Positions 1-64,000 of a stretch of 64,000 nucleotides of DNA are shown here, piece after piece (the first letter of the stretch is position 1; each line of letters opens with the position of its first letter). The position numbers and the translations under genes were made by a program. Origin of the DNA: an uncultured Flavobacteriales bacterium (GTDB taxonomy: Bacteria > Bacteroidota > Bacteroidia > Flavobacteriales_D > Sanyastnellaceae). Below the pieces are notes generated by a model. That model was not told where the DNA came from, ran no database searches, and saw nothing but the letters and a program-made list of their open reading frames with translations. Location of the stretch: NCBI GenBank assembly GCA_905479115.1, contig CAJQLF010000026.1, forward strand, positions 1 through 64,000, in the 5' to 3' direction.

Positions 1-1844
1 ACGGTCACGCTTTTCGCGAGGTTTCGAGGTTGATCCACGTTGCATCCGCGCATGACGGCGATGTGGTAGCTCAATAATTGAAGCGGAACTACTGTCAAGA
101 GGGGTGCAAGGGCTTGATCCGTTTTGGGAACTTCGATGATGAACTCAGCGAGTTTCTTCAAATCTTGATTGCCAGCGGATACGAGGGCGACTAACCGTCC
201 ACCGCGGGCCTTCACCTCCTGGATATTCGAGACTGTTTTGTCATAAATATCATCGGCAGTGGCGACAAAAATCACGGGCATTTCTTCATCAATGAGGGCA
301 ATGGGGCCGTGTTTCATTTCAGCGGAGGGATACCCTTCAGCATGAATGTAGCTGATTTCTTTGAGCTTCAATGCGCCTTCAAGGGCGACCGGAAAGTTGA
401 CACCGCGTCCGAGGTAAAGCGCGTTGGTGCTGTGCTCGAAGTACTTGGCGATTTCCTGAATTCGGTCGTCTTGCTTAAGCAGCGTATGGACTTTTTCGGG
501 AATGGCGTTCAATTCGACGAGGAGCCGGTTAAACCGTTGCGTGCTGAGGTGGCCCTTTTTCTTTCCAACGAGCAACGCGATCAACGTCAGCACCGTTATC
601 TGCGCTGTAAAAGCCTTGGTTGAAGCCACGCCGATCTCTGGCCCTGCGTGCGTGTATGACCCACTGTCCGTTTCGCGGGATATGCTCGACCCCACAACAT
701 TGCAGACCCCAAATACATGGGCACCTTGCTCCTTCGCGAGTCGAATGGCAGCCAAGGTATCGGCTGTTTCCCCGGACTGTGAAATGGCAATGACCACGTC
801 ATCGGGACGGATGATGGGGTTCCTGTACCGAAATTCCGAGGCGTATTCGACTTCTACTGGGATGCGAGCAAAATCCTCCAAGAGGTATTCAGCGACGAGG
901 CCTGCATGCCAGCTTGTTCCGCATGCAATGATGAGGATGCGCTGTGCGTTTTCCCAGCGGTCCCAATGCTCATCGATGCCGGACATTTTGATTTCCGAGC
1001 GCTGAAGGCTCATGCGGCCTCGAATCGAGTCCAAGATGGAATTCGGTTGCTCGTAAATTTCTTTGAGCATGAAATGCTCGAAGCCGCCTTTTTCAATGGC
1101 TTCGATTTGCATCTCTAATTCGTGGATTTCCGGTGTGATAACCGTGTTTTCGAGGTTGCGAATAGTCAACCCATTGTGTCGATGCATGACCGCGACCTCT
1201 TCGTCATCTAGGTAAATCACATTCGGGGTGTATTCGACAATCGGTGTCGCATCTGATGCGATGTAGTACTCATTTTCCTCACCCACACCAATCACGAGCG
1301 GGCTGGACTTTCGAGCTGCAATCAGCAGGTCGGGCTCACTTGCATCGATGATGGCAATAGCGTAGGCGCCTTCTACTTCTTTCAGTGCGATTTGCACCGC
1401 GTCAGCTATGGAGCAATTAGTGCGTGATTGAACCTCTTCGATGAGGTGGATCAACACTTCCGTATCGGTATCACTCACAAAGGCATGGCCGTTCGTTTCA
1501 AGGCTTTTGCGGAGGCTTTCGTAATTCTCAATGATGCCGTTGTGGATCATCGCCAAGCGCCCCAAACGTGCTGTATGTGGGTGCGCATTGACGTCATTTG
1601 GCGGTCCATGTGTGGCCCACCGAGTATGTCCGATTCCGGAAGTTCCGCACGGTTTTTCATCGCCAACGTGATCCAAGAGATCTTGGACTTTCCCTTTCTT
1701 TTTAAAGATTTGAATGCGGTCTTCATCAACATGAGAAACAGCAACACCCGCGCTGTCATAGCCTCGGTATTCAAGTCGCTGCAACCCCTTGATTAAAATG
1801 GGGAAACAGTCCTTGTCTCCAATGTATCCAACTATTCCGCACAT
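1..1844 (-). CDS. glmS: glutamine-fructose-6-phosphate aminotransferase (isomerizing), 3' end cut by window
   Basis: Makes glucosamine-6-phosphate from fructose-6-phosphate and glutamine, the first step toward UDP-GlcNAc for peptidoglycan and LPS; cytoplasmic. The start MCGIVGYIG gives Cys2 as the N-terminal nucleophile of the class II glutaminase domain, with EYRGYDSAGVAV following. The C-terminal half carries the two SIS sugar-isomerase domains. Reading runs to the window edge in frame and ends ...DQPRNLAKSVTV, the family's usual last residues, so probably only the final codon or two and the stop are missing. It is the last gene of a minus-strand run after the glycogen synthase-like gene and the DUF4270 gene (25 bases from the latter). 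No riboswitch or ribozyme is visible in the short leader. Identity is secure. Confidence 0.97.
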   Translation of the reverse strand, partial: MCGIVGYIGDKDCFPILIKGLQRLEYRGYDSAGVAVSHVDEDRIQIFKKKGKVQDLLDHVGDEKPCGTSGIGHTRWATHGPPNDVNAHPHTARLGRLAMIHNGIIENYESLRKSLETNGHAFVSDTDTEVLIHLIEEVQSRTNCSIADAVQIALKEVEGAYAIAIIDASEPDLLIAARKSSPLVIGVGEENEYYIASDATPIVEYTPNVIYLDDEEVAVMHRHNGLTIRNLENTVITPEIHELEMQIEAIEKGGFEHFMLKEIYEQPNSILDSIRGRMSLQRSEIKMSGIDEHWDRWENAQRILIIACGTSWHAGLVAEYLLEDFARIPVEVEYASEFRYRNPIIRPDDVVIAISQSGETADTLAAIRLAKEQGAHVFGVCNVVGSSISRETDSGSYTHAGPEIGVASTKAFTAQITVLTLIALLVGKKKGHLSTQRFNRLLVELNAIPEKVHTLLKQDDRIQEIAKYFEHSTNALYLGRGVNFPVALEGALKLKEISYIHAEGYPSAEMKHGPIALIDEEMPVIFVATADDIYDKTVSNIQEVKARGGRLVALVSAGNQDLKKLAEFIIEVPKTDQALAPLLTVVPLQLLSYHIAVMRGCNVDQPRNLAKSVT

Positions 1845-1869
1845 GATAAATCTAATTTAAACAATAAAC

Positions 1870-3213
1870 TCATTCACTCCATGTGACGAGGATGCGAGCA
1901 TTCGGCTTCAAAGAGGTCGTATCGCCTGGCTCGTTTTGCATTTCGGGTCCGTTGAGGACGACACCTTGCAAGGAAATCCCAGCTCTTGAAGCAACCACGT
2001 ATAAGCGGTCGCTGGGAAATGATCCATTGAGCATTTGCTGGAATGTCTGAGAAATATTGAAGCGGTAAGCCTGATTGGCCGCATCGTAATTGCCATTAAT
2101 GTTCAATCCAATGGACGTCTGATCGGGTGTGGAGATGGGGGTGCCTTCTTCATTTTCTGATAGAATGAAGAGTTGCGTGGGAATGGGGTAACGGGAATCG
2201 TTGTACTGGGGATCTACCGGAAGCCACAACTCTGCCTTGTGCACGGCGCGGTTGGGAGATCGTTCCGCTTCCCAGGCGAGGAGATTTGGGAATTCGACTC
2301 TGGTCTTCAGGCCGGCACCAGAAAATACGCCGGCTTTCTGTGATCCATCCAGGGCCAGGATAGAGGGCTCGTCCAACGCTTGAAATGGAGGAGACCATTG
2401 ATGAGAAAAGAGATTGTTTCGCGGGCTCAACGCATTGATGCCGAAGTCAAAAACTGCTGCGCTATCGGTGTCATTGTGGTAATGAAGTCTCATCCGGCTG
2501 ATGCCAGTGACTACATCAATTCCGACGGCTCCACCGCTTGGTCCATTGGGGTCCGGCATGACGAGAAGCCCCTTGAAGTATTCAGACCATGCTTGATTCG
2601 ACTCATAAACAGCCGACTCCGCATCGAGCAATCGTTGTCCAAACTCGTTTTGCAAATAAACACGGACTTCGGGAGCGATTGTATCCGCTCCGATGTACAA
2701 TGTTTCACTGGGATTCAACACAACCGGTTGGAATAGGGGGTCTTCCAGCGGCAGATTTACCGTTTCAAAAGGTTGGTTTGAAAAATAACTGGAATCCAAG
2801 GTGAGCGAATCAGCTAGTTCCGTGACAACAATATGCTGTGGGCTGAGCTGACCATAAACATCTCCTGTGTAATTCAGCGTTAGGTAAACGCTGTCGATGG
2901 TGGCATTGGATCCAAAATCGATATCCGGTGCGTTCAAACGCAATTGCACAGAGAATCCTGCTCGGTGCGTTCCAAAAAAAGGGTGTTCCATTTGCCCCAG
3001 AACGGCTGTGCTGAGGTGGCTGGTTTCCAAGCTATCCTCCCGCACGGTATGAAATTGCAACGCAAGCGTATCTGTATGATTGACATTCAGTAAATCATCT
3101 TGGGCGTACTCGATCCCAATGTCTGTGTCGGGCTTTTTACACCCTGTGAGGACGGCGATCCCCATGAAAACTGCCACGACTGTCGCGTAATGACCTGCGG
3201 TGAACTTTATCAT
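1870..3213 (-). CDS. DUF4270 family lipoprotein
   Basis: A 447-residue protein of the Bacteroidota-restricted DUF4270 family; molecular function unknown. The N-terminus is a lipoprotein signal peptide ending in a lipobox (LTGCKK), so the mature protein is probably lipid-anchored in the envelope. The rest is beta-rich with no transmembrane segment, and includes a repeated 'lD-S-v-L-l' type pattern typical of the family. It lies between the glycogen synthase-like gene (17 bases upstream) and glmS (25 bases downstream), an order I recall as common in Flavobacteriia, so the three are probably one transcript. Family assignment rests on the lipobox, length and neighbourhood, from memory rather than a search. 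Confidence 0.8.
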   Translation of the reverse strand: MIKFTAGHYATVVAVFMGIAVLTGCKKPDTDIGIEYAQDDLLNVNHTDTLALQFHTVREDSLETSHLSTAVLGQMEHPFFGTHRAGFSVQLRLNAPDIDFGSNATIDSVYLTLNYTGDVYGQLSPQHIVVTELADSLTLDSSYFSNQPFETVNLPLEDPLFQPVVLNPSETLYIGADTIAPEVRVYLQNEFGQRLLDAESAVYESNQAWSEYFKGLLVMPDPNGPSGGAVGIDVVTGISRMRLHYHNDTDSAAVFDFGINALSPRNNLFSHQWSPPFQALDEPSILALDGSQKAGVFSGAGLKTRVEFPNLLAWEAERSPNRAVHKAELWLPVDPQYNDSRYPIPTQLFILSENEEGTPISTPDQTSIGLNINGNYDAANQAYRFNISQTFQQMLNGSFPSDRLYVVASRAGISLQGVVLNGPEMQNEPGDTTSLKPNARILVTWSE

Positions 3214-3230
3214 GCCGCGAAGTTCAACAA

Positions 3231-4058
3231 TTACGAGACAGCCTCAGCCTTTCCCTCCAAAATCGTATCGTAAAAATTGTTTATATCCCCAACGTACCCC
3301 TCTTCACCATGATAGCTCATGGTTGGAAGACCGGAATCTTCAATGGCTTTTGCCGTTTCTGAAGAAAGATTCTCAGAACCTACAATTAATCCATCCGAAC
3401 TCTGAATCGAAAGAGAGTTCAATGCTTCAAACGTTGGGTTTTCGATGCATTCAATGGATTTTGGATCAATTCCATCTTGCTTCATCTTTTCCGCCATTCG
3501 AGAATCCAAAGCCCCTTCAAACCCCTCATCATAAATACTGGTGATGATTTTGCTCTCAGCAAAATAGGGATCCTTCGCAAACATTTGCTTCAAATACACG
3601 GGAACAATGCTGGTCATCCATCCATGGCAATGCACAATATCAGGAGCCCAGCCAAGTTTTTTGACTGTTTCAAGAACTCCTCGTGCGAAGAAAATGGTCC
3701 GCTCATCGTTATCGGCAAACAACTCATCTTTGGCGTCACGCAAGACAGCTTTTCGTTTGAAGAACTCGTCGTTATCAATGAAGTAAACTTGCATTCGTGC
3801 CGTGGGAATGGAAGCGACTTTAATCACCAGCGGGTGATCCGTGTCATCAATCATAAGATTCATGCCAGACAAACGAATAACCTCATGCAGTTGATGCCGT
3901 CGTTCATTAATTTTACCAAACCGAGGAGTGAAAACCCGAATCTCTCGTCCCTTCTCATGCACCGCTTGTGGAAGATTGCGACTGACCGAACTCATTTGAG
4001 TGGCAGGCAAGAACGGTACGATGTGTTGGGATATGTAGAGGATTCTTGCTTTCTCCAT
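3231..4058 (-). CDS. glycogen/starch synthase-like protein, GT5 N-terminal half only
   Basis: A 275-residue protein matching the N-terminal Rossmann half of GT5 glycogen synthases. The start MEKARILYISQHIVP, the FGKINERRHQLHEVIRLSG segment, DDTDHPLVIKV and the DIVHCHGWMTSIVP motif fit the short 'glycogen/starch synthase' annotated in many Flavobacteriia. The C-terminal nucleotide-sugar-binding half of classical GlgA (about 480 residues in total) is absent, and the reading frame ends with a normal stop, so this is a short family form and not a visible frameshift. Whether it transfers glucose alone is unclear. It is first in a minus-strand run with the DUF4270 gene and glmS, behind a good Bacteroidota promoter, and divergent from panC. 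Confidence 0.82.
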   Translation of the reverse strand: MEKARILYISQHIVPFLPATQMSSVSRNLPQAVHEKGREIRVFTPRFGKINERRHQLHEVIRLSGMNLMIDDTDHPLVIKVASIPTARMQVYFIDNDEFFKRKAVLRDAKDELFADNDERTIFFARGVLETVKKLGWAPDIVHCHGWMTSIVPVYLKQMFAKDPYFAESKIITSIYDEGFEGALDSRMAEKMKQDGIDPKSIECIENPTFEALNSLSIQSSDGLIVGSENLSSETAKAIEDSGLPTMSYHGEEGYVGDINNFYDTILEGKAEAVS

Positions 4059-4089
4059 GGGGCCTTGATTTAATTAACAGAACGAAGTT

Positions 4090-4120
4090 CAAAAGTACGT
4101 AATTTTCAGCGTAAAAACAA
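4090..4120 (-). promoter_or_regulatory. Bacteroidota-type promoter for the glycogen synthase/DUF4270/glmS run
   Basis: On the minus strand TTG (4118-4120) is followed after 20 bases by TACTTTTG (4090-4097), an exact match to TAnnTTTG. Transcription would begin near 4083-4086, giving a leader of about 25 bases before the start codon at 4058. Confidence 0.55.
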
Positions 4121-4155
4121 GTGAAAACCGTGTGAGAACGCGATATTCGAGAAAA

Positions 4156-5010
4156 ATGATCACCGTAAAAAAGAGGGAATTGCTTGCTGAAGAGGTGCGG
4201 CGTCTGAAATCTCAAAACCTTCAGATTGGATTTGTTCCGACGATGGGCGCGTTGCATCATGGCCACGAGTCGTTGATTAACGAAGCGCGCAAATCATGTG
4301 ATGTGGTTGTATTGAGTGTTTTTGTTAATCCGACTCAATTCAACACACCAAGCGATTATACCACCTATCCTGCAACACTTGATGCGGATCTTCAGTGTGC
4401 CGAACGCGCTGGAGTGGATTTATTTTTTATGCCGGACGTAGAAGAAATGTACCAAGGTGAATTGGAGGTCGATGCGGTGGATTTTGGAACCTTGACCCAC
4501 TCGTTTGAAGGCCGACATAGACAGGGTCATTTTGACGGAGTGGTCGCAATAGTGCGAAAATTATTCGATGCCGTAAAAATGGATTGTGCGTTTTTCGGAG
4601 AAAAGGATTTGCAGCAACTGGCCGTGATTAAGCGATTGGCTAGGGATGAATTTCCAGGAGTTCAGATCATAGGTTGCCCGCTTATTCGGGATACGGATGG
4701 ACTGGCATTGAGCAGCCGCAATGTTCGTTTAAGCAAGGATGACCGTACCCGTGCACTGAAATTGAATGCCTGGATTCATGAGTTAAAGGAGGGAATCGAG
4801 GCAGGGAGCTCGATTGAGGAAACCCTTGAATCAGTGTTGACCTCCGCTCAACAGGCGCAGAGTTTAGAATTGGAATACTTGGATATCGTCAACCCAGAGA
4901 CTTTTGAGCCTCGACGATCAGGAGGGGAAAAGAATGAAGCTTTTGCGGTCATTGCGGCTGCAGTGAACGGGGTGAGGCTCATCGATAATTGCCGCATTCT
5001 TTGTTCGTAA
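4156..5010 (+). CDS. panC: pantoate--beta-alanine ligase
   Basis: Condenses pantoate with beta-alanine using ATP to give pantothenate, the coenzyme A precursor; cytoplasmic. The 284 residues carry the family signatures: VPTMGALHHGH with the HxGH nucleotide-binding motif near residue 30, VFVNPTQF, GRHRQGHFDGV, FFGEKDLQQL, and the SSRNVRL loop. I chose ATG 4156 (MITVKKRE) over the in-frame GTG at 4132, which would add eight poorly conserved residues. It is divergent from the glycogen synthase-like gene; this panC/glycogen synthase pairing is frequent in Flavobacteriia. panD is not beside it here. The following tatA begins about 60 bases later. Confidence 0.96.
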   Translation: MITVKKRELLAEEVRRLKSQNLQIGFVPTMGALHHGHESLINEARKSCDVVVLSVFVNPTQFNTPSDYTTYPATLDADLQCAERAGVDLFFMPDVEEMYQGELEVDAVDFGTLTHSFEGRHRQGHFDGVVAIVRKLFDAVKMDCAFFGEKDLQQLAVIKRLARDEFPGVQIIGCPLIRDTDGLALSSRNVRLSKDDRTRALKLNAWIHELKEGIEAGSSIEETLESVLTSAQQAQSLELEYLDIVNPETFEPRRSGGEKNEAFAVIAAAVNGVRLIDNCRILCS

Positions 5011-5071
5011 CCCCCTAGAATGGGGCGCGATAATTCGGTAAATTCTTCAGAGATTTGAAAAAAACTATCCC

Positions 5072-5245
5072 ATGTTCAATGCAATGAACCCCGGCTCCAT
5101 TATCCTAATTGCACTGGTCGTGCTTTTGCTGTTTGGAGGCCGAAAAATCCCTGAATTAATGAAGGGCCTTGGCAAGGGTGTCAAGGAATTCAAAGACGCC
5201 ACGAACAAAGACGAAGAGGACGAGTCATCGGGCGAAAAGGAATGA
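5072..5245 (+). CDS. tatA: Sec-independent translocase component TatA/E
   Basis: A 57-residue protein with the TatA architecture: a short periplasmic start, one hydrophobic helix (about residues 9-21, [13 protein letters not shown]), the hinge FGGRKIPEL, a positively charged amphipathic helix ([14 protein letters not shown]), and an acidic tail. TatA oligomers form the pore by which folded twin-arginine substrates cross the inner membrane. tatC is not in the window. The stop overlaps the start of the next gene (ATGA at 5242-5245), so the two are translationally coupled. Identification is firm despite the small size. Confidence 0.93.
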
Positions 5246-6525
5246 ATTCTATCCGGACCTTGCAGAGGCGCCTTACAGGCTTGCTGATGGTGTCTGGGTT
5301 GTTGAGCTCGGCCTTGATTCAAGCCCAAGGCTCATCGGGCGCTGCGCTTGTTGAAGAGGAAAACCTGGCGGATTCTTTGGTAGGAGCAATGCAACAGGAA
5401 GAGCTTGCCTGGTTGGCTTACCTCGAAGAGGACTGGTGCTTTTCGACGGATACGAGCCTTTTAAATATACGGGACTTTCCGCTGAATCAGACCCCTACAT
5501 TGGATACAGCTGAGATGCAAATGCGCATGGCATTGCTCGATGCCCAATCGCCGATGGAGTTGGCTTGGAATCCAGTGGTCCATTCGCGGATTGCTTTTTA
5601 CGCGAGCAAACGCAAGAACCACTTAGGTAAAATGCTCGGAAGGGCACCGGCGTATTTCCCGTTGTTTGAGTCGACGTTAGATCGATTTGGTCTGCCCTTG
5701 GAATTGAAGTACTTGCCCGTTGTGGAAAGCGGACTCAACCCCCTTGCCAAATCTCGTGCTGGAGCACGTGGGCTTTGGCAATTCATGTATGCTACAGCAA
5801 AGTACCACGGTTTACGGATTGATTCGTACATAGACGAGCGGCATGATCCTGTGCGCAGCTCGGAAGCTGCGTGCACGTATTTGGCCAAATTATATGGCAT
5901 TTATGATGACTGGTACCTTGCTCTTGCCGCTTACAATGCGGGTCCGGGGAATGTTAACCGCGCTATTCGTCGCAGCGGTGGCAAGCGAAATTTTTGGGAA
6001 ATTCGGTTTTTCCTCCCGCGAGAAACGAGAAACTATGTACCCACATTTATGGCCGTGGTCTACCTCATGGAGTTTTCACAGGAGCACAACATTTATCCTG
6101 ATCAGGTCTCCCCTTCCTTTGCATTTTTGGATACGGTAATGGTCGATGAGGTTTTACGTTTTGACCAAATCGCGCCTTTGTTAGACTTGGAGGAAAGGAG
6201 ACTGGCGCAGCTCAACCCGATGTACCGGATGGATATTATTCCGGCAACAGTGGAGCGTTTTCCCTTGGTGTTGCCGCAATCTGAGATACCCCGATTCATC
6301 GCTTTTCAAGATAGCATGAGGACCATAGCTCCAGAACGGACGCCCGACATCGTTTTTGTTCCCGAACCCATAACGTATCACGTGAAAAATGGAGATGTAC
6401 TTGGTAAAATAGCCGATCACTTCGGTGTAAGCGTTCGTCAACTGAAAGAATGGAACGGCCTTTCGAGCTCCATGATTCGAATCGGTCAAAAACTGAAGAT
6501 CCATGCAAATCCAAGCAAGCTTTAG
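5242..6525 (+). CDS. MltD-like lytic transglycosylase with LysM domain
   Basis: Cleaves the glycan strands of peptidoglycan by a non-hydrolytic route, for wall remodelling in the periplasm. The 427 residues start with a signal peptide (hydrophobic [18 protein letters not shown]). A family 1 lytic transglycosylase (SLT) domain follows, with the catalytic Glu near residue 162 in [10 protein letters not shown], then [10 protein letters not shown], the [14 protein letters not shown] motif and the RNYVP motif. A single LysM peptidoglycan-binding domain closes the protein ([18 protein letters not shown] to [10 protein letters not shown], about residues 370-420). The start overlaps the tatA stop, and the 3' end overlaps the next lipoprotein gene by 23 bases. 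Confidence 0.92.
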
Positions 6526-7552
6526 TGTCACGCTGCTTGCGTTGCTGACGGCTTTCGGAGTTGGTTGCGGCAGTCAAGAAGGTGCAAGGACTGCACTAAC
6601 AGGCAAGGTGGGTGCTTCGGGTGAAGTAGTGGTGGTGTGCGATGATGTGATCTGGGATGGAGTGGTTGGGGACTCTCTCCGGTCGATTTTTGACCGTCCT
6701 TTTCCTGTATTGCCGCAGTACGAGCCTTGGTTTAAACTGGTGCATCTGGAACCAGAGGCCTTTGATCGCTTTTGGAAACCTCACCGCAATATTGTGGTTT
6801 TGGAGTTGGCAGATCGGGTTGACACCCAAGAAGCCAAGGTGTCCATTTACAAGGAGAAATATTCTCGGGATCAGATTTACGTAACGGGCACGGCTCGTCG
6901 AGGAGACGAGCTGGCAAGCGCGCTTGCTGATCAATCCCAGGAGCTGGTTAGTGTATTTCATCGCGCCGAAGTGGAGCGATACGCCGACCTCATCGCCTTG
7001 GATGAAAACGAAGTGATTCGAGCGGAGTTGGGGGTGCGTGCGCAATTGGAATTGACCGTTCCTCGGGATGCGCGTTGGGCCAAGAAAAATGAGGAGTTTC
7101 TGTGGATTGATCGGCAATTGACCCGCATGAAAGGGGGGGACAACCACGACGTTCAGCAAGGGTTTTTTATTTACCGTGAGCCATATGTCGATGACCAACA
7201 ATTTTCGATGAGTGCTCGACTAAAAGCTCGAAACGCTGCATTGAGAGCGCATGTCTCTGGCCGCAATGCAGGTTCGTATATGACGACGGAGATGCGGTAC
7301 TCCCCATCTTACGAGGACGTGGTATTCAAGGGACAATTTGCCTCTGAATTGCGGGGTCTTTGGAGGATCGAAGGTGATTTTATGGGGGGGCCATTTTACA
7401 GTTTGACCCTGTTCGATGAGCGTTCCGGTGATCTCGTCACCGTGGAAGGCTACGCCTACGCCCCTTACTTCGACAAGCGCGAATACATGCGGGAGGTGGA
7501 AGCCATTGTGCGCTCACTTCGATGGTATGAAACTCCGATAACGCAACCATGA
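6503..7552 (+). CDS. DUF4837 family lipoprotein
   Basis: A 349-residue member of the Bacteroidota-specific DUF4837 family, function unknown. It begins with a signal peptide and lipobox (GVGCGS), so it should be lipid-anchored in the envelope. No catalytic motif is evident. Features consistent with the family are the early VVVCDDVIWDG segment and a later segment on a 'GFFIYREPY' theme. It overlaps the lytic transglycosylase gene by 23 bases and the next gene by four (ATGA), so all are probably cotranscribed with tatA. A role in wall or envelope maintenance is only inferred from neighbours. Confidence 0.8.
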   Translation: MQIQASFSVTLLALLTAFGVGCGSQEGARTALTGKVGASGEVVVVCDDVIWDGVVGDSLRSIFDRPFPVLPQYEPWFKLVHLEPEAFDRFWKPHRNIVVLELADRVDTQEAKVSIYKEKYSRDQIYVTGTARRGDELASALADQSQELVSVFHRAEVERYADLIALDENEVIRAELGVRAQLELTVPRDARWAKKNEEFLWIDRQLTRMKGGDNHDVQQGFFIYREPYVDDQQFSMSARLKARNAALRAHVSGRNAGSYMTTEMRYSPSYEDVVFKGQFASELRGLWRIEGDFMGGPFYSLTLFDERSGDLVTVEGYAYAPYFDKREYMREVEAIVRSLRWYETPITQP

Positions 7553-8598
7553 GATGCTTTTTGATTGCATGCGTGGTGTTGATCATGGCGTGTAATACGG
7601 CGCAAAACTCCGCCAACCCCTCCCCAAGAACGTGGGAGTTCATGTCGAGTATCCGAGCGCTGTCAGTGGCTTCGGACGGGAGTGTTTGGTGGGCGGGTTC
7701 AAATGGATTGATTGGGCATTCGAATGATGCAGGGGCTACGTGGAGGGTGGATACACTTCGACTTTCTGACGGCGCTCTGCCGGCATTTCGGTCCGTTGCG
7801 GTAACGGATGAGGCGGCTTTTGCTCTGACGATTGCGTCTCCGGCTGTGTTGTTTCGACAGGAACGGGGCTCGGACCAATGGAAGCCGGTATACACCAACG
7901 AGGATACGCTGGCCTTTTTTGACAGCATGCATTTTTGGGATGCTCGCGAAGGCATAGCCATGGGCGATCCGATAGGAGGGTGCTTGAGCATCTTGATCAC
8001 ACGTGACGGTGGGAATACATGGGCATTGGTTCCGTGCGAAGATTTGCCGCCTGTGGCATCGGATTCGACCGGAGCGAGAGAAGCCGCCTTTGCGGCGTCA
8101 AATGGAAACATCGTAGTGCAAGGCGAAGAAGCGTGGGTTGCATCAGGAGGTGTTGCGTCCCGGATTTTTCATACGGCCGATCGCGGTCAAACGTGGGAAG
8201 TGACGGACACACCAATCGTCCAAGGTGGAGCCATGACCGGGATGTTTAGTGCAGCGCGATGCGGCGTTCATCACGGCATCGGTTGGGGAGGAAATTGGGA
8301 GGCGATGGACGACAATACAGCCAATAAAATCCATACCACCGACGGCGGCAGGACCTGGGAATTACTGACCCCTTCCGAAGGACCGGGGTACCGATCATGT
8401 GTCCAGTACAAGCCGGGCACGGACTGCCAAGAAATCTGGGCTGTCGGGATACCGGGAATTAGCATTTCCAACGACGGAGGTTTCACGTGGCAGACAGAAC
8501 AGGACAGCAGCTTTTACACTGTTCGTTTTACAGGAGATGGATCGCATGCTTGGTTAGCGGGCCGCAACCAGGTGCAGTGTCGCTCCCTGGTTCGGTGA
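7549..8598 (+). CDS. YCF48/BNR-repeat lipoprotein
   Basis: A 349-residue predicted lipoprotein (lipobox LIMACNT) folding as a beta-propeller. Five Asp-box/BNR-like motifs are spaced along it: DAGATW, DGGNTW, DRGQTW, DGGRTW and DGGFTW, as in YCF48/Hcf136-related proteins and sialidase-fold proteins. Bacteroidota members are often labelled 'oxidoreductase' without evidence. YCF48 itself helps assemble photosystem II, which does not apply here, so no substrate can be named. It is the last gene of the panC-side plus-strand cluster, coupled to the DUF4837 gene, and converges on the M1 peptidase gene with 32 bases between the stops. Confidence 0.78.
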   Translation: MRCFLIACVVLIMACNTAQNSANPSPRTWEFMSSIRALSVASDGSVWWAGSNGLIGHSNDAGATWRVDTLRLSDGALPAFRSVAVTDEAAFALTIASPAVLFRQERGSDQWKPVYTNEDTLAFFDSMHFWDAREGIAMGDPIGGCLSILITRDGGNTWALVPCEDLPPVASDSTGAREAAFAASNGNIVVQGEEAWVASGGVASRIFHTADRGQTWEVTDTPIVQGGAMTGMFSAARCGVHHGIGWGGNWEAMDDNTANKIHTTDGGRTWELLTPSEGPGYRSCVQYKPGTDCQEIWAVGIPGISISNDGGFTWQTEQDSSFYTVRFTGDGSHAWLAGRNQVQCRSLVR

Positions 8599-8630
8599 TA
8601 GCGGATGAAAAAGAGGACGGGGAGGAACCG

Positions 8631-11126
8631 TTACTCAATGATCAGAGCTTGCCCTGGCGATTGGTCCAATTGAACGAAATACGTGCCGCTGGCCCAATCG
8701 CGCACGTCCACCTGCCACTCACTCATCCCCTGAGTGTTTCGCACTGCTGAAACCAATTGCCCGGAAGCATTCCAAATTTGCATTGATATAGCTGGTGATT
8801 TCGCTGTGATGTTGAGTTGGTCGCGTACTGGATTGGGCCAGATTCTGGCGTCAATTGCCATTGCATTGGATTCGATATTTGCCGACACATCGCCTTTTGC
8901 AAAAGCGTATTGACCTTGCTTCAAATCAAGTACACGGAACAACCCCGCTCCGTTCGCCAAAGATCCTGGTTGCCATTCGTAGGCTTCGCATTCTTGCCAA
9001 GGTGCGCCGGCATCAGGCCGCCACGCTAGAAACCCATTGGCCTCTGTTCCACCATACAGTTCGAAATCCAAAGCGTCAGAGTCGTTTCCATAGTATTGCA
9101 AGCGGGCATCGAGCAGGAGGCCATCCGGCCAAATTCCGTCAACCACCCAAAAATGGGTGGTACTCAATTCGTCTACATACGGTTCAACAGGTCCCGCGTC
9201 GGGAGCTGCCCAGTGATGTTCTACGCGGACCAGAGCCGAGTCACCTTCGGGCATTGCGTCGCAGCCGACACGCATCTGAACCCAAGGAAGATTTTGAATC
9301 CCTTCGGTGTCCTCAATGGTGTACATGAAGTCCATTCGGCCTTGGTTCAGCCTTCCATTGGGATTCAAGGCGATGAGTGCAGGGGTCTCAATTCCAGGAT
9401 GGTCAATTACCACCTCGTCTGTTTGACCGCTTGCAACGATCTCGGTATCGAAGCGATTCCAGTTGGCATCCCAAACAGCGACTTCGAGTGGTTCGGACAT
9501 ATGGTATTCGTCGCACGCGCGCAGTTTTTGCTGCAGGTGCAAGGTTGTTTGCTCGGAACCGGCCTGAACAGTGGAGTCAAGCACCCACGTTGAAAACCCA
9601 GGTTGCAGAACTTGCGCTTCAAACCAAGGGGTCATATCGACTCCGGTGACTGCCTCGAGTGTTTCTTCAAAATCCGTGACATCCATGAAGCTGTCGTAAT
9701 GTTCGGCAATCACGGATTGCATCCCTGATCTAAATACGTCATCTCCGAGGTAAGCGCGTAAGTTGTGTAAAATGGAGGCGCCTTTGTAGTAGGTATGTCG
9801 ACCGTAAATCTCCTCATCCGGCATCGGTGAAAGTGGATGAAAACCGTTGTCCTGAATGTGGCATTCTTCGAGAACGAATAACTGGTTATCCTTCACAACA
9901 TCAATAAACGCTTCTTCGCCGTCCTTCCATTCGATGAACAAGTGCGAACTGTATTCTGCGGGACCTTCTTTGAGCCACATGTGGTTGTGAATGCGCGGCG
10001 CGACCAAATCTCCCCACCAGTGATGACCCAGTTCGTGGCTGAGCAAGTCTCCGTTGGCGACCAATCCCTCACCCACCATGAATTGAGGGTAGGCAATGTT
10101 GGTTGGGATTTCCAAGGCTCCGTCTGTTGTGAGCACATAGCCCACCCGTTCCCAAGCATACGGTCCCCACCAATACTCGAGGGCGTCAATGGCGAAGCCG
10201 AGCTCTTGGAATTTATTGACCATGGGACTGATGTGTTCCTGTTTGGCCGTGAGTCGCACGGGAATATCACCGTAAGCGCCGGTGTGCACATAGTTTGAGT
10301 CGACGTACGGTGCGACGGCAATCGCGGATTGGTGCGTGGTAATGGGGTGCGACAGTTCAAAGCTGCGCAAAATGGTGTCGCCCGCGAGGAATTGTTCGCC
10401 GATGAGATGTCCTTGGCAATGAGCTTTGCGCCCGCCTGCACTCGTCACATGGTAGGTGTAAGTCGCTCGCTCGATGAAGTTATCAAAGCAAGGATACCAG
10501 ACTTTGCCGAAATTCGGGGGAATGGTCGTCAACCCAATTCCCAAATTGTAGATGTAATCGCTGACGTAATAAAAGCCGCCCCAATAGGGATCTTGGTAGG
10601 GTGAACCGGAATACCACACATCCACTTGGTAAGGCATATCCGTTGACCAGCCTTCTACAGGGGTGTTCACATGGAGCTGAGATTCGGTTTGATTGAACCC
10701 GATGCTGTCCCCGTTAATTTTGATGCTGTCCACGGTAAGTTCAACCAGGTCAAACCACAGATCACTGGCGGATGCATCGAGTACATTCAATGAGATGGTG
10801 GCATGCGCATCTAACAGCTGATAGCTGTAGTTGGTCACATCCAGCACCAATTCATACGCTTGCAGATCAAATGAATCGCTCCGCGCAATGGACGGTTCCA
10901 TGTCGTAATTCATCATCCAACGAGGTGCGGGCGTGGGCTCGGCTTGGCAGCGATCATCGCCGGCCTGATGGCTGACGTGGTGGCATTGGACGGGATTAAA
11001 CAAACGGGGCGAGCGCAGCGTCCGCTGGTCTGAATTCGGTTCCGCCACTTGGCCATTCGCTGCAGATAACATCAATAAAATACCTGCTGCAGTGAAAAAG
11101 GAGCGAAAGAGATTTGGCTTTAGCAT
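8631..11126 (-). CDS. secreted M1 family zinc aminopeptidase with T9SS sorting domain
   Basis: An 831-residue metallopeptidase. After a signal peptide comes an aminopeptidase N-like beta domain, then the gluzincin core: HELGH at residues 364-368 supplies two zinc-binding His and the catalytic Glu, and Glu387, 18 residues after the second His, is the third ligand. The exopeptidase GAMEN motif appears as GALEI. A conserved Tyr lies in RHTYYKGA. The last 70 residues (from about WPNPVRD) form a T9SS type A sorting domain ending in a short basic/hydrophobic strand, so the enzyme is exported across the outer membrane and released or surface-attached. Peptide scavenging is inferred. Confidence 0.9.
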   Translation of the reverse strand: MLKPNLFRSFFTAAGILLMLSAANGQVAEPNSDQRTLRSPRLFNPVQCHHVSHQAGDDRCQAEPTPAPRWMMNYDMEPSIARSDSFDLQAYELVLDVTNYSYQLLDAHATISLNVLDASASDLWFDLVELTVDSIKINGDSIGFNQTESQLHVNTPVEGWSTDMPYQVDVWYSGSPYQDPYWGGFYYVSDYIYNLGIGLTTIPPNFGKVWYPCFDNFIERATYTYHVTSAGGRKAHCQGHLIGEQFLAGDTILRSFELSHPITTHQSAIAVAPYVDSNYVHTGAYGDIPVRLTAKQEHISPMVNKFQELGFAIDALEYWWGPYAWERVGYVLTTDGALEIPTNIAYPQFMVGEGLVANGDLLSHELGHHWWGDLVAPRIHNHMWLKEGPAEYSSHLFIEWKDGEEAFIDVVKDNQLFVLEECHIQDNGFHPLSPMPDEEIYGRHTYYKGASILHNLRAYLGDDVFRSGMQSVIAEHYDSFMDVTDFEETLEAVTGVDMTPWFEAQVLQPGFSTWVLDSTVQAGSEQTTLHLQQKLRACDEYHMSEPLEVAVWDANWNRFDTEIVASGQTDEVVIDHPGIETPALIALNPNGRLNQGRMDFMYTIEDTEGIQNLPWVQMRVGCDAMPEGDSALVRVEHHWAAPDAGPVEPYVDELSTTHFWVVDGIWPDGLLLDARLQYYGNDSDALDFELYGGTEANGFLAWRPDAGAPWQECEAYEWQPGSLANGAGLFRVLDLKQGQYAFAKGDVSANIESNAMAIDARIWPNPVRDQLNITAKSPAISMQIWNASGQLVSAVRNTQGMSEWQVDVRDWASGTYFVQLDQSPGQALIIE

Positions 11127-11127
11127 G

Positions 11128-11157
11128 TTGCCAATTTACATCATCGACCTACTTTCG
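11128..11157 (+). promoter_or_regulatory. promoter of the FKBP isomerase gene
   Basis: TTG (11128-11130), 19 bases, TACTTTCG (11150-11157), then CGCC and the ATG at 11162. The box matches the relaxed Bacteroidota consensus TAnnTTyG, and the transcript would start at or within the start codon. Confidence 0.5.
11131..11138 (-). promoter_or_regulatory. -7 box four bases before the M1 peptidase ATG
   Basis: On the minus strand TAAATTGG (one mismatch from TAnnTTTG) is followed by CAAC and then the start codon at 11126. It shares the N4 spacing seen at several other genes here, and would give a leaderless mRNA. Confidence 0.35.
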
Positions 11158-11161
11158 CGCC

Positions 11162-11635
11162 ATGAACAAGACACCGATTGCTCCTGGGAAGTATGCGGAA
11201 ATCAGCTACATCTTGAGGGAAAATGGCCCAGACGGCGAAGAACTCGAAATTTGTCCTGCCGATGAGGCCTTTGGTTTCATGCTGGGAGAAGGCCAGGTTT
11301 TGCCCGCTTTTGAGGCGGCTTTGCATGGACTGGTCGCCGGGGACTCATTTGAGTTCACTTTGAGCGTAGAGGATGCCTACGGAGAAGAAGACGAAGAGGC
11401 GTATGTCGAGGTGCCGAAGTCGGCATTTATTGTAGACGGCGAATTGGACGAATCAATCTTTGAGGTAGGAGAGGCTGTTCCAATGCAGACGGAGGATGGC
11501 GACGAGATGATTGGTGTGGTCTCGGAAGCGCGATTAAATTCCGTTGTGGTGGATTTCAATCACCCTTTTTCCGGTTTGAGCTTGCATTTTGTGGGCGAGA
11601 TTTTAGGCGTTTCCGATGCGCCACCCGCGGGATAA
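11162..11635 (+). CDS. FKBP/SlyD-type peptidyl-prolyl cis-trans isomerase
   Basis: Catalyses cis-trans isomerisation of prolyl peptide bonds and probably acts as a folding chaperone in the cytoplasm, since no signal peptide is present. The 157-residue sequence has the SlyD layout: an N-terminal FKBP half (YAEISYIL..., then EICPADEAFGFMLGEGQVLPAFEAAL), a central insert-in-flap region (DAYGEEDEEAYVEVPKSAF), and the closing strand VDFNHPFSGLSLHFVGEI. The His-rich metal-binding tail of E. coli SlyD is absent. ATG 11162 is favoured over an upstream alternative because a promoter box ends four bases before it. It sits 30 bases before thiL and is divergent from the M1 peptidase gene. Confidence 0.9.
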   Translation: MNKTPIAPGKYAEISYILRENGPDGEELEICPADEAFGFMLGEGQVLPAFEAALHGLVAGDSFEFTLSVEDAYGEEDEEAYVEVPKSAFIVDGELDESIFEVGEAVPMQTEDGDEMIGVVSEARLNSVVVDFNHPFSGLSLHFVGEILGVSDAPPAG

Positions 11636-11653
11636 ATCGAGAAAAAGATTCGG

Positions 11654-11661
11654 TACCTTTG
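11654..11661 (+). promoter_or_regulatory. -7 box four bases before thiL
   Basis: TACCTTTG, an exact TAnnTTTG match, is followed by CGGC and the thiL ATG at 11666. No clear TTG lies about 20 bases upstream. The position implies an mRNA beginning at the start codon. Confidence 0.45.
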
Positions 11662-11665
11662 CGGC

Positions 11666-12715
11666 ATGCAACGTACGGAAATAGAAGACCTTGGTGAGTT
11701 TGGTTTGATTCGTCGGCTAACGGAGGGTACCGTCCTGCGACAGCCTTCGACGCTGATGGGCATTGGAGATGATGCGGCTGTGATTAACCCAGAAGGGAAG
11801 CGGGTGGTGGTTTCTACCGACATGCTGTGCGAAGGGGTGCACTTTGATTTGGCGTATGTGCCGTTGAAGCATCTCGGATACAAGTCCATTGCCGTCAACT
11901 TATCTGACATCTGCGCAATGAACGCGATTCCATCGCAAGTGACCGTTTCTATTGCGGTAAGCAGTCGGTTTTCGGTCGAAGCCCTCGAGGAATTGTATGC
12001 CGGTGTGCATAAGGCTTGTGCGGTATACGGAGTTGATTTGGTGGGGGGTGATACATCCTCCTCTACGTCGGGTTTAATGGTGACAGTAACAGCTTTGGGC
12101 TTGGTTGATGGAGAGGCCGCCGTTGCGCGCTCAGGGGCCAAGGCAGGAGATTTGCTGGTGGTATCTGGCGATTTAGGAGGCGCGTACATGGGGCTTCAAG
12201 TGCTTGAACGCGAGCGGGTGGTCTTCAAATCGGCTCCCATGGCTCAACCCGACCTGTCGGGACACGAGGGCATCCTGGAGCGTCAGCTCAAGCCTGAAGC
12301 GCGAACCGACGTAGTCCGGGAAATGGCGGATCTGAAATTGAAGCCGACCTCCATGATTGATGTTTCGGATGGGTTGGCTTCAGAAGTTTTTCATCTGTGC
12401 GCAGCCTCGGGACTGGGCGTGAAAGTGTTCGAAGAGAAACTGCCCATTGATCCTCACACGTATGAGACGGCCCGTGAATTCAACCTCGACCCGACACTTT
12501 GTGTGCTCAGTGGCGGGGAGGATTATGAGCTGCTATTTACCGTTGCACAGGACGACTACGAAAAGGTTCGGAATCATCCAAAACTTTCGGTGATAGGCCA
12601 CATGGTGGATGATCCGGAGATCAAAACGCTCATCACCAAGAACGGATTGGAAACACCGCTCAAAGCGCAAGGTTGGGACGGCATAGCCCAATCTAATTCC
12701 GAAGAAACCGTTTGA
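11666..12715 (+). CDS. thiL: thiamine-phosphate kinase
   Basis: Phosphorylates thiamine monophosphate to thiamine diphosphate with ATP, the last step of cofactor synthesis; cytoplasmic. The 349 residues show the PurM/ThiL fold signatures: ELGEFGLI-type start (EDLGEFGLIRRL), the metal-binding GIGDDAAVI motif, VVVSTDMLCEGVHFD, SDICAMNA, GVDLVGGDTS, DVSDGLASEV and the late LSGGEDYELLFT motif. It leads a tight plus-strand cluster in which asnB starts three bases after its stop. No TPP riboswitch is visible upstream; the leader is too short to hold one. Confidence 0.95.
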   Translation: MQRTEIEDLGEFGLIRRLTEGTVLRQPSTLMGIGDDAAVINPEGKRVVVSTDMLCEGVHFDLAYVPLKHLGYKSIAVNLSDICAMNAIPSQVTVSIAVSSRFSVEALEELYAGVHKACAVYGVDLVGGDTSSSTSGLMVTVTALGLVDGEAAVARSGAKAGDLLVVSGDLGGAYMGLQVLERERVVFKSAPMAQPDLSGHEGILERQLKPEARTDVVREMADLKLKPTSMIDVSDGLASEVFHLCAASGLGVKVFEEKLPIDPHTYETAREFNLDPTLCVLSGGEDYELLFTVAQDDYEKVRNHPKLSVIGHMVDDPEIKTLITKNGLETPLKAQGWDGIAQSNSEETV

Positions 12716-12718
12716 GGG

Positions 12719-14605
12719 ATGTGTGGGATTTCGGGGATATACGGAATTGAGTCACGCGATAAATTCCCTGAAGCGTGCGCGGCGCTGGATCGCATGACCA
12801 AGGCTATTGCCCACCGTGGACCTGACGCAACAGGAGTTTGGACGAAAGAGGAGGAAGTAATGCTAGGTCACCGGAGATTGAGCATTATTGATACCCGGGA
12901 GGTATCCAATCAGCCGTTCATCGATGAAGACACAGGAGACGTGATTGTGTTCAACGGCGAAGTATACAATTACCGCGAACTCCGGGAGCAACTGAAAGGT
13001 GATTTTGATTTCAAGACCGATTGCGATACCGAGGTGGTTTTGGCTGCATTGCAAGTATGGGGGCGCGCAGCGCTCAATGAATTCAATGGAATGTTCGCTT
13101 TTGCGTATTGGAATCATGCCGAGCGTGAGTTGTTTATTGCCCGCGATCGAATGGGCATCAAACCCGTCTACTACACCTCGGTAAATGGATCCGTGTTGTT
13201 TTCGAGTGAGGTGAGGAGTTTATTGGCCTCCGATTGGGTCAAGCGTCGGCACGATCCGATCGCCTTGGTGGATTATCTGCGATATCAAACCGTCCATGCT
13301 CCGCGGACGATGGTTCAAGGTGTGAAGTTGCTTGAGCCCGGCCATTGGATGCGGTTAAACGGGGAAGAGATGGAAATCCAATGCTGGTGGGATGCTGCTT
13401 CTTCTGCGTCTCCATCCAGTGCCCCGCGAGCAGAGCAATTAAAGTTGATTCGATCGACCTTAAGAGACGCGGTTTCTTTGCGCATGCGATCTGATGTGCC
13501 GCTTGGTGCTTTTTTGTCCGGCGGGATTGATTCCAGCGCGATTGTTGGACTGATGAAAGAATCAACCGATCAGCAGATCTCGACGTTTAGCGTAACCTTC
13601 AATGAAGGTGAGTTTGACGAAAGTCGGTACTCAAGGATGATTGCCAAGCGGTTCAACACAGACCATCATGAAATTCGATTGACACCCGATGCTTTTCTGA
13701 GCGAAGTCCCCGCAGCATTGGAAGCGATGGATCATCCCAGCGGCGATGGCCCCAATACCTATGTCGTTAGCCAGGCGACAAAGCATGCGGGAATTACGGT
13801 TGCGCTGAGCGGATTGGGCGGCGATGAGTTGTTTGCCGGGTATCCTGTTTTTCAGCGGTCCCAGGCCTTGTGGGATCAACGTTGGTTGGGATCTTGGCCC
13901 CGCGGATTGCGCAGATTGGCTGGGGAAGCATTTGCCGCATACAAAAGAGACGGATCCGCCTACAAAAAGGCAGACATTCTCGCGGGTGATTATTTCGATG
14001 TGGCCCATACGTACCCCTTATCCCGCCAGGTTTTCTTGGAACGCGATGTGCGAAGGCTTGCGCCACAGCATGCCAACACGCCCAATGCGGTGTTCCAATG
14101 GCTTCAATTATCGTTGATTAATTCGGGGACAGGAGAACGGTTGCCCCGACTTTCACAAGTGTCTTTGGCGGAAATGTGGACCTACATGGGGCACACGCTG
14201 CTGCGCGATACAGACCAAATGTCCATGGCGCATGCGCTTGAGGTCCGGGTTCCCTTTTTAGATCACCGGCTGGTGTCTTTGGCATTGAGCATTGGAGACG
14301 AGGATAAATGGCCGCATTCGCCGAAGCAGCTGCTGACGGATGCGTTGCCTGATTTGCTGCCACCAGAAATCATTCATCGGCCCAAAATGGGATTTACTTT
14401 GCCCTGGGAACAATGGATGAGGACTTCGTTGAAGCCCCTTTGCGTAAAAGGCTTGGGCTTCCTAGCGAATGTTGACACGCTATCGAATGCACAAGTCAAT
14501 CGGGTATGGGACGCGTTTGTTGCGGGTGACCCGCGTTGGACATTCTCGCGGGTTTGGTCGTTGGTGGTATTGGGATTTTGGATGGAACACAATGGAATCA
14601 GTTGA
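12719..14605 (+). CDS. asnB: asparagine synthase (glutamine-hydrolyzing)
   Basis: Transfers glutamine-derived ammonia to an adenylated carboxylate, classically aspartate to asparagine; cytoplasmic. The 628 residues have Cys2 (MCGISGIYG) as glutaminase nucleophile, HRGPDATG, FNGEVYNYREL, and in the C-terminal half the PP-loop LSGGIDSSAIVGL with ALSGLGGDELFAGY and EVRVPFLDH. In Bacteroidota, members next to glycosyltransferases often belong to surface-glycan clusters and may amidate sugars instead, so the substrate here is uncertain. The gene begins three bases after thiL and overlaps the following glycosyltransferase by 14 bases. Confidence 0.9.
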   Translation: MCGISGIYGIESRDKFPEACAALDRMTKAIAHRGPDATGVWTKEEEVMLGHRRLSIIDTREVSNQPFIDEDTGDVIVFNGEVYNYRELREQLKGDFDFKTDCDTEVVLAALQVWGRAALNEFNGMFAFAYWNHAERELFIARDRMGIKPVYYTSVNGSVLFSSEVRSLLASDWVKRRHDPIALVDYLRYQTVHAPRTMVQGVKLLEPGHWMRLNGEEMEIQCWWDAASSASPSSAPRAEQLKLIRSTLRDAVSLRMRSDVPLGAFLSGGIDSSAIVGLMKESTDQQISTFSVTFNEGEFDESRYSRMIAKRFNTDHHEIRLTPDAFLSEVPAALEAMDHPSGDGPNTYVVSQATKHAGITVALSGLGGDELFAGYPVFQRSQALWDQRWLGSWPRGLRRLAGEAFAAYKRDGSAYKKADILAGDYFDVAHTYPLSRQVFLERDVRRLAPQHANTPNAVFQWLQLSLINSGTGERLPRLSQVSLAEMWTYMGHTLLRDTDQMSMAHALEVRVPFLDHRLVSLALSIGDEDKWPHSPKQLLTDALPDLLPPEIIHRPKMGFTLPWEQWMRTSLKPLCVKGLGFLANVDTLSNAQVNRVWDAFVAGDPRWTFSRVWSLVVLGFWMEHNGIS

Positions 14606-15737
14606 TCGAAGTAAGCGGATTTTGATTTCGGTGGATTGGTTTCCACCGGCTTTTCGTGCTGGAGGGCCCATTCGAAGCACTGCAAATTTGGCGACAATGC
14701 TTGCCGAGCATGCCCAAGTTTGGGTCGTTACAGGCGGATCTGACTTGGGGGAAACCAATCCTTTGGTGAGTCAATTGGATCAATGGGTGAGCTTTCCCAC
14801 GGCCAATGGCCCGATTCAAGTGTGGTACGGAAGTGACATTAATCGAGCATTTTGGAAAAAAAAACTCCGTGAGATTCAGCCTCATGTTGTTCATCTCAAC
14901 AGCGTGTTTTCCCGGGCATTTACCCTTCTGCCCCTTCGCCTTTTGCGGACCCAAAGGCAGATCAAAACCATCGTTGCTCCTCGCGGGATGTTTGGGAAAT
15001 CTGCGTTGGGAATTAAACCTTTGAAAAAACGGATATTTTTATCCTTGACCCGGATGATGGGGTGGATGGACTCCGTCCATTGGCATGCATCCAGTGCCGG
15101 CGAAAGAGAAGAAGTGAAGACGATTCTTCCCAGGGCTCAGGTTTCGGTCGCTCAGAACCTTGCATCGCCGCTCCCTCAAGACAACCCCGCACGTTCATCA
15201 GAAAGGTGGAGGGTTGTTATCATTGGACGCATCCATCGGGTAAAAAACCTTGATTTTGGTCTGAAGGCTTTGCTCAAAAGCTCATCTGCTCGCCCATTGG
15301 AAGTTCATTTCATCGGCCCAGTGGAGGATGCGACGTACCAAGATGAGTTGATTGCGCTGGCACAGGAGCACCCCGCCGTATCCGTTCAATTCCTCGGGGG
15401 TCTGCCCCCTTCAGAACTCAAGGCGCATTTTCAAGCTGCGCATTATCTATTGTCTTCGACGACGCAAGAAAATTTCGGCCATTCTATCGTGGAGGCATGG
15501 GCGCATGGATGTCCAGTTTTGATCAGCGACCGCACGCCTTGGCGTGATTTAGCGGACAAGGGAATTGGTTGGGATTGGCCGCTTGACCCGGCAACGTGGG
15601 CAACAGGGTTGGAAACGGCGTTGGCAGCAAATTCCGATCAATGGCAGGCGATGTCAGAGGCGTCGCGCCTGTTTTTTTCAACGCACGTGCGGAGCGAGGA
15701 AGCAGAACGCGCTAACTTGGCGTTGTTCGAATTATGA
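14592..15737 (+). CDS. GT4-like glycosyltransferase
   Basis: A 381-residue GT-B glycosyltransferase of the GT4 type, likely transferring a sugar to a lipid-linked or surface glycan at the cytoplasmic face of the membrane. It has the N-terminal acceptor-domain start ILISVDWFPPAFRAGGPIRS and, in the C-terminal half, RWRVVIIGRIHRVKNLDF followed by the donor-site motif ENFGHSIVEAWAHGCPVL, which provides the E-x7-E pattern. ATG 14592 was chosen because the in-frame upstream start at 14469 would add 41 residues entirely inside asnB coding sequence. The last codons overlap the next gene (ATGA at 15734). Donor and acceptor cannot be read from sequence. Confidence 0.87.
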   Translation: MESVDRSKRILISVDWFPPAFRAGGPIRSTANLATMLAEHAQVWVVTGGSDLGETNPLVSQLDQWVSFPTANGPIQVWYGSDINRAFWKKKLREIQPHVVHLNSVFSRAFTLLPLRLLRTQRQIKTIVAPRGMFGKSALGIKPLKKRIFLSLTRMMGWMDSVHWHASSAGEREEVKTILPRAQVSVAQNLASPLPQDNPARSSERWRVVIIGRIHRVKNLDFGLKALLKSSSARPLEVHFIGPVEDATYQDELIALAQEHPAVSVQFLGGLPPSELKAHFQAAHYLLSSTTQENFGHSIVEAWAHGCPVLISDRTPWRDLADKGIGWDWPLDPATWATGLETALAANSDQWQAMSEASRLFFSTHVRSEEAERANLALFEL

Positions 15738-16687
15738 ATCGCATTCAGTCACTTTTTGGCATTCAGTACCCGGTTATCCAGGCCGGGATGATTTGGTGCA
15801 GTGGTTGGGAATTGGCTAGCACGGTCTCCAACGCCGGGGGATTGGGCATCCTCGGTGCCGGGTCGATGTACCCGGAAGTACTGAGAGAACAAATTAAAAA
15901 ATGCCAAGCCGCGACGGACCGGCCTTTTGCGGTCAACATCCCGTTGCTCTACCCTTCGATTGAGGAGCACATTGCGAGCGTAATTGAATTGGGGGTTCCC
16001 ATTGTTTTTACCAGCGCGGGGAATCCTGCAACTTGGACAGAGCGCCTGCAATCCCATGGAATCAAAGTGGTGCATGTCGTGAGCAGCGTGAAGTTTGCGC
16101 TTAAGGCGGAATCAGCGGGTGTCGATGCGGTTGTGGCGGAGGGCTTTGAGGCGGGAGGGCACAATGGTCGGGAGGAGACAACAACCCTTTGCTTGGTTCC
16201 AGCTGTGGCCGATGCCTTGAAAGTTCCGGTGATTGCGGCGGGCGGGATTGGCGATGCGCGCAGCACGCTGGCGGCCTTTGCGCTTGGAGCGGAGGGCGTT
16301 CAGTTGGGCAGCCGATTTGTGGCAACTCCGGAATCATCCGCCCACCAAGCCTTCAAGGACCGAGTAGTTGACGCAGGCGAAGGTTCGACTCGATTGAGCC
16401 TCAAAGCGCTAACTCCTGTGCGATTGCTCGACAATTCATTCGCACGTCAAGTGGCGGCAGCCGAAGCAGCGGGGGAATCTCCTGAGGCATTGCAGGCGCT
16501 CTTGGGACGGGGCCGGGCAAAAAAAGGCATGTTTGAAGGGGATATGGAGGCCGGTGAATTGGAAATTGGTCAAGTCAGTGGTCAAATTCGACAGCTCGTT
16601 CCTGCGGCTGAAATAGTACAAGAATTGGTGCGTGAGTACGAACTACTTACCCAAGGCATGGCGGATCAACGGTTTCACTGGAAGTGA
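15734..16687 (+). CDS. nitronate monooxygenase / FabK-like flavoprotein
   Basis: A 317-residue FMN-binding TIM-barrel protein of the nitronate monooxygenase/2-nitropropane dioxygenase superfamily, which also contains the enoyl-ACP reductase FabK. Visible signatures: FGIQYPVIQAGM at the start, SNAGGLGILGAGS, VNIPLLYP, VVAEGFEAGGHNGRE carrying the conserved His, VPVIAAGGIGD for phosphate binding and GAEGVQLGSRFVAT. It could oxidise nitronates or reduce enoyl-ACP in fatty acid synthesis; the sequence alone does not decide. The start overlaps the glycosyltransferase stop and the stop overlaps the next start, so it is embedded in a coupled cluster. Confidence 0.83.
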   Translation: MNRIQSLFGIQYPVIQAGMIWCSGWELASTVSNAGGLGILGAGSMYPEVLREQIKKCQAATDRPFAVNIPLLYPSIEEHIASVIELGVPIVFTSAGNPATWTERLQSHGIKVVHVVSSVKFALKAESAGVDAVVAEGFEAGGHNGREETTTLCLVPAVADALKVPVIAAGGIGDARSTLAAFALGAEGVQLGSRFVATPESSAHQAFKDRVVDAGEGSTRLSLKALTPVRLLDNSFARQVAAAEAAGESPEALQALLGRGRAKKGMFEGDMEAGELEIGQVSGQIRQLVPAAEIVQELVREYELLTQGMADQRFHWK

Positions 16688-17091
16688 AAGGGTCGGCTTC
16701 CAGTCAAGGCGGAATCATCCTCTTTTTTGACGGCGCGTGTGGCCTGTGCGACAGAGCGGTGGCGTGGACATGGGATCGGACCAATGAAGACGTTCGGTTT
16801 GCTCCGCTTCAAGGGGAAACGGCGAAGCGCACACTCCCTTCCGAACTGCGCCAACCGCCGTACCAGTCATTGGTCGTTTTTGATGGCGTTCAGGCTTTTA
16901 CCGAGGCAGAAGGCTTGCGCCAGTTGGGCAAGGAGTTGCCTGCACCGTGGAGGCCAATGATGAGGGTGCTGACGGGATGGCCGTTGCGATCATTGACGCG
17001 CGTGGTTTATCGGTGCGTGGCTCAAAACCGTCACCGTTGGTTTTCCATGCAGTGCCGAGTCCCCGACCAAGCGGAGCGACTGCTTCCTTGA
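16684..17091 (+). CDS. DCC family (DUF393) thiol-disulfide-like protein
   Basis: A 135-residue member of the DUF393/DCC family, recognised by the N-terminal FFDGACGLC (D-x-x-C-x-x-C) motif near residue 15 and the thioredoxin-like arrangement after it (VRFAPLQGE..., YQSLVVFDG). The two cysteines suggest redox activity, but the family's biochemistry is poorly known. The start is GTG at 16684, overlapping the TGA of the flavoprotein gene; no in-frame ATG exists before the motif. It ends four bases before the uvrC stop on the opposite strand. Confidence 0.85.
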   Translation: MKGSASSQGGIILFFDGACGLCDRAVAWTWDRTNEDVRFAPLQGETAKRTLPSELRQPPYQSLVVFDGVQAFTEAEGLRQLGKELPAPWRPMMRVLTGWPLRSLTRVVYRCVAQNRHRWFSMQCRVPDQAERLLP

Positions 17092-17095
17092 TTCG

Positions 17096-18892
17096 CTAAG
17101 CCTTAAAGTGATTGAGAATCGTTCGGGCCACCTTCAAGTTGACCACGGCGAGCAACTGATCTTCTGGAGCTTTTCGAATGGCATCGACAGTTTTGAAATG
17201 CGCCAAAAGTGCGTGACGGGTTTTGGGCCCCACGCCGGGAATTTCATCCAACTCCGAGCGGAGAGCGGCCTTGCTGCGCCGCTTGCGGTGGTGGTCCAAA
17301 GAAAACCGGTGCGCTTCATTGCGCAGGTGCTGAATCAATTTGAGCGTGGAGGAACGTTTATCCAAGAACAACGGATGCTGATCGCCGGGGTAGTAAATTT
17401 CTTCCAGTCGCTTTGCGATGCCAATGATGGCAATTTTTCCTCTTAGCCCCAGGCTCTCCAACGCCTCCAGCGCATGAGAAAGTTGTCCTTTTCCCCCGTC
17501 GATAACGATGAGTTGAGGCAGAGGTTCACCATCGGTTACAAGCCGATGGTAGCGTCGGTGAACGACTTCGGTCATGGAAGCAAAGTCATCCGGGCCATCC
17601 ACGGTGCGGATGTTGAATTTTCGGTAGTCCGACTTCGCTGGCTTGCCGTTTTTGAAAACCACGCATGCTGAAGCCGGGTTGGTGCCTTGGATGTTGGAGT
17701 TATCGAAGCATTCGATGTGAACAGGCAATTCCGACAAGCGCAGGTCTTCTTTTGCCGTTTCCAGCAGGCGCTGGGTCGCAGCTTCGGGATGCGTTTGTTC
17801 CATTTGCTTTTGCCGATCGCGCATGAAGAATTTGGCATTGCGCTCGGACATTTCGACCAGTCGCAGTTTGTCGCCGCGCTGAGGAACGTGCAATTGAACA
17901 CCATTCAAGGGCAAATCGATTTCAAACGGCGTATAAATCGAGTTGGCGTCGCTACCAAACTTATCCCGCATTTGCACGATGGCGGCCTCCAAGATTTCCT
18001 TGGGCTCTTCGCCGAGTTTTCGACGGACCTCAGATGTGTGGCCTTTGGTGATGGTGCCGTTTTGGATTTTGAGGAAGTTCACGTAAGCACACCGCGCGTC
18101 CTGAACAATGGAGTAGACCTCCACATCATTGATGCCGGTATGTACAATCGTGTTTTTAGCCTGGTATTTTTTAACGGCGGCGAGTTTGCGTTTAAACTGT
18201 TCGGCTTCCTCGAACCGAAACGTTTCGGCAGCATGGGCCATCTGCAACTCCAGGGCACGGACCACTTCGCCGAGGTGCCCGCGCAGCAAATACCGGATGG
18301 CGGCGATGCTTTCGTTATACGCTTCTTCTGTCTGCTTTCCCACACAGGGTCCCATGCAGTTTCCGATGTGAAACTCCAGACATACCCGGAATTTTTGATT
18401 GGCGATGTTGTCCTCCGAAAGGGCGAGGGCACACGTTCTGATGGGATATAGTTTGCGGCATAAATCCAAGACGGTGTGCATGACTTTCACACTTGGAAAA
18501 GGGCCAAAATATTCACTCCCGTCTTTGATGAATTGCCGCGTGGCAAAAATCCGAGGGAAGCGCTCTTTTTTGATGACAATGAAGGGGTAGGTCTTATCGT
18601 CCTTAAGTTGGATGTTGTACAAGGGCTTGTGCTCCTTGATCAAGCTGTTTTCCAAGAGCAGCGCATCGGCCTCTGATGGAGCAACCAGCCATTCAATGTC
18701 ATGGATTTTAGAGACGAGCAAACGGGTCTTGCCGTATTGGTGCTGCTTGGTGAAATAGCTCGAGACCCGCTTCTTTAGGTCTTTGGCCTTACCAACGTAG
18801 AGAATTCGCTTCTCTTCATCGAAGTATTGGTATACGCCAGGTTGGTGAGGCAAGCGCGCCAGGGTGTTTTCTATGTGCTCCGATTTTCCCAT
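17096..18892 (-). CDS. uvrC: UvrABC excinuclease subunit C
   Basis: Makes the two incisions flanking a DNA lesion in nucleotide excision repair, acting with UvrB. The 598-residue protein shows all expected parts: the N-terminal GIY-YIG nuclease (PGVYQYFDEEKRILYVGKAKDLKKR), a central UVR motif (FRFEEAEQFKRKL), the RNase H-like second nuclease (IECFDNSNIQG, LIVIDGGKGQL), and a C-terminal helix-hairpin-helix region (IPGVGPKTRHALLAHF). It is divergent from the epimerase gene with 44 bases between starts, and convergent with the DCC gene. No terminator is evident in the four-base gap between the stops. Confidence 0.97.
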   Translation of the reverse strand: MGKSEHIENTLARLPHQPGVYQYFDEEKRILYVGKAKDLKKRVSSYFTKQHQYGKTRLLVSKIHDIEWLVAPSEADALLLENSLIKEHKPLYNIQLKDDKTYPFIVIKKERFPRIFATRQFIKDGSEYFGPFPSVKVMHTVLDLCRKLYPIRTCALALSEDNIANQKFRVCLEFHIGNCMGPCVGKQTEEAYNESIAAIRYLLRGHLGEVVRALELQMAHAAETFRFEEAEQFKRKLAAVKKYQAKNTIVHTGINDVEVYSIVQDARCAYVNFLKIQNGTITKGHTSEVRRKLGEEPKEILEAAIVQMRDKFGSDANSIYTPFEIDLPLNGVQLHVPQRGDKLRLVEMSERNAKFFMRDRQKQMEQTHPEAATQRLLETAKEDLRLSELPVHIECFDNSNIQGTNPASACVVFKNGKPAKSDYRKFNIRTVDGPDDFASMTEVVHRRYHRLVTDGEPLPQLIVIDGGKGQLSHALEALESLGLRGKIAIIGIAKRLEEIYYPGDQHPLFLDKRSSTLKLIQHLRNEAHRFSLDHHRKRRSKAALRSELDEIPGVGPKTRHALLAHFKTVDAIRKAPEDQLLAVVNLKVARTILNHFKA

Positions 18893-18924
18893 CGTACCTG
18901 CGAATTTCGGGCGGATTCTCCAAC

Positions 18925-18932
18925 TAACTTCG
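18925..18932 (+). promoter_or_regulatory. -7 box four bases before the epimerase ATG
   Basis: TAACTTCG (TAnnTTyG) is followed by GTGC and the ATG at 18937, the same spacing as at thiL, gpsA, pssA and the FKBP gene. No TTG sits at the usual upstream distance. Confidence 0.4.
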
Positions 18933-18936
18933 GTGC

Positions 18937-19959
18937 ATGGTTTTTGTTACCGGCGGAACGGGTTTGGTTGGACGCCATTTGGTGGACGAATTGCTGAAGG
19001 AAGGGCACGATGTGCATGCACTTTGCCGGCCAACGACCAATCGCCGACAGCTGGAAGATTTTTTAGGTCAATGCGGAACAGCGCACGATCGCTTGACGTG
19101 GGTTGAAGGCAGTTTAGAGGACGGAATGTTCTTGGAGGAGGCCTTGGAGAATTGCTCGCGGGTTTATCATTGCGCGGCATTGGTTTCGTTTCATCGCAAA
19201 GACGCGGAGGTGCTCAAGCGGATCAATCAAGACGCGACAGGGACGCTGGTTAATGCGATGTTGCAAGCGGGAGTGCCGGAAATGGTTCACATAAGCTCTG
19301 TGGCAGCATTGGGTCGAAAACGGGGTGAGCCGGTCCACGAGGATGTTCCATTCGAGGACGGCCGCGACGTGAGTGCGTATGCTCGATCGAAATTTGGTGC
19401 AGAATTAGAGGTATGGCGAGGTCAGGAAGAGGGACTTCGTGTTTTGACCGTGAACCCTGTCATTGTTCTGGGGCCAGGTGATTTCACACGGAGCTCATCC
19501 ATGCTCTTTACCCTGGTGCATCGGGGATTGAAATGGTATCCGACGGGGTCGAATGGATTTGTTTCCGCTCGGGATGTGGCGCGAGCCGCGACGATGCTAT
19601 CGACCAACGGGTGCTGGGGTGAGCGGTTTGTAGTATGTGCTGAGAACAGTTCGTATCGCCATCTCATGACGCTGATGGCGGAGGCCATGGGCGTTCGCGC
19701 GCCGCATCGACCGCTCCGGAGGTGGATGATGGGGGCGGCTTGGAGGCTCAGTGCTGGCTGGGAGTTCATCAGTGGTCGACGGGCTCCGATTTCCAAGGAA
19801 TCGGTGGAAACCACCCACAGGCATCACGATTACGTGACCGACAAATTGGAACGAGCATTGGCCGCAAAAGGGGTAGAGTGGCAATACCAATCCTTGAAAG
19901 AAACGGTAGCCGTTACCGTTCCCTTTCTCTTTGAGGCCTTGGGGCCTCCTCCGAAATGA
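18937..19959 (+). CDS. NAD(P)-dependent epimerase/dehydratase (extended SDR)
   Basis: A 340-residue extended short-chain dehydrogenase/reductase. The nucleotide-binding glycine motif VTGGTGLVGRHL lies at the extreme N-terminus, VYHCAALVSF follows, HISSVAALG supplies the active-site Ser strand, and SAYARSKFGAE holds the YxxxK catalytic pair. VLTVNPVIVLGPGD is the usual later motif. It is most like the dihydroflavonol reductase/nucleoside-sugar epimerase branch found beside dihydroorotase in Flavobacteriia. The substrate is unknown. The last 47 bases overlap, on the opposite strand, the 3' end of the DUF4296 gene. Confidence 0.88.
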   Translation: MVFVTGGTGLVGRHLVDELLKEGHDVHALCRPTTNRRQLEDFLGQCGTAHDRLTWVEGSLEDGMFLEEALENCSRVYHCAALVSFHRKDAEVLKRINQDATGTLVNAMLQAGVPEMVHISSVAALGRKRGEPVHEDVPFEDGRDVSAYARSKFGAELEVWRGQEEGLRVLTVNPVIVLGPGDFTRSSSMLFTLVHRGLKWYPTGSNGFVSARDVARAATMLSTNGCWGERFVVCAENSSYRHLMTLMAEAMGVRAPHRPLRRWMMGAAWRLSAGWEFISGRRAPISKESVETTHRHHDYVTDKLERALAAKGVEWQYQSLKETVAVTVPFLFEALGPPPK

Positions 19960-20362
19960 CAGGTGAAGGACCCGCGATTCGTTCTTCTTCGACAAGTCGT
20001 CGTTCGAGGACTGTGAGATTTTCGATCACATCTTCCATTAAACCGTCCAGAGCCTCAGGGCGCTGATACCACCAAGTGTAAGTGGATTTGAAGCGTTCTT
20101 CGCTCACGTTCCATCGGTCAAAAAGTTCGGCGTACTGCGATTCAACCCGCTCTGTTTCATTGTCGTTTCGGAATAACCGCTGTTTCAGCGCTCCTTCGAT
20201 GAGTTGCACTTCGGTGAGCACATGAACAAACGTGTCGCGCGGTATCACTCCGTTAGGCGCCTCGGGTTCTGGAAATGTCGGACCGTTTGCACAGCCGATG
20301 GCTGAGCCGAACAGAAGTGCGACTGCCATCCCTCGAACGCATATTCTTGGTGCAAGTTTCAT
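19913..20362 (-). CDS. DUF4296 family lipoprotein
   Basis: A 149-residue predicted lipoprotein (lipobox around AIGCANG) of the Bacteroidota DUF4296 family. The body is helical, with the recognisable segment HVLTEVQLIEGAL followed by a YAELFDRWNVSEERFKSTY-type helix and a YxxxPE step (TWWYQRPEALDGLM), ending in a charged, arginine-rich tail. Function unknown. I chose the start at 20362 (MKLAPRICV) because it overlaps the dihydroorotase stop as ATGA; longer readings lie in dihydroorotase coding sequence. The order pyrC, DUF4296, epimerase recurs in Flavobacteriia. Confidence 0.82.
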   Translation of the reverse strand: MKLAPRICVRGMAVALLFGSAIGCANGPTFPEPEAPNGVIPRDTFVHVLTEVQLIEGALKQRLFRNDNETERVESQYAELFDRWNVSEERFKSTYTWWYQRPEALDGLMEDVIENLTVLERRLVEEERIAGPSPVISEEAPRPQRERER

Positions 20363-21723
20363 CGGTTGAAGGTGAGACGTTGACCGGCATGGTTGCCGTG
20401 ATCTGTAAGCACGCGTTCTCCATCGTAGACCTGTATGCCATTGACCCAGGTGCCGCGAACGCGGGACTTGAAGGCCGTTCCTTCGAACGGCGACCAACCG
20501 CATTTGTATAAAATATTGGACTTGTTCACAGTCCACCTATCGTTCGGATCTACCAAAACCAAATCTGCTTGGTATCCCGCTCGGATGTATCCCCTGCCCT
20601 CGATATCGAATAAGTCGGCCACGCGGTGCGCCATCAAATTCACGACTTCTTCAACAGACAACACACCTTGGTGGACCAACTCTAGCATGGCGGGCAGACC
20701 ATGCTGCACCAATGGACCGCCCGAGGGAGCTTGGAAATAAGCGTTGTTCTTTTCTTCAGCAGTATGAGGGGCATGATCCGTGGCGACAACATCGATGCGC
20801 CCGTTGAGGATTCCTGCTCGAATCGCCTCGCGATCTTCAGCTGTTTTGACAGCAGGATTCCATTTGATGTGGGTTCCTTTTGCCTCATAATCAGCATCGG
20901 TGAACCACAAGTGGTGGATGCACGCTTCCGCAGTGATGCGTTTCTCAATTGAAGGGATGTCATTTCTAAACAGCCCAACTTCCCGGGCCGTTGAGATGTG
21001 CAGGATATGGAGCCGGGTATTGGATTTTTCTGCCAGTTCAACAGCCATGGAGGAGGATCGGTAACACGCTTCTGCACTGCGAATGAGTGGGTGCTGACCG
21101 ATGGGGACAAATTCACCAAACCGATCCCTTGCCGCCGCAGTATTGCGCCGAATGGTCGCCTCGTCCTCGCAATGCGTAGCTACGAGAGTAGGGCTCTCCT
21201 TGAAGACGGCTTCCAAAACGGAACGGTTATCGACGAGCATGTTACCCGTCGAGGATCCCATGAATACTTTTACGCCACAGATTTTTTTGGGGTCGGTTTT
21301 GAGCACCTCATCGAGGTTATCGTTCGAAGCTCCCATGAAGAAGGAGTAATTGACAGCGCTCACCTCTTCGGCACGATCGTATTTGTCTTGCAATAATTCC
21401 TGGGTCAGCGCTTGAGGAACGGTGTTGGGCATTTCCATGAAGGAAGTGATGCCGCCGGCTGCTGCTGCTGCGGATTCCGTTGCGATTTCACCTTTGTGGG
21501 TGAGGCCGGGTTCCCGAAAATGCACCTGATCATCGATGGCTCCCGGCAGCAACCACAAACCTTGGGCATCAATTTGAATGGCTTCGGAAGCTTCGGGGTG
21601 TCGGTCGCAGGCTGCTCCCACGGCGCCAATCGTGCCATCCCGTGCAATGAGCACGTCATCGACCTGAACTTTTCCTTCGTTAACAATGGATGCGCGAATG
21701 AAACGGGTCGGTGCGGCGAGCAT
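20359..21723 (-). CDS. pyrC: dihydroorotase
   Basis: Cyclises carbamoyl-aspartate to dihydroorotate in de novo pyrimidine synthesis; a cytoplasmic zinc amidohydrolase of 454 residues. Motifs: LPGAIDDQVHFREPGLTHKGE at the first metal site, EMPNTVPQ, the carbamylated-Lys segment GVKVFMGSSTGNM, VATHCEDE, LHILHIST and the catalytic ATDHAPHTAEEK. The first site reads D-D-Q-V-H-F-R where many enzymes have D-x-H-x-H; I recall this as normal for the Bacteroidota branch. It follows the DPM-type transferase gene by five bases and overlaps the DUF4296 start by four, so these are likely cotranscribed. Confidence 0.94.
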   Translation of the reverse strand: MLAAPTRFIRASIVNEGKVQVDDVLIARDGTIGAVGAACDRHPEASEAIQIDAQGLWLLPGAIDDQVHFREPGLTHKGEIATESAAAAAGGITSFMEMPNTVPQALTQELLQDKYDRAEEVSAVNYSFFMGASNDNLDEVLKTDPKKICGVKVFMGSSTGNMLVDNRSVLEAVFKESPTLVATHCEDEATIRRNTAAARDRFGEFVPIGQHPLIRSAEACYRSSSMAVELAEKSNTRLHILHISTAREVGLFRNDIPSIEKRITAEACIHHLWFTDADYEAKGTHIKWNPAVKTAEDREAIRAGILNGRIDVVATDHAPHTAEEKNNAYFQAPSGGPLVQHGLPAMLELVHQGVLSVEEVVNLMAHRVADLFDIEGRGYIRAGYQADLVLVDPNDRWTVNKSNILYKCGWSPFEGTAFKSRVRGTWVNGIQVYDGERVLTDHGNHAGQRLTFNR

Positions 21724-21728
21724 GGGGC

Positions 21729-22463
21729 TTACTTTTTGGCGTTGGGGTTGGGTCGAATGGGTCGGAACCGCATTTGCAAAACACCGAGAAACGCTTCTCT
21801 AAAAATGTTCATGCTCATCTTGCTGGTTCCAAATTCCCGGTCTACAAAGGTAATGGGCACTTCAACGATGCGAAAGCCTAATCGGCGTGCATTGTACTTC
21901 ATTTCAATTTGAAAGGCATACCCGATGAACTGAATGCGATTTAGATCGATGCGGTCCAGCACCTCGCTTCTGTAGCATTTGAATCCTGCCGTACTATCTC
22001 GCACTCCAAGCCATAAGATGAGGTTCACATATACCGAGGCGAAGTAGCTCATGAGGATTCGTCCAAGGGGCCAATTGCTCACCTTCCCACCCGTGACGTA
22101 ACGCGATCCAACGGCGACATCTGCCCCGTTCATGCAGGCTTCTCGTAATCGGACCAAGTCATGGGGTGTGTGCGAAAAGTCGCAGTCCATTTCATAGATC
22201 AGTGCATAGTCGCGCTCCAACGCCCAGCGAAAACCAGCGATGTATGCCGTCCCCAGCCCTTGCTTACCCGACCGCTCCAGCAGATGAATACGGTCTGGCT
22301 GGTGCTGTTGTGCCTGCTTCACCACATCGGACGTTCCATCGGGAGAACCGTCATCGACGATTAAAACGTGAAAAGGAGGGTCCAACGCCATGACGGTATC
22401 TACCATGCGTTGGATGTTTTCGATTTCGTTGTACGTGGGTATGATTACAAGACTATCAGCCAT
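21729..22463 (-). CDS. polyprenol-phosphate mannosyltransferase-like GT2 (DPM1 type)
   Basis: A 244-residue soluble or membrane-associated GT2 glycosyltransferase resembling dolichol-phosphate mannose synthase. It has VIIPTYNEIENIQ at the N-terminus, the nucleotide-binding VDDGSPDGTSDV, GLGTAYIAGFRWAL, the metal-binding YEMDCDFSHTPHDL with DxD-like residues, DSTAGFKCYR, and the closing EVPITFVDREFGTSKM. It would load mannose or another hexose from a nucleotide sugar onto undecaprenyl phosphate for later use outside the inner membrane. No C-terminal transmembrane helices are present. It is two bases from the pseudouridine synthase stop and five from dihydroorotase. Confidence 0.9.
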   Translation of the reverse strand: MADSLVIIPTYNEIENIQRMVDTVMALDPPFHVLIVDDGSPDGTSDVVKQAQQHQPDRIHLLERSGKQGLGTAYIAGFRWALERDYALIYEMDCDFSHTPHDLVRLREACMNGADVAVGSRYVTGGKVSNWPLGRILMSYFASVYVNLILWLGVRDSTAGFKCYRSEVLDRIDLNRIQFIGYAFQIEMKYNARRLGFRIVEVPITFVDREFGTSKMSMNIFREAFLGVLQMRFRPIRPNPNAKK

Positions 22464-22465
22464 AA

Positions 22466-23350
22466 TCAGCAGCTCATTCGGAGTAGATTAATTTCGGCAG
22501 TTGTCAAATGACGAAAGCTACCTCGTGGGACGTCCTTTTTAGTAAGCGGGCCGAGAAGGACTCGGTCAACTTTGATAACATGATAACCCAACTGTTCGAG
22601 CATTCGCCGGGCAATCCGACTGCGACTTGAAACGATTTTGAGACCGATTTGGTTGTGTTCATCATTGGCAAATTCAGCTTCTTCTGCACGAACAAATCCT
22701 TTGTCTACAATGAACCCCTTCTTTAATTCATTCAAATGCTTCTGCTGAACTTTCTCTCCGAGGCCAATATGGAAGAGGCGCGAGGCACCAGATGAAGGCG
22801 TGTTCATGCGCACCATCAATTCTTCGTCGTTGGTGAATAGCATCAACCCCGTGCTTTCCCGATCGAGCTTATCGATGGAACGAATGGGCTCTTTGCAGGC
22901 CTTTTGCACCAGCTCCAGCACTCCGCGTCGCGCCCGCGCATCGCCAATGGAAGTCCCAAAACCTTTGGGCTTATTCAACAGCACATAGCGCTTGGTTTCG
23001 GGGCGAATTGTTGTTCCACCCACCTGAACGGAGTCAGTAGGACTCACTTTATAGCCCATCTGGACAATAATTTCTCCATTGACGGTGATGACACCTGACT
23101 CAATGAGCGCATCGGCTTCTCTGCGTGAGCAGACACCGGCATTGGCAATGAACCGATTAAGTCGCAAGGGCCCGCCCGCCAATCCCAACGGTTTTTTAGC
23201 CGGCGCCGGTCCTCGGCGAACAGGTCGACCGCCACCTCCTTGCTGGTCGGGACGAAAATCCTTCCGGCTGCTTGGCGAGCGTTTGGAATGGGGCTTCCCA
23301 GTTGGTTTGGGGCGTGATCCGGAGCGACCGGAGGAGGCAGGCTTCTTCAT
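22466..23350 (-). CDS. RsuA/RluB-family rRNA pseudouridine synthase
   Basis: Isomerises a uridine of ribosomal RNA to pseudouridine. The 294 residues begin with about 60 residues rich in Arg, Lys, Pro and Gly, a disordered RNA-binding extension. An S4 domain follows (LRLNRFIANAGVCSRREADALIESGVITVNG), then the catalytic domain with the conserved Asp in RSIDKLDRESTGLMLFTND and the VLLNKPKGF motif. It resembles RluF/RluB-type enzymes; the exact target uridine is not readable. I take MKKPASSG at 23350 as start, which leaves 17 bases after yraN; a start at 23380 would overlap yraN. Confidence 0.9.
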   Translation of the reverse strand: MKKPASSGRSGSRPKPTGKPHSKRSPSSRKDFRPDQQGGGGRPVRRGPAPAKKPLGLAGGPLRLNRFIANAGVCSRREADALIESGVITVNGEIIVQMGYKVSPTDSVQVGGTTIRPETKRYVLLNKPKGFGTSIGDARARRGVLELVQKACKEPIRSIDKLDRESTGLMLFTNDEELMVRMNTPSSGASRLFHIGLGEKVQQKHLNELKKGFIVDKGFVRAEEAEFANDEHNQIGLKIVSSRSRIARRMLEQLGYHVIKVDRVLLGPLTKKDVPRGSFRHLTTAEINLLRMSC

Positions 23351-23367
23351 GCGGCTAAGATACCGAA

Positions 23368-23730
23368 TCATGGCAGGCAAACGAACGCATCCTCAATGTG
23401 TTCGATGCGCCGAGTATTCCGGGCATATTCGATGCAAATGATGTCGAAACGGATGCACTCGGCATCGATCTCGTGATGCCGCAGAAAAGTGTGCGCAGCA
23501 TGGATGATGCGGCGTTGTTTTTGAACATTGACCGCTTCAATGCCGGCTTCCCTATACCCCCATCTGCGCACCTTAACTTCAACAAAGACCCATGTTTTGT
23601 TTTTGCGGCCCACCAAGTCGATTTCATAGCGTTTCCACCTCCAATTCCGTGCGACCACTTGTGTGTTTTTGTTCTCGAGGTGGATGACGGCCAATGTCTC
23701 GCCCCACCGACCGCGTTGCGTCGTATTCAT
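23368..23730 (-). CDS. yraN: YraN/UPF0102 family nuclease-like protein
   Basis: A 120-residue member of UPF0102, a family with the Holliday-junction-resolvase-like PD-(D/E)xK nuclease fold. The diagnostic parts are the GRWGETLAVIHL helix, the RYEIDLVGRK strand with the active-site Asp, and WVFVEVKVRRWG with the E-x-K pair. Its role in vivo is not established. It is divergent from the putative outer-membrane protein gene with 37 bases between starts and precedes the pseudouridine synthase gene. Confidence 0.92.
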   Translation of the reverse strand: MNTTQRGRWGETLAVIHLENKNTQVVARNWRWKRYEIDLVGRKNKTWVFVEVKVRRWGYREAGIEAVNVQKQRRIIHAAHTFLRHHEIDAECIRFDIICIEYARNTRRIEHIEDAFVCLP

Positions 23731-23755
23731 GCGTTAAAGAAGGGGATGAACGCCG

Positions 23756-23763
23756 TAATTTTG
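23756..23763 (+). promoter_or_regulatory. -7 box four bases before the 23768 gene
   Basis: TAATTTTG, an exact TAnnTTTG match, then GCAG and the ATG at 23768. The N4 spacing matches the other cases in this window. Confidence 0.42.
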
Positions 23764-23767
23764 GCAG

Positions 23768-24661
23768 ATGATTTTTCGCTGGAGCCCTGGAATTCACGTG
23801 TGTTTAGCCTTGCTCGTTTCTCCGGTTCTCTGGAGTCAATCCAATCGATTTGCCGCCGAAGAGGAATGGTACATCTCCTGGGGTTACAACCGTTCGGCCT
23901 ATGCCGAATCGACGGTGCACATGTGGGGAGAAAGTCCTTCTGGCGGTGCATTTGATGTGACCCTCAACGACGCACGGGCAAACGACATGCCAGAGCGTTT
24001 TCAAGCCAAGGTTTATTTTCATCCGGGACTGTTCACCATTCCTCAATTCAATGCTCGGTTTGGCAAAAAAGTACGTCCAAACTGGTGGATTTCGGCTGGC
24101 TGGGATCACATGAAGTACAAGTTAAAAAAGGAATGGGTTGAAGCAGAGGGATTCGCTCCATCGGCGGATTTTACGGATGAAACGCCAGGAGCCGAGATCG
24201 CATGGGACGGTGACTCGCTCTACTGGGGACCGGGATTTAACTTTGAGCACAGCGACGGAATGAACTTCGTTCGATTTAGTGCCGAGCACGAGCATACCCT
24301 GTGGACTTCCAAAGGAGGGAATTTTGCTTTGCGAGCTTTCGAGGCGGTGGGGACGGGTTTGGTGGTGTGCAGCACAGACTTCAGGTGGGCAGGCGAGCGG
24401 GTAAAGAACCCCCAGCGAATCAGCGGCTTCGGTGTCGGATTGCATGCCGGATTGAGGGCCCAATTTCACCGGCGCTTTATGCTGCAGATGACAGGCCATG
24501 GGGGAGCCCTTGCGCTCCCATGGATTCGCTTGCAAGGCCCAACGGATGCGGGAGCCACTCAAAATGTGCAGTACGTTGAGTGGGCCTTTGCGTTGGCGTA
24601 TTTAATCGGGCCTTCTCATACGTCCGACCGCCGAGGGTGCAGCACTTGCCCGGGCTGGTAA
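23768..24661 (+). CDS. putative outer-membrane beta-barrel-like protein
   Basis: I do not recognise the family. The 297-residue protein has a signal peptide (hydrophobic core CLALLVSPVLW, likely cut after SQS or nearby) and then a long series of alternating aromatic/polar strands with many Trp and Tyr (for example WYISWGYNRSAY, KVRPNWWISAGWDHMKYKL). It has an aromatic-rich, glycine-punctuated end, as expected of outer-membrane barrels or barrel-like lipid-exposed proteins. The final residues are polar (RRGCSTCPGW), with two Cys near the C-terminus instead of the terminal aromatic that many barrels carry. The promoter box just before ATG 23768 supports the start. It converges on the coiled-coil gene with eight bases between stops. 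Confidence 0.62.
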   Translation: MIFRWSPGIHVCLALLVSPVLWSQSNRFAAEEEWYISWGYNRSAYAESTVHMWGESPSGGAFDVTLNDARANDMPERFQAKVYFHPGLFTIPQFNARFGKKVRPNWWISAGWDHMKYKLKKEWVEAEGFAPSADFTDETPGAEIAWDGDSLYWGPGFNFEHSDGMNFVRFSAEHEHTLWTSKGGNFALRAFEAVGTGLVVCSTDFRWAGERVKNPQRISGFGVGLHAGLRAQFHRRFMLQMTGHGGALALPWIRLQGPTDAGATQNVQYVEWAFALAYLIGPSHTSDRRGCSTCPGW

Positions 24662-24669
24662 AAGAAGGT

Positions 24670-25539
24670 TTAGTTCAGCACCAATTGCGCAGATCCAATG
24701 GATTCGTTGCCCTCTAAAATCCCGATCACATAGGCTCCGGTGGGCAATTCTGTGGATGGAATGTAAAACACGCAGGCCTCGATGCGCTCGCCGTTGTAAT
24801 CAATCACCCGGGTGGCACTGATGGGAGTGCCTTCTGAATTGGTGAGCTCAGACTGCTCTCCGACAAGAACCTGTCCCTGCTCATTGGTGACTTGTAAGTG
24901 AAGCGTTTTGGGACCGGCTTCGGCGATGCGATTTTCGAGCAAAGTGAAACAGACCTTAACCATGCTCGTTCGGGTGGCTCGGGTCGTTTCGCGTTGCCGA
25001 CCATTGGAAACGAGGCGAATGCCCTGGGCGGATGTTTCAGCGGCTTGCAGCGTTTGCCCGGCAACAATCATCTCCTCCATATTTTGCTGACGCTCCACCA
25101 AGCTCGAGTTGCGGTTTTGGACCGCCTCAACCCGAGCGCGCATCTGATCGTTTTCATCGATGAGTGCGAGGTTCAATTGGTTCAGAGAGTCAATTGTTGC
25201 CACATACCCTTTCATGATGGAACGGAGGGTTTCGGCCTCCTTTTTCACACGGCCCAATTCCCAGTTGCCGTTTTTGACCTGGGTGACAAGCTTGTCAATA
25301 TGGGCGCGCTGATCGGCTATTTCTGCCAGGATCAGGGCGTTTTCAGTAGAAAGCGTGTCATAGCTAAACCGCAGCTTTTCCAAGTCAAACATGACCTGAT
25401 CTCGATCCAATGTAAGTGCGGCATTATCGGATTCCGCCTCCGTTACGGCTTCCATTTTTTGGTACAATTGCAGGCCTAAGAAAAGGCACAAAAACGCCAA
25501 TGCTGCGGAAACAAGTATGAGAATGCGTCGTGACTCCAT
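24670..25539 (-). CDS. membrane-anchored coiled-coil protein, unknown function
   Basis: A 289-residue protein without a family I can name. An N-terminal transmembrane helix (ILILVSAALAFLCLFLGLQL) is followed by a long heptad-patterned coiled coil (about residues 28-165) and a compact C-terminal beta domain of about 110 residues. That domain starts near MVKVCFTLLENRIAEAG and continues with TLHLQVTNEQGQVL, RVIDYNGERIEACVFYIP and LPTGAYVIGILE. The layout suggests an inner-membrane anchored protein projecting a rod and head into the periplasm. It precedes the TonB-domain gene's 3' side, transcribed in the same direction after it (55 bases), so cotranscription is possible. Confidence 0.7.
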   Translation of the reverse strand: MESRRILILVSAALAFLCLFLGLQLYQKMEAVTEAESDNAALTLDRDQVMFDLEKLRFSYDTLSTENALILAEIADQRAHIDKLVTQVKNGNWELGRVKKEAETLRSIMKGYVATIDSLNQLNLALIDENDQMRARVEAVQNRNSSLVERQQNMEEMIVAGQTLQAAETSAQGIRLVSNGRQRETTRATRTSMVKVCFTLLENRIAEAGPKTLHLQVTNEQGQVLVGEQSELTNSEGTPISATRVIDYNGERIEACVFYIPSTELPTGAYVIGILEGNESIGSAQLVLN

Positions 25540-25594
25540 CAGGTGTGAAGTTGCAATAGTCAGGCCAAAGACCGTTCTATGGATTTAAGCAAGG

Positions 25595-26041
25595 TCAATC
25601 GTTTGGCAACGCAAAACGAATGGGCAAAACATACTCGACGTCGACCGGTTTCCCTTTTTGCATTCCGGGCACGAATCCCGGAAGCTCTTTCACGACACGG
25701 ACGGCGGCTTTGGTGAGCGCTTCTGGTCCTTTCATTGCTTTGGCCTCCGAAATTTGTCCCCGCTGATCAATGACGAATTGAACGAAAACAGTGCCTTCGA
25801 TGCCAGCCTGTTGAGCATCTTCAGGGTAGATTAATTTGTTCATGATGTGCTCCATCATGCCTTGATTGGAGCACGTTTCACGTTCCGTTCGGTCTTCGAT
25901 CATGGCACACGAATTGAGAACGGGCGCCACGTCAGGTGTTGTGACGACGTCCTGTTGAGCTCGGGCATCATGGAAGAGGCTGAAGGAAAGTATCGCCAGG
26001 ACAACGATGGACTTGAGAAATGAAGGGATAGAATGCTGCAT
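25595..26041 (-). CDS. secreted TonB C-terminal domain protein
   Basis: A 148-residue protein made of a cleavable-looking signal peptide (SIVVLAILSFSLFHDARAQ), a short linker holding two Cys, and a TonB C-terminal domain of about 85 residues (LIYPEDAQQAGIEGTVFVQFVIDQRG, then LPGFVPGMQKGKPVDVEYVLPIRF). Classical TonB has an uncleaved inner-membrane anchor and a proline-rich spacer; both are missing, so energy transduction is doubtful and a periplasmic binding role is possible. ATG 26041 is preferred over an upstream in-frame start at 26155 because a -7 box ends three bases before it. Confidence 0.8.
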   Translation of the reverse strand: MQHSIPSFLKSIVVLAILSFSLFHDARAQQDVVTTPDVAPVLNSCAMIEDRTERETCSNQGMMEHIMNKLIYPEDAQQAGIEGTVFVQFVIDQRGQISEAKAMKGPEALTKAAVRVVKELPGFVPGMQKGKPVDVEYVLPIRFALPND

Positions 26042-26044
26042 GTC

Positions 26045-26052
26045 CAAATGTA
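26045..26052 (-). promoter_or_regulatory. -7 box before the TonB-domain gene
   Basis: On the minus strand TACATTTG (exact TAnnTTTG) is followed by GAC and the ATG at 26041. A TTG lies 24 bases upstream (26077-26079). The transcript would be leaderless or nearly so. Confidence 0.42.
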
Positions 26053-26232
26053 ACGGTTTATTCAATTTGTAAATGCCAATGCATGCCGGTTTCGACTGAG
26101 AGCGGCACAGCCATGCCGGAGCGGATGGTCGCCAGCGGAAATTGTTGATAACCATGGTTCATATTATTTAAATAAGCGTCAGCGCAGCGGCCTTGAGTAG
26201 AGGTAATTTGCTCCAAACTAAATGATTTTTGC

Positions 26233-27795
26233 ATGAAGCACATTTTTACCCTTTCCTTCCTCTTCGTGGTGTTCGGCCTGCACGCGCAGGAACGCTATTT
26301 GGATGAGGTCTTTGATGAAGTGACCATAACGGAAGACGTAGAGTACGCGTCCAACATAACGGTCATCACGGCACTCCAAGGTTTGCCACCCATGGCCATG
26401 TCCCAATTCATGGATGTCTACGAACCTGCGGGCGACACCCTGGATAGCCGCCCCTTGGTTTTGGTGTTTCATACGGGCAACTTTTTACCTCAATACGTAA
26501 ACGGTTCGGCACTCGGCACGCGGAAGGACAGTTCCATTGTGGAGTTGTGCAATCGTTTTGCTCGCATGGGATACGTAACAGCTTCGGTGGACTACCGATT
26601 GGGATGGAATCCGTTGGCCGGAACGCAAGTCGAGCGGACGTATCAGTTGATCAATGCGGCTTACCGTGGCGTTCAAGACGCACGAACAGCCGTGCGTTAT
26701 TTCCGAATGAATGCAGCTGAGATGGACAACGAGTTTGGCATCGACCCCGAAAAAATCGCCATGTTCGGTGATGGAACTGGTGGGTATGTGACCCTGGCGT
26801 CTGCGACATTGCAGGATTACAACGATATCATCTTGGACAATGCAGGCGAGCCTATTACCAGCTTTTGGTACGATCCAGGCGACGGGTCTTACATCCCGAT
26901 GGTGATAGAAGCCATTAACGGAGACCCTGAAGCGAAGCAGGACGGTTTTGCGCCGGACGGCACCCAGCTGTGCGTCGCACATTATCCTGACTACAGTTCA
27001 GAATTCAATTTCCAAATGAATACAGGAGGCGCGATGGGATCCGCAGAGTGGTTGGATTCCGGTGACGTTCCCATGGTGAGTTTCCACAGTCCACATGATC
27101 AATTTGCACCTTACACTACAGGGGTTGTCGTCGTACCTACGACAAACGAGCCCGTGATTGAAGCTACAGGGGCCTATGATTTCCATACCCTGATCAATGC
27201 GATGGATGCGCCCAATAACAATGACGTGTTTCAAAGCTTGAACCTGTCGGACGATCTATCACTTGCAGCCAACGCGCTCAATGATGGGATGGACGGTTTG
27301 TATCCTGTTTTGAACAATTACGTGGACGGTGCACCTTCGGAGCCGTTTGATTCATCGCCTTGGCAGTGGTGGGACGTGGCAGTAACCCAAGCAGTGGATT
27401 CGGCCAATGGCAGCAACATCGCTGGCAATGGATTGATGATGAACCCCACTATGGGCGTTGAAGAAGCCATGCCTTGGCTTGATATCATCCAAGGCTACAC
27501 GGCTCCGCGAATGGCGGCATCGTTGGGATTAACAGAATCTGCAAGCGGTGTAACCGAGGCAGTGATTGCGGATACGTTTACGGTTTTTCCAAACCCAACC
27601 AGTGGTTTGACGACCATCGCCTTTACGGAGCCAGCGCCATTCTGCTCACTCTATACTTTGGACGGCCGTATCGTACGCCAATGGCCTTTGGTCGGTGTGC
27701 AAGGGCAGTTCTCTGTTGACTTGAGCAACCTTTCGACGGGCACCTACATTGTGCAAATTGGTTCTGAGTCTCAGTTGATATCAATTGCACGCTAA
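26233..27795 (+). CDS. T9SS-exported alpha/beta hydrolase-fold protein with altered nucleophile site
   Basis: A 520-residue secreted protein: signal peptide (FTLSFLFVVFGLHAQ), an alpha/beta-hydrolase domain, and a C-terminal T9SS type A sorting domain (from about FTVFPNPTSGLTTIAF to the end). The hydrolase fold is seen in the early strand RPLVLVFHTGNF, the YVTASVDYRLGW segment, the DARTAVRYFRMNA helix, and the nucleophile-elbow position KIAMFGDGTGGYV. There the expected G-x-S-x-G reads G179-D-G-T-G183, so the usual Ser (position 181) is Gly. A later strand ends VPMVSFHSPHDQFAP, where the acid and His would lie. It may be an inactive binding protein or use another residue. A hairpin terminator follows. 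Confidence 0.82.
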   Translation: MKHIFTLSFLFVVFGLHAQERYLDEVFDEVTITEDVEYASNITVITALQGLPPMAMSQFMDVYEPAGDTLDSRPLVLVFHTGNFLPQYVNGSALGTRKDSSIVELCNRFARMGYVTASVDYRLGWNPLAGTQVERTYQLINAAYRGVQDARTAVRYFRMNAAEMDNEFGIDPEKIAMFGDGTGGYVTLASATLQDYNDIILDNAGEPITSFWYDPGDGSYIPMVIEAINGDPEAKQDGFAPDGTQLCVAHYPDYSSEFNFQMNTGGAMGSAEWLDSGDVPMVSFHSPHDQFAPYTTGVVVVPTTNEPVIEATGAYDFHTLINAMDAPNNNDVFQSLNLSDDLSLAANALNDGMDGLYPVLNNYVDGAPSEPFDSSPWQWWDVAVTQAVDSANGSNIAGNGLMMNPTMGVEEAMPWLDIIQGYTAPRMAASLGLTESASGVTEAVIADTFTVFPNPTSGLTTIAFTEPAPFCSLYTLDGRIVRQWPLVGVQGQFSVDLSNLSTGTYIVQIGSESQLISIAR

Positions 27796-27816
27796 GAAAT
27801 TGACTTTTTGAGAAGA

Positions 27817-27845
27817 CCCTGGGCGCCCAGCGCCTGGGGTTTTTA
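27817..27845 (+). terminator. rho-independent-like terminator after the T9SS hydrolase gene
   Basis: CCCAG (27826-27830), loop CGC, CTGGG (27834-27838), then G and five T. An overlapping palindrome (CTGGGCGCCCAG, 27819-27830) can form an alternative stem. It lies 22 bases past the stop codon. Confidence 0.6.
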
Positions 27846-27856
27846 CTTTCTTACAA

Positions 27857-29248
27857 ATGGAAACGTCTACGAATCCAACCCCTTGGAGGCGCGTTCTTGC
27901 GATTCTCCGCCCTTTGATAATTGATCGCATGAAAATCCGTGATCTTGCGGATGCAACGGCGACCATTGAGGGAATTAAGAAAGACATTGAATTTCGTGGT
28001 TTTAACGTATGGATTCTGGTTTTTTCTATCGTCATTGCCAGCATTGGTTTGAACGTAGATTCGACGGCGGTAGTGATCGGTGCCATGTTGATTTCGCCTC
28101 TGATGGGCCCCATCATGGGGTTTGGCTTGGGCATTGGAATCAACGATGCAGGCACAGTACGGAAGTCGCTCGTGAACACCGGTGTTGCCGCAGGAATCGC
28201 TATTTTATCTTCGGCACTGTACTTCTTGATTTCACCCATCGATGAAGCGGGAAGCGAGCTGTTTGCCCGGACGAATCCCACATTTTTGGATGTTTTGGTC
28301 GCCTTGTTTGGGGGCTTGACGGGTATCCTGGCGGGATCGCGAAAAGAGAAAAGCAATGTAATTCCGGGTGTAGCGATCGCGACTGCGCTGATGCCACCTC
28401 TGTGCACGGCGGGCTTTGGATTGGCAAATGGGGAATGGGAATACTTTTTTGGCGCGTTTTATCTGTTTTTGATCAATGCCATATTGATTGCAACGGCGAC
28501 GACCTTGGTCGTGCGTTACTTGAATTTTCCCAAGGCAACCCAAGTTGATCCTGAACGAGAACGCAGATACAAGCGGTATTTTGGAATTGCACTTTTGGCA
28601 TTGATTATTCCTTCGGGTTGGATCTTTTACAAAACGGTGAGCGAAACAGTCGACACAACTCGAATTAAGAATTTTGTTGAAGAATATGCCAAATACCCGG
28701 GTACGGAAGTGGTGAAGTCAGATATCATCTGGACGAACGGGTCACCCCATGTGCATGTGGTTTTATTGGGGGAGTTTGTTCCTGAATCGTTGGTTGCTCA
28801 ATGGAAGGAAGGCCTAGAACAGGAGGTAAGCAACGCGGTGTTATATGTTGTGCAAAACACAAAAGACATTGACGGCCTGGAGGAAATGACGCGCTTGATT
28901 GATTTATACAGTGATGGCAGGGCGACACTGGCCGCTCGCGACGCGGAGATCGCTCAATTGCGTGGAGAATTAGAGAGCGTTTCGAATCGGTTGGCTACGA
29001 TGGAATTGCCTGGGACGCTTGGAGCTGAAATTCAACTCCAGCATTCGGCGGTCATTGGTGCTCGGATGGGCATGATTCAATCAACAAGGGCCGAATCTGC
29101 GCTGCCCCAAGTGGAAGTGCTTTGGATGCCACCCGATGATTCTGTCGATTGGAGCGCAGTTGATCAGGCTCGAATCGACGCTTGGCTGCGTGTCCGTTTG
29201 GCCAATGAAGCAGCGGAAGTGAATCACATCGTTGTGGCTCCTCTATAA
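27857..29248 (+). CDS. DUF389 family membrane protein
   Basis: A 463-residue integral membrane protein of the DUF389/TIGR00341 type, function unknown. After a cytoplasmic start comes the conserved region DSTAVVIGAMLISPLMGPIMG and then further hydrophobic helices with IAILSSALYFLISP, VALFGGLTGILAGSRKE, NVIPGVAIATALMPPLCTAGFGLA and FGIALLALIIPSGWIFY, about six segments in total. The last 200 residues are soluble, with a coiled-coil stretch near residues 345-385 (AARDAEIAQLRGELESV). The stop overlaps, by six bases, the 3' end of the nitric oxide synthase gene on the other strand. TACTTTCT, one base off the promoter box, lies five bases before the ATG. Confidence 0.88.
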   Translation: METSTNPTPWRRVLAILRPLIIDRMKIRDLADATATIEGIKKDIEFRGFNVWILVFSIVIASIGLNVDSTAVVIGAMLISPLMGPIMGFGLGIGINDAGTVRKSLVNTGVAAGIAILSSALYFLISPIDEAGSELFARTNPTFLDVLVALFGGLTGILAGSRKEKSNVIPGVAIATALMPPLCTAGFGLANGEWEYFFGAFYLFLINAILIATATTLVVRYLNFPKATQVDPERERRYKRYFGIALLALIIPSGWIFYKTVSETVDTTRIKNFVEEYAKYPGTEVVKSDIIWTNGSPHVHVVLLGEFVPESLVAQWKEGLEQEVSNAVLYVVQNTKDIDGLEEMTRLIDLYSDGRATLAARDAEIAQLRGELESVSNRLATMELPGTLGAEIQLQHSAVIGARMGMIQSTRAESALPQVEVLWMPPDDSVDWSAVDQARIDAWLRVRLANEAAEVNHIVVAPL

Positions 29249-30421
29249 ATGGAATGGGCAGCCGCTGGAGGGCTTGGCTTCTTTCCAAATCGGAGCTTGG
29301 TAAAAGAAATTGGTATGTGGACAGACGTCGTTGGTGTAATCCCGGTGAAATTGCGGCGTTTGTGATGCCGAGATCGGGGGATTCAACCAACTCCAGTCTC
29401 CTTTTATTTCGCGATTTTGACTCTGCTCGTGAGCGCAAAACGCCTCAAACTGAGTCCCTAAATTGTGGTGGTCTCCAATGGTGATTCCAGCTTGATCAAA
29501 ACTAAACAAGACCGCTCGGTTCAGCTCAACAAGTGACCGATCGCGCCAAAGTGATCGGTTCGAAGACGTATCCCATCCCCAGCATTTTGCAACGTCAGGA
29601 AGGAAGTTGTAGCGGGTCTCATCGGCTAAATTGCGCGCACCGATTTCCGTGCCCATGTAGTACCCATTGAAGGGTGCAAAAGGATAGACGACTCCTCCAA
29701 TTTTGAGAGCCATGTCGGCGAGAAGTGGAAGGGCGTACCACTTCAATCCGAGTTCGTTGAAGGCTTCGTTTTCCGGGTGCACCAAGGTCACTTCATTTAG
29801 GAGTTCAGGACGTTCGGTAAAAACATCTTGCGGTGGACTGGGTCGTTCGTTCCAATAAAACTGCCAGGGCAACGGGGTGAATGGGTCCTGTGTTTTTGGT
29901 TTCCAACCTGCCTGCATGAAATGCGCGGTTTGTTCGACGGAATGCGGGTCTCCGGTGGTGCCGGTACCGGTTTGAAAGCCAGCGTAGCGAATTAATTGGT
30001 GATTGGCCATCCGAACCGGGTCAGATTTCCCGGGCGTTCGAGGCGCGAAAACGCTGACAATGCTTTTGATTTTACCTCCGCGAAAGGCATCGTTTATATG
30101 AGATTGTAAAGCGTTCGATGTTGCTGATTCGCGCTCAGGGAGCTGATGCAGGGATCGCTGGTCCCGCACTTCTAGCGAGCGCCAGAGATGGCGACCAATG
30201 CAGCGGTTGCTATTTTTCCAGGCGAGGCGAGCGCCGAATTCCAACTCTTCGAATCGATGGGTATAGGTCCCCGTTGCGTCCAATTCAAGGGCGATTTCTC
30301 GCAAACGTGCTTGCACTGTTTCTGAACTGGGCGGGCGGACTTCGGGATGGGCAACCCATTCATCAAAAAAGGCGCGTGCCTCGCTGAGTACATCGGATTG
30401 ACTTGCGGCAGGGTGTGTCAT
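29243..30421 (-). CDS. nos: bacterial nitric oxide synthase oxygenase
   Basis: Oxidises L-arginine to citrulline and nitric oxide at a heme-thiolate site, with electrons from an unlinked reductase. The 392-residue cytoplasmic protein has the NOS oxygenase fingerprint: heme-ligand Cys74 in WKNSNRCIGR, RYAGFQ, WQFYWNERP, the arginine-binding Glu259 in NGYYMGTEIGARN, LWRDRSLVELNRAVLFSF, ITIGDHH, and the pterin-site GDWSWLNPPIS (W-x-W) followed by the conserved FHRDY. The bacterial form lacks the mammalian N-terminal zinc hook and flavin reductase, as here. The residue usually Trp in N-G-W-Y-M-G-T-E is Tyr. No reductase, pterin-synthesis or NO-response gene is adjacent. It is separate from the helicase gene by 62 bases. 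Confidence 0.93.
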   Translation of the reverse strand: MTHPAASQSDVLSEARAFFDEWVAHPEVRPPSSETVQARLREIALELDATGTYTHRFEELEFGARLAWKNSNRCIGRHLWRSLEVRDQRSLHQLPERESATSNALQSHINDAFRGGKIKSIVSVFAPRTPGKSDPVRMANHQLIRYAGFQTGTGTTGDPHSVEQTAHFMQAGWKPKTQDPFTPLPWQFYWNERPSPPQDVFTERPELLNEVTLVHPENEAFNELGLKWYALPLLADMALKIGGVVYPFAPFNGYYMGTEIGARNLADETRYNFLPDVAKCWGWDTSSNRSLWRDRSLVELNRAVLFSFDQAGITIGDHHNLGTQFEAFCAHEQSQNREIKGDWSWLNPPISASQTPQFHRDYTNDVCPHTNFFYQAPIWKEAKPSSGCPFHL

Positions 30422-30483
30422 GTCATCTCAATTACACGTTAAACCGGCAAAGGGAGTTTCATGTTTCCAAATGGATGACTGTT

Positions 30484-31860
30484 TTATGGCCGCCCTCCTC
30501 CGTTGTTGCGTTTTTTGGATGGTTTCTTGTGTCGGTTTCCACCGAAGGACGATCCGTCTCCGCTGCCTCCGCTTCCACTTCCTCCACCCGGTTTGTAGCG
30601 TTTGTTGAACGGTTTTTTCTTCCGGCCTGGCTTCTTCTTCGCAGTGCGATCTCCACCTTCTTGGCTTCTTCGGTTCCCCTGTCCAGTTCCGCGGCCTCGG
30701 TCCAGTTCGATTTCCTCTAATCCATTATGCCATGGCTGGTCTGTCATGACCGGAACCTTCCGATCCATCAGCCGCTGAATATCCGCCATATGCTTGCGCT
30801 CATCGTCTTCATTGACCAATGACCATGCAACGCCAGAAGCTCCCGCCCGCCCGGTTCGTCCAATGCGGTGCACATAGGTTTCTGAGATGTTGGGGATTTC
30901 GTAGTTGATGACATGGCTCACACCGCTGACATCGATGCCTCGTGCGGCAATATCAGTGGCAACTAAGACATTCAATTTGCCACTTTTGAACGCTTTCATA
31001 GCGCGCTCTCTCTGAGGCTGGGTTTTGTTCCCATGGATGGCCTCAGCCTTGATTTTACTGCGATTTAGGAATCGAACTACTTTGTCAGCACCGTATTTGG
31101 TTCGGGTGAAAACCAGCGCTGTTTCGACTTCCTCCTGCTTTAGCAAATGGACCAATAAATCGCGTTTATCGCCTTGATTGACAAACAACAAGCTTTGATC
31201 AACGGTCTCGGCTGCGGTGCTTTCAGGCGCCACTTCTACCCGCTCAGGGTCGCGCAGCATGGTGCTGGCAAATTCCAATATATTGGGCGGCATGGTTGCC
31301 GAGAAAAACAGTGATTGCCGATCGCGCGGAAGGTGCTTGATGATGCGTCGCAGGTCATGAATGAAGCCCATGTCCATCATGGTATCGGCCTCGTCAAGGA
31401 CGAAATACTGCAGGTGGTTGAGGTTGACAAACCCTTGCTCTTGTAGATCGAGCAGTCGTCCAGGGGTAGCGACGACAATGTCCACACCACGGCGCAGCTT
31501 TTGAACTTGTCCGTGCTGACTCACACCACCGAACAGGGTCACGGAGAATAGCTTCACGTGTTTTGTGTAGCCGATGATGTTTTCTTCAATTTGCGCCGCT
31601 AATTCTCGGGTGGGCGTCAGGATCAAGCCCCGAATGGGTCGTTGCTGGCCGGAATACCTTTCGAGGTGCAACCGGTTGATCATAGGCAGGCTAAACGCTG
31701 CGGTCTTGCCGGTACCCGTTTGCGCAACGCCGAGCACGTCTTGGCCGGCGAGAACTTTAGGAATAGCTTGGGCTTGTATGGGGGTTGGGGTTTCGTAACC
31801 CAACTCTTGGGTGGCCTGCAGAACCTGTTCGCAAAGGCCTAAATCGTCAAATGAACTCAA
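30484..31860 (-). CDS. DEAD-box RNA helicase (RhlE-like), TTG start
   Basis: An ATP-dependent RNA helicase of 458 residues for ribosome assembly or RNA turnover, probably cytoplasmic. The motif series is complete: Q motif GYETPTPIQ, Walker A AQTGTGKT, PTRELAAQ, TPGRLLD, DEAD, SAT, ARGIDVSGV and HRIGRTGRAG. The C-terminal about 75 residues are Lys/Arg/Gly-rich and disordered (runs such as KKKPGRKKKPFNKRYK), as in RhlE-type enzymes. The only plausible start in frame before the Q motif is TTG at 31860 (then SSFDDLG); readings further upstream have no ATG and enter CotH-gene coding sequence. It follows the CotH gene by 89 bases. Confidence 0.93.
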   Translation of the reverse strand: MSSFDDLGLCEQVLQATQELGYETPTPIQAQAIPKVLAGQDVLGVAQTGTGKTAAFSLPMINRLHLERYSGQQRPIRGLILTPTRELAAQIEENIIGYTKHVKLFSVTLFGGVSQHGQVQKLRRGVDIVVATPGRLLDLQEQGFVNLNHLQYFVLDEADTMMDMGFIHDLRRIIKHLPRDRQSLFFSATMPPNILEFASTMLRDPERVEVAPESTAAETVDQSLLFVNQGDKRDLLVHLLKQEEVETALVFTRTKYGADKVVRFLNRSKIKAEAIHGNKTQPQRERAMKAFKSGKLNVLVATDIAARGIDVSGVSHVINYEIPNISETYVHRIGRTGRAGASGVAWSLVNEDDERKHMADIQRLMDRKVPVMTDQPWHNGLEEIELDRGRGTGQGNRRSQEGGDRTAKKKPGRKKKPFNKRYKPGGGSGSGGSGDGSSFGGNRHKKPSKKRNNGGGRP

Positions 31861-31949
31861 ATAAATAAAAATCGCGGGCGGGGCTGATTCGCTCGACCCG
31901 TGCTGCAAAGGTCGGTGATAAGCGTGGTGATTTGACCACTTTGTGCGGA

Positions 31950-33494
31950 TTATTCCTTGACAAATCGTTGTGAACGGAGGCTTGACTCCCCCTGAATCAC
32001 AGCGAAATAGACGCCGACAGGCCACGCTGAAACGTCCAATTGGACCGTTCCAGTGATGCTACGTTGTTCCCATGCGAGTTGTCCGGTTGCACTAAATATC
32101 TGAATTGATTTGTCGGAAGGGTTAGCGCCGAATTCCAAGAACAGTAGGTTACTGACAGGATTGGGATACAGCATCAAAGCAGCGGATTCAACCAGCGGCA
32201 CTTGGACCGCAGAGCAATCCAATTGCGTGTCTAAAAACGCTGTACGATCGGCGACAAACGGCTTCAACCCGTAGAGCGATCCTCCTGGTCCGCCACCTCC
32301 GCCGGGACCACCTCCTCCCAAGTCGCTGTCAAAATTGGCATTGAAATCTGCATTCGAGTACATCTTGTTGTCGTCGTCGGTTACAGAAGCTTGAATTAAA
32401 GCCTTCAGTGCGTCAAGGCGAGGTTCGAGGTAGTCGGAATTGAAGTAGGCCTCACGCAAGGCGCACAATTCCGCATCGTAGGCTCCGCGTAAAGCTTCAT
32501 TCGCCAGCATGCGCTGCAGCAGAGGCCGGTCAAAGTTGCCACCGTCAAACCCGAGGTCCAATTCCGTCATGGAACCGGGCACGCCCATGGCGTAACTCCC
32601 GAATGTCTCGTTGCAATCCCACTTGATCCACTGCCAAAGGCCGAGCGTGGTGTTTTGATAGAGGTAGTAATTGCGAGCGGACAGCGTATAGCTGTCGAGG
32701 TTTGCGAAGAGGTTGTCGAGCGCCGCCGAGCGGAGGTAGGGTTGCAGGTCGAGGTGCGTGCCAATCAGCGACTCGAAATCCGCATCTGATGCGTTATTGA
32801 TGAATTCGATAAATTCGATGAAGTCAGACCAATCTCCGAGGTCGTTCATCTTCAATTCGTAGGCATCGCCATAATCCGCTTGGCTGGGGCCTTGGTAGAC
32901 GAGGCTCGCCTCATCGCTGCCCTGGCCGAAGTTGGATCCTGCCTTGAAGAGCATGCCGTCGTCGTTGCCGATGCTGCGGTCGAGGAATTGATCATCGATT
33001 TGCTCCACGACGGTATAAAACCCCCACGGTTCACCGTTGAAGGTGACTTCAGCGAAATTGGCCCGTGGTGCGAGAATCCCCGCCTCTGCGCACACATCGT
33101 AGAAAATCTTTTCGCGCACGAACGTGGGGTCCTTGAAGCCGTTGTTGAAGTTGAGCTTTTTGAGCAAGTCGTACGCTTGTCCCGAAATGAAACGGTTGAA
33201 ATCCACCTTGAACGGCTTTTTTTCGCCGGGGTGGTTCATGCTTGAATTTCCTTTCAATCGAATCCCGACCGAGTCCAACTGGGCTACGCCGTCGAGGCTG
33301 GTGATGGTGATGCCTGCGGGGATGTAATTCTGCTCACCTTCGTACTCGGTCAATAATTCATTCCAGAATCCATCACTGTAGAAGGCGACGTCGACCTGAA
33401 GTATTTGATCGGTGCCGAAGACGTTATCGCCTTCGGTTTGGGCAAGTACAGCGGTAGATATTAGTACCGGTGCGACGAAAAGTAGGGAGCGCAT
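31950..33494 (-). CDS. CotH kinase-like secreted protein with T9SS sorting domain
   Basis: A 514-residue exported protein: signal peptide, a CotH-family domain (about residues 30-380), a Gly/Pro-rich hinge (GGGGPGGGGGPGG) and a T9SS type A sorting domain (from about LYPNPVSNLLFLEF). CotH proteins in spores are atypical kinases; here the matching pieces are GIRLKGNSSM, KKPFKVDFNR, VEQIDDQFLDRS and KWDCNETFG near residue 290, which takes the place of the usual W-D-x-D metal-binding motif. Whether it phosphorylates a surface protein is unknown. A possible promoter and a strong inverted repeat lie upstream (33542-33694). Confidence 0.85.
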   Translation of the reverse strand: MRSLLFVAPVLISTAVLAQTEGDNVFGTDQILQVDVAFYSDGFWNELLTEYEGEQNYIPAGITITSLDGVAQLDSVGIRLKGNSSMNHPGEKKPFKVDFNRFISGQAYDLLKKLNFNNGFKDPTFVREKIFYDVCAEAGILAPRANFAEVTFNGEPWGFYTVVEQIDDQFLDRSIGNDDGMLFKAGSNFGQGSDEASLVYQGPSQADYGDAYELKMNDLGDWSDFIEFIEFINNASDADFESLIGTHLDLQPYLRSAALDNLFANLDSYTLSARNYYLYQNTTLGLWQWIKWDCNETFGSYAMGVPGSMTELDLGFDGGNFDRPLLQRMLANEALRGAYDAELCALREAYFNSDYLEPRLDALKALIQASVTDDDNKMYSNADFNANFDSDLGGGGPGGGGGPGGSLYGLKPFVADRTAFLDTQLDCSAVQVPLVESAALMLYPNPVSNLLFLEFGANPSDKSIQIFSATGQLAWEQRSITGTVQLDVSAWPVGVYFAVIQGESSLRSQRFVKE

Positions 33495-33541
33495 ATGAAT
33501 CGATTTGGTGGTAGGACGAAGGGCAACTTCAAAGGTTTAAG

Positions 33542-33568
33542 AACCCCGGCCTGAAGGGGACCGGGGTT
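33542..33568 (-). repeat. inverted repeat upstream of the CotH gene
   Basis: AACCCCGG (33542-33549), an 11-base loop and CCGGGGTT (33561-33568): an eight-pair, GC-rich stem. It sits 48 bases before the CotH start and 136 bases after the sialidase-like gene's stop. It lacks a T tract on the minus strand, so a weak terminator or a leader structure are both possible. Confidence 0.5.
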
Positions 33569-33664
33569 TCTGAAGTTTGGTTGGAAACCGAGCGCGAAGC
33601 CTGTTGCTAATACACAGGCTACGAGGGTAAAAATTCTCAAAAGGATAGGCTTTTGTTGTTGCAA

Positions 33665-33694
33665 TAAAGTTATCGCATGAGATGTACATCACAA
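33665..33694 (-). promoter_or_regulatory. possible promoter of the CotH gene
   Basis: On the minus strand TTG (33692-33694), 19 bases, then TAACTTTA (33665-33672), one mismatch from TAnnTTTG. This would give a leader of about 160 bases that includes the inverted repeat at 33542-33568. Apart from these two elements, the 210-base gap between genes shows only a 67-codon TTG-initiated frame that I rejected. Confidence 0.35.
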
Positions 33695-33704
33695 AACGAA
33701 CAGG

Positions 33705-34928
33705 TCATTTCCAGAGCCCTGTCATGACGTGCGGCTCGGGGTTCGGGTTGGTCCAACCGAGCATGGCGCCCTTTCGCAATCCCACCAATGCAGGAAAGCC
33801 ACCCGCTCGCCGCTCGCTCGCCGCGACGAGTACTTCCGGCTCTTCAGTGAAGGGCTCGCCGGCTGCATTCCACCGCATACCGACCCAATCGACTCCCCCG
33901 GTTTCGTTTGTTTGCAGCCAAACGGCATAAAGTTGCCCCGCCTCATCTGACGCGGTTGAGATGCGCCCAAGCGGGGTGTTTGTGTGCAGTGCGCGGGGAT
34001 TGCCGAATCCCGATTCATCGTGATTGCGCCAAGCGGACAACACCTGGGGCTGGTCTCCAGCTGCGGTGTACCAAACGGCGAGAACGCGCTCGTCGTTCGC
34101 CGCCAAAGAGGCTCCGTTCACCGGACACGCCGCGATTTGCCACCCGTCGTCGTGCAGCGGTCCGCTCGCCTCGTACGATCCTCCAGCCGCATCGATGTTC
34201 ATGCGGCTGAAATCGCGAATTTCATCGGCAGTGCGATCACGGTAGATGAGTTCATAGGTGCCAGTTGACGTTTGTGCTGCTGTCATCGGACAGCATGTGC
34301 ACACGGAGGAATCGAGCACGGCCTCCTTCTCCCATTTCTCTTGAGCGGGCCAATTGTTCATGCGCAGCTCCATGCGGGCTTGGGATGGGTCAGGGTGGCC
34401 ATCGAAGTCGCGCCCGTCGAGCCAAACCAATTGCGCGCCATCCCGGTAAGGGAGCCACTGCGCAAATCCGTGCTCTGCGATCGCTGTGTCCTGGTGAGGA
34501 CGTGCGGGAGCGGACCAAGTGCCACCGCCATCAGTACTTCGCACGGCAGCTATGCCGTAAGCAAAGTCACCGCGTGGATCGACCGTAAGCCAATGAGCAT
34601 ACGCCGCACCATTCGACCCAAATACCATCTGAGGGCGGTCTGCCCAATTGATGAGCATCGCAGGGTCCGATGCAATGGAGCGATGATCTTGCCATTCACC
34701 GTCTTGCCAGCGGGCCCATTGAAGCGTGGGGTTGGAGTCCATGGACTGAACATAGAGCAATGCGGGGAGGCCTTCTGCATCGGCAAGCAACTGAGGCACG
34801 TGCGTTTGAGAGGGCAGCGATTGAACCGAATGCAAGGGAGTGTCATCCTCTGTGCAACCCGCAATTAGCAGGGCAATGAAGGCTATACCACAATTAAACC
34901 AACTCACCTTCCAGGACACGGCTTTCAT
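33705..34928 (-). CDS. sialidase-fold lipoprotein with a CTCC cysteine cluster
   Basis: A 407-residue predicted lipoprotein (lipobox LLIAGCTED) with sialidase/BNR-like beta-propeller character: strands on a QW/LW theme, one clear Asp box (STDGGGTWSAP) and weaker copies. Two cysteine-bearing elements stand out: VCTCCPMTAAQTS near the middle and, later, WQIAACPVNGASL, possibly building a metal or disulfide site. Catalytic Arg residues of true sialidases are not evident, so enzyme activity should not be assumed. I chose MKAVSWK at 34928 as start because longer readings put extra residues before the signal peptide. It overlaps the previous gene by 35 bases. Confidence 0.75.
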   Translation of the reverse strand: MKAVSWKVSWFNCGIAFIALLIAGCTEDDTPLHSVQSLPSQTHVPQLLADAEGLPALLYVQSMDSNPTLQWARWQDGEWQDHRSIASDPAMLINWADRPQMVFGSNGAAYAHWLTVDPRGDFAYGIAAVRSTDGGGTWSAPARPHQDTAIAEHGFAQWLPYRDGAQLVWLDGRDFDGHPDPSQARMELRMNNWPAQEKWEKEAVLDSSVCTCCPMTAAQTSTGTYELIYRDRTADEIRDFSRMNIDAAGGSYEASGPLHDDGWQIAACPVNGASLAANDERVLAVWYTAAGDQPQVLSAWRNHDESGFGNPRALHTNTPLGRISTASDEAGQLYAVWLQTNETGGVDWVGMRWNAAGEPFTEEPEVLVAASERRAGGFPALVGLRKGAMLGWTNPNPEPHVMTGLWK

Positions 34929-35307
34929 CGTATTCGGAGCCTCCAAAAGCCAAAATTGACATGAATATGAAGCCCAAAAAGACGAGTCCGACACCGAAAG
35001 CGGATGGCTTTCCGAATAGCTTGGCCAATCGGAGGCTGTCAATTACGCTGACGAACAAGACCCCAATGTAGCCGATAACCGGAATGGCACTAGCGAAGTA
35101 CAGCAGCATCCACCAACCCGGGCGTTTCAGAATTTGGGTGTAAACGTAGAGATTGTAGAATGGAATGAGGATGGCCCAACCGGGTTGGCCGGCTTTTGTG
35201 AAGACGCGCCACATCGCAATGATCGCGATGAGGATAAAGGGCACGAAAAACATCAGGGAGGCCATGGCGAAGGCGATCAAGGTATCCATTGTGAAAAAGC
35301 TCTCCAT
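34894..35307 (-). CDS. small membrane protein, DUF5684-like
   Basis: A 137-residue integral membrane protein with four hydrophobic segments. The conserved piece after the first helix (KAGQPGWAILIPFYNLYVYTQILKRPGWW) is typical of the DUF5684-type small proteins of Bacteroidota, sometimes annotated as signal peptidase-related although no catalytic Ser/Lys pair is present here. Two in-frame ATGs (35307 and 35289) both follow the same repeated stretch, an 18-base tandem duplication; either could be the start. It overlaps the downstream lipoprotein gene by 35 bases. Function unknown. Confidence 0.72.
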   Translation of the reverse strand: MESFFTMDTLIAFAMASLMFFVPFILIAIIAMWRVFTKAGQPGWAILIPFYNLYVYTQILKRPGWWMLLYFASAIPVIGYIGVLFVSVIDSLRLAKLFGKPSAFGVGLVFLGFIFMSILAFGGSEYDESRVLEGELV

Positions 35308-35354
35308 TGTAAAAAAGGTTTGCTTGCAAGTAACGAAAAATAACGAAAACGAAG

Positions 35355-35392
35355 AAGCCCCGCTATCGCAATGATAACGGGGCTTTTTTTTT
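35355..35392 (-). terminator. terminator hairpin beside tRNA-Cys
   Basis: AAGCCCCG (35355-35362), TATC, loop GCAAT, GATA, then CGGGGCTT (35378-35385), with one mismatched pair in the stem. It is nine bases from the tRNA-Cys 3' end on the minus strand, where it is followed by a CTTCTTCGTTTTC tail. On the plus strand the same hairpin is followed by nine T, so it could act both ways. Confidence 0.7.
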
Positions 35393-35400
35393 GTTCGTTG

Positions 35401-35471
35401 AGGTCCGAAGCGGATTCGAACCGCTGTAGCAGCTTTTGCAGAGCTGAGCCTAGCCACTCGGCCATCGGACC
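35401..35471 (-). tRNA. tRNA-Cys (GCA anticodon)
   Basis: Read on the minus strand the sequence folds as a 71-base cloverleaf. The acceptor stem GGTCCGA pairs with TCGGACC, the anticodon arm is CAGCT-CTGCAAA-AGCTG with anticodon GCA in the loop, and the T arm is GCGGT-TCGAATC-CGCT-like. The D arm (GCCGAGTGGCTAGGC) is short, as in Cys tRNAs. The discriminator base is T and CCA is not encoded. It is transcribed toward the small membrane protein gene and followed by a strong hairpin. Confidence 0.93.
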
Positions 35472-35551
35472 AAAAATTCCGACATCTCGTATCGGGTCTG
35501 CAAATATACGAAAAGGATTGGGCAGAGGTTACATGTCAAACCCGGGAAATG

Positions 35552-35559
35552 TACATTCG
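35552..35559 (+). promoter_or_regulatory. -7 box four bases before pssA
   Basis: TACATTCG (TAnnTTyG) is followed by CACC and the ATG at 35564. No TTG stands at the standard distance. The box supports choosing 35564 over the in-frame ATG at 35549. Confidence 0.4.
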
Positions 35560-35563
35560 CACC

Positions 35564-36388
35564 ATGAACGTGAAAAAATACGTAGCGAACGCCTTGACGA
35601 TGGGCAACTTGCTTTGTGGCGTATTGGTCATTATCGGGTTGTTCATCTGGCCTTTTGGGGCTTCAGTAATCGAACCGCTCCATGAATTTGGCGCCTTATC
35701 CCAAGAATGGAAAGGCTGGGGCATGTTGGCTTTGGCGGGCATATGGTTGACGGGACAGATCTTGGATTTATTCGACGGCATAGCGGCGCGCTGGGCGGGT
35801 TCGGATGGGGCGATGGGCACGCAGCTAGACAGCATCGCAGATGCCGTAACGAGCGGAGTGACGCCAGCGGTGGTTGGAGTCATGTGTTTGCATGCTTGGG
35901 CGCCGGCGATTCCCGTGGTGTTCAAATTTTTTCCCTTGACCATGGCGATGGCTGCGACGTATCGCTTGGCTCGGTTCAACGTAGAAGCCGCAGCGGGGGA
36001 GCATACAAATGGTTTCAGCGGGATGCCTGCACCGGCAGGAGCACTTTGGTGGATTGGTATTTTGCTTGTTGGTGCACAGTATGAGATGTACGGTTCATGG
36101 GGCCTATATGGAACGGGAGGATTAGTGACCGTTGCTGGGGCTATCGCCATAGGAAGCACGCTGATTCCGTGGTGGATGGTAAGTCGTCGGCCCATGTTGG
36201 ATTTGAAAGGGTGGGGCAAAAACACGGATTTCGACCGAAAACGCGTGCTGTTTTTGACAAGCATGGTGGCAGTTGGATTGCTTGCTGCATTTTTTGGCCG
36301 TGCGCTCGGGTTGGGAATGCTTGCCGCGTTACTTTTGTACGCGATGGGAGGATGCTACATCCAACGTCACGCAAAACAACCACAGTAA
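35564..36388 (+). CDS. pssA: CDP-diacylglycerol--serine O-phosphatidyltransferase
   Basis: Makes phosphatidylserine, precursor of phosphatidylethanolamine, from CDP-diacylglycerol and serine in the inner membrane. The 274-residue multi-span protein has the full CDP-alcohol phosphotransferase signature D-G-x2-A-R-x8-G-x3-D-x3-D (LFDGIAARWAGSDGAMGTQLD, then SIAD). Hydrophobic helices surround it, and TYRLARFNVEA, a motif of the PssA branch, follows. Bacteroidota typically use this PssA type II-like enzyme; phosphatidylglycerol synthases share only the catalytic motif. purS begins one base after the stop. Confidence 0.9.
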   Translation: MNVKKYVANALTMGNLLCGVLVIIGLFIWPFGASVIEPLHEFGALSQEWKGWGMLALAGIWLTGQILDLFDGIAARWAGSDGAMGTQLDSIADAVTSGVTPAVVGVMCLHAWAPAIPVVFKFFPLTMAMAATYRLARFNVEAAAGEHTNGFSGMPAPAGALWWIGILLVGAQYEMYGSWGLYGTGGLVTVAGAIAIGSTLIPWWMVSRRPMLDLKGWGKNTDFDRKRVLFLTSMVAVGLLAAFFGRALGLGMLAALLLYAMGGCYIQRHAKQPQ

Positions 36389-36389
36389 C

Positions 36390-36656
36390 ATGACATTTCG
36401 CGCTGCCATTGACATCATGCCGTTACCGGCTCTTTTGGATCCCCAAGGAAAGGCGGTTTCCAGCAACATGCACAACATCGGACTGGCCAACATTGGCAAT
36501 GTGCGTATCGGAAAACACATCACCTTGGAAGTGGAAGCGGCGAATCAAGCTGAGGCTGAAGAGCAGGTGAAGGTGGCGTGTGAAAAGCTATTGGCCAACC
36601 AAATCATGGAACAGTTCGAATTCCATGTTGAGGCCGTTGAGGCCGTTGGGAAATAA
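36390..36656 (+). CDS. purS: phosphoribosylformylglycinamidine synthase subunit PurS
   Basis: An 88-residue small subunit that bridges PurL and PurQ in the fourth step of purine synthesis, transferring ammonia to FGAR; cytoplasmic. The signatures are the N-terminal strand TFRAAIDIMPLPALLDPQGKAV, the motif ANIGNVRIGKHITLEV and the terminal ANQIMEQFEFHVE. Family length is about 80-90 residues, matching. purL and purQ are not adjacent, so this subunit stands alone after pssA (one-base gap). It is convergent with the secreted hypothetical gene. Confidence 0.9.
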   Translation: MTFRAAIDIMPLPALLDPQGKAVSSNMHNIGLANIGNVRIGKHITLEVEAANQAEAEEQVKVACEKLLANQIMEQFEFHVEAVEAVGK

Positions 36657-36661
36657 CGGGT

Positions 36662-37168
36662 TTATAACAAGCCCTGCGCTAAGAGAAGCGCGAACAATTC
36701 GACGGCTGTTGGCAGCCCGCGAAAAACGCAAATGCGATCAAAGGTGCTGATGCTTTCCTCCTTAAAGAGGCCAAACACCCCTTCATCGAAGGCATGAGGT
36801 CGCAGTGTGTAGACCAAATCCAGCGGGAACGTGCTGTCCCCGATGTAGAGTTTGATTTCATTGCCGCTCCATTCCGAGGTATACATGACGGCATCGCTGA
36901 AATGTGAATCGCCTTGGATCAATTGGCCTTTGCGCACCGAATAGCGCAAGTCAAACGCACTCGTAGAATAGCCTTCAAAGATTTTTTCAGGGCGCGTTGT
37001 CCAGATGACCTGACCTCGCCAATCTCGCCCTTGGCGAACGACGCCGTTTTCTACATGCAGCACCATTTCGCTCCACAGCATGCGGTCATCTTCAAAAACC
37101 TCTACGCGCTGCTGAGCAGCGGCGAAAGCCGTGCTTGTCACAAAAACAATGAGTGCCATCCAGCGCAT
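36662..37168 (-). CDS. secreted hypothetical protein
   Basis: A 168-residue protein I do not recognise. The start MRWMALIVFVTSTAFAAAQQ is a signal peptide, so it should enter the periplasm or envelope. The mature part looks beta-rich with charged turns (RVEVFEDDRMLWSEMVLHVENG, then LRYSVRKGQLIQGDSH) and has no Cys-based motif beyond one near the end. Start at 37168 leaves 16 bases after pgk; the longer reading to 37264 would run within pgk coding sequence. It is probably cotranscribed behind glyS and pgk. Confidence 0.7.
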   Translation of the reverse strand: MRWMALIVFVTSTAFAAAQQRVEVFEDDRMLWSEMVLHVENGVVRQGRDWRGQVIWTTRPEKIFEGYSTSAFDLRYSVRKGQLIQGDSHFSDAVMYTSEWSGNEIKLYIGDSTFPLDLVYTLRPHAFDEGVFGLFKEESISTFDRICVFRGLPTAVELFALLLAQGLL

Positions 37169-37184
37169 ATCCGAAGCTACGGAA

Positions 37185-38372
37185 TCACGCGCGAATCGCC
37201 GCAATTCCCGGCAATTCCTTGCCCTCCAAATATTCGAGCATCGCTCCACCACCGGTACTAACATAGCTCACTTGGTCCGCCAATCCCGCCTGATTGATGG
37301 CGGCGACGGAGTCTCCCCCGCCAATCAATGAGAACGCCCCGCTGTCCGCCGTCGCACGGGCCAACGCCGCCGCAACAGCATTGGTTCCACCGGCAAACGC
37401 TTCCATTTCGAAGACGCCCATCGGACCGTTCCACAGCACGGTCTTGCTACTGAGCACGGCCTCTACAAATCGTTTGGTGGTTTCCGGGCCGATGTCCAAT
37501 CCCATCCAATCGTCCGGAATGGCATTCGTAGGGACAACCTGGGTCTTAGCATCAGCAGCAAAAGCGTCGGCAGCGAGCGTATCATGTGGCAGCAACAGTT
37601 CTGTGCCGGTGGCTTCAGCTTTTTTGAGAATGTCCAACGCTTGGGAGTGAAGCTCTGTTTCGACCAAGCTCGTCCCAATTGAACCGCCCTGGGCTTGAAC
37701 GAACGTATACGCCATGCCGCCTCCGACGATGAGCCGATCAACCCGACCGATGAGGTGTTCGATGATGCCGAGCTTGGAGCTGACTTTGGCACCGCCGATG
37801 ATCGCAGTCAGGGGTTTATCAGGGTGAGCCAGTACTTTTTCAAGCGCATCGATTTCGCGGGCCAACAAATGACCGAAAGCTTTGTCTTCCGGGAAGAACT
37901 TGGCGATGACGGCGGTGGAGGCGTGAGCACGGTGTGCCGTTCCAAACGCATCGTTGATGTAGACATCTCCGTTCTCGGCGAGTTGACCTGCAAAAAACTC
38001 GTCTCCTCCTTTTTCCTCGGGATGAAACCGCAGATTTTCGAGCAATGCCACGTCTCCGGGCTTCAGGGATTGCGTGACGTCAAACGCCGTGTCTTCCACG
38101 CAGTCAGCCGCAAATTTGACGGGTTGTCCCAACAGCCTTTCCAGCGTGGGAACGATGTGGCGCAAGCTGAATTGCTCATCTCGGCCTTTTGGCCGCCCGA
38201 GGTGAGACATCAAAACGACCGAACCGCCTGCGTCCAAGACATGTTGAATGGTCGGAAGAGCCGCGCGAATGCGGGTGTCGTCGGTGACCTCTCGGGCATC
38301 GTTCAAGGGCACGTTGAAATCCACACGGATCAAGGCACGCTGGCCTTCAAAATCAAGTTCAGTCAAGTTCAT
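37185..38372 (-). CDS. pgk: phosphoglycerate kinase
   Basis: Transfers phosphate from 1,3-bisphosphoglycerate to ADP in glycolysis; cytoplasmic. The 395-residue sequence has RALIRVDFNVPL and MSHLGRPKG in the N-terminal 3PG-binding domain, LLENLRFHPEE, AFGTAHRAHAST, KVSSKLGIIE, and the C-terminal nucleotide-binding GPMGVFEMEAFAGGT and IGGGDSVAA. Start MNLTELDFEG at 38372 overlaps the glyS stop by four bases (ATGA), so translation is coupled. A longer reading to 38519 lacks conservation. Confidence 0.97.
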   Translation of the reverse strand: MNLTELDFEGQRALIRVDFNVPLNDAREVTDDTRIRAALPTIQHVLDAGGSVVLMSHLGRPKGRDEQFSLRHIVPTLERLLGQPVKFAADCVEDTAFDVTQSLKPGDVALLENLRFHPEEKGGDEFFAGQLAENGDVYINDAFGTAHRAHASTAVIAKFFPEDKAFGHLLAREIDALEKVLAHPDKPLTAIIGGAKVSSKLGIIEHLIGRVDRLIVGGGMAYTFVQAQGGSIGTSLVETELHSQALDILKKAEATGTELLLPHDTLAADAFAADAKTQVVPTNAIPDDWMGLDIGPETTKRFVEAVLSSKTVLWNGPMGVFEMEAFAGGTNAVAAALARATADSGAFSLIGGGDSVAAINQAGLADQVSYVSTGGGAMLEYLEGKELPGIAAIRA

Positions 38373-39904
38373 GAAGCAGCAAATAATTGGGTCATCCCTA
38401 CTTTTTCGTTCACACGTGCGACGAGGTCCGCAATGGCCACACGCTCTTGTTGCATCGTATCGCGGTCGCGGATGGTAACGGCCTGGTCCGTGAGTGTATC
38501 GTGGTCTACGGTAATGCACAGCGGCGTGCCAATGGCATCTTGCCGGCGGTACCGTCGGCCAATGGCGTCTTTTTCGTCGTACTGCACGTTGTGATCCATT
38601 TGCAGCATAGTGAGGATTTCTCGGGCTTTTTCGGGCAGTCCGTCCTTTTTGATCAAGGGCAACACCGCGGCTTTGACCGGTGCGAGAGGCGCGGGAATGT
38701 TCAGTACGGTTCGCTGGGAGCCATCCTCGAGCGTTTCCTCAGCGTACGCAGCACTCAACGTCGCGAGGAACATGCGGTCGAGGCCGATGGAAGTCTCCAC
38801 GACGAAGGGGACGTAGCTTTCTTGGGTCTCCGGGTCGAAGTAGCGCAACTTGCGTCCGCTGTGTTCTTCGTGCTGGCGCAGGTCGAAGTCCGTGCGGGAA
38901 TGGATGCCTTCGAGCTCCTTAAAGCCCATGGGGAAATCAAATTCGATATCGGCCGCAGCCTCGGCATAGTGTGCGAGCTTGATGTGGTCGTGAAAGCGAT
39001 GTTTGCCGTCGCCGAATCCGAGCGCTTGGTGCCACTTGAGCCGTGCTTGTTTCCAGTATTCGTACCATTCTTCTTGGGTGCCGGGCTTGACGAAGAATTG
39101 CATTTCCATCTGTTCAAATTCGCGCATACGGAAGATGAACTGACGGGCGATGATTTCGTTTCGAAAAGCCTTCCCGATTTGGGCAATGCCAAACGGTAAT
39201 TTCATGCGTCCGCTTTTCTGGACGTTGAGGTAGTTGACGAAAATGCCTTGTGCCGTTTCCGGACGCAGATAGATGATGCCGCTGTCGCCACTCACGGCAC
39301 CGAGCTCTGTCTTGAACATCAAATTGAATTGACGCACGTCTGTCCAATTGCGGCTTCCTGAATCGGGATCTGCAATTTGTAAATCTTCGATTAACGTCTT
39401 CACAGCGGGCAAGTCCTCGGTATCCATCGCCTCCTTGAAGCGGCGAAGGATGTCGTCGATTTGGGCCTGGCGTTCAACAATACGGCCGTTGGTGCTTCGA
39501 AATTGGGCTTCATCAAAGGCATCGCCAAATCGCTTGGCTGCCTTGACCACATCCTTAGTGATCTTGGCTTCGATTTTCGCGACATAATCCTCAATGAGGA
39601 CGTCGGCGCGGTACCTTTTTTTGCTGTCCTTGTTGTCAATCAGCGGGTCATTGAACGCATCCACATGGCCGGAGGCTTTCCAAGTAGTGGGGTGCATAAA
39701 GATGCTGGAGTCGATGCCCACAATATTTTCATGCATGCGCACCATGGCGGTCCACCAATACTGTTTGATATTGTTCTTTAACTCTGAGCCCAGTTGGCCG
39801 TAATCGTAAGCTGCGGAGAGACCGTCATAGATTTCGCTGGAAGGGAAGACAAATCCGTACTCTTTCGAGTGGCTGATGACTTTTTTGAGAAGATCGTCGC
39901 TCAT
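38369..39904 (-). CDS. glyS: glycine--tRNA ligase (class II, alpha2 type)
   Basis: Charges tRNA-Gly. The 511-residue sequence is the single-chain dimeric type (as in eukaryotes and many Gram-negatives other than proteobacteria), not the alpha/beta heterotetramer. Class II motifs: GLSAAYDYGQLGSELKNN, then FRNEIIARQFIFRMREFEQMEMQFF for motif 2, and the motif 3 region GLDRMFLATL; a C-terminal anticodon-binding domain follows (VLPLIKKDGLPEKARE). It is the first gene of a minus-strand group with pgk and a secreted hypothetical, with a promoter at 39946. Confidence 0.96.
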   Translation of the reverse strand: MSDDLLKKVISHSKEYGFVFPSSEIYDGLSAAYDYGQLGSELKNNIKQYWWTAMVRMHENIVGIDSSIFMHPTTWKASGHVDAFNDPLIDNKDSKKRYRADVLIEDYVAKIEAKITKDVVKAAKRFGDAFDEAQFRSTNGRIVERQAQIDDILRRFKEAMDTEDLPAVKTLIEDLQIADPDSGSRNWTDVRQFNLMFKTELGAVSGDSGIIYLRPETAQGIFVNYLNVQKSGRMKLPFGIAQIGKAFRNEIIARQFIFRMREFEQMEMQFFVKPGTQEEWYEYWKQARLKWHQALGFGDGKHRFHDHIKLAHYAEAAADIEFDFPMGFKELEGIHSRTDFDLRQHEEHSGRKLRYFDPETQESYVPFVVETSIGLDRMFLATLSAAYAEETLEDGSQRTVLNIPAPLAPVKAAVLPLIKKDGLPEKAREILTMLQMDHNVQYDEKDAIGRRYRRQDAIGTPLCITVDHDTLTDQAVTIRDRDTMQQERVAIADLVARVNEKVGMTQLFAAS

Positions 39905-39945
39905 GTTTTGAATGTTGTGCAGCGGTGCCGCCCGCGATGCGTTTG

Positions 39946-39953
39946 CAAAGGTA
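39946..39953 (-). promoter_or_regulatory. promoter -7 box of glyS-pgk
   Basis: On the minus strand TACCTTTG, an exact TAnnTTTG match. It gives a leader of about 35 bases before the glyS ATG at 39904. No TTG is visible 19-23 bases upstream. Confidence 0.42.
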
Positions 39954-39963
39954 GCACCTCGAA

Positions 39964-39997
39964 TTGGTACTGCGGTATCCGGATGCGTTTACCTTTG
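39964..39997 (+). promoter_or_regulatory. promoter of gpsA
   Basis: TTG (39964-39966), 23 bases, TACCTTTG (39990-39997), then CAGT and the ATG at 40002. It is divergent from the glyS box, so about 50 bases hold both promoters. The gpsA transcript would be leaderless. Confidence 0.5.
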
Positions 39998-40001
39998 CAG
40001 T

Positions 40002-41000
40002 ATGGATTCCAACCCTCGTATTGGTTTAATCGGCAGTGGATCATGGGCGACTGCTATCGCGAAAATTTTGTTGACCAACATAAGCGAGTTGCATTGGTGG
40101 GTGCGCCGGGAAGAAACCCGCGATCACTTGCTGCAGTTTGGGCGCAATCCACATTACATCCAAAGCATAGAGTTCGACACCCAAAAATTGAGCGTATCAA
40201 CGGACATGCAGTCGGTTGTTGATGCTTGCGACATTTTGATCGTTGCTATTCCATCGGGATACCTTGATGCGACGGTGCAGGAACACGCTCCAAAGCGCCT
40301 CAAAAACAAAATCATCATCAGCGCCATCAAGGGCATGGTCGTGGAATACAATAGCATCCCGGCGCGTTACTTTCACAAGGAATTCGGTGTTCCGTACGAG
40401 CGCATCGGATTGATTGCAGGGCCTTGCCATGCCGAAGAAGTGGCGCGGGAAAAGCTGAGCTACTTGACTGTCGCTTGTCCAGATCTATCGATTGCCCAAA
40501 TTGTGGCCGACGCCATGGCCACTCGGTACATCCGGGTGCGCATCAGCGAGGACGTTGTCGGCGCGGAATTGGCGGCGGTACTGAAGAACATTTACGCAAT
40601 TGGAGCGGGCATTGCGACCGGCTTGGGCTACGGAGACAACTTCCTCAGTGTACTAATTTCCAATGCATCCCAAGAGATGAAGCGGTTTCTTGCAGCCGTG
40701 CACGAGCACGACAGAGACGTGAAGGAAAGCGCCTACCTCGGGGATTTGTTGGTCACAGCGTACAGTCCCCATAGCCGAAACCGCACATTGGGGATGATGA
40801 TTGGTAAAGGGTATAGCGTCAAAGGGGCCATCATGGAAATGAACATGGTGGCGGAAGGGTTCAATGGTTCGAATGGGACATTTCATCTGAATCAAAAGTT
40901 CACTGTCGACATGCCCATCGCGGATTCCGTCTACCGGATTTTGCATGAACGCATGTCCCCCGTAATTGAAATGCGGTTGTTGACGGAGCAATTGGCTTAA
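40002..41000 (+). CDS. gpsA: glycerol-3-phosphate dehydrogenase [NAD(P)+]
   Basis: Reduces dihydroxyacetone phosphate to sn-glycerol-3-phosphate for phospholipid synthesis; cytoplasmic. The 332-residue protein starts with the Rossmann motif IGLIGSGSWATAIAKIL, then NPHYIQSIEF, AIPSGYLDATV, ISAIKGMVVE, GLIAGPCHAEEVA, the catalytic Lys region LAAVLKNIYAIGAGIATGLGYGDN, and TYSPHSRNRT-type residues (VTAYSPHSRNRTLG). ATG 40002 is preferred over the earlier in-frame start at 39912, since a promoter box ends four bases before it. Confidence 0.95.
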   Translation: MDSNPRIGLIGSGSWATAIAKILLTNISELHWWVRREETRDHLLQFGRNPHYIQSIEFDTQKLSVSTDMQSVVDACDILIVAIPSGYLDATVQEHAPKRLKNKIIISAIKGMVVEYNSIPARYFHKEFGVPYERIGLIAGPCHAEEVAREKLSYLTVACPDLSIAQIVADAMATRYIRVRISEDVVGAELAAVLKNIYAIGAGIATGLGYGDNFLSVLISNASQEMKRFLAAVHEHDRDVKESAYLGDLLVTAYSPHSRNRTLGMMIGKGYSVKGAIMEMNMVAEGFNGSNGTFHLNQKFTVDMPIADSVYRILHERMSPVIEMRLLTEQLA

Positions 41001-41051
41001 CCTTCCAGTCCAAGGCAACCGGAACCACCTTTTGCCCGTTATTTGTTTGGT

Positions 41052-44000
41052 ATGTTTATACGTAACCCCATCTGCATGGCCTGCTTCTTGGTTTGCACCC
41101 TCTTCGGGTTCATCGGTGATTCTATTGTGTGGGCTGCCAATGAAGAGGGAGGACGCAAGCGAACGGTCCAGTACGCTCAAGCTCCTTCGGGTGTTTGGTT
41201 TGTTCCCAATGCGGGACAATGGCCATCGGACGTCCAAGCTTCAGCTCGTGTGAACGGCGGTGATCTGTGGTTGAACCGAACGGGTTGGAAAGTGGCCATG
41301 TTGGGCGCGGGGTATGATGCGCTGGGCCGACATGAATCGCCCAGTGGTCCGCTTGTGACCCATGTCTTGGATGTGGAATGGGAAGGCTGCAGCCTCGACG
41401 CAACGTTTGACGGTTCAGCTGCTCCTGCTGCGCATCAGGTTTCGTATTACCGTGGCCAGGATCCATCAAAATGGGCGGAGGGGATTCGCCCAACGGGCAA
41501 ATACACCGTGCGGGATGTCTGGCCTGGAATCGATGCCGTGCTGGATGGTCAACGAGGCGATGCAGCCCTCATTAAATCCGACTGGCACGTTGCCCCGGGG
41601 GCCGATCCTGCCCAAATTTCCGTGCGATACCGTGGCCTCGATTCGCGGCTGCAGCCCGATGGTACAATAAGGCATTTGATTGGTGCAGCGGTGGGAGAAG
41701 GCGAGTCGGTCACGGGAGCGTGGGGCCATGTGGCGGAAGCCGCCCCATTTGCTTACCAAATTAGGGGGACCCGTTTGGAAGAAGTGCCATGTCATTATGT
41801 GCTGACACCGGACGAGGATGGAGGCTCGCACCTCACATTTCAAGTGGGAGACTACGACCCGCTGCGCCCATTGATTATTGATCCCGAAATTGAATTTGCG
41901 TCGTTTGTGGGGTCGTCAGCAGACAGTTGGGGATTCACCGCTGCTTACGATGACGCTGGTCGACTGATCGGAGGCTCGGGGGTGCGTGATGCAGGATACC
42001 CTACGACCGCGGGTGCTATCAGCAATGCATTCAGTGGCGGAGATTTTGATTTTGGCATCAGTGTTTTTTCACCGGACGGTTCGACGTTGGAATACAGCAC
42101 TTACCTCGGGGGAAGCATGCGGGAATACCCTCACAGTTTGGTAACCGATCAAGACGGGGACATCTACGTCATGGGCACTTCGGGGTCTCAGAATTTCCCA
42201 ACAACGGCGGGTGCTTATCAACCAGATTTTGTGGGAGGGCCCTTCATCGACCTTGGAGTAAATGACTTTTACGGTGCCTACGACAACGGGTGTGACATCG
42301 TGATTTCACGCATCGATGGGGTCGATGGTTCCTTGGTCGCCTCCACCTTCGTGGGGGGGTCAGAAAACGATGGCCTCAACCTCGGAGAAAAACTCAATTA
42401 CAATTACGGCGATGTGTGCCGAGGCGAAATTGTCATTGATCCAGCAGGGGAGGTGTGGGTTGCAACAAGCACGCGCAGCGATGACTTTCCCATGGTGGAC
42501 GCATTCGACCCCGGACTCAACGGGACATGTGATGCGGTGGTTTTCCAGATGTCCAATGACTTAGCTGCGTTGGAGTTTTCGACTTACTTCGGAGGAAATT
42601 CGGATGATGCGGCCTTTGCGATTCAATTTGCCGTAGGCGAGGATTTAGCGTTTGTCACAGGGGGAACAAAAAGCGATGATTTGCCAACTACACCGGGGGC
42701 CTACCAACCGGATTTGGCAGGGGATGTAGATGGATATGTGTTTTCCATCGACTTCAATGGCGCACCGTTTTTGTCGGCAGCGACTTACTTCGGAACCGAT
42801 GATTATGACCAATCGTACTTTGTCCAATTGGACACCGATGACCGACCCCACTTGTGCGGACAGACGGTTGGCAGCGATATGGCATTGGTGGGCGACGTCT
42901 ATGACACCAATCCGCTGGGGAGCACCTTTGTCGTTCGGTTAACCGAGAACTTAGAATCGGTGGATTTTTTGACCCGTGTGGGATTGTCCATGGTGGGGAT
43001 CGACATCAGCCCTACTGCTTTCCTCGTTTCCGATTGCGATGAGATGTACATCAGCGGATGGGGAGGTCAGACCAATACATCTAATAGCAGTTACGCAAGC
43101 CAGTCGACGACGAATGGACTTCCTACGACGGTCGATGCGTTCCAAATCGGAACGGATGGAAGTGACTTTTGGTTGGGCGTTTTGGCACCGGAGGCGGCGG
43201 ATTTGACGTATGGCACGTATTTCGGAGGGCCGTTTTCCAACGAGCACGTTGACGGCGGTACTTCGCGTTTTGATAAAAATGGGACCGTGTACCAAGCCGT
43301 TTGTGCGGGCTGTGGAGGTTGGGATGATTTTCCTTCCACCACGGGCGCATGGTCGAGCACGAATAATTCCTCCAACTGCAACCTCGGGGTCTTCAAATTT
43401 AACTTGGGCTCTTTGGTTGCGGACATCGAAATTGATGCTCCGGACATTATTTGTGCAGGTGAGCCCATTCAATTCGTGAACAATTCCATCGGCGGAACAG
43501 ATTATGAGTGGTATTTCGGAGACCTCAATTCAAGCGATGAAGAAAACCCAGAGTACATCTATGCTACGCCCGGGGAATGGGATGTGATGCTCATCGTTTC
43601 CAGTGTTTCAGGATCTGCCGGGTGCCTCGAGCCGGACACGGCATTTGCAACGCTGTTCATTGAGGACATTCCTGAGCCACTCATCGATGAAATTCCCCCC
43701 ATCTGTGAAGGGGAATCGGCGACACTCCAAGCATATGGTACCGCGGCCCTGGAATGGCAACCTGATCCAACACTCGACGACCCCTCGGTACCCAACCCCA
43801 CGGTCACTCCCAATCAGACCACGACCTACACGGTAGAGGATAGCAACACGTGCGGTGTTGGAACGGCCCAAGTCACAGTCGTAGTCGAAGTGCTTCAGAC
43901 CGAAATCACAGATGACATGACCATTTGTGTTGGGGATGTTGTGGAGCTTGAGGCAACGGGCGGAAGTGATGTCATGTGGAGTCCAACGGCAGGCTTGGGT

Positions 44001-45080
44001 TCACCGACCTCGGAGACGACCACGGCAAGTCCGACAGAAACGACGACTTACACCGCCCTGATATCGAGCCCCAACGATTGCCTCGCCGAGGAAGAGGTGA
44101 CGATCAATGTGATTCAATCTTCGCCAGGCGGACAGACGTACCCGACCATCAACCTGTGCGTTGGACAGGGTGTTTTTTTGGAAGCCGCAGAGGGTGATAG
44201 TTATTTGTGGTCGCCGGCGGACTTGGTGACGAACCCATTTGCACAAAACCCATACACTTCACCTTCAGCCAACACAACGTATTACGTTTCCATTGCCAAC
44301 GCTTGCGGCGTGGGGGTAGACAGCGTTAGCGTTGAGCTCATCGCACCTACGGCTTCAGCGACGGGCGGGGGGTGGATGTGCCGCGGCGAAACCATGGAAC
44401 TCAGCGCTTCCGATGCGGTCTCATATTCCTGGGCACCTGCTGGACTGGTGGCGAATCCCAATGCGCAAATGACCGCTGTTTTTCCGTTGCAGACGACCAC
44501 GTTCACAGTCCACGCTACGGACGCGTTTGGCTGCACAGGGAGCACAGAGATTACAGTGCACGTGTGGCAGCCGCCCTATGTCGATGCGGGCCCAAATCGC
44601 GAAGTGGATTGGCTGGATGAAGTGCGCCTGTTTGGAACGGTTGATTCTGATACGCTTTGGTGGACGCCGACAGAAAACCTCAGTTGCAGTGATTGTTTGA
44701 CGCCAGAAGTAACAGTGACAGGTCCCGGATGGTATGTATTGGAAACGATTTCTCCGGAAGGATGCACAGCGCGTGACAGCACGTTCATTGACGTATTCAA
44801 CCCGGTGTTTGTGCCCAATGCCTTCACGCCCAATAACGATGGGGTGAATGATGCGTTTTTTGTTGAAGGAATCGATCCGAGGGGTTACCGCTTGGAGGTA
44901 TACAACCGTTGGGGAGAATTGGTTTTTTACAGCGAAAACCCCAAGGAACCTTGGATTGGCAACGACCAGGTGAGTGATTCGGATTTTTTCGTTCCGGATG
45001 GGGTCTACATGTGGCGTCTGCGGTTTGAGTTGCGAGATGGGCCGCGCCTTGTAGAGGGGAGTGTCGCCATTGTTCGGTAG
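41052..45080 (+). CDS. giant T9SS type-B cargo protein (propeller, PKD and Ig-like repeats)
   Basis: A 1,342-residue surface protein. After a signal peptide come a DUF7948-like N-terminal region (about residues 45-280, with RYRGLDSRL and GTRLEEVPCHYVLTPDED) and an SBBP/propeller region with repeats of the form 'FSTYFGG..dda' and 'PTTxGAYQPD' (about 280-780). A PKD domain (YEWYFGDLNSSDEENPEYIY, about 790-870) follows, then about five Ig-like repeats on the pattern C-x-G-x6-A...W-x-P...TTTYTV. The end is a T9SS type B (gliding-motility-associated) sorting domain from VPNAFTPNNDGVNDAF. It may be an adhesin or gliding-related protein. The gene is 51 bases after gpsA, and the reading frame is intact throughout. 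Confidence 0.88.
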   Translation: MFIRNPICMACFLVCTLFGFIGDSIVWAANEEGGRKRTVQYAQAPSGVWFVPNAGQWPSDVQASARVNGGDLWLNRTGWKVAMLGAGYDALGRHESPSGPLVTHVLDVEWEGCSLDATFDGSAAPAAHQVSYYRGQDPSKWAEGIRPTGKYTVRDVWPGIDAVLDGQRGDAALIKSDWHVAPGADPAQISVRYRGLDSRLQPDGTIRHLIGAAVGEGESVTGAWGHVAEAAPFAYQIRGTRLEEVPCHYVLTPDEDGGSHLTFQVGDYDPLRPLIIDPEIEFASFVGSSADSWGFTAAYDDAGRLIGGSGVRDAGYPTTAGAISNAFSGGDFDFGISVFSPDGSTLEYSTYLGGSMREYPHSLVTDQDGDIYVMGTSGSQNFPTTAGAYQPDFVGGPFIDLGVNDFYGAYDNGCDIVISRIDGVDGSLVASTFVGGSENDGLNLGEKLNYNYGDVCRGEIVIDPAGEVWVATSTRSDDFPMVDAFDPGLNGTCDAVVFQMSNDLAALEFSTYFGGNSDDAAFAIQFAVGEDLAFVTGGTKSDDLPTTPGAYQPDLAGDVDGYVFSIDFNGAPFLSAATYFGTDDYDQSYFVQLDTDDRPHLCGQTVGSDMALVGDVYDTNPLGSTFVVRLTENLESVDFLTRVGLSMVGIDISPTAFLVSDCDEMYISGWGGQTNTSNSSYASQSTTNGLPTTVDAFQIGTDGSDFWLGVLAPEAADLTYGTYFGGPFSNEHVDGGTSRFDKNGTVYQAVCAGCGGWDDFPSTTGAWSSTNNSSNCNLGVFKFNLGSLVADIEIDAPDIICAGEPIQFVNNSIGGTDYEWYFGDLNSSDEENPEYIYATPGEWDVMLIVSSVSGSAGCLEPDTAFATLFIEDIPEPLIDEIPPICEGESATLQAYGTAALEWQPDPTLDDPSVPNPTVTPNQTTTYTVEDSNTCGVGTAQVTVVVEVLQTEITDDMTICVGDVVELEATGGSDVMWSPTAGLGSPTSETTTASPTETTTYTALISSPNDCLAEEEVTINVIQSSPGGQTYPTINLCVGQGVFLEAAEGDSYLWSPADLVTNPFAQNPYTSPSANTTYYVSIANACGVGVDSVSVELIAPTASATGGGWMCRGETMELSASDAVSYSWAPAGLVANPNAQMTAVFPLQTTTFTVHATDAFGCTGSTEITVHVWQPPYVDAGPNREVDWLDEVRLFGTVDSDTLWWTPTENLSCSDCLTPEVTVTGPGWYVLETISPEGCTARDSTFIDVFNPVFVPNAFTPNNDGVNDAFFVEGIDPRGYRLEVYNRWGELVFYSENPKEPWIGNDQVSDSDFFVPDGVYMWRLRFELRDGPRLVEGSVAIVR

Positions 45081-45097
45081 AATCACGGTCGGAGGTG

Positions 45098-45128
45098 TTG
45101 CAGGACTGGCTTGTTTCTCCTACTTTCG
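45098..45128 (+). promoter_or_regulatory. promoter of the SPOR-like gene
   Basis: TTG (45098-45100), 20 bases, TACTTTCG (45121-45128), a TAnnTTyG box, 18 bases before the ATG at 45147. Both elements and spacing fit the Bacteroidota consensus. Confidence 0.5.
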
Positions 45129-45146
45129 GGGAGTAAAATCGATTTC

Positions 45147-46181
45147 ATGACGTCCCTCGACCACCAGCTCCACCGCTTGTTTTTAGACCACGATTGCGTG
45201 GTGGTTCCTGGCTTAGGAGGGTTTGTGTGCAATCGTCAGCCTGCCCGGTACGATGAGACATTGCAGGAATTGATTCCGCCCTCACGGGGGATCTTGTTCA
45301 ACGAACGGCTCACCCATCACGATGGTGTATTGGTTCAAACGCTTGCTCAATCCGAAGGGATTACCATGGACGCGGCATTGGGCAGATTGCAAAAAGAAAC
45401 GGAACAAATCAAGGGGGCCATTGCTTCTGGCAAAACGGTGACCATTGCTCACGTGGGCCGTCTTTATCAGGGCTCGAACGGTCGCATTCAATTTTTGGCT
45501 GACGAAGAAATGGAGAAAATGCTCCGTTCTTTTGGCTTGCGACGTATCCCGCTTCGACCATTGGTCAGTGAAGCATCTACGCCCGAGCCTTTGGTCAGCT
45601 CCGATTCGGGTTCATCTCCACGACCGGGGCGCATTGTGCCGATGTCCTCTGAACCGTTGCCATTGGCCCGCATTGCGGCCGCAATAGCGGTTCCCATTTT
45701 GGGTGGAATGGGGATGTTTCTGATGGATGGATGGAACGGTCAGGACGCGTTGATGAGTCCGCTTCCGGTCACTCCTCGCACAGCCTTGTATGAACCTCGT
45801 TTTGAAGGGGAAGCCGTTCCGACGTGGTCCGACGTTGTTGAGATGAGCGCCGCAGAAACAGCGTGGACAGCGCGCACGGCGGTGGGAACTCCAGCAATTA
45901 CATCAGAGCACGCTGCTGGTGCGCCGACGACACCGGCTGACGCTTCGCTATACATGCTTGTTGCTGGAGCGTTTTCTTTGGAAGACAACGCCAAGGCCTT
46001 GGCTGACCAACTCGTAAATCAAGGGTTTGACGCGGAGATATTTCTTCAAGATGGTGGATTGCACATTGTGACGTTCGCCACGCACATCGATGAGTTGAGC
46101 GCGCGAGCCCATCTGGAAGTTTTGCGTATGCAGTCCGTCTCCAGCAGTGCATGGCTGAAGCCGTGGAAGGTCATTCGTTGA
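45147..46181 (+). CDS. SPOR/CCDC81-like bacterial HU-type protein
   Basis: A 344-residue protein combining three parts. The first is a cytoplasmic DNA-binding-like domain of the CCDC81/HU type typical of Bacteroidota (VVVPGLGGFVCNRQPARYDE, ILFNERLTHHDGVLVQTLA, residues about 15-130). A linker and single transmembrane helix (LARIAAAIAVPILGGMGMFL) follow. A C-terminal periplasmic SPOR domain (LYMLVAGAFSLEDNAKALADQLVNQGF, last 75 residues) binds denuded peptidoglycan glycan, usually at the division site. Start ATG 45147 is supported by a promoter box. It is followed, 12 bases later, by the HAD gene and may be cotranscribed. Confidence 0.82.
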   Translation: MTSLDHQLHRLFLDHDCVVVPGLGGFVCNRQPARYDETLQELIPPSRGILFNERLTHHDGVLVQTLAQSEGITMDAALGRLQKETEQIKGAIASGKTVTIAHVGRLYQGSNGRIQFLADEEMEKMLRSFGLRRIPLRPLVSEASTPEPLVSSDSGSSPRPGRIVPMSSEPLPLARIAAAIAVPILGGMGMFLMDGWNGQDALMSPLPVTPRTALYEPRFEGEAVPTWSDVVEMSAAETAWTARTAVGTPAITSEHAAGAPTTPADASLYMLVAGAFSLEDNAKALADQLVNQGFDAEIFLQDGGLHIVTFATHIDELSARAHLEVLRMQSVSSSAWLKPWKVIR

Positions 46182-46193
46182 GTGCAACGTGCC

Positions 46194-46862
46194 ATGGCAG
46201 CGCTCCCAGAAGCATTGATTCTCGATTTTGGAGGAGTTTTGTACGACATTGAGTACGAAGCTCCAGTGCGCGCGTTCCAATCCTTGGGAGTCAAGGACTT
46301 TGCAGGTCTTTACAAACAAGCTGCTCAATCGCCTGAATTTGATGATTTGGAATGCGGTCGCATCTCGCCGGAGGCATTTTATCAATTCTTGGAATCGCAC
46401 TGTGCACCGGGCACGAAGCGCGCGCAGGTCATCGATGCTTGGAACTGCATTTTGGTTGGCATGGATCGCTCTCGAATTGAATTGGTTCAAGCTCTGGGCA
46501 ACCAAACACGGCTCTACATTTTTTCAAATACCAACGTCATTCATGCGCATGTATTCGAAGCGTGGATTGAGGCGAACTATGGGCTGAGTGCTTTTCGGTC
46601 AGCGTTCGAGGGCATTCATTATAGCCATGAACTCGGAGAGCGCAAGCCGCATCCAGCAGCGTTTACCTCGCTTTGTGAGCGACACGGAGTCCAAGTAGAG
46701 CGCACGTTGTTCATTGATGATTCAGAACAGCATGTCCAAGGCGCTCGCAAGGCGGGACTGGAAGTGCATTGGCACCACCCAGTTGAAGATGACGTGGCTG
46801 TTTGGTTGGCGGAGCGGGGATTCGATCTGCCTGAAACCGCATTTCGATCCCGTCAGGCCTGA
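46194..46862 (+). CDS. HAD-superfamily hydrolase, subfamily IA
   Basis: A 222-residue HAD phosphatase-like protein. Motif I is ILDFGGVLYD, in which the second Asp of D-x-D is Gly, as in YihX-like glucose-1-phosphatases and epoxide-hydrolase N-terminal relatives. Motif II is IFSNTN, the motif III Lys is in ERKPHPAAF, and motif IV is TLFIDDSEQHVQGARKAG. The cap is helical. The substrate is unknown. ATG 46194 is preferred over the GTG at 46182. It converges on the DUF6495 gene with a ten-base overlap at the stops. Confidence 0.88.
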   Translation: MAALPEALILDFGGVLYDIEYEAPVRAFQSLGVKDFAGLYKQAAQSPEFDDLECGRISPEAFYQFLESHCAPGTKRAQVIDAWNCILVGMDRSRIELVQALGNQTRLYIFSNTNVIHAHVFEAWIEANYGLSAFRSAFEGIHYSHELGERKPHPAAFTSLCERHGVQVERTLFIDDSEQHVQGARKAGLEVHWHHPVEDDVAVWLAERGFDLPETAFRSRQA

Positions 46863-47293
46863 TCGCTTTCGCTTGACAACTCGCTGTGCACCTCTTTGAA
46901 TCGCTCTTCTGAACAAGGCAGAGCACCTTGTTCCAGCAATAAAAAAATCTCTTGGCCCCGGGCTTCTTGCTCAAACGACTTCCCGCCCTGCGACCATTCG
47001 ACTAATTGACCATCTTTCTTGCATCGAATCACGTGAGCCGAAGTTTCACCAAAGTGAAAAAGCCACAGGTTCTGATCATCGGGCCGGTGCTCCAAGCATT
47101 TAATCGCTCCGGTTGCACCGTCCCAGAACTTCTCACTGAATTCATCAATGCATGCCTGAACATCCGGCGAATTTTGGGCGAGCTTCCGCTCCCAATCGTC
47201 AGCCGCGATGCCTTCAGAGGCTAGAAATTGAACAAACTCTAAGCGGACACCCTCCAGCTCGGCAACAGTCAGTTGGCGGTACCTTTTTGTCAT
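46853..47293 (-). CDS. DUF6495 family protein
   Basis: A 146-residue cytoplasmic protein resembling the DUF6495 family of Flavobacteriia: RYRQLTVAELEGVRLEFVQFLA at the start, GIAADDWERKLAQN, then KFWDGATGAIKCLEHR and the strand NLWLFHFGETSAHVIR. Function unknown. It has no signal peptide or transmembrane segment. The start overlaps by four bases the S9 oligopeptidase stop (ATGA-type coupling at 47290-47293), so it is cotranscribed with that gene. The family call is from recalled consensus, hence moderate confidence. Confidence 0.68.
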   Translation of the reverse strand: MTKRYRQLTVAELEGVRLEFVQFLASEGIAADDWERKLAQNSPDVQACIDEFSEKFWDGATGAIKCLEHRPDDQNLWLFHFGETSAHVIRCKKDGQLVEWSQGGKSFEQEARGQEIFLLLEQGALPCSEERFKEVHSELSSESDQA

Positions 47294-49488
47294 TCACGAA
47301 TGCCTTCGAGCATCATAAAGAAGGCATATTCCATGGCGGTTTCACGCAGTCGTTTGAATCGACCTGACGCGCCACCGTGTCCGGTTTCCATGTTGCAATC
47401 CATGATGAGCAAGTTGTCGTCCGTTTTTGTGTCACGCAATTTGGCCACCCACTTGGCAGGCTCCCAATATTGAACTTGACTATCCCAATACCCCGTGGTA
47501 ACGAGCATGTGCGGGTAGTCTTGCGCAGCGACGTTGTCATATGGGCTGTAGGACATCATATAGTCAAAGGAATCTTTGTTTTTGGGATTGCCCCATTCAT
47601 CAAACTCTCCCGTGGTGAGGGGGATGCTCTCATCCAACATGGTGTTGATGACGTCCACGAAAGGAACAGCCGCGATGATGCCGTTGAATAAAGAAGGAGC
47701 GAGGTTGATGACGGCACCCATTAACAATCCACCGGCAGAACCGCCCATGGCGTAGAGGTGGTCCGGAGAGGTGAAGCCCAAGTCACACATAGCCTGTCCG
47801 CAATCCACAAAATCGGTAAACGTGTTCATCTTGTTGAACATCTTCCCGTCTTCATACCATTCACGGCCCAAATCTTGGCCTCCTCGGATGTGGGCAATAG
47901 CGTACACAAACCCTCGGTCCAGCAAGCTCAAACGCGTGCTGGAGAAACCAGCATCCATGCTGTAGCCATAGCTTCCGTACGCATAGAGCAGGAAGGGGTT
48001 TTGGCCGTTCTTCTCCATGCCCTTTCGGTAGACAATGGATACGGGAACCTTGGTTCCGTCCCTTGCCTCGATCATCACGCGTTCGCTTTGGTAATTATTC
48101 GAATCAAATTGACCACCGAGCACCTCCTGCTGCTTGAGCGTTTCAGTCTCTTTGGTGTCCATGTTGGTCTCGAAAACGGAGCTTGGGGTCGTCATGGAAT
48201 TGTATCCGTAACGGAGCCTTTTTGTGTCAAAGTCGGGGTTGGCACCAACGTAGGCAGAATATGCAGGATCGGGGAAATCAATGTAGTAATCCGCCGCGTC
48301 ATCCCATCGCTTGATGCGAATCTGATTCAATCCGTCGGTTCGCTCGGAGACCACCAAATAATCCTGGAAGATATCCACGCCTTCGAGCAACGTTGCATCG
48401 CGATGTGGCAAGACGTCCTCCCAATTGTCGTAGCCGGTTGCATTGATGGGCGTGCGGACGAGCTTGAAATTCTTGGCGTTGCGGTTGGTGGTGATGTAAA
48501 AATGATCTCCATAATGGCTGCAGCTGTATTCCAAATCCCGTTCTCGGGACTGGATGATTTGCCAGTCGCCCTCTGGGTTGTTCGCGTCCAAGTACCGCCA
48601 CTCCGAGCTTACAGTCGAATAGCTTCCAATCATCAAGAACGCCTCGCTTTTGGTCTTTCCGATACCGCAGCTAAAGGTTTCGTCTTTTTCTTCGAAGACC
48701 ACTACATCTTGGTCTGCATCCGTTCCTAGCACGTGTTTGTAAATGCGGTAAGAACGCAACGTGACCGGATCTTTTTTGGAATAAAAGACCGTGCGGTTGT
48801 CGTTGGCCCAAGTCGCCCCTCCTGTAGTTTCGGGGATGCGGTCAGCAAGGATTTCGCCGGTCGTTAAATCTTTGAATTGCAGGGTATATTCCCGGCGACT
48901 GACGGTATCCACGCTGAATGCCAATAAGTTGTTGTCGCTGCTCACGGAACGGCCACCAACGGAGTAATAGCTGAATCCTTCTGCCATTTCATTGACGTTA
49001 AGCATCACTTGCTCCTCGGCATCCATGCTGCCTTCCTTGCGGCAGTGAATGGGGTATTCTTGCCCTTCTTCGTAGCGGGTGTAGTACCAGAAACCATTGT
49101 CCAATAACGGAACGCTTTGGTCATCTTGCTTAATGCGCCCTTTGATTTCCTCAAAAAGAGATTCTTGAAACGCTTCGGTGCTTTTCAGCACTTCTGATTT
49201 ATAATCGTTTTCAGCATTCAGGTAGTCCACGACAGAAGCCGTTTGCTCATCGGGCTCTTTGGCTTCTTTCTGCTCGTCGCTGAGGCGCATCCAGAAATAA
49301 TCATCTTTCAACTCCAGCTCATGGATTTTGGTGATGTGTTCCTTTTTTTCTGCAACGGGGGGCGCAGAAAACTGGGATTCATTGAATTCAGGTTGTTCGG
49401 AAGAGGTCATATTGGATTCTGGACTTGTGCAGGAAAACAGGCCAATTGCAAGGGAGCAAGCGATGGCAACAGGGATTTTGTACATCAT
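47290..49488 (-). CDS. S9 family oligopeptidase (oligopeptidase B-like), lipoprotein
   Basis: A 732-residue prolyl-oligopeptidase-family serine peptidase. It starts with a signal peptide and lipobox (GLFSCTSPES), an unusual envelope location for the otherwise cytoplasmic oligopeptidase B. An N-terminal seven-blade propeller (SDEQKEAKEPDEQ..., through SFHSPHDQ-type strands absent here) leads to the C-terminal alpha/beta-hydrolase domain with Ser584 in GGSAGG, the acid near YWDSQVQYW and His in TGHGGASGR. Specificity cannot be fixed from sequence. It is upstream of the DUF6495 gene and follows kdsB. Confidence 0.9.
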   Translation of the reverse strand: MMYKIPVAIACSLAIGLFSCTSPESNMTSSEQPEFNESQFSAPPVAEKKEHITKIHELELKDDYFWMRLSDEQKEAKEPDEQTASVVDYLNAENDYKSEVLKSTEAFQESLFEEIKGRIKQDDQSVPLLDNGFWYYTRYEEGQEYPIHCRKEGSMDAEEQVMLNVNEMAEGFSYYSVGGRSVSSDNNLLAFSVDTVSRREYTLQFKDLTTGEILADRIPETTGGATWANDNRTVFYSKKDPVTLRSYRIYKHVLGTDADQDVVVFEEKDETFSCGIGKTKSEAFLMIGSYSTVSSEWRYLDANNPEGDWQIIQSRERDLEYSCSHYGDHFYITTNRNAKNFKLVRTPINATGYDNWEDVLPHRDATLLEGVDIFQDYLVVSERTDGLNQIRIKRWDDAADYYIDFPDPAYSAYVGANPDFDTKRLRYGYNSMTTPSSVFETNMDTKETETLKQQEVLGGQFDSNNYQSERVMIEARDGTKVPVSIVYRKGMEKNGQNPFLLYAYGSYGYSMDAGFSSTRLSLLDRGFVYAIAHIRGGQDLGREWYEDGKMFNKMNTFTDFVDCGQAMCDLGFTSPDHLYAMGGSAGGLLMGAVINLAPSLFNGIIAAVPFVDVINTMLDESIPLTTGEFDEWGNPKNKDSFDYMMSYSPYDNVAAQDYPHMLVTTGYWDSQVQYWEPAKWVAKLRDTKTDDNLLIMDCNMETGHGGASGRFKRLRETAMEYAFFMMLEGIRE

Positions 49489-49512
49489 GACAATGGGTTT
49501 CAGTGTGCGAAG

Positions 49513-50268
49513 TTAGTGGAGTTCACCTCTTTCAATGCGCTTTTCAATCTGAATCAAATCTTCGGGGGTATCAATGGAATAAGAAGCATGTGAAGTTCGA
49601 CCGACGGAGATCCTCCAACCGTGCTCCAACCAGCGCAATTGCTCCAAGCGCTCCCGCTTCTCTAATTCGGTGGCGTGCAATAGGGTAATCGCCTCCATGG
49701 CCCCTCGGGTGAATGCGTACAGCCCAACGTGCTCCAGCCAAGGTCCTTCGGATGAAGGGATGGGTGCACGACTGAAATACAGCGCAAGGCCATTGAGGTC
49801 GCACGTGACTTTAACCCGATTAGGGTTAGAGCGCTCTGCATCGCCTGCAGGTTTGGGACGAGCGAGCGTGGCGATGGATACGCCCGGTTTGCGAATGAGC
49901 TGGGCGAGTTTTTGGAGTTGTTCCGGATGCACAAAAGGCTCATCTCCTTGAATGTTGACGATGTAACCCGCTTCGCTGCCTGCATCGGCTTCCCATTGCA
50001 TGAGTGCATCGTAGCTCCTCAATGTTCCGTTGGGAATATCGGGGTGCGTCATGCGAACATCTGCTCCGGCTGCGGCTGCGGCGTCGCGAATCCGTTCGTC
50101 ATCCGTTGCGACGAGGACACGGTCAAACACGTCCGCATTGAGGGCTCGCTTTACGACGCGTGCAATCATCGGCTGACCTCCGATGGAGGCCAAGGGCTTT
50201 CCGGGAAATCGCGTGGAGCCCAAGCGGGCGGGAATGACGCCAATCAAGGCGGTAGAAGATGAGGCCAT
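49513..50268 (-). CDS. kdsB: 3-deoxy-manno-octulosonate cytidylyltransferase
   Basis: Activates Kdo with CTP to CMP-Kdo for lipopolysaccharide inner-core synthesis; cytoplasmic. The 251 residues carry VIPARLGSTRFPGKPLA, VLVATDDERI, NIQGDEPFVHPEQL, ATLARPKP and the closing EHVGLYAFTRG. Its start shares a base with the stop of the TonB-dependent receptor gene (TGATG), so the two are likely cotranscribed. It reinforces that the cell has a lipopolysaccharide-bearing outer membrane. Confidence 0.96.
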   Translation of the reverse strand: MASSSTALIGVIPARLGSTRFPGKPLASIGGQPMIARVVKRALNADVFDRVLVATDDERIRDAAAAAGADVRMTHPDIPNGTLRSYDALMQWEADAGSEAGYIVNIQGDEPFVHPEQLQKLAQLIRKPGVSIATLARPKPAGDAERSNPNRVKVTCDLNGLALYFSRAPIPSSEGPWLEHVGLYAFTRGAMEAITLLHATELEKRERLEQLRWLEHGWRISVGRTSHASYSIDTPEDLIQIEKRIERGELH

Positions 50269-52709
50269 CAGTTAATCTGATAAGTATACATCAGCGAAGT
50301 TAAGCGCGGAGCCTCCATGGCCATGGGACGCACAGCGTACTCTGCGTTGGTCAGGTTGCTCATCACCAATGTCAGCTTATGGCCTGAAGGCCATTCGCGT
50401 CCAATTCGTGCATCGAATACCCAAGGAAGTCGGGGGTTTTCGTCTAACCATTGTTGGACTCCCCATTGCACAAAGCCCTGTTCTTCAAATTCTATGAAAG
50501 CTGCGTCAAAGTTCTGAAGTGCCGTTTGATACCGGGCGCTAAAACCGCCGAACCATTTTTGTCCCGAAAGTTGCACATCGAATCGGAAGACATGCGGAGA
50601 GCGGTATTTCAGAACCATGCCGGTTGTGTCGTAGCTGGTACTCAGATAAGTCGTCTCAAGTCCGCGTGGGCTGTAATTATAATTCGGTGTGGTACTGACG
50701 GGGTTGGTGTAGGTGTAGCCTGTGATGACATCTGCCTGAAACGAGCGAGTTGTCCAGCGCCCGGTCAAGGAAATTTCTCCTCCCGTAACCCGACTGCCTC
50801 CGGTGTTCACACTCATAAATCCCAAGCCAAATACATTTTCAATGGTTGGCGCTTCACCTTCATCGGGTCCCCATTGGCCAAAAGTGAATTCGATGAAGTC
50901 TTCATAGTCTTGCCGGAACAAGGCTAAGTCGAGGAATCCTGCAAAATCGCCCACTCGGGTGTCTTTAAAAGCAAATCCTTGCTTCACCGCAATCTCAGTC
51001 GACCACGAAAACTCTGGTCGAAGGTCTTCATTGGAATAAATTTGGAGAGCTCCCAAGCCGGTGCGGATGTAGCGCTCGGCAATGGTCGGGAACCGGAATC
51101 CCTGGCCGAAGCTGCTCCGCAGGTACGTGGCCTCCGCGAGCTTAAAGTTCCCCCCTAATCGAAAAACGGGTTTGCCTGCACCAGTCCCATTGACCGAAAA
51201 ATACTCATATCGCGCTCCTCCAGCCAACTTCAACCGTTCTCCAATGGATTGGTCAATTTGGACATAGGCCGCGCGATTTTGAGCCGCATTGTTGCCGTCT
51301 GAAGAGCCCCCCGAATACAATTCAGCTCGGCTGACGGCAAACATATTCACGGCACCCGCCGTCAGCATCAGACCACCAATGCCCCAGCGCTCACCGTCCA
51401 GGTGCATCTTGTATTCGCTGTATCCAACGTGCGATCCATTGGACTGCTCATTGTCGTTGTCATTGTTGAGGTACTGCCAGCGGTTACGTAAACTATGGCG
51501 TATCCCGCTCGGGCTGAGGTACTCCACATAAGGATCAACGGTTCCAATCAGTTGATTCGTGCGGGTAGCGGCGCCGTCAAATGCTCCGTAAATCGAGTCA
51601 GGGGCATTCTGCCAAATCAGGGTGTTCAAGGATTCCCCTAATTGCCAATTCGTATTGAGTCCATACGTTAGGCCGGCTACTTTGGTCTCCCGTTTGCGGA
51701 GGTTGGCATTGAGCCGAGCCCGGTATTCTGCTCCAAAGCGATCGACCAACCATGGTTGATACCGCTGGGTTGCGGCATCGTTCGCAGCGACATCCTCTGG
51801 AGCGAGGTACCCATCATCCCCCAAAAAATTTCCACCCAAAACCAAATCCCACCGGCCAATTTGTTGGCTGTGCAAGAACCGCACATTGGACTGCTGTGCC
51901 ATTCCATTCCAGTATTTCGCTTGTCCACTCCGCGGCGCAGAAAAAACCCCGTGCTGGACATTCACACGGGTCAGCGGCCGTGCATCCGGAAAGCGCGTGC
52001 GGACGTTGATAACACCGCTCAAGGCTGCGCTTCCATACAAAACGCTTGAGGCGCCTTTGATGATTTCAATTTGCTCCAAATTCTCGAGCGGCAAAAACCC
52101 CCAAGTGGGCCGACCCGCATCGCCGCTGAGCACAGGCAGATCGTCGATCATGATCATGACACGGGATCCTGCACCATAACTAAAACCGCTGCCGCTTCTA
52201 ATTTGGGGTTCTCCGTTGACGAAGGTGACTCCAGGGCTCATTTCCAGTGCGGTTTCCAAGGTGGTGGTGCCTCTGCTCTCAACAATCCGTGGAGGCAGAA
52301 TATCCACGGAGACCGTTACTTCGTTGGCGGATTGTTCAAATCGGCCTGCACTTACGACCACCAAGTCCAACATCTCTGATGTGGATTTTAATGTCCAGTC
52401 CACTTGGTACGATTGACCTGAAACCAAGGATTCAAATGTCCTCTCGGTTGTTTCCATGCCGATGTAACTGCACGCCACGGCAGTTGATTTTCCTGCCCAT
52501 GCACTGAGGTTGAGGGTGTACGTTCCGTCGGGCAGGCTTACTGCACCTTCTACTTGACCACCCGCAGCTCTTGCTGTGATGAATGCGCCGGGTAAGGCCA
52601 ATCCGTCGGAGTCCTTGACGATACCAGAAAGGGTTTGCGCGCAGGAGTGCGTGCAAAAGAGACCGGTGCAAAGCGCGAAAGCGAAGAGGAATTTGAGACA
52701 GGAGTGCAT
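50268..52709 (-). CDS. TonB-dependent outer-membrane receptor
   Basis: An 813-residue receptor for active uptake of a ligand across the outer membrane. After a signal peptide comes a carboxypeptidase-regulatory-like beta domain (LSGIVKDSDGLALPGAFITARAAG, then GTYTLNLSA), then the plug (VTVSVDILPPRIVESRGTT, GSGFSYGAGSRVMIMIDDLPVLS, EQIEIIKGASSVLYGS) and a C-terminal 22-strand barrel. Its plug resembles the BtuB/siderophore group, not the SusC group, and no SusD neighbour is present. The cargo is unknown. The start MHSCLKF at 52709 is preferred over the in-frame start at 52751. Confidence 0.9.
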   Translation of the reverse strand: MHSCLKFLFAFALCTGLFCTHSCAQTLSGIVKDSDGLALPGAFITARAAGGQVEGAVSLPDGTYTLNLSAWAGKSTAVACSYIGMETTERTFESLVSGQSYQVDWTLKSTSEMLDLVVVSAGRFEQSANEVTVSVDILPPRIVESRGTTTLETALEMSPGVTFVNGEPQIRSGSGFSYGAGSRVMIMIDDLPVLSGDAGRPTWGFLPLENLEQIEIIKGASSVLYGSAALSGVINVRTRFPDARPLTRVNVQHGVFSAPRSGQAKYWNGMAQQSNVRFLHSQQIGRWDLVLGGNFLGDDGYLAPEDVAANDAATQRYQPWLVDRFGAEYRARLNANLRKRETKVAGLTYGLNTNWQLGESLNTLIWQNAPDSIYGAFDGAATRTNQLIGTVDPYVEYLSPSGIRHSLRNRWQYLNNDNDNEQSNGSHVGYSEYKMHLDGERWGIGGLMLTAGAVNMFAVSRAELYSGGSSDGNNAAQNRAAYVQIDQSIGERLKLAGGARYEYFSVNGTGAGKPVFRLGGNFKLAEATYLRSSFGQGFRFPTIAERYIRTGLGALQIYSNEDLRPEFSWSTEIAVKQGFAFKDTRVGDFAGFLDLALFRQDYEDFIEFTFGQWGPDEGEAPTIENVFGLGFMSVNTGGSRVTGGEISLTGRWTTRSFQADVITGYTYTNPVSTTPNYNYSPRGLETTYLSTSYDTTGMVLKYRSPHVFRFDVQLSGQKWFGGFSARYQTALQNFDAAFIEFEEQGFVQWGVQQWLDENPRLPWVFDARIGREWPSGHKLTLVMSNLTNAEYAVRPMAMEAPRLTSLMYTYQIN

Positions 52710-52763
52710 ATTGCAAGATGCAACAATTGTTCGAATATCAACCCGCCTCACACACGGGTAAAG

Positions 52764-53870
52764 ATGAACGCGTTTGCATGGAGGCTTTCGTCACCTTGCT
52801 GCGTGGAACGGGAAAGAGACTGGTGGAGGTTATTGGGTATGCCTGGCTTGGGTCCGGTGAATTTGCGGCGTTGGGTAGAACAGGCGGGCTCATTGGATGC
52901 AGCGCTTGCGCTTGCACGTGGACGATTTGGTCGGGTTGAAACGATCATAAAAGAACGTGATGCTTCATTCTTGGAGACCTTGATGTTACCGGGCGCTTGG
53001 GCCTTGTCCTGGGAAGGAATAAATTACCCCGTGGGTTGGAGAGAAATGAAAGATGCCCCTCCGGTGGTGTTTGGCAGGGGTGCACTTTTTTCAAAAAAGG
53101 CAAGAAAGTGCATTGGGATTGTTGGGACCCGAAATTGTTCCTCGCTGGCGGTGGAATTAGCCTTTGAACTGGGAAAAGAATTTGCCCGACGCGAGTGGGT
53201 TGTAGTCAGCGGACTGGCGAGAGGAGTGGATGCTGCTGCGCATCGAGGAGCATGCTATGCAGGATTTCGCACGGTGGGTGTGCTGGGAGGTCCTCTGCAC
53301 CCGATATATCCCCGTTCCAGCATTCAGATTGCAGAGCGCATGCTTCAGTGCGGCGGTGCTGTGATCACCGAACGCGCTGTGCAGGATCCCATAGCGTCCT
53401 GGCATTTTGCTTCGAGAAATCGACTGGTGGTAGGGCTCTCTGAAGCACTGGTATTGATTCAAAGTCCCGCCAAAGGAGGAGCGTTGATTTCGGCGGAACT
53501 GGCCATAGACTCTGGAGTTGATTGCTGGGTGTACCGCCCGGCGGCTTCCCGATCGAGCAGTCGATGGGCCGGGAATGTTAAATTATTGGAGCAGTTTCCC
53601 GAAATGGGGTGGTCAAATCCTGAGGAATTAATTGAACGATTAGCGGCGAGAACTTACCCAGCCAATGCATGCCGATCCGAGGCAGAAATCCCGGCGGTTT
53701 TCCTTCCGGTTTGGAGGCATTTGATGGTACAACAGGGCGGACGTTTGGCGGACGTAGCGCGCGCATTGAAGCGCCCCGAGGCGTTTGTGAGAGACCAACT
53801 TTATGCGATGGAAATGCAAGGTTATGTGCAGCGTATTCCAGGTGAATGGTACGTGCCGATGGGTGTTTAG
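52764..53870 (+). CDS. dprA: DNA processing protein DprA/Smf
   Basis: Loads RecA on incoming single-stranded DNA during natural transformation; cytoplasmic. The 368-residue protein begins with a short helix-hairpin-helix-like region (LLGMPGLGPVNLRRWV) and then the Rossmann-fold DprA core: CIGIVGTRNCSSLA, VVSGLARGVDAAAHRGA, TVGVLGGPLHPIYP, FASRNRLVVGLSEALVLIQSPAKGGALISAELAI. It ends with a small winged-helix-like domain. The usual E-Y-P-P-G segment is replaced by RAVQDPIASW. It is divergent from the receptor gene and shares its stop region with the antiporter gene. Confidence 0.9.
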   Translation: MNAFAWRLSSPCCVERERDWWRLLGMPGLGPVNLRRWVEQAGSLDAALALARGRFGRVETIIKERDASFLETLMLPGAWALSWEGINYPVGWREMKDAPPVVFGRGALFSKKARKCIGIVGTRNCSSLAVELAFELGKEFARREWVVVSGLARGVDAAAHRGACYAGFRTVGVLGGPLHPIYPRSSIQIAERMLQCGGAVITERAVQDPIASWHFASRNRLVVGLSEALVLIQSPAKGGALISAELAIDSGVDCWVYRPAASRSSSRWAGNVKLLEQFPEMGWSNPEELIERLAARTYPANACRSEAEIPAVFLPVWRHLMVQQGGRLADVARALKRPEAFVRDQLYAMEMQGYVQRIPGEWYVPMGV

Positions 53871-55228
53871 TCCTTGAGGGGCTCCTCTGCAGCTGGCTCG
53901 GAATCGGATGCTTCAGGCACCGAATCCTCGCTTGTTTCACCTTCTTCGTTGTCGCGGTGGGCCATGTCAGGCACCAACATCATTCCTCTGAGTGTGATGC
54001 CATTTTGCACCAGTGCAATGGTCATGATGATGCTGGTCACCAGAATAATGACCAATAAAATCCCTTGGTCAAATTGGGGTTGGGAAAATTCTGAATAAGC
54101 CCCTTGAATTTGGAAAAATAAAAGGATGGTAATGAGTCCTCGAGGAGCGATGTACAGCAAAGGAAACAACCGCTTGCGTTGAAAAAAGAGCAAACTCAAA
54201 ATTCGAACTCCGAAGAGGATACAGCAGATGATGAGTCCCTCGGTGATCACATGGAGATCTGTGAGCGCCAGCAACGATACGGTCATTCCAAAGAGCACGA
54301 AAAAGAATGTACGAATGACAAATGCCGTTTCCAGTGTCAAGAGATGGTAATCGCGGTGCAATTCATGCATGCGGTGATCGTCCAAGAGCTTGGCTGGAGA
54401 GGGTAAAAACTTCAACCACTTTCGTGTGGAGTTCCAATTCGGAAAAAATAGCCGGTGGTTGTTCAGCATCAACCCAAAAATCAAAATCAACACCAATGGA
54501 CTGAGGTGCAACAACTTTTGGACGGAGTAAATGAGCAACAATACCGCGATGCTCAAAAAGAGTTTGACTGAGCTAGTGATTTTCTGAAGTACGTAGACCA
54601 GAACGTAGCTGACGATGACGGCCAGAATGAAGGTCACAAGCAAATTGGTGCCAATGCTCAGTATGATGGAATTCGTAGATTCAGCTGCCGAATTTCCCAG
54701 GAGCAGGTAGAAGGCCATGATGCCGAAAATATCTGAGAAGGTACTCTCGTACACCATGAATTCTCGGTCGTTTGCAGCGATTCCTGAAACGCTTGGAATA
54801 ATGATGGCACTGCTCATGATGGAAAGGGGGATGGCATAGACCCATGCTTCAAAGAGCGGCATATCCATTGAAGTTACGAGAAAGGCCGCGATGGCCGCAG
54901 AGCTGCCGAGTAATGCCAAGAGCGCCATGGTGGCACTTTTGATGATAAGCGGCATTTTTTCGCGTGTGAGTTCCAATTCAAGAGCCGCCTCCAGCACGAT
55001 AAAAATTAAACCGACGGTCCCGAGTAATTCTAGGACCAGTGATTCGAAAGGGATTGAATTGAGCCCCATGGCGTTCAATCCTTCTCGAATGGCAATGCCC
55101 ATCCCAATCAAGACCAAGACGCTAGGAATGTTGGTCCGCTTCGCGAGGAGGTTTGCAAAATAACTCAGGATAATGACCAGTGACCCGCCAATCACGAGTC
55201 CATATGCGCTGATGTCCGAAACGGTCAT
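53867..55228 (-). CDS. cation/proton antiporter (CPA family)
   Basis: A 453-residue integral membrane protein with about 12 hydrophobic helices and an acidic tail (DNEEGETSEDSVPEASD). Family features are SALPSVLVLIGMGIAI-type helix, IVLEAALELELTREKMP, LSIMSSAIIIPSVSG and YESTFSDIFGIMAFYLLLG, matching the Na+/H+ or K+/H+ exchangers. It would exchange a monovalent cation for protons in pH or salt homeostasis. Start MTVSDISAYG at 55228 is supported by a -7 box four bases upstream, and follows the rseP stop by 19 bases. It ends overlapping dprA by four bases. Confidence 0.87.
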   Translation of the reverse strand: MTVSDISAYGLVIGGSLVIILSYFANLLAKRTNIPSVLVLIGMGIAIREGLNAMGLNSIPFESLVLELLGTVGLIFIVLEAALELELTREKMPLIIKSATMALLALLGSSAAIAAFLVTSMDMPLFEAWVYAIPLSIMSSAIIIPSVSGIAANDREFMVYESTFSDIFGIMAFYLLLGNSAAESTNSIILSIGTNLLVTFILAVIVSYVLVYVLQKITSSVKLFLSIAVLLLIYSVQKLLHLSPLVLILIFGLMLNNHRLFFPNWNSTRKWLKFLPSPAKLLDDHRMHELHRDYHLLTLETAFVIRTFFFVLFGMTVSLLALTDLHVITEGLIICCILFGVRILSLLFFQRKRLFPLLYIAPRGLITILLFFQIQGAYSEFSQPQFDQGILLVIILVTSIIMTIALVQNGITLRGMMLVPDMAHRDNEEGETSEDSVPEASDSEPAAEEPLKD

Positions 55229-55232
55229 GACG

Positions 55233-55240
55233 GAAAGGTA
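55233..55240 (-). promoter_or_regulatory. -7 box four bases before the antiporter ATG
   Basis: On the minus strand TACCTTTC (one mismatch from TAnnTTTG) then CGTC and the ATG at 55228. It lies in the gap after the rseP stop, suggesting the antiporter can be transcribed independently. Confidence 0.35.
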
Positions 55241-55247
55241 GTGCGAA

Positions 55248-56582
55248 TCAACCAAACTGGCCGGTGATGACCCGCCAGATATCATTACCAAGTGCTAATA
55301 CCATCAGGCCCAGGAGCAAGATGATTCCGACGGTTTGAGCCCGCTCCAAAAATTTCTCAGGCGCGGGCCTGCCGGCGACCATTTCATAGAGCAAGAACAT
55401 AACATGACCTCCATCCAAGGCTGGAATCGGCAACAGGTTCATGAAGGCCAAAATCAACGAGAAAAAAGCGGTATTTCGCCAAAACACTTCCCAATCCCAA
55501 CCGGCGTCGAAAATGCTTCCAAATGTGACCAAACTGCCCACTTGACTCGCCCCTGATTTACTGAACAAAAAGCGCATGGACAGCACATATTCTTCGAGGG
55601 TAGTCCACGCTAAAGAGAATCCGTTGGTCAGCGCCTCACCTGGACCGTAATGCCGCTCATCCAAGGCGAATTCGTCCATTGAATAGGGGTCTTTTTGAAA
55701 AAACCCGAGGGCGCCCATGTCATTGGTGGCGCATTGCAACACCACTTCGCCGCCGCCGCGATTAACGACGATTTCCATGGTGCTAGCTGGCCGTGCGATG
55801 AGGTATGCAGCGACGTCTCCATAAAAGGCAAGAGGCTTGTCGTCAATGCGGATGATGCGGTCACCGGGGAGGAGTCCCCCGAGCTCAGCACCTGATCCTG
55901 GGGCCACCGATTCCACAACTGCCGGAACACGCAATCCAAATGGACGGCGGATGGCGCTGTCGACTAAGAGCTGTCCCAAGTCGGTGTCGATCGCGAGTTC
56001 AACACGCTCTCCGTTTCGATTGAGGACCACAGATGTTACTGGGTCGAAAAAGAGGGATCGTCGAATTTCTGTAAAGGAAGCGGGGACCTCACCGTTAATT
56101 TCTAGCACCTGGTCTCCATCCTCAAATCCGAGAGGTTTCAAGCGTTCATCCACCTCCAATCCGTAAGGGATTTTGTCCGCCGGCAACACCGTTTCTCCCC
56201 AAACCAGCAAGACCATGCTGTAGATGGCAAATCCGAGAATAAGGTTGACGATAATACCCCCGAGCATGATGATCAGCCGCTGCCAGGCGGGCTTTGAACG
56301 GAACTCCCAAGGCTGAGCAGGTTGCTTCATTTGTTCCGTGTCCATGGACTCGTCAATCATGCCGGAGATCTTCACGTACCCCCCCAGCGGAAGCCACCCG
56401 ATGCCCCATTCTGTTTCACCGATTTGCTTTTTGAAAAGCGAAAATCCGGGGTTCATGAACAAGTAAAATTTTTCCACACGTGTTTTGAAGGCACGGGCAG
56501 CCCAATAGTGTCCAAATTCATGCAGTACCACCAAGATGGACAAACTGAGAAGAAGCTGTGCGGCTTTGATAAGGGCGACCAT
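55248..56582 (-). CDS. rseP: site-2 membrane metalloprotease RseP
   Basis: An intramembrane zinc protease of 444 residues that cleaves anti-sigma factors and remnant signal peptides in the inner membrane. The first helix carries HEFGH at residues 21-25; the third zinc ligand lies in the late PIPALDGGHVMF motif. Between them are two PDZ-like regions (GFEDGDQVLEINGEVPA; ELGGLLPGDRIIRIDDKPL), and four hydrophobic segments span the membrane. It is divergent from PBP1A and followed on the same strand by the antiporter gene. Confidence 0.94.
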   Translation of the reverse strand: MVALIKAAQLLLSLSILVVLHEFGHYWAARAFKTRVEKFYLFMNPGFSLFKKQIGETEWGIGWLPLGGYVKISGMIDESMDTEQMKQPAQPWEFRSKPAWQRLIIMLGGIIVNLILGFAIYSMVLLVWGETVLPADKIPYGLEVDERLKPLGFEDGDQVLEINGEVPASFTEIRRSLFFDPVTSVVLNRNGERVELAIDTDLGQLLVDSAIRRPFGLRVPAVVESVAPGSGAELGGLLPGDRIIRIDDKPLAFYGDVAAYLIARPASTMEIVVNRGGGEVVLQCATNDMGALGFFQKDPYSMDEFALDERHYGPGEALTNGFSLAWTTLEEYVLSMRFLFSKSGASQVGSLVTFGSIFDAGWDWEVFWRNTAFFSLILAFMNLLPIPALDGGHVMFLLYEMVAGRPAPEKFLERAQTVGIILLLGLMVLALGNDIWRVITGQFG

Positions 56583-56600
56583 GGAAATTTTTTAGTGCGG

Positions 56601-56608
56601 CAAATTTA
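56601..56608 (-). promoter_or_regulatory. -7 box of rseP
   Basis: On the minus strand TAAATTTG, an exact TAnnTTTG match, 18 bases before the start codon. No TTG is seen at the usual distance upstream. Confidence 0.4.
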
Positions 56609-56710
56609 GGATGCAAATGGGCCTGAACGGGAACAGAGTACTGCGAATAATCCCCAATGGACGCAATTGGTTACCATCCGTCGCGTTTCGTGTATTATCC
56701 TTGCAGTGGA

Positions 56711-59179
56711 ATGGCAAAAACAACAAAGAAGAAGGCCAATAAATCCCCCAAGCCCTCGTTTACGCGGCATAAAGTGTGGACGTGGTTGTTGGGGTTGAGT
56801 CCGTTGCTGGGACTTGCAATGCTGGTCGGATTGGCATCATTCGGGAGCCTTCCAGATACCGATGCCCTCGCGAATCCAAAGACAGAACTCGCTACGCGCG
56901 TTTTCACATCAGACGGGAAATTGATCGGACGCTATTATTCAGAAAACCGATCCGATGCTCGGTTTCAGGAGCTGCCACAGAACCTTGTTCAGGCGCTCAT
57001 CAGTACCGAAGATGCCCGCTTTTGGGGCCACAGCGGCATCGATTTCATTGGCTTGGCTCGGGCCATTGCTTTCATGGGTCAACGTGGGGGTGGAAGTACC
57101 CTTACGCAGCAGCTCGCGAAGCAGTTGTTCACCGAGCAATACGAGCACACCAGTTGGCTAGAGCGGGCCTTTCTCCAAAAACCGAAAGAATGGATCATTG
57201 CTGCTCGACTCGAACGGTTTTACACCAAGGACGAAATCGTTGCGCTCTATTTGAATCGCTATGATTTTTTGAATCAAGCGGTAGGAATTAAATCAGCATC
57301 GAACATCTATTTTGATAAAGATGTAGAGGAGTTGGAACTCCATGAATCGGCGATGCTCGTGGGCATGCTGAAGAACAGCTCGTTATTCAACCCGCTGAGA
57401 AGGCCGGACTTGGTTCAGTCCAGAAGGAATGTGGTCTTCATGCAGTTGGAGCGTTATGGAATCATCACGGATCTGCAGAGAGATTCCTTGTCGGCGATGC
57501 CGCTCGGGATCAGTTTCCAGCGTGTGAGCCACGATGAAGGATTGGCGCCTTATTTCCGGGAGGCCTTGCGTGCAGAATTGAAGGAGCTATTTGGAGAAAA
57601 GGATGCAAATGGAAATTGGAAGGTCGCCAAAGCCGATGGCGCTCCGTATGACTTATACCGAGACGGTATTCAGGTGCACACCACCTTGGATAGCCGGCTG
57701 CAGTTGGCTGCAGAGGTGGCGGTGAAAAGGCACTTGGGGGAGGAGCTTCAGGCGACATTGAACAGGGACCTCAGGTCGCGAAGTAAGTCCGAATGGCCTT
57801 TTTATGAAGGCATTGAACGCAAGGACCGTGACATGCTAGTCAAGACCGCGGTAAAGCAAAGCGCTCGGCATCGGATTTATGTTGGAAAATTCTGTCCTGA
57901 GTGCGAGCGTCCGGGATTTTATATTCGAAAAAGCGACACAGCGGATGGTCCGGCATGGCATTGTGACGAGGAAAAAGGAGGATGCAGCCACACGTGGCAT
58001 CGCCCGAGTCAAAAGGAAATTGACTCCGCGTTTGACACTCCGGTTCCTATGCGGGTTTTCACCCATCTCGGAGCGAAGGATACCGTCCTGAGTCCACTCG
58101 ACTCGATTCTATATCACAAGAGCTTGCTCCATGCCGGCCTGATGTCCATCGAGCCCGGAACAGGCCACATTAAAGCATGGGTTGGTGGGGTGGACTACCG
58201 ATTTTTTCAGTACGATAATGTTTCCCAATCCAAGCGGCAAGTGGGCTCTATTTTCAAGCCTTTCGTTTATGCTACGGCCTTGCGCTACGGCATGGACCGG
58301 TGTGCAGAATTGCCCAACCAGCGAATTTGTGTGGAAATGCCCGGCGACCAGCCCGATTGGTGCCCGGATAACTCGGATTTTGAATACGGAGAAGTGGTGA
58401 CATTGGAGTATGCTTTGGCCAATTCCATGAATACCATTTCGGCAAAGCTCATCAAAGAATTTGGCCCTGAGCGGGTTATTCAATTGGCGCATGCTTTGGG
58501 CATTGAGTCAGAAATCCCCGCAGTTCCATCGATTGCGTTGGGGGCCTCCCAGCTCACGCTGAAAGAAATCACTTCGGCGAATGCCGCATTGGTGAACGGC
58601 GGGGTTTACATCAAACCGACCATTGTTACCCGGATTGAAGACAAATACGGCAATGTCATCTGGTCTCCTGAACCGGAATTGCGGCAGGGATTAGACAAAC
58701 GCACAGCGTACACCATCGTTGACATGATGAAAGGAGTTGTGGATGGGGCGTACAATCCCAAAACCGAAGAACGAAAAGGCACAGGCGTGAGATTGCGCAT
58801 GGATGTTGAAAGGAGAAAATACGATAATATCAAGGTGCCTATGGCTGGAAAGACGGGCACCACCCAAGGCCATTCCGACGGTTGGTTCATGGGGCTCACG
58901 CCCGAGTTGGTGACCGGCGTCTGGGTTGGTGCACAGGACCCGGCGGTTCGCTTCAGCACCATTAGAAACGGTCAAGGAGCGAATACAGCACTCCCGATTT
59001 ACGGCTTCTATATGAATGCAGCCTATGCCGACGAAACCTTGGATTTGAGCCAGGCGGATTTTGTGCGCCCCGAGGGCATGGGCCTCGATTCGTTGAACTG
59101 CAGGCAGTTGATGGAGCTCAATCAAGCAACCTTTGGAGGGAGTGGAGCCGGATTTGACGACGATGATTTGTTTCAATGA
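56711..59179 (+). CDS. penicillin-binding protein 1A with a four-cysteine insertion
   Basis: A bifunctional peptidoglycan synthase of 822 residues anchored by one N-terminal helix. The GT51 glycosyltransferase domain has catalytic Glu100 in TEDARFWGH and the GGSTLTQQLAKQ motif. The transpeptidase domain has the active Ser513 in SIFK, SMN in the second motif and KTG in AGKTGTTQGH. Between them, near residues 395-425, is C-x2-C-x19-C-x6-C, followed by His-rich residues (SHTWH), a zinc-ribbon-like insert. Start ATG 56711 (MAKTTKKK) gives a basic cytoplasmic tail; the longer reading to 56657 lacks support. The Ser/Lys/Asn pattern is complete, so it should be active. Confidence 0.9.
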   Translation: MAKTTKKKANKSPKPSFTRHKVWTWLLGLSPLLGLAMLVGLASFGSLPDTDALANPKTELATRVFTSDGKLIGRYYSENRSDARFQELPQNLVQALISTEDARFWGHSGIDFIGLARAIAFMGQRGGGSTLTQQLAKQLFTEQYEHTSWLERAFLQKPKEWIIAARLERFYTKDEIVALYLNRYDFLNQAVGIKSASNIYFDKDVEELELHESAMLVGMLKNSSLFNPLRRPDLVQSRRNVVFMQLERYGIITDLQRDSLSAMPLGISFQRVSHDEGLAPYFREALRAELKELFGEKDANGNWKVAKADGAPYDLYRDGIQVHTTLDSRLQLAAEVAVKRHLGEELQATLNRDLRSRSKSEWPFYEGIERKDRDMLVKTAVKQSARHRIYVGKFCPECERPGFYIRKSDTADGPAWHCDEEKGGCSHTWHRPSQKEIDSAFDTPVPMRVFTHLGAKDTVLSPLDSILYHKSLLHAGLMSIEPGTGHIKAWVGGVDYRFFQYDNVSQSKRQVGSIFKPFVYATALRYGMDRCAELPNQRICVEMPGDQPDWCPDNSDFEYGEVVTLEYALANSMNTISAKLIKEFGPERVIQLAHALGIESEIPAVPSIALGASQLTLKEITSANAALVNGGVYIKPTIVTRIEDKYGNVIWSPEPELRQGLDKRTAYTIVDMMKGVVDGAYNPKTEERKGTGVRLRMDVERRKYDNIKVPMAGKTGTTQGHSDGWFMGLTPELVTGVWVGAQDPAVRFSTIRNGQGANTALPIYGFYMNAAYADETLDLSQADFVRPEGMGLDSLNCRQLMELNQATFGGSGAGFDDDDLFQ

Positions 59180-59194
59180 TCAACAAACAGAGAG

Positions 59195-59914
59195 ATGGCA
59201 ATTTCAAAAGTGGTAAATGGGAGCATAGCAGCGTGTGATGGCGTTAAGAGCGGTATGACGCTGATGCTTGGGGGCTTCGGTCTTTGTGGCATTCCCGAAT
59301 GCAGCATTGGGGAATTGGTCCGTCTTGGAATCAAAGACTTAACATGTATTTCGAACAATGCTGGCGTGGATGATTTTGGACTCGGTTTGCTGCTTCAACA
59401 GCGTCAAATTCGCAAGATGATTTCGTCTTATGTCGGCGAGAATGATGAGTTTGAACGGCAGATGCTCAGTGGAGAGTTAGAAGTGGATTTAATTCCACAA
59501 GGATCGCTGGCAGAACGATGTCGAGCAGGCGGCGCAGGCATCCCCGCTTTTTACACTCCGGCGGGATTTGGCACAGAAGTGGCAGCGGGCAAAGAGGTCC
59601 GAGAGTTTGAAGGCAAGCCCCACATTCTCGAATCAGCTTTGACCGCAGATTTTGCCTTTGTCAAGGCGTGGAAAGGCGATACCGCCGGCAATTTGATCTA
59701 CAAAGCCACCGCGCGCAATTTCAATCCCATGATGGCAATGGCAGGGAGAATCACCATTGCGGAGGTGGAAGAGCTCGTTCCAGAAGGAACGCTCAACCCC
59801 AACGAGATTCATACCCCTGGAATTTTTGTGCAACGGATTTTTCAAGGCGAGCGCTACGAAAAACGGATCGAACAGCGTACGGTCCGAAACCGCGAAACCG
59901 CTTCAAACGCCTGA
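59195..59914 (+). CDS. scoA: 3-oxoacid CoA-transferase subunit A
   Basis: Alpha subunit of succinyl-CoA:3-oxoacid CoA-transferase, which activates acetoacetate with succinyl-CoA for ketone-body or branched-chain degradation; cytoplasmic. The 239 residues carry the family motif [13 protein letters not shown], the CoA-site [34 protein letters not shown], and [19 protein letters not shown]. The gene is 15 bases after PBP1A and three bases before scoB. Confidence 0.93.
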
Positions 59915-59917
59915 ACA

Positions 59918-60574
59918 ATGTTGGATAAAAACGGAATTGCGAAGCGCATTGCGCAGGAAGTGAGAGCAGGGTGGTACGTAAACCTCGGCATTGGGATTCC
60001 CACCTTGGTGGCCAACTTCATCCCCGAAGGAATGGAGGTGGAATTTCAATCGGAAAATGGAATCTTAGGCATGGGTCCGTTTCCATGGGAGGGGGAAGAA
60101 GATGCGGATCTGATCAACGCGGGCAAGCAGACCATTACGGCCATGCCGGGAGCCGTGTATTTCGATAGTGCGACATCGTTTGCCATGATCCGGGGTCAAC
60201 ACGTCCAACTTACCGTGCTCGGCGCGATGGAAGTTGCTCAAAATGGCGACATCGCCAACTGGAAGATTCCGGGCAAAATGGTCAAGGGCATGGGCGGCGC
60301 GATGGACTTGGTGGCCAGTGCTGAAAACATCATTGTTGCGATGATGCATACCAACCGTGCTGGGGAATCAAAAATGCTCCCGTCGTGTTCTTTGCCGTTG
60401 ACCGGTGTAGGCTGTGTGAGACGGGTGGTGACAAACTTAGCTGTCCTCGACATTCGCGAGGGCGCATTTCACTTGGTGGAGCGTGCCCCGGGTGTTTCGG
60501 TGGAAGAAATTGCCGCGGCCACCGCGGGAAAATTGGTCATACCGGATGCCGTTCCCGAAATGCGAATTAACTGA
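59918..60574 (+). CDS. scoB: 3-oxoacid CoA-transferase subunit B
   Basis: Beta subunit of the same CoA-transferase, 218 residues. It provides the catalytic Glu in VEFQSENGILGMG, with NLGIGIPTLV and the late GGAMDLVAS and ADAVP-type motifs (KMVKGMGGAMDL; VIPDAVPEM). scoA and scoB are adjacent and form the usual heterotetramer. The stop overlaps the gltX stop on the opposite strand by eight bases. Confidence 0.93.
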   Translation: MLDKNGIAKRIAQEVRAGWYVNLGIGIPTLVANFIPEGMEVEFQSENGILGMGPFPWEGEEDADLINAGKQTITAMPGAVYFDSATSFAMIRGQHVQLTVLGAMEVAQNGDIANWKIPGKMVKGMGGAMDLVASAENIIVAMMHTNRAGESKMLPSCSLPLTGVGCVRRVVTNLAVLDIREGAFHLVERAPGVSVEEIAAATAGKLVIPDAVPEMRIN

Positions 60575-62084
60575 GCGCTTCCACACCGGCTTGCAGTCGC
60601 CGCAAGGTTTCTTCCTTGCCGAGAAAATCGGCAAAATCAAACATCGACGGACCACCCCCTGTGCCGGTTAATACCAGCCTGAAGGGCAGCAACACAGCTC
60701 CAAACCCGAGCTCCTTTCGCTCCAAGAACGCCTTGAATTCTGACTCGATTACAGCCGACTCGAACGGGGATATGCCTTCCAATACGGCGGCGAGCTCTGT
60801 CAGATAACCGGCCGTTTCGGGTTTCCACTTTTTGCGGACGAGCTTCTCGTCGAATGCTGTTGGAGCATCGAAAAGGTAGGTGGTTTCTGGAATTTCATGC
60901 AGGAATTGAACCCGCTCGAGGAACATGTCAAGCACCTTCTGGCACTGTGTCTCTGACCATTCATCCATCTGACCATTGGCCGCCTGTCTAAGCGGCTGTA
61001 TCCAGCGACTGGTCTCGCCCGTTCTAAGGTATTGTTCGTTAAACCAACGGGCTTTATCTGGGTTGAACCGAGCGCCTGATTTGATCACACGGCCCAGATC
61101 AAATGCTGCAACCGCCTGATCCAATGAATACAACTCTTCATCATCTCCGCTGCTCCATCCCAGAAGCAAAAGCATATTCAAGAATGCCTCTGGCAAATAG
61201 CCTTGTTCACGGTAGCCCAATGACGTAGCTCCTGAAACGGGATCAGTCCAAGCAAGAGGAAAGATGGGGAATCCGCCTTTGTCCCCGTCTCGTTTGCTGA
61301 GTTTTCCATTTCCAGTAGGCTTCAAGATCAAGGGCAAGTGGGCAAACCGAGGACATTCCCAACCAAACGCTTGGTACAATAAGACGTGCAGTGGTGCGCT
61401 TGGCAACCACTCTTCCCCTCGGATCACATGGCTGATGGCCATGTGATGATCATCGACCACGTTCGCCAAATGATACGTGGGCAACCCGTCGGTTTTCATC
61501 AGGACTTTATCGTCAAGGACATGGGTCGAAACGTGAATTTCACCTCGAATTTCATCGTGCACAGCGACTTCAATTGGCGCATCGGGCATTTTGAATCGAA
61601 CGGTGTAAGGCTGGCCGCTTTTTTCCAATTCGTCGATTTCAGCGGGATCCATAGAAAGGGTGTTGCGCATGTCCATTCGGGTGGACGCATCGTATTGCCA
61701 AACATTTCCTGCCGACTCGGCTTCCAGGCGCTTTGCGGCCATGGACTCCGGGGTGTCGAACGCTTTGTAAGCTTGCCCGTTTTTCAGCAAGGTTTCAATC
61801 TCCCGCTTATACAGTGCGCTGCGCTCGGATTGTTTGTAGGGCCCGTATGCACCGCCTTCGTCATCGCCCTCGTCTGGCGCAATGCCACACCAGGCGAGCG
61901 ATTGTCTGATGTAGTCCTCAGCGCCTGGGACAAACCGAGTTTGATCCGTGTCTTCTACCCGCAGAATAAAAGTTCCGCCGTGCTTCTTGGCAAAGAGATA
62001 GTTGTACAATGCTGTCCGCACACCTCCCATGTGCAAAGGTCCGGTTGGGCTCGGGGCAAAACGTACACGAATGGGCTGGTTCAT
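60567..62084 (-). CDS. gltX: glutamate--tRNA ligase
   Basis: Charges tRNA-Glu; a class I synthetase of 505 residues. The HIGH-type motif is PSPTGPLHMGG at the N-terminus, LRVEDTDQTR follows, and the KMSKS-type loop is KLSKRDGD. The four-Cys zinc region found in some GltX is not visible. The gene is single, on the minus strand, convergent with scoB, with a good -7 box 27 bases upstream. Confidence 0.96.
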   Translation of the reverse strand: MNQPIRVRFAPSPTGPLHMGGVRTALYNYLFAKKHGGTFILRVEDTDQTRFVPGAEDYIRQSLAWCGIAPDEGDDEGGAYGPYKQSERSALYKREIETLLKNGQAYKAFDTPESMAAKRLEAESAGNVWQYDASTRMDMRNTLSMDPAEIDELEKSGQPYTVRFKMPDAPIEVAVHDEIRGEIHVSTHVLDDKVLMKTDGLPTYHLANVVDDHHMAISHVIRGEEWLPSAPLHVLLYQAFGWECPRFAHLPLILKPTGNGKLSKRDGDKGGFPIFPLAWTDPVSGATSLGYREQGYLPEAFLNMLLLLGWSSGDDEELYSLDQAVAAFDLGRVIKSGARFNPDKARWFNEQYLRTGETSRWIQPLRQAANGQMDEWSETQCQKVLDMFLERVQFLHEIPETTYLFDAPTAFDEKLVRKKWKPETAGYLTELAAVLEGISPFESAVIESEFKAFLERKELGFGAVLLPFRLVLTGTGGGPSMFDFADFLGKEETLRRLQAGVEALS

Positions 62085-62111
62085 GGAGAAGAGAGGTTGA
62101 GATCAGGAGGT

Positions 62112-62119
62112 CAAAGATA
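62112..62119 (-). promoter_or_regulatory. -7 box of gltX
   Basis: On the minus strand TATCTTTG, an exact TAnnTTTG match, giving a leader of about 20-25 bases before the gltX ATG at 62084. Confidence 0.42.
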
Positions 62120-62225
62120 GGGATTGACACGGGTGAATTAGGGAGCTCCGTTGTTGAACGAAACCGTTGCTGATACGAATGGAGTTGAGTTGTGGTGGCA
62201 TGTTTGTGCCAACAAAACATACCAA

Positions 62226-62579
62226 ATGAATGCACTTAGAAACAAAGTCCAGTTGATTGGACGACTGGGAAAAGATCCCGAATTGATGAGCTTCGAAGAG
62301 GGCAAGGTGAAATGCGCCTTTCCAGTGGCGACCAACGAATCATTCCGCAATGGTGAAGGTGAACGTGTAGAGCGCACCCAATGGCACGATGTGGTGACAT
62401 GGGGTGCGCTAGCGGAAATCGCGGGTCAATACCTCAAGAAAGGGGCAGAAGTTGCCATCGAAGGCCGATTGGCGTACCGGACGTATGAAGATTCGGAAGG
62501 GCATACGCGTTATGTGACGGAGGTTGTAGCGGGTGAAATGTTGATGCTTGACCGAAAAAACACAGCGTCTGAGAGCTAA
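62226..62579 (+). CDS. ssb: short single-stranded DNA-binding protein
   Basis: A 117-residue OB-fold protein that coats single-stranded DNA. Motifs: MNALRNKVQLIGRLGKDPEL, FPVATNESF, TQWHDVVTWGALAEIAGQYLKKGAEVAIEGRLAYRTYED and VVAGEMLMLDRK. Most of the OB fold is present, but the protein ends soon after (KNTASES), without the acidic D-x-x-P-F tip that recruits partners in the main SSB. It may be an accessory SSB, with a full-length copy elsewhere. Start 62226 is chosen over an in-frame start at 62151. A hairpin follows. Confidence 0.9.
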   Translation: MNALRNKVQLIGRLGKDPELMSFEEGKVKCAFPVATNESFRNGEGERVERTQWHDVVTWGALAEIAGQYLKKGAEVAIEGRLAYRTYEDSEGHTRYVTEVVAGEMLMLDRKNTASES

Positions 62580-62585
62580 TCTGGA

Positions 62586-62618
62586 GGGGGCGAGATGTTA
62601 TTCTCGTCCCCATTTCTT
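62586..62618 (+). terminator. hairpin terminator after ssb
   Basis: GGGGGCGAG (62586-62594), loop of eight, CTCGTCCCC (62603-62611), nine pairs with one G-T, then ATTTCTT. It lies six bases after the ssb stop. The T tract is weak. Confidence 0.55.
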
Positions 62619-62657
62619 CCACTGAATCCCAAGGGAGTGCAGTTCTGACAACTTCCG

Positions 62658-62688
62658 TTGGTCACCGGTCATGGAGTCATTAACTTTG
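62658..62688 (+). promoter_or_regulatory. promoter of sdhC-sdhA
   Basis: TTG (62658-62660), 20 bases, TAACTTTG (62681-62688): both boxes match the Bacteroidota consensus exactly. The leader before the sdhC ATG at 62711 is about 18 bases. Confidence 0.6.
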
Positions 62689-62710
62689 GGTTTCCCTTTA
62701 AAGATGCCCA

Positions 62711-63403
62711 ATGAGCAAATCAGGAATTCTTAAATCTTCTTTAGCAAAGAAATACGCAATGGCCTTGACAGGTCTTTTTCTTTGCCTCTTTCTGGTGGGT
62801 CACCTTGCGGGGAACCTTCAATTGATATTCATCACGGGCGAGGAAGGTCAACAAGCCTTCAATGAATATGCGCAGTTCATGACCACTTTCCCATTGGTCA
62901 AGATCTTGAGTTATCTCACCTATGCAAGCGTATTGTTCCATGTCGTAGATGGCATTGTCTTAACCATGCAAAACCGAAAGGCGCGTCCCGTTGGCTATGT
63001 GAAAGAAAACGGAGCGGCCAATGCGAAGTGGGCCAGCCGCAACATGGGAATTCTAGGGACCATCATTCTCGTGTTCTTGGTGAGCCACATGCAGAGCTTT
63101 TGGTACACGATGCATTTTGGGGACATCCCGATGCACAATGGCTTAAAAGACCTTCACACGGTGGTGTTGCAGTTTTTCTCTCCAGAAAACTCTTTGGGTT
63201 TGGTTGCGGTGGTAGGCTACGTATTGGCCCAGATGGCGGTGGCATTTCATCTATCCCACGGCGTTCAAAGCGGCTTTCAGTCGCTCGGTGTTCGCCATGC
63301 GAAGTACACCCCGATCATCGAGCTGAGCGGCATGGGGTTTGCCTTGTTGGTACCGACCCTTTTTGCCATTATCCCAATTTTCTTATACATCACCCAACTG
63401 TAA
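62711..63403 (+). CDS. sdhC: succinate dehydrogenase cytochrome b subunit
   Basis: Membrane heme-b subunit of complex II, 230 residues, with five hydrophobic segments and the b558-type His residues (in GHLAGNLQL, LFHVVDGIV, VSHMQSFW and FHLSHGVQSGFQ). It anchors the SdhA/SdhB module and passes electrons to quinone. It resembles the single-subunit Bacteroidota/Bacillus form, needing no sdhD. sdhA begins 12 bases later, so this is the start of an sdhCAB operon. Confidence 0.94.
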   Translation: MSKSGILKSSLAKKYAMALTGLFLCLFLVGHLAGNLQLIFITGEEGQQAFNEYAQFMTTFPLVKILSYLTYASVLFHVVDGIVLTMQNRKARPVGYVKENGAANAKWASRNMGILGTIILVFLVSHMQSFWYTMHFGDIPMHNGLKDLHTVVLQFFSPENSLGLVAVVGYVLAQMAVAFHLSHGVQSGFQSLGVRHAKYTPIIELSGMGFALLVPTLFAIIPIFLYITQL

Positions 63404-63415
63404 ACGGAGACCATC

Positions 63416-64000
63416 ATGCTCGAATCTAAAATTCCATCGGGACCTTTAGCTGAGAAGTGGACTTCTCACAAGGATCACATCAACCTCGTTAATCCAGCCA
63501 ACAAACGGCTCATCGACATCATTGTCGTAGGAACGGGGTTGGCGGGAAGTTCTGCCTCTGCGTCTCTGGCTGAAATGGGGTACAATGTAAAGGCCTTTTG
63601 TTTCCAAGATTCTCCGCGCAGAGCGCACTCGATCGCAGCGCAGGGAGGGATCAACGCAGCCAAGAACTACCAAAACGATGGAGATTCCGTTTACCGGCTT
63701 TTCTATGATACGGTCAAGGGAGGTGATTATCGAAGTCGGGAGGCGAATGTGCACCGACTTGCCGAAGTTTCTACGAGCATCATCGATCAGTGTGTTGCAC
63801 AAGGCGTGCCTTTTGCCCGCGAATATGGCGGGTTGCTGGACAACAGAAGTTTTGGTGGTGTTCAGGTCTCTCGAACGTTCTATGCCAAAGGGCAGACAGG
63901 CCAGCAGCTGCTGTTGGGTGCCTATTCTGCATTGAGTCGTCAGATTTCCAAAGGAAAAGTGGAGATGTTCACGCGGCACGAGATGATGGATGTCGTCGTC
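63416..64000 (+). CDS. sdhA: succinate dehydrogenase flavoprotein subunit, 3' end cut by window
   Basis: The covalent-FAD subunit that oxidises succinate to fumarate. 195 codons run in frame to the window edge. The N-terminal FAD-binding motif is [19 protein letters not shown], followed by [20 protein letters not shown], in which the SIAAQGG segment includes the usual FAD-attachment neighbourhood, and [29 protein letters not shown]. Start ATG 63416 is 12 bases after sdhC. The remainder of the gene and sdhB lie beyond the right edge. Confidence 0.95.

Follow-up and report, generated by a model that had tools for sequence, protein, structure and literature searches.

To our knowledge, nitric oxide synthase (NOS) of bacteria has been studied almost only in Gram-positive species, and the reductant of the bacterial enzyme is a long-standing question. 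The NOS of Sorangium cellulosum uses a fused 2Fe2S-FAD-NAD module (PMC3701330), and bacterial NOS of other species has been reported to work with cellular reductases that are not dedicated to it (PMC3701330, PMC6104048). A Bacteroidota NOS, that of Spirosoma linguale, has already been published (PMC6104048); a search of the literature on marine or Flavobacteriales NOS returned nothing specific.

In this work, we analyse a NOS gene in a contig of an uncultured Flavobacteriales bacterium; "the window" denotes the whole stretch of 64,000 nucleotides that was analysed. Our main reading, to which we assign a probability of about 0.8, is that the gene encodes a genuine type I (stand-alone) bacterial NOS, passed on by vertical inheritance. 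It is a lineage-specific variant of a known family. This marine lineage, in which NOS is near-core and flavodoxin, diflavin reductase, globin and H-NOX are lacking, provides a clean setting for the reductant question, with one orphan reductase.

The NOS gene and its surroundings

The gene and its two immediate neighbours are located in the window as follows:

29243..30421, minus strand: NOS oxygenase gene, 392 amino acids plus stop codon (open reading frame, translation, PF02898 match of 405 bits, AlphaFold model)
30484..32025, minus strand: RhlE-type DEAD-box RNA helicase, upstream of NOS with a gap of 62 bp (profile match, locus comparison)
27857..29248, plus strand: DUF389/TIGR00341 membrane protein, convergent to NOS, the 3' ends overlapping by 6 bp

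A preliminary description of this DNA had placed a full NOS oxygenase at exactly 29243-30421 without giving the strand, which is minus; both the open reading frame, which starts with ATG, and the assignment are borne out. The profile PF02898 (Pfam NO_synthase) matches the whole domain at 405.3 bits (cut-off 22.7, E 2.9e-121), with residues 8-380 aligned to positions 2-362 of 362; among the NCBIfam models, no NOS model matches at 1e-3. An AlphaFold model, built from an alignment of 35 Bacteroidota NOS homologues (hereafter A2), has a pLDDT of 91.5 and a pTM of 0.90, and compares with B. subtilis NOS (4lwa) at Z 45.5 and an rmsd of 1.5 A over 361 aligned residues. The nearest solved relatives by sequence are the Bacillus and Geobacillus chains, at 42-45% identity. 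PF02898 is the only domain of the protein, and no reductase, calmodulin-binding or globin domain is fused to it. The host genome (2.27 Mb, 99.5% complete), which was searched family by family, contains NOS as a single copy on contig C26, and the G+C content of the gene (52.3%) is equal to that of the window (52.3%).

The gene had also been described as unfused and without a partner beside it, and in fact no reductase, pterin or NO-sensor gene is recognised within about 10 kb. A linked partner gene is rejected, and the neighbours are not shared between genera. In the window genus, the order helicase-then-NOS is kept in seven genomes with gaps of 27-112 bp, and the two genes may be co-transcribed; the annotated start of the helicase is probably over-extended. 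NOS is accompanied by RluB and a SulP transporter in a second genus of the family (g18) and by a carbonic anhydrase in a third (g20). Because the neighbours differ between genera, there is no operon logic, and the neighbourhood offers no functional clue. The genes that flank the window NOS carry Bacteroidota type IX secretion tails.

Several other features of these loci are recorded here. In g20, a beta-carbonic anhydrase gene lies 28 bp from NOS in divergent orientation (L084:11043-11687:+); a g18 enzyme 53% identical to it (L078:13430-14083:-) is encoded a few genes from NOS, beside SulP, and no beta-carbonic anhydrase is present near NOS in the window. The SulP neighbour common to three lineages is taken as chance, since the proteins are different paralogues with 24-33% identity between lineages. 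Two genes upstream of NOS, the window encodes a secreted BNR-propeller-like protein (33705-35042, minus strand) with a conserved C-x-CC and a later CP motif. Such a protein is also encoded near NOS in most g20 loci and, in genome G645, at a distance of about 4 kb from the fused globin-NOS-reductase; the copies at L084:11740-13158:-, L082:7315-8724:+ and L065:15592-16683:- are only 22-27% identical to the window copy, and the proximity could be chance. The only tRNA in the window is a tRNA-Cys (35400-35471, minus strand), and an Rfam search of the window gave no other family over threshold.

Active site, NO-release gate and C-terminal tail

The codons of the residues considered in this section are the following:

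30200..30202, minus strand: Cys74, axial heme thiolate (NSNRC74IGRH), invariant in A2
30188..30190, minus strand: His78, diagnostic of the NOS clade of the family (32/32 versus 0/25 others, where Leu, Ile or Ser stands)
29720..29722, minus strand: Leu234, in the alignment column of the NO-release gate, which is Ile218 in B. subtilis NOS and Val in mammals
29660..29662, minus strand: Tyr254, in place of the usual Trp of NGWYM by the arginine site (alignment)
29645..29647, minus strand: Glu259, arginine-binding glutamate, invariant in A2
29387..29395, minus strand: Trp343-x-Trp345, pterin-site motif, both Trp invariant in A2
29246..29260, minus strand: CPFHL tail (Cys388-Leu392), conserved Cys-Pro motif, CP[FYV] in 32/32 clade tails

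Cys74, Glu259, Trp343 and Trp345 are placed as in the preliminary description. The heme-stacking Trp68 and, six residues after it, Cys74 of (R/K)C-x-GR are both invariant in A2, and so is Asn264. The tyrosine that had been remarked on as replacing the usual Trp is real (Tyr254, in NGYYM), although it is not a singular oddity, because the column varies by genus: Tyr or Phe in the window genus, His in g18 (NGHYLGTEIAARN) and Trp in g20. Tyr or Phe appears at this column again in unrelated Bacteroidota NOS, those of families f33 and f35, and the substrate Glu is kept throughout despite this variability. In known NOS, this Trp binds the substrate guanidinium via its main-chain carbonyl, and for that reason its replacement by Tyr254 is probably tolerated.

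In the alignments, the Leu at the NO-release gate is more unusual and more telling than Tyr254. The gate residue is Leu in all 21 NOS of the window genus (g1) and g18, and Ile in g20; it is Ile or Val in each of the 25 other NOS compared. Ile at this position has been stated for all bacterial NOS (PMC6104048). Since the window NOS has Leu234 where the Ile expected of type I bacterial NOS would stand, Ile at the gate is a usual trait of this type and not a defining one. In addition to His78, a comparison of 57 NOS gives Thr182 and Thr370 as markers of the family's clade.

After the last conserved strand (NFFYQ), the 32 clade members have a tail of 17-65 residues that is variable in both sequence and length. 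Exactly one Cys is present in each of the 32 tails, within CP[FY]. When the tails are shuffled, CP[FYV] occurs in 0.38 sequences on average and in 4 at most, versus 32/32 observed; note that the tails are related, so that this shows constraint on the motif within the clade and not 32 independent events. The confidence of the AlphaFold model falls to about 69 in this segment. Similar motifs are found elsewhere in Bacteroidota (GCPFH or VCPFH in families f35 and f54, GCPFK in f33) and outside the phylum (QCPFHH in S. aureus, GCPFGH in Nostoc, RCPVH in Deinococcus), and are missing from the NOS of families f3 and f9, of Natribaculum and of the Actinomycetota that we examined. In the solved structure of S. 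aureus NOS (1MJT), the chain ends before the Cys-Pro motif, and we draw attention to this conserved tail left out of the construct. The known heme-regulatory motif is a Cys-Pro dipeptide in a flexible segment, in some cases with a His close by (PMC10377097). As a hypothesis, the NOS tail possibly senses or loads heme; a redox or metal role of the Cys would be equally hypothetical.

Distribution, inheritance and electron supply

The occurrence of NOS in a Bacteroidota chromosome is genuine without being exceptional: NOS is present in 39/114 genomes of the host family, in 45/399 of the order Flavobacteriales and in 12/395 of a phylum-wide Bacteroidota sample. It is patchy in Bacteroidota, yet not rare. 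In the host family, it is confined to three genera (18/22 genomes in the window genus, 9/11 and 12/17 in the other two), and none of the family matches listed has an internal stop codon. Close relatives of the host are Flavobacteriales MAGs, one of them labelled Crocinitomicaceae, and the marine habitat of the group is read from the isolate names of these MAGs. No NOS was found in the viral contigs searched.

In a tree of 57 NOS (32 of the family clade and 25 others), the family's sequences form one clade with support 100/100 and a stem of 0.74 changes per column, and each of the three genera is monophyletic (98/89, 100/100 and 99/95). The NOS of other Flavobacteriales, from families f3 and f9, form a separate clade, also at 100/100, and the deep branching order between phyla is without resolution. 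From the two separate clades, we deduce at least two gains of NOS within the order, with inheritance thereafter; by this phylogeny, it has been gained more than once in Bacteroidota.

The comparison also brought up unusual loci. G645, a 7 Mb Bacteroidota genome, encodes a 1527-aa SyNOS-like globin-NOS-flavodoxin-FAD-NAD fusion (L065:6765-11345:+), in which a GCPFF motif precedes the globin. A 797-aa "fused" NOS at L068 (G776) was rejected, as it joins a mechanosensitive-channel-like protein and NOS across unread bases, an assembly or masking gap. Two NOS of family f35 (L052, L050) form a long-branched clade of their own; their substrate loop reads GWYMLDE in place of GWYMGTE, and their C-termini are very short. 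On a Micromonospora plasmid (L152), NOS is followed by a globin-domain gene with a 1 bp overlap, an unfused counterpart of the globin-NOS fusion. In a 256-kb record labelled S. aureus plasmid (L145, NZ_CP077935.1), which may be a piece of chromosome, NOS adjoins nadE, nicotinate phosphoribosyltransferase and prephenate dehydratase.

What reduces the enzyme had been posed as a question, for which fewer candidates now come into consideration: the host has no flavodoxin or diflavin reductase, and NOS is tracked by one orphan FNR-2Fe-2S reductase. PF00258 (Flavodoxin_1), the domain of flavodoxins and diflavin reductases, has 0 matches in the 99.5% complete host genome and none in 12 of the 14 NOS-bearing family members tested, host included. 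Thus, the host offers no flavodoxin and no CysJ-like diflavin reductase over threshold, and donors of these types are ruled out for its genome. Among FNR-type reductases, the survey covered NAD_binding_1 proteins and gave only three in the host: PaaE, NqrF and the orphan. With the PaaE model, PaaE (L121:5347-6429:+) reaches 408.7 bits, slightly below the cut-off of 420.8, and its gene is in a paa operon, adjoining genes read as paa epoxidase components; NqrF is identified by sequence. The genome also encodes a stand-alone 2Fe-2S ferredoxin. The orphan (contig C14, L123:4924-6027:-) is a PaaE paralogue with FAD_binding_6, NAD_binding_1 and a C-terminal Fer2; its gene is unlinked to NOS, with queE on one side and a dehydrogenase E1 gene on the other.

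To follow the orphan, a profile derived from it (A1) was run over the 114 family genomes; in the three NOS-bearing genera, the orphan scores at least 324 bits and the PaaE type at most 265 bits. In these genera, the orphan is present in 37/39 NOS-bearing versus 5/11 NOS-lacking genomes (Fisher p 0.0007, with relatedness ignored), whereas the control, the PaaE type, is present in 37/39 and 10/11, respectively. The two NOS-bearing genomes without the orphan are 80% and 83% complete, and two of the five NOS-lacking genomes with it (G068, G093) are at least 97% complete. A few genera without NOS also have related proteins, at 296-324 bits, so an orphan homologue is not exclusive to NOS bearers. 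NOS is almost never found without the orphan and the orphan is sometimes found without NOS, which is the pattern that dependence predicts. Because the orphan tracks NOS and the PaaE control does not, we consider the orphan, on this correlation, the best candidate donor. PaaE itself was rejected as the NOS partner, being in the paa operon and not tracking NOS.

As for the cofactor, GTP cyclohydrolase I is encoded once in the host genome, consistent with a supply of tetrahydrofolate; it has no match in two NOS-bearing genomes of the window genus (G054, G058), so the pterin source may vary. H-NOX, globin and truncated globin were each sought in the host genome, and none was found over threshold. 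An H-NOX sensor and a globin NO dioxygenase are therefore rejected, and no downstream NO pathway is visible. Published roles of bacterial NOS are protection from oxidative stress and nitrite-mediated tuning of respiration (PMC9500659, PMC5539425). By analogy with Gram-positive bacteria, either would fit an aerobic marine cell, although this is a guess and the evidence favours neither.

Proposed mechanism, alternatives and known systems

We propose a single acquisition of NOS, in the common ancestor of the three marine Flavobacteriales genera, with vertical transmission afterwards. The window enzyme would most likely be a homodimer, with Cys74 as the heme ligand and, at Trp345, a reduced pterin that is probably tetrahydrofolate. 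L-Arginine bound to Glu259 would be oxidised to citrulline and NO, and the bulky Leu234 gate may make the release of NO slow. Electrons would most likely come in trans from the orphan FAD/NAD/2Fe-2S reductase rather than from flavodoxin. Production of NO by marine Bacteroidota is suggested.

With regard to the donor, there is nearly an even chance that NOS has no dedicated partner and is fed by any low-potential cellular reductase or ferredoxin, as in Bacillus: PaaE, NqrF, the stand-alone 2Fe-2S ferredoxin or a thioredoxin-reductase-type FNR. The first three are all encoded by the host, and the retention of the orphan in five NOS-lacking genomes agrees with such a loose arrangement; however, PaaE and NqrF have recognised roles of their own, and it is the orphan, not PaaE, that tracks NOS. 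That the orphan powers NOS in trans is a tentative proposal, at somewhat under even odds. It is rather improbable that the protein is a NOS homologue which, through drift or repurposing, has lost NO formation and carries out some other oxidation, such as that of another guanidine, or nitroxyl or peroxynitrite chemistry. Such a shift could account for the diagnostic changes at several near-invariant positions (Trp to Tyr, Phe or His, Ile to Leu at the gate, His78, an altered pterin-side helix), the long stem branch (0.74 changes per column) and an active-site column that is unusually variable between sister genera. It does not explain the invariance of the heme Cys, the Glu, Asn264 and the two pterin-site Trp, or why g20, in the same clade and with the same tail, has the ordinary Trp and Ile gate; moreover, the main-chain carbonyl role of the Trp allows Tyr to replace it.

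The patchiness of NOS in the phylum (12/395) and the presence of NOS genes of many phyla on plasmids could also point to assembly contamination or a very recent transfer from another phylum. The chance of this is negligible: it is excluded by the 39 family genomes whose NOS form one clade following the genera, the type IX secretion tails on the flanking genes, a G+C content equal to that of the window and the neighbours conserved among congeners. Beyond vertical inheritance of a type I enzyme, we consider it possible, though unlikely, that the sequences define a separate NOS subfamily, characterised by its Leu gate, relaxed Trp site, heme-sensing Cys-Pro tail and dedicated in-trans 2Fe-2S/FAD reductase. 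If so, the system would be a split version of the Sorangium enzyme, with a dedicated in-trans partner for a bacterial NOS, and the Cys-Pro tail, shared with Staphylococcus, Nostoc and Deinococcus, would be a widespread and overlooked control element of bacterial NOS.

The f3 and f9 enzymes are stand-alone NOS of the same order as the window NOS. They differ from it in forming a separate 100/100 clade, with Trp, an Ile gate and no Cys-Pro tail, and both of their genomes tested, unlike the host, have flavodoxin-domain proteins. The SyNOS type (Synechococcus PCC 7335, Spirosoma linguale) has the NOS oxygenase domain in common with the window NOS, but it is fused to globin and diflavin modules, neither of which is found in the window NOS or, over threshold, in the host genome. 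If the proposed partner is right, the window NOS would resemble the Sorangium cellulosum NOS in its type of electron chain (2Fe-2S, FAD, NAD(P)H); the Sorangium chain is one polypeptide (PMC3701330), whereas here the oxygenase domain stands alone and its putative partner is encoded by an unlinked gene. The type I NOS of Bacillus subtilis, Geobacillus stearothermophilus and S. aureus are like the window NOS in their fold, their similar length, the absence of a reductase domain, the heme Cys, the Glu, the pterin Trp pair and the bacterial Asn after Arg (RN). Compared with these enzymes, the window NOS differs at the gate (Leu for Ile) and before YM (Tyr for Trp), carries a His after CIGR and has a longer C-terminal tail; in the tree, it falls in a clade of its own (100/100), separate from the Firmicutes sequences.
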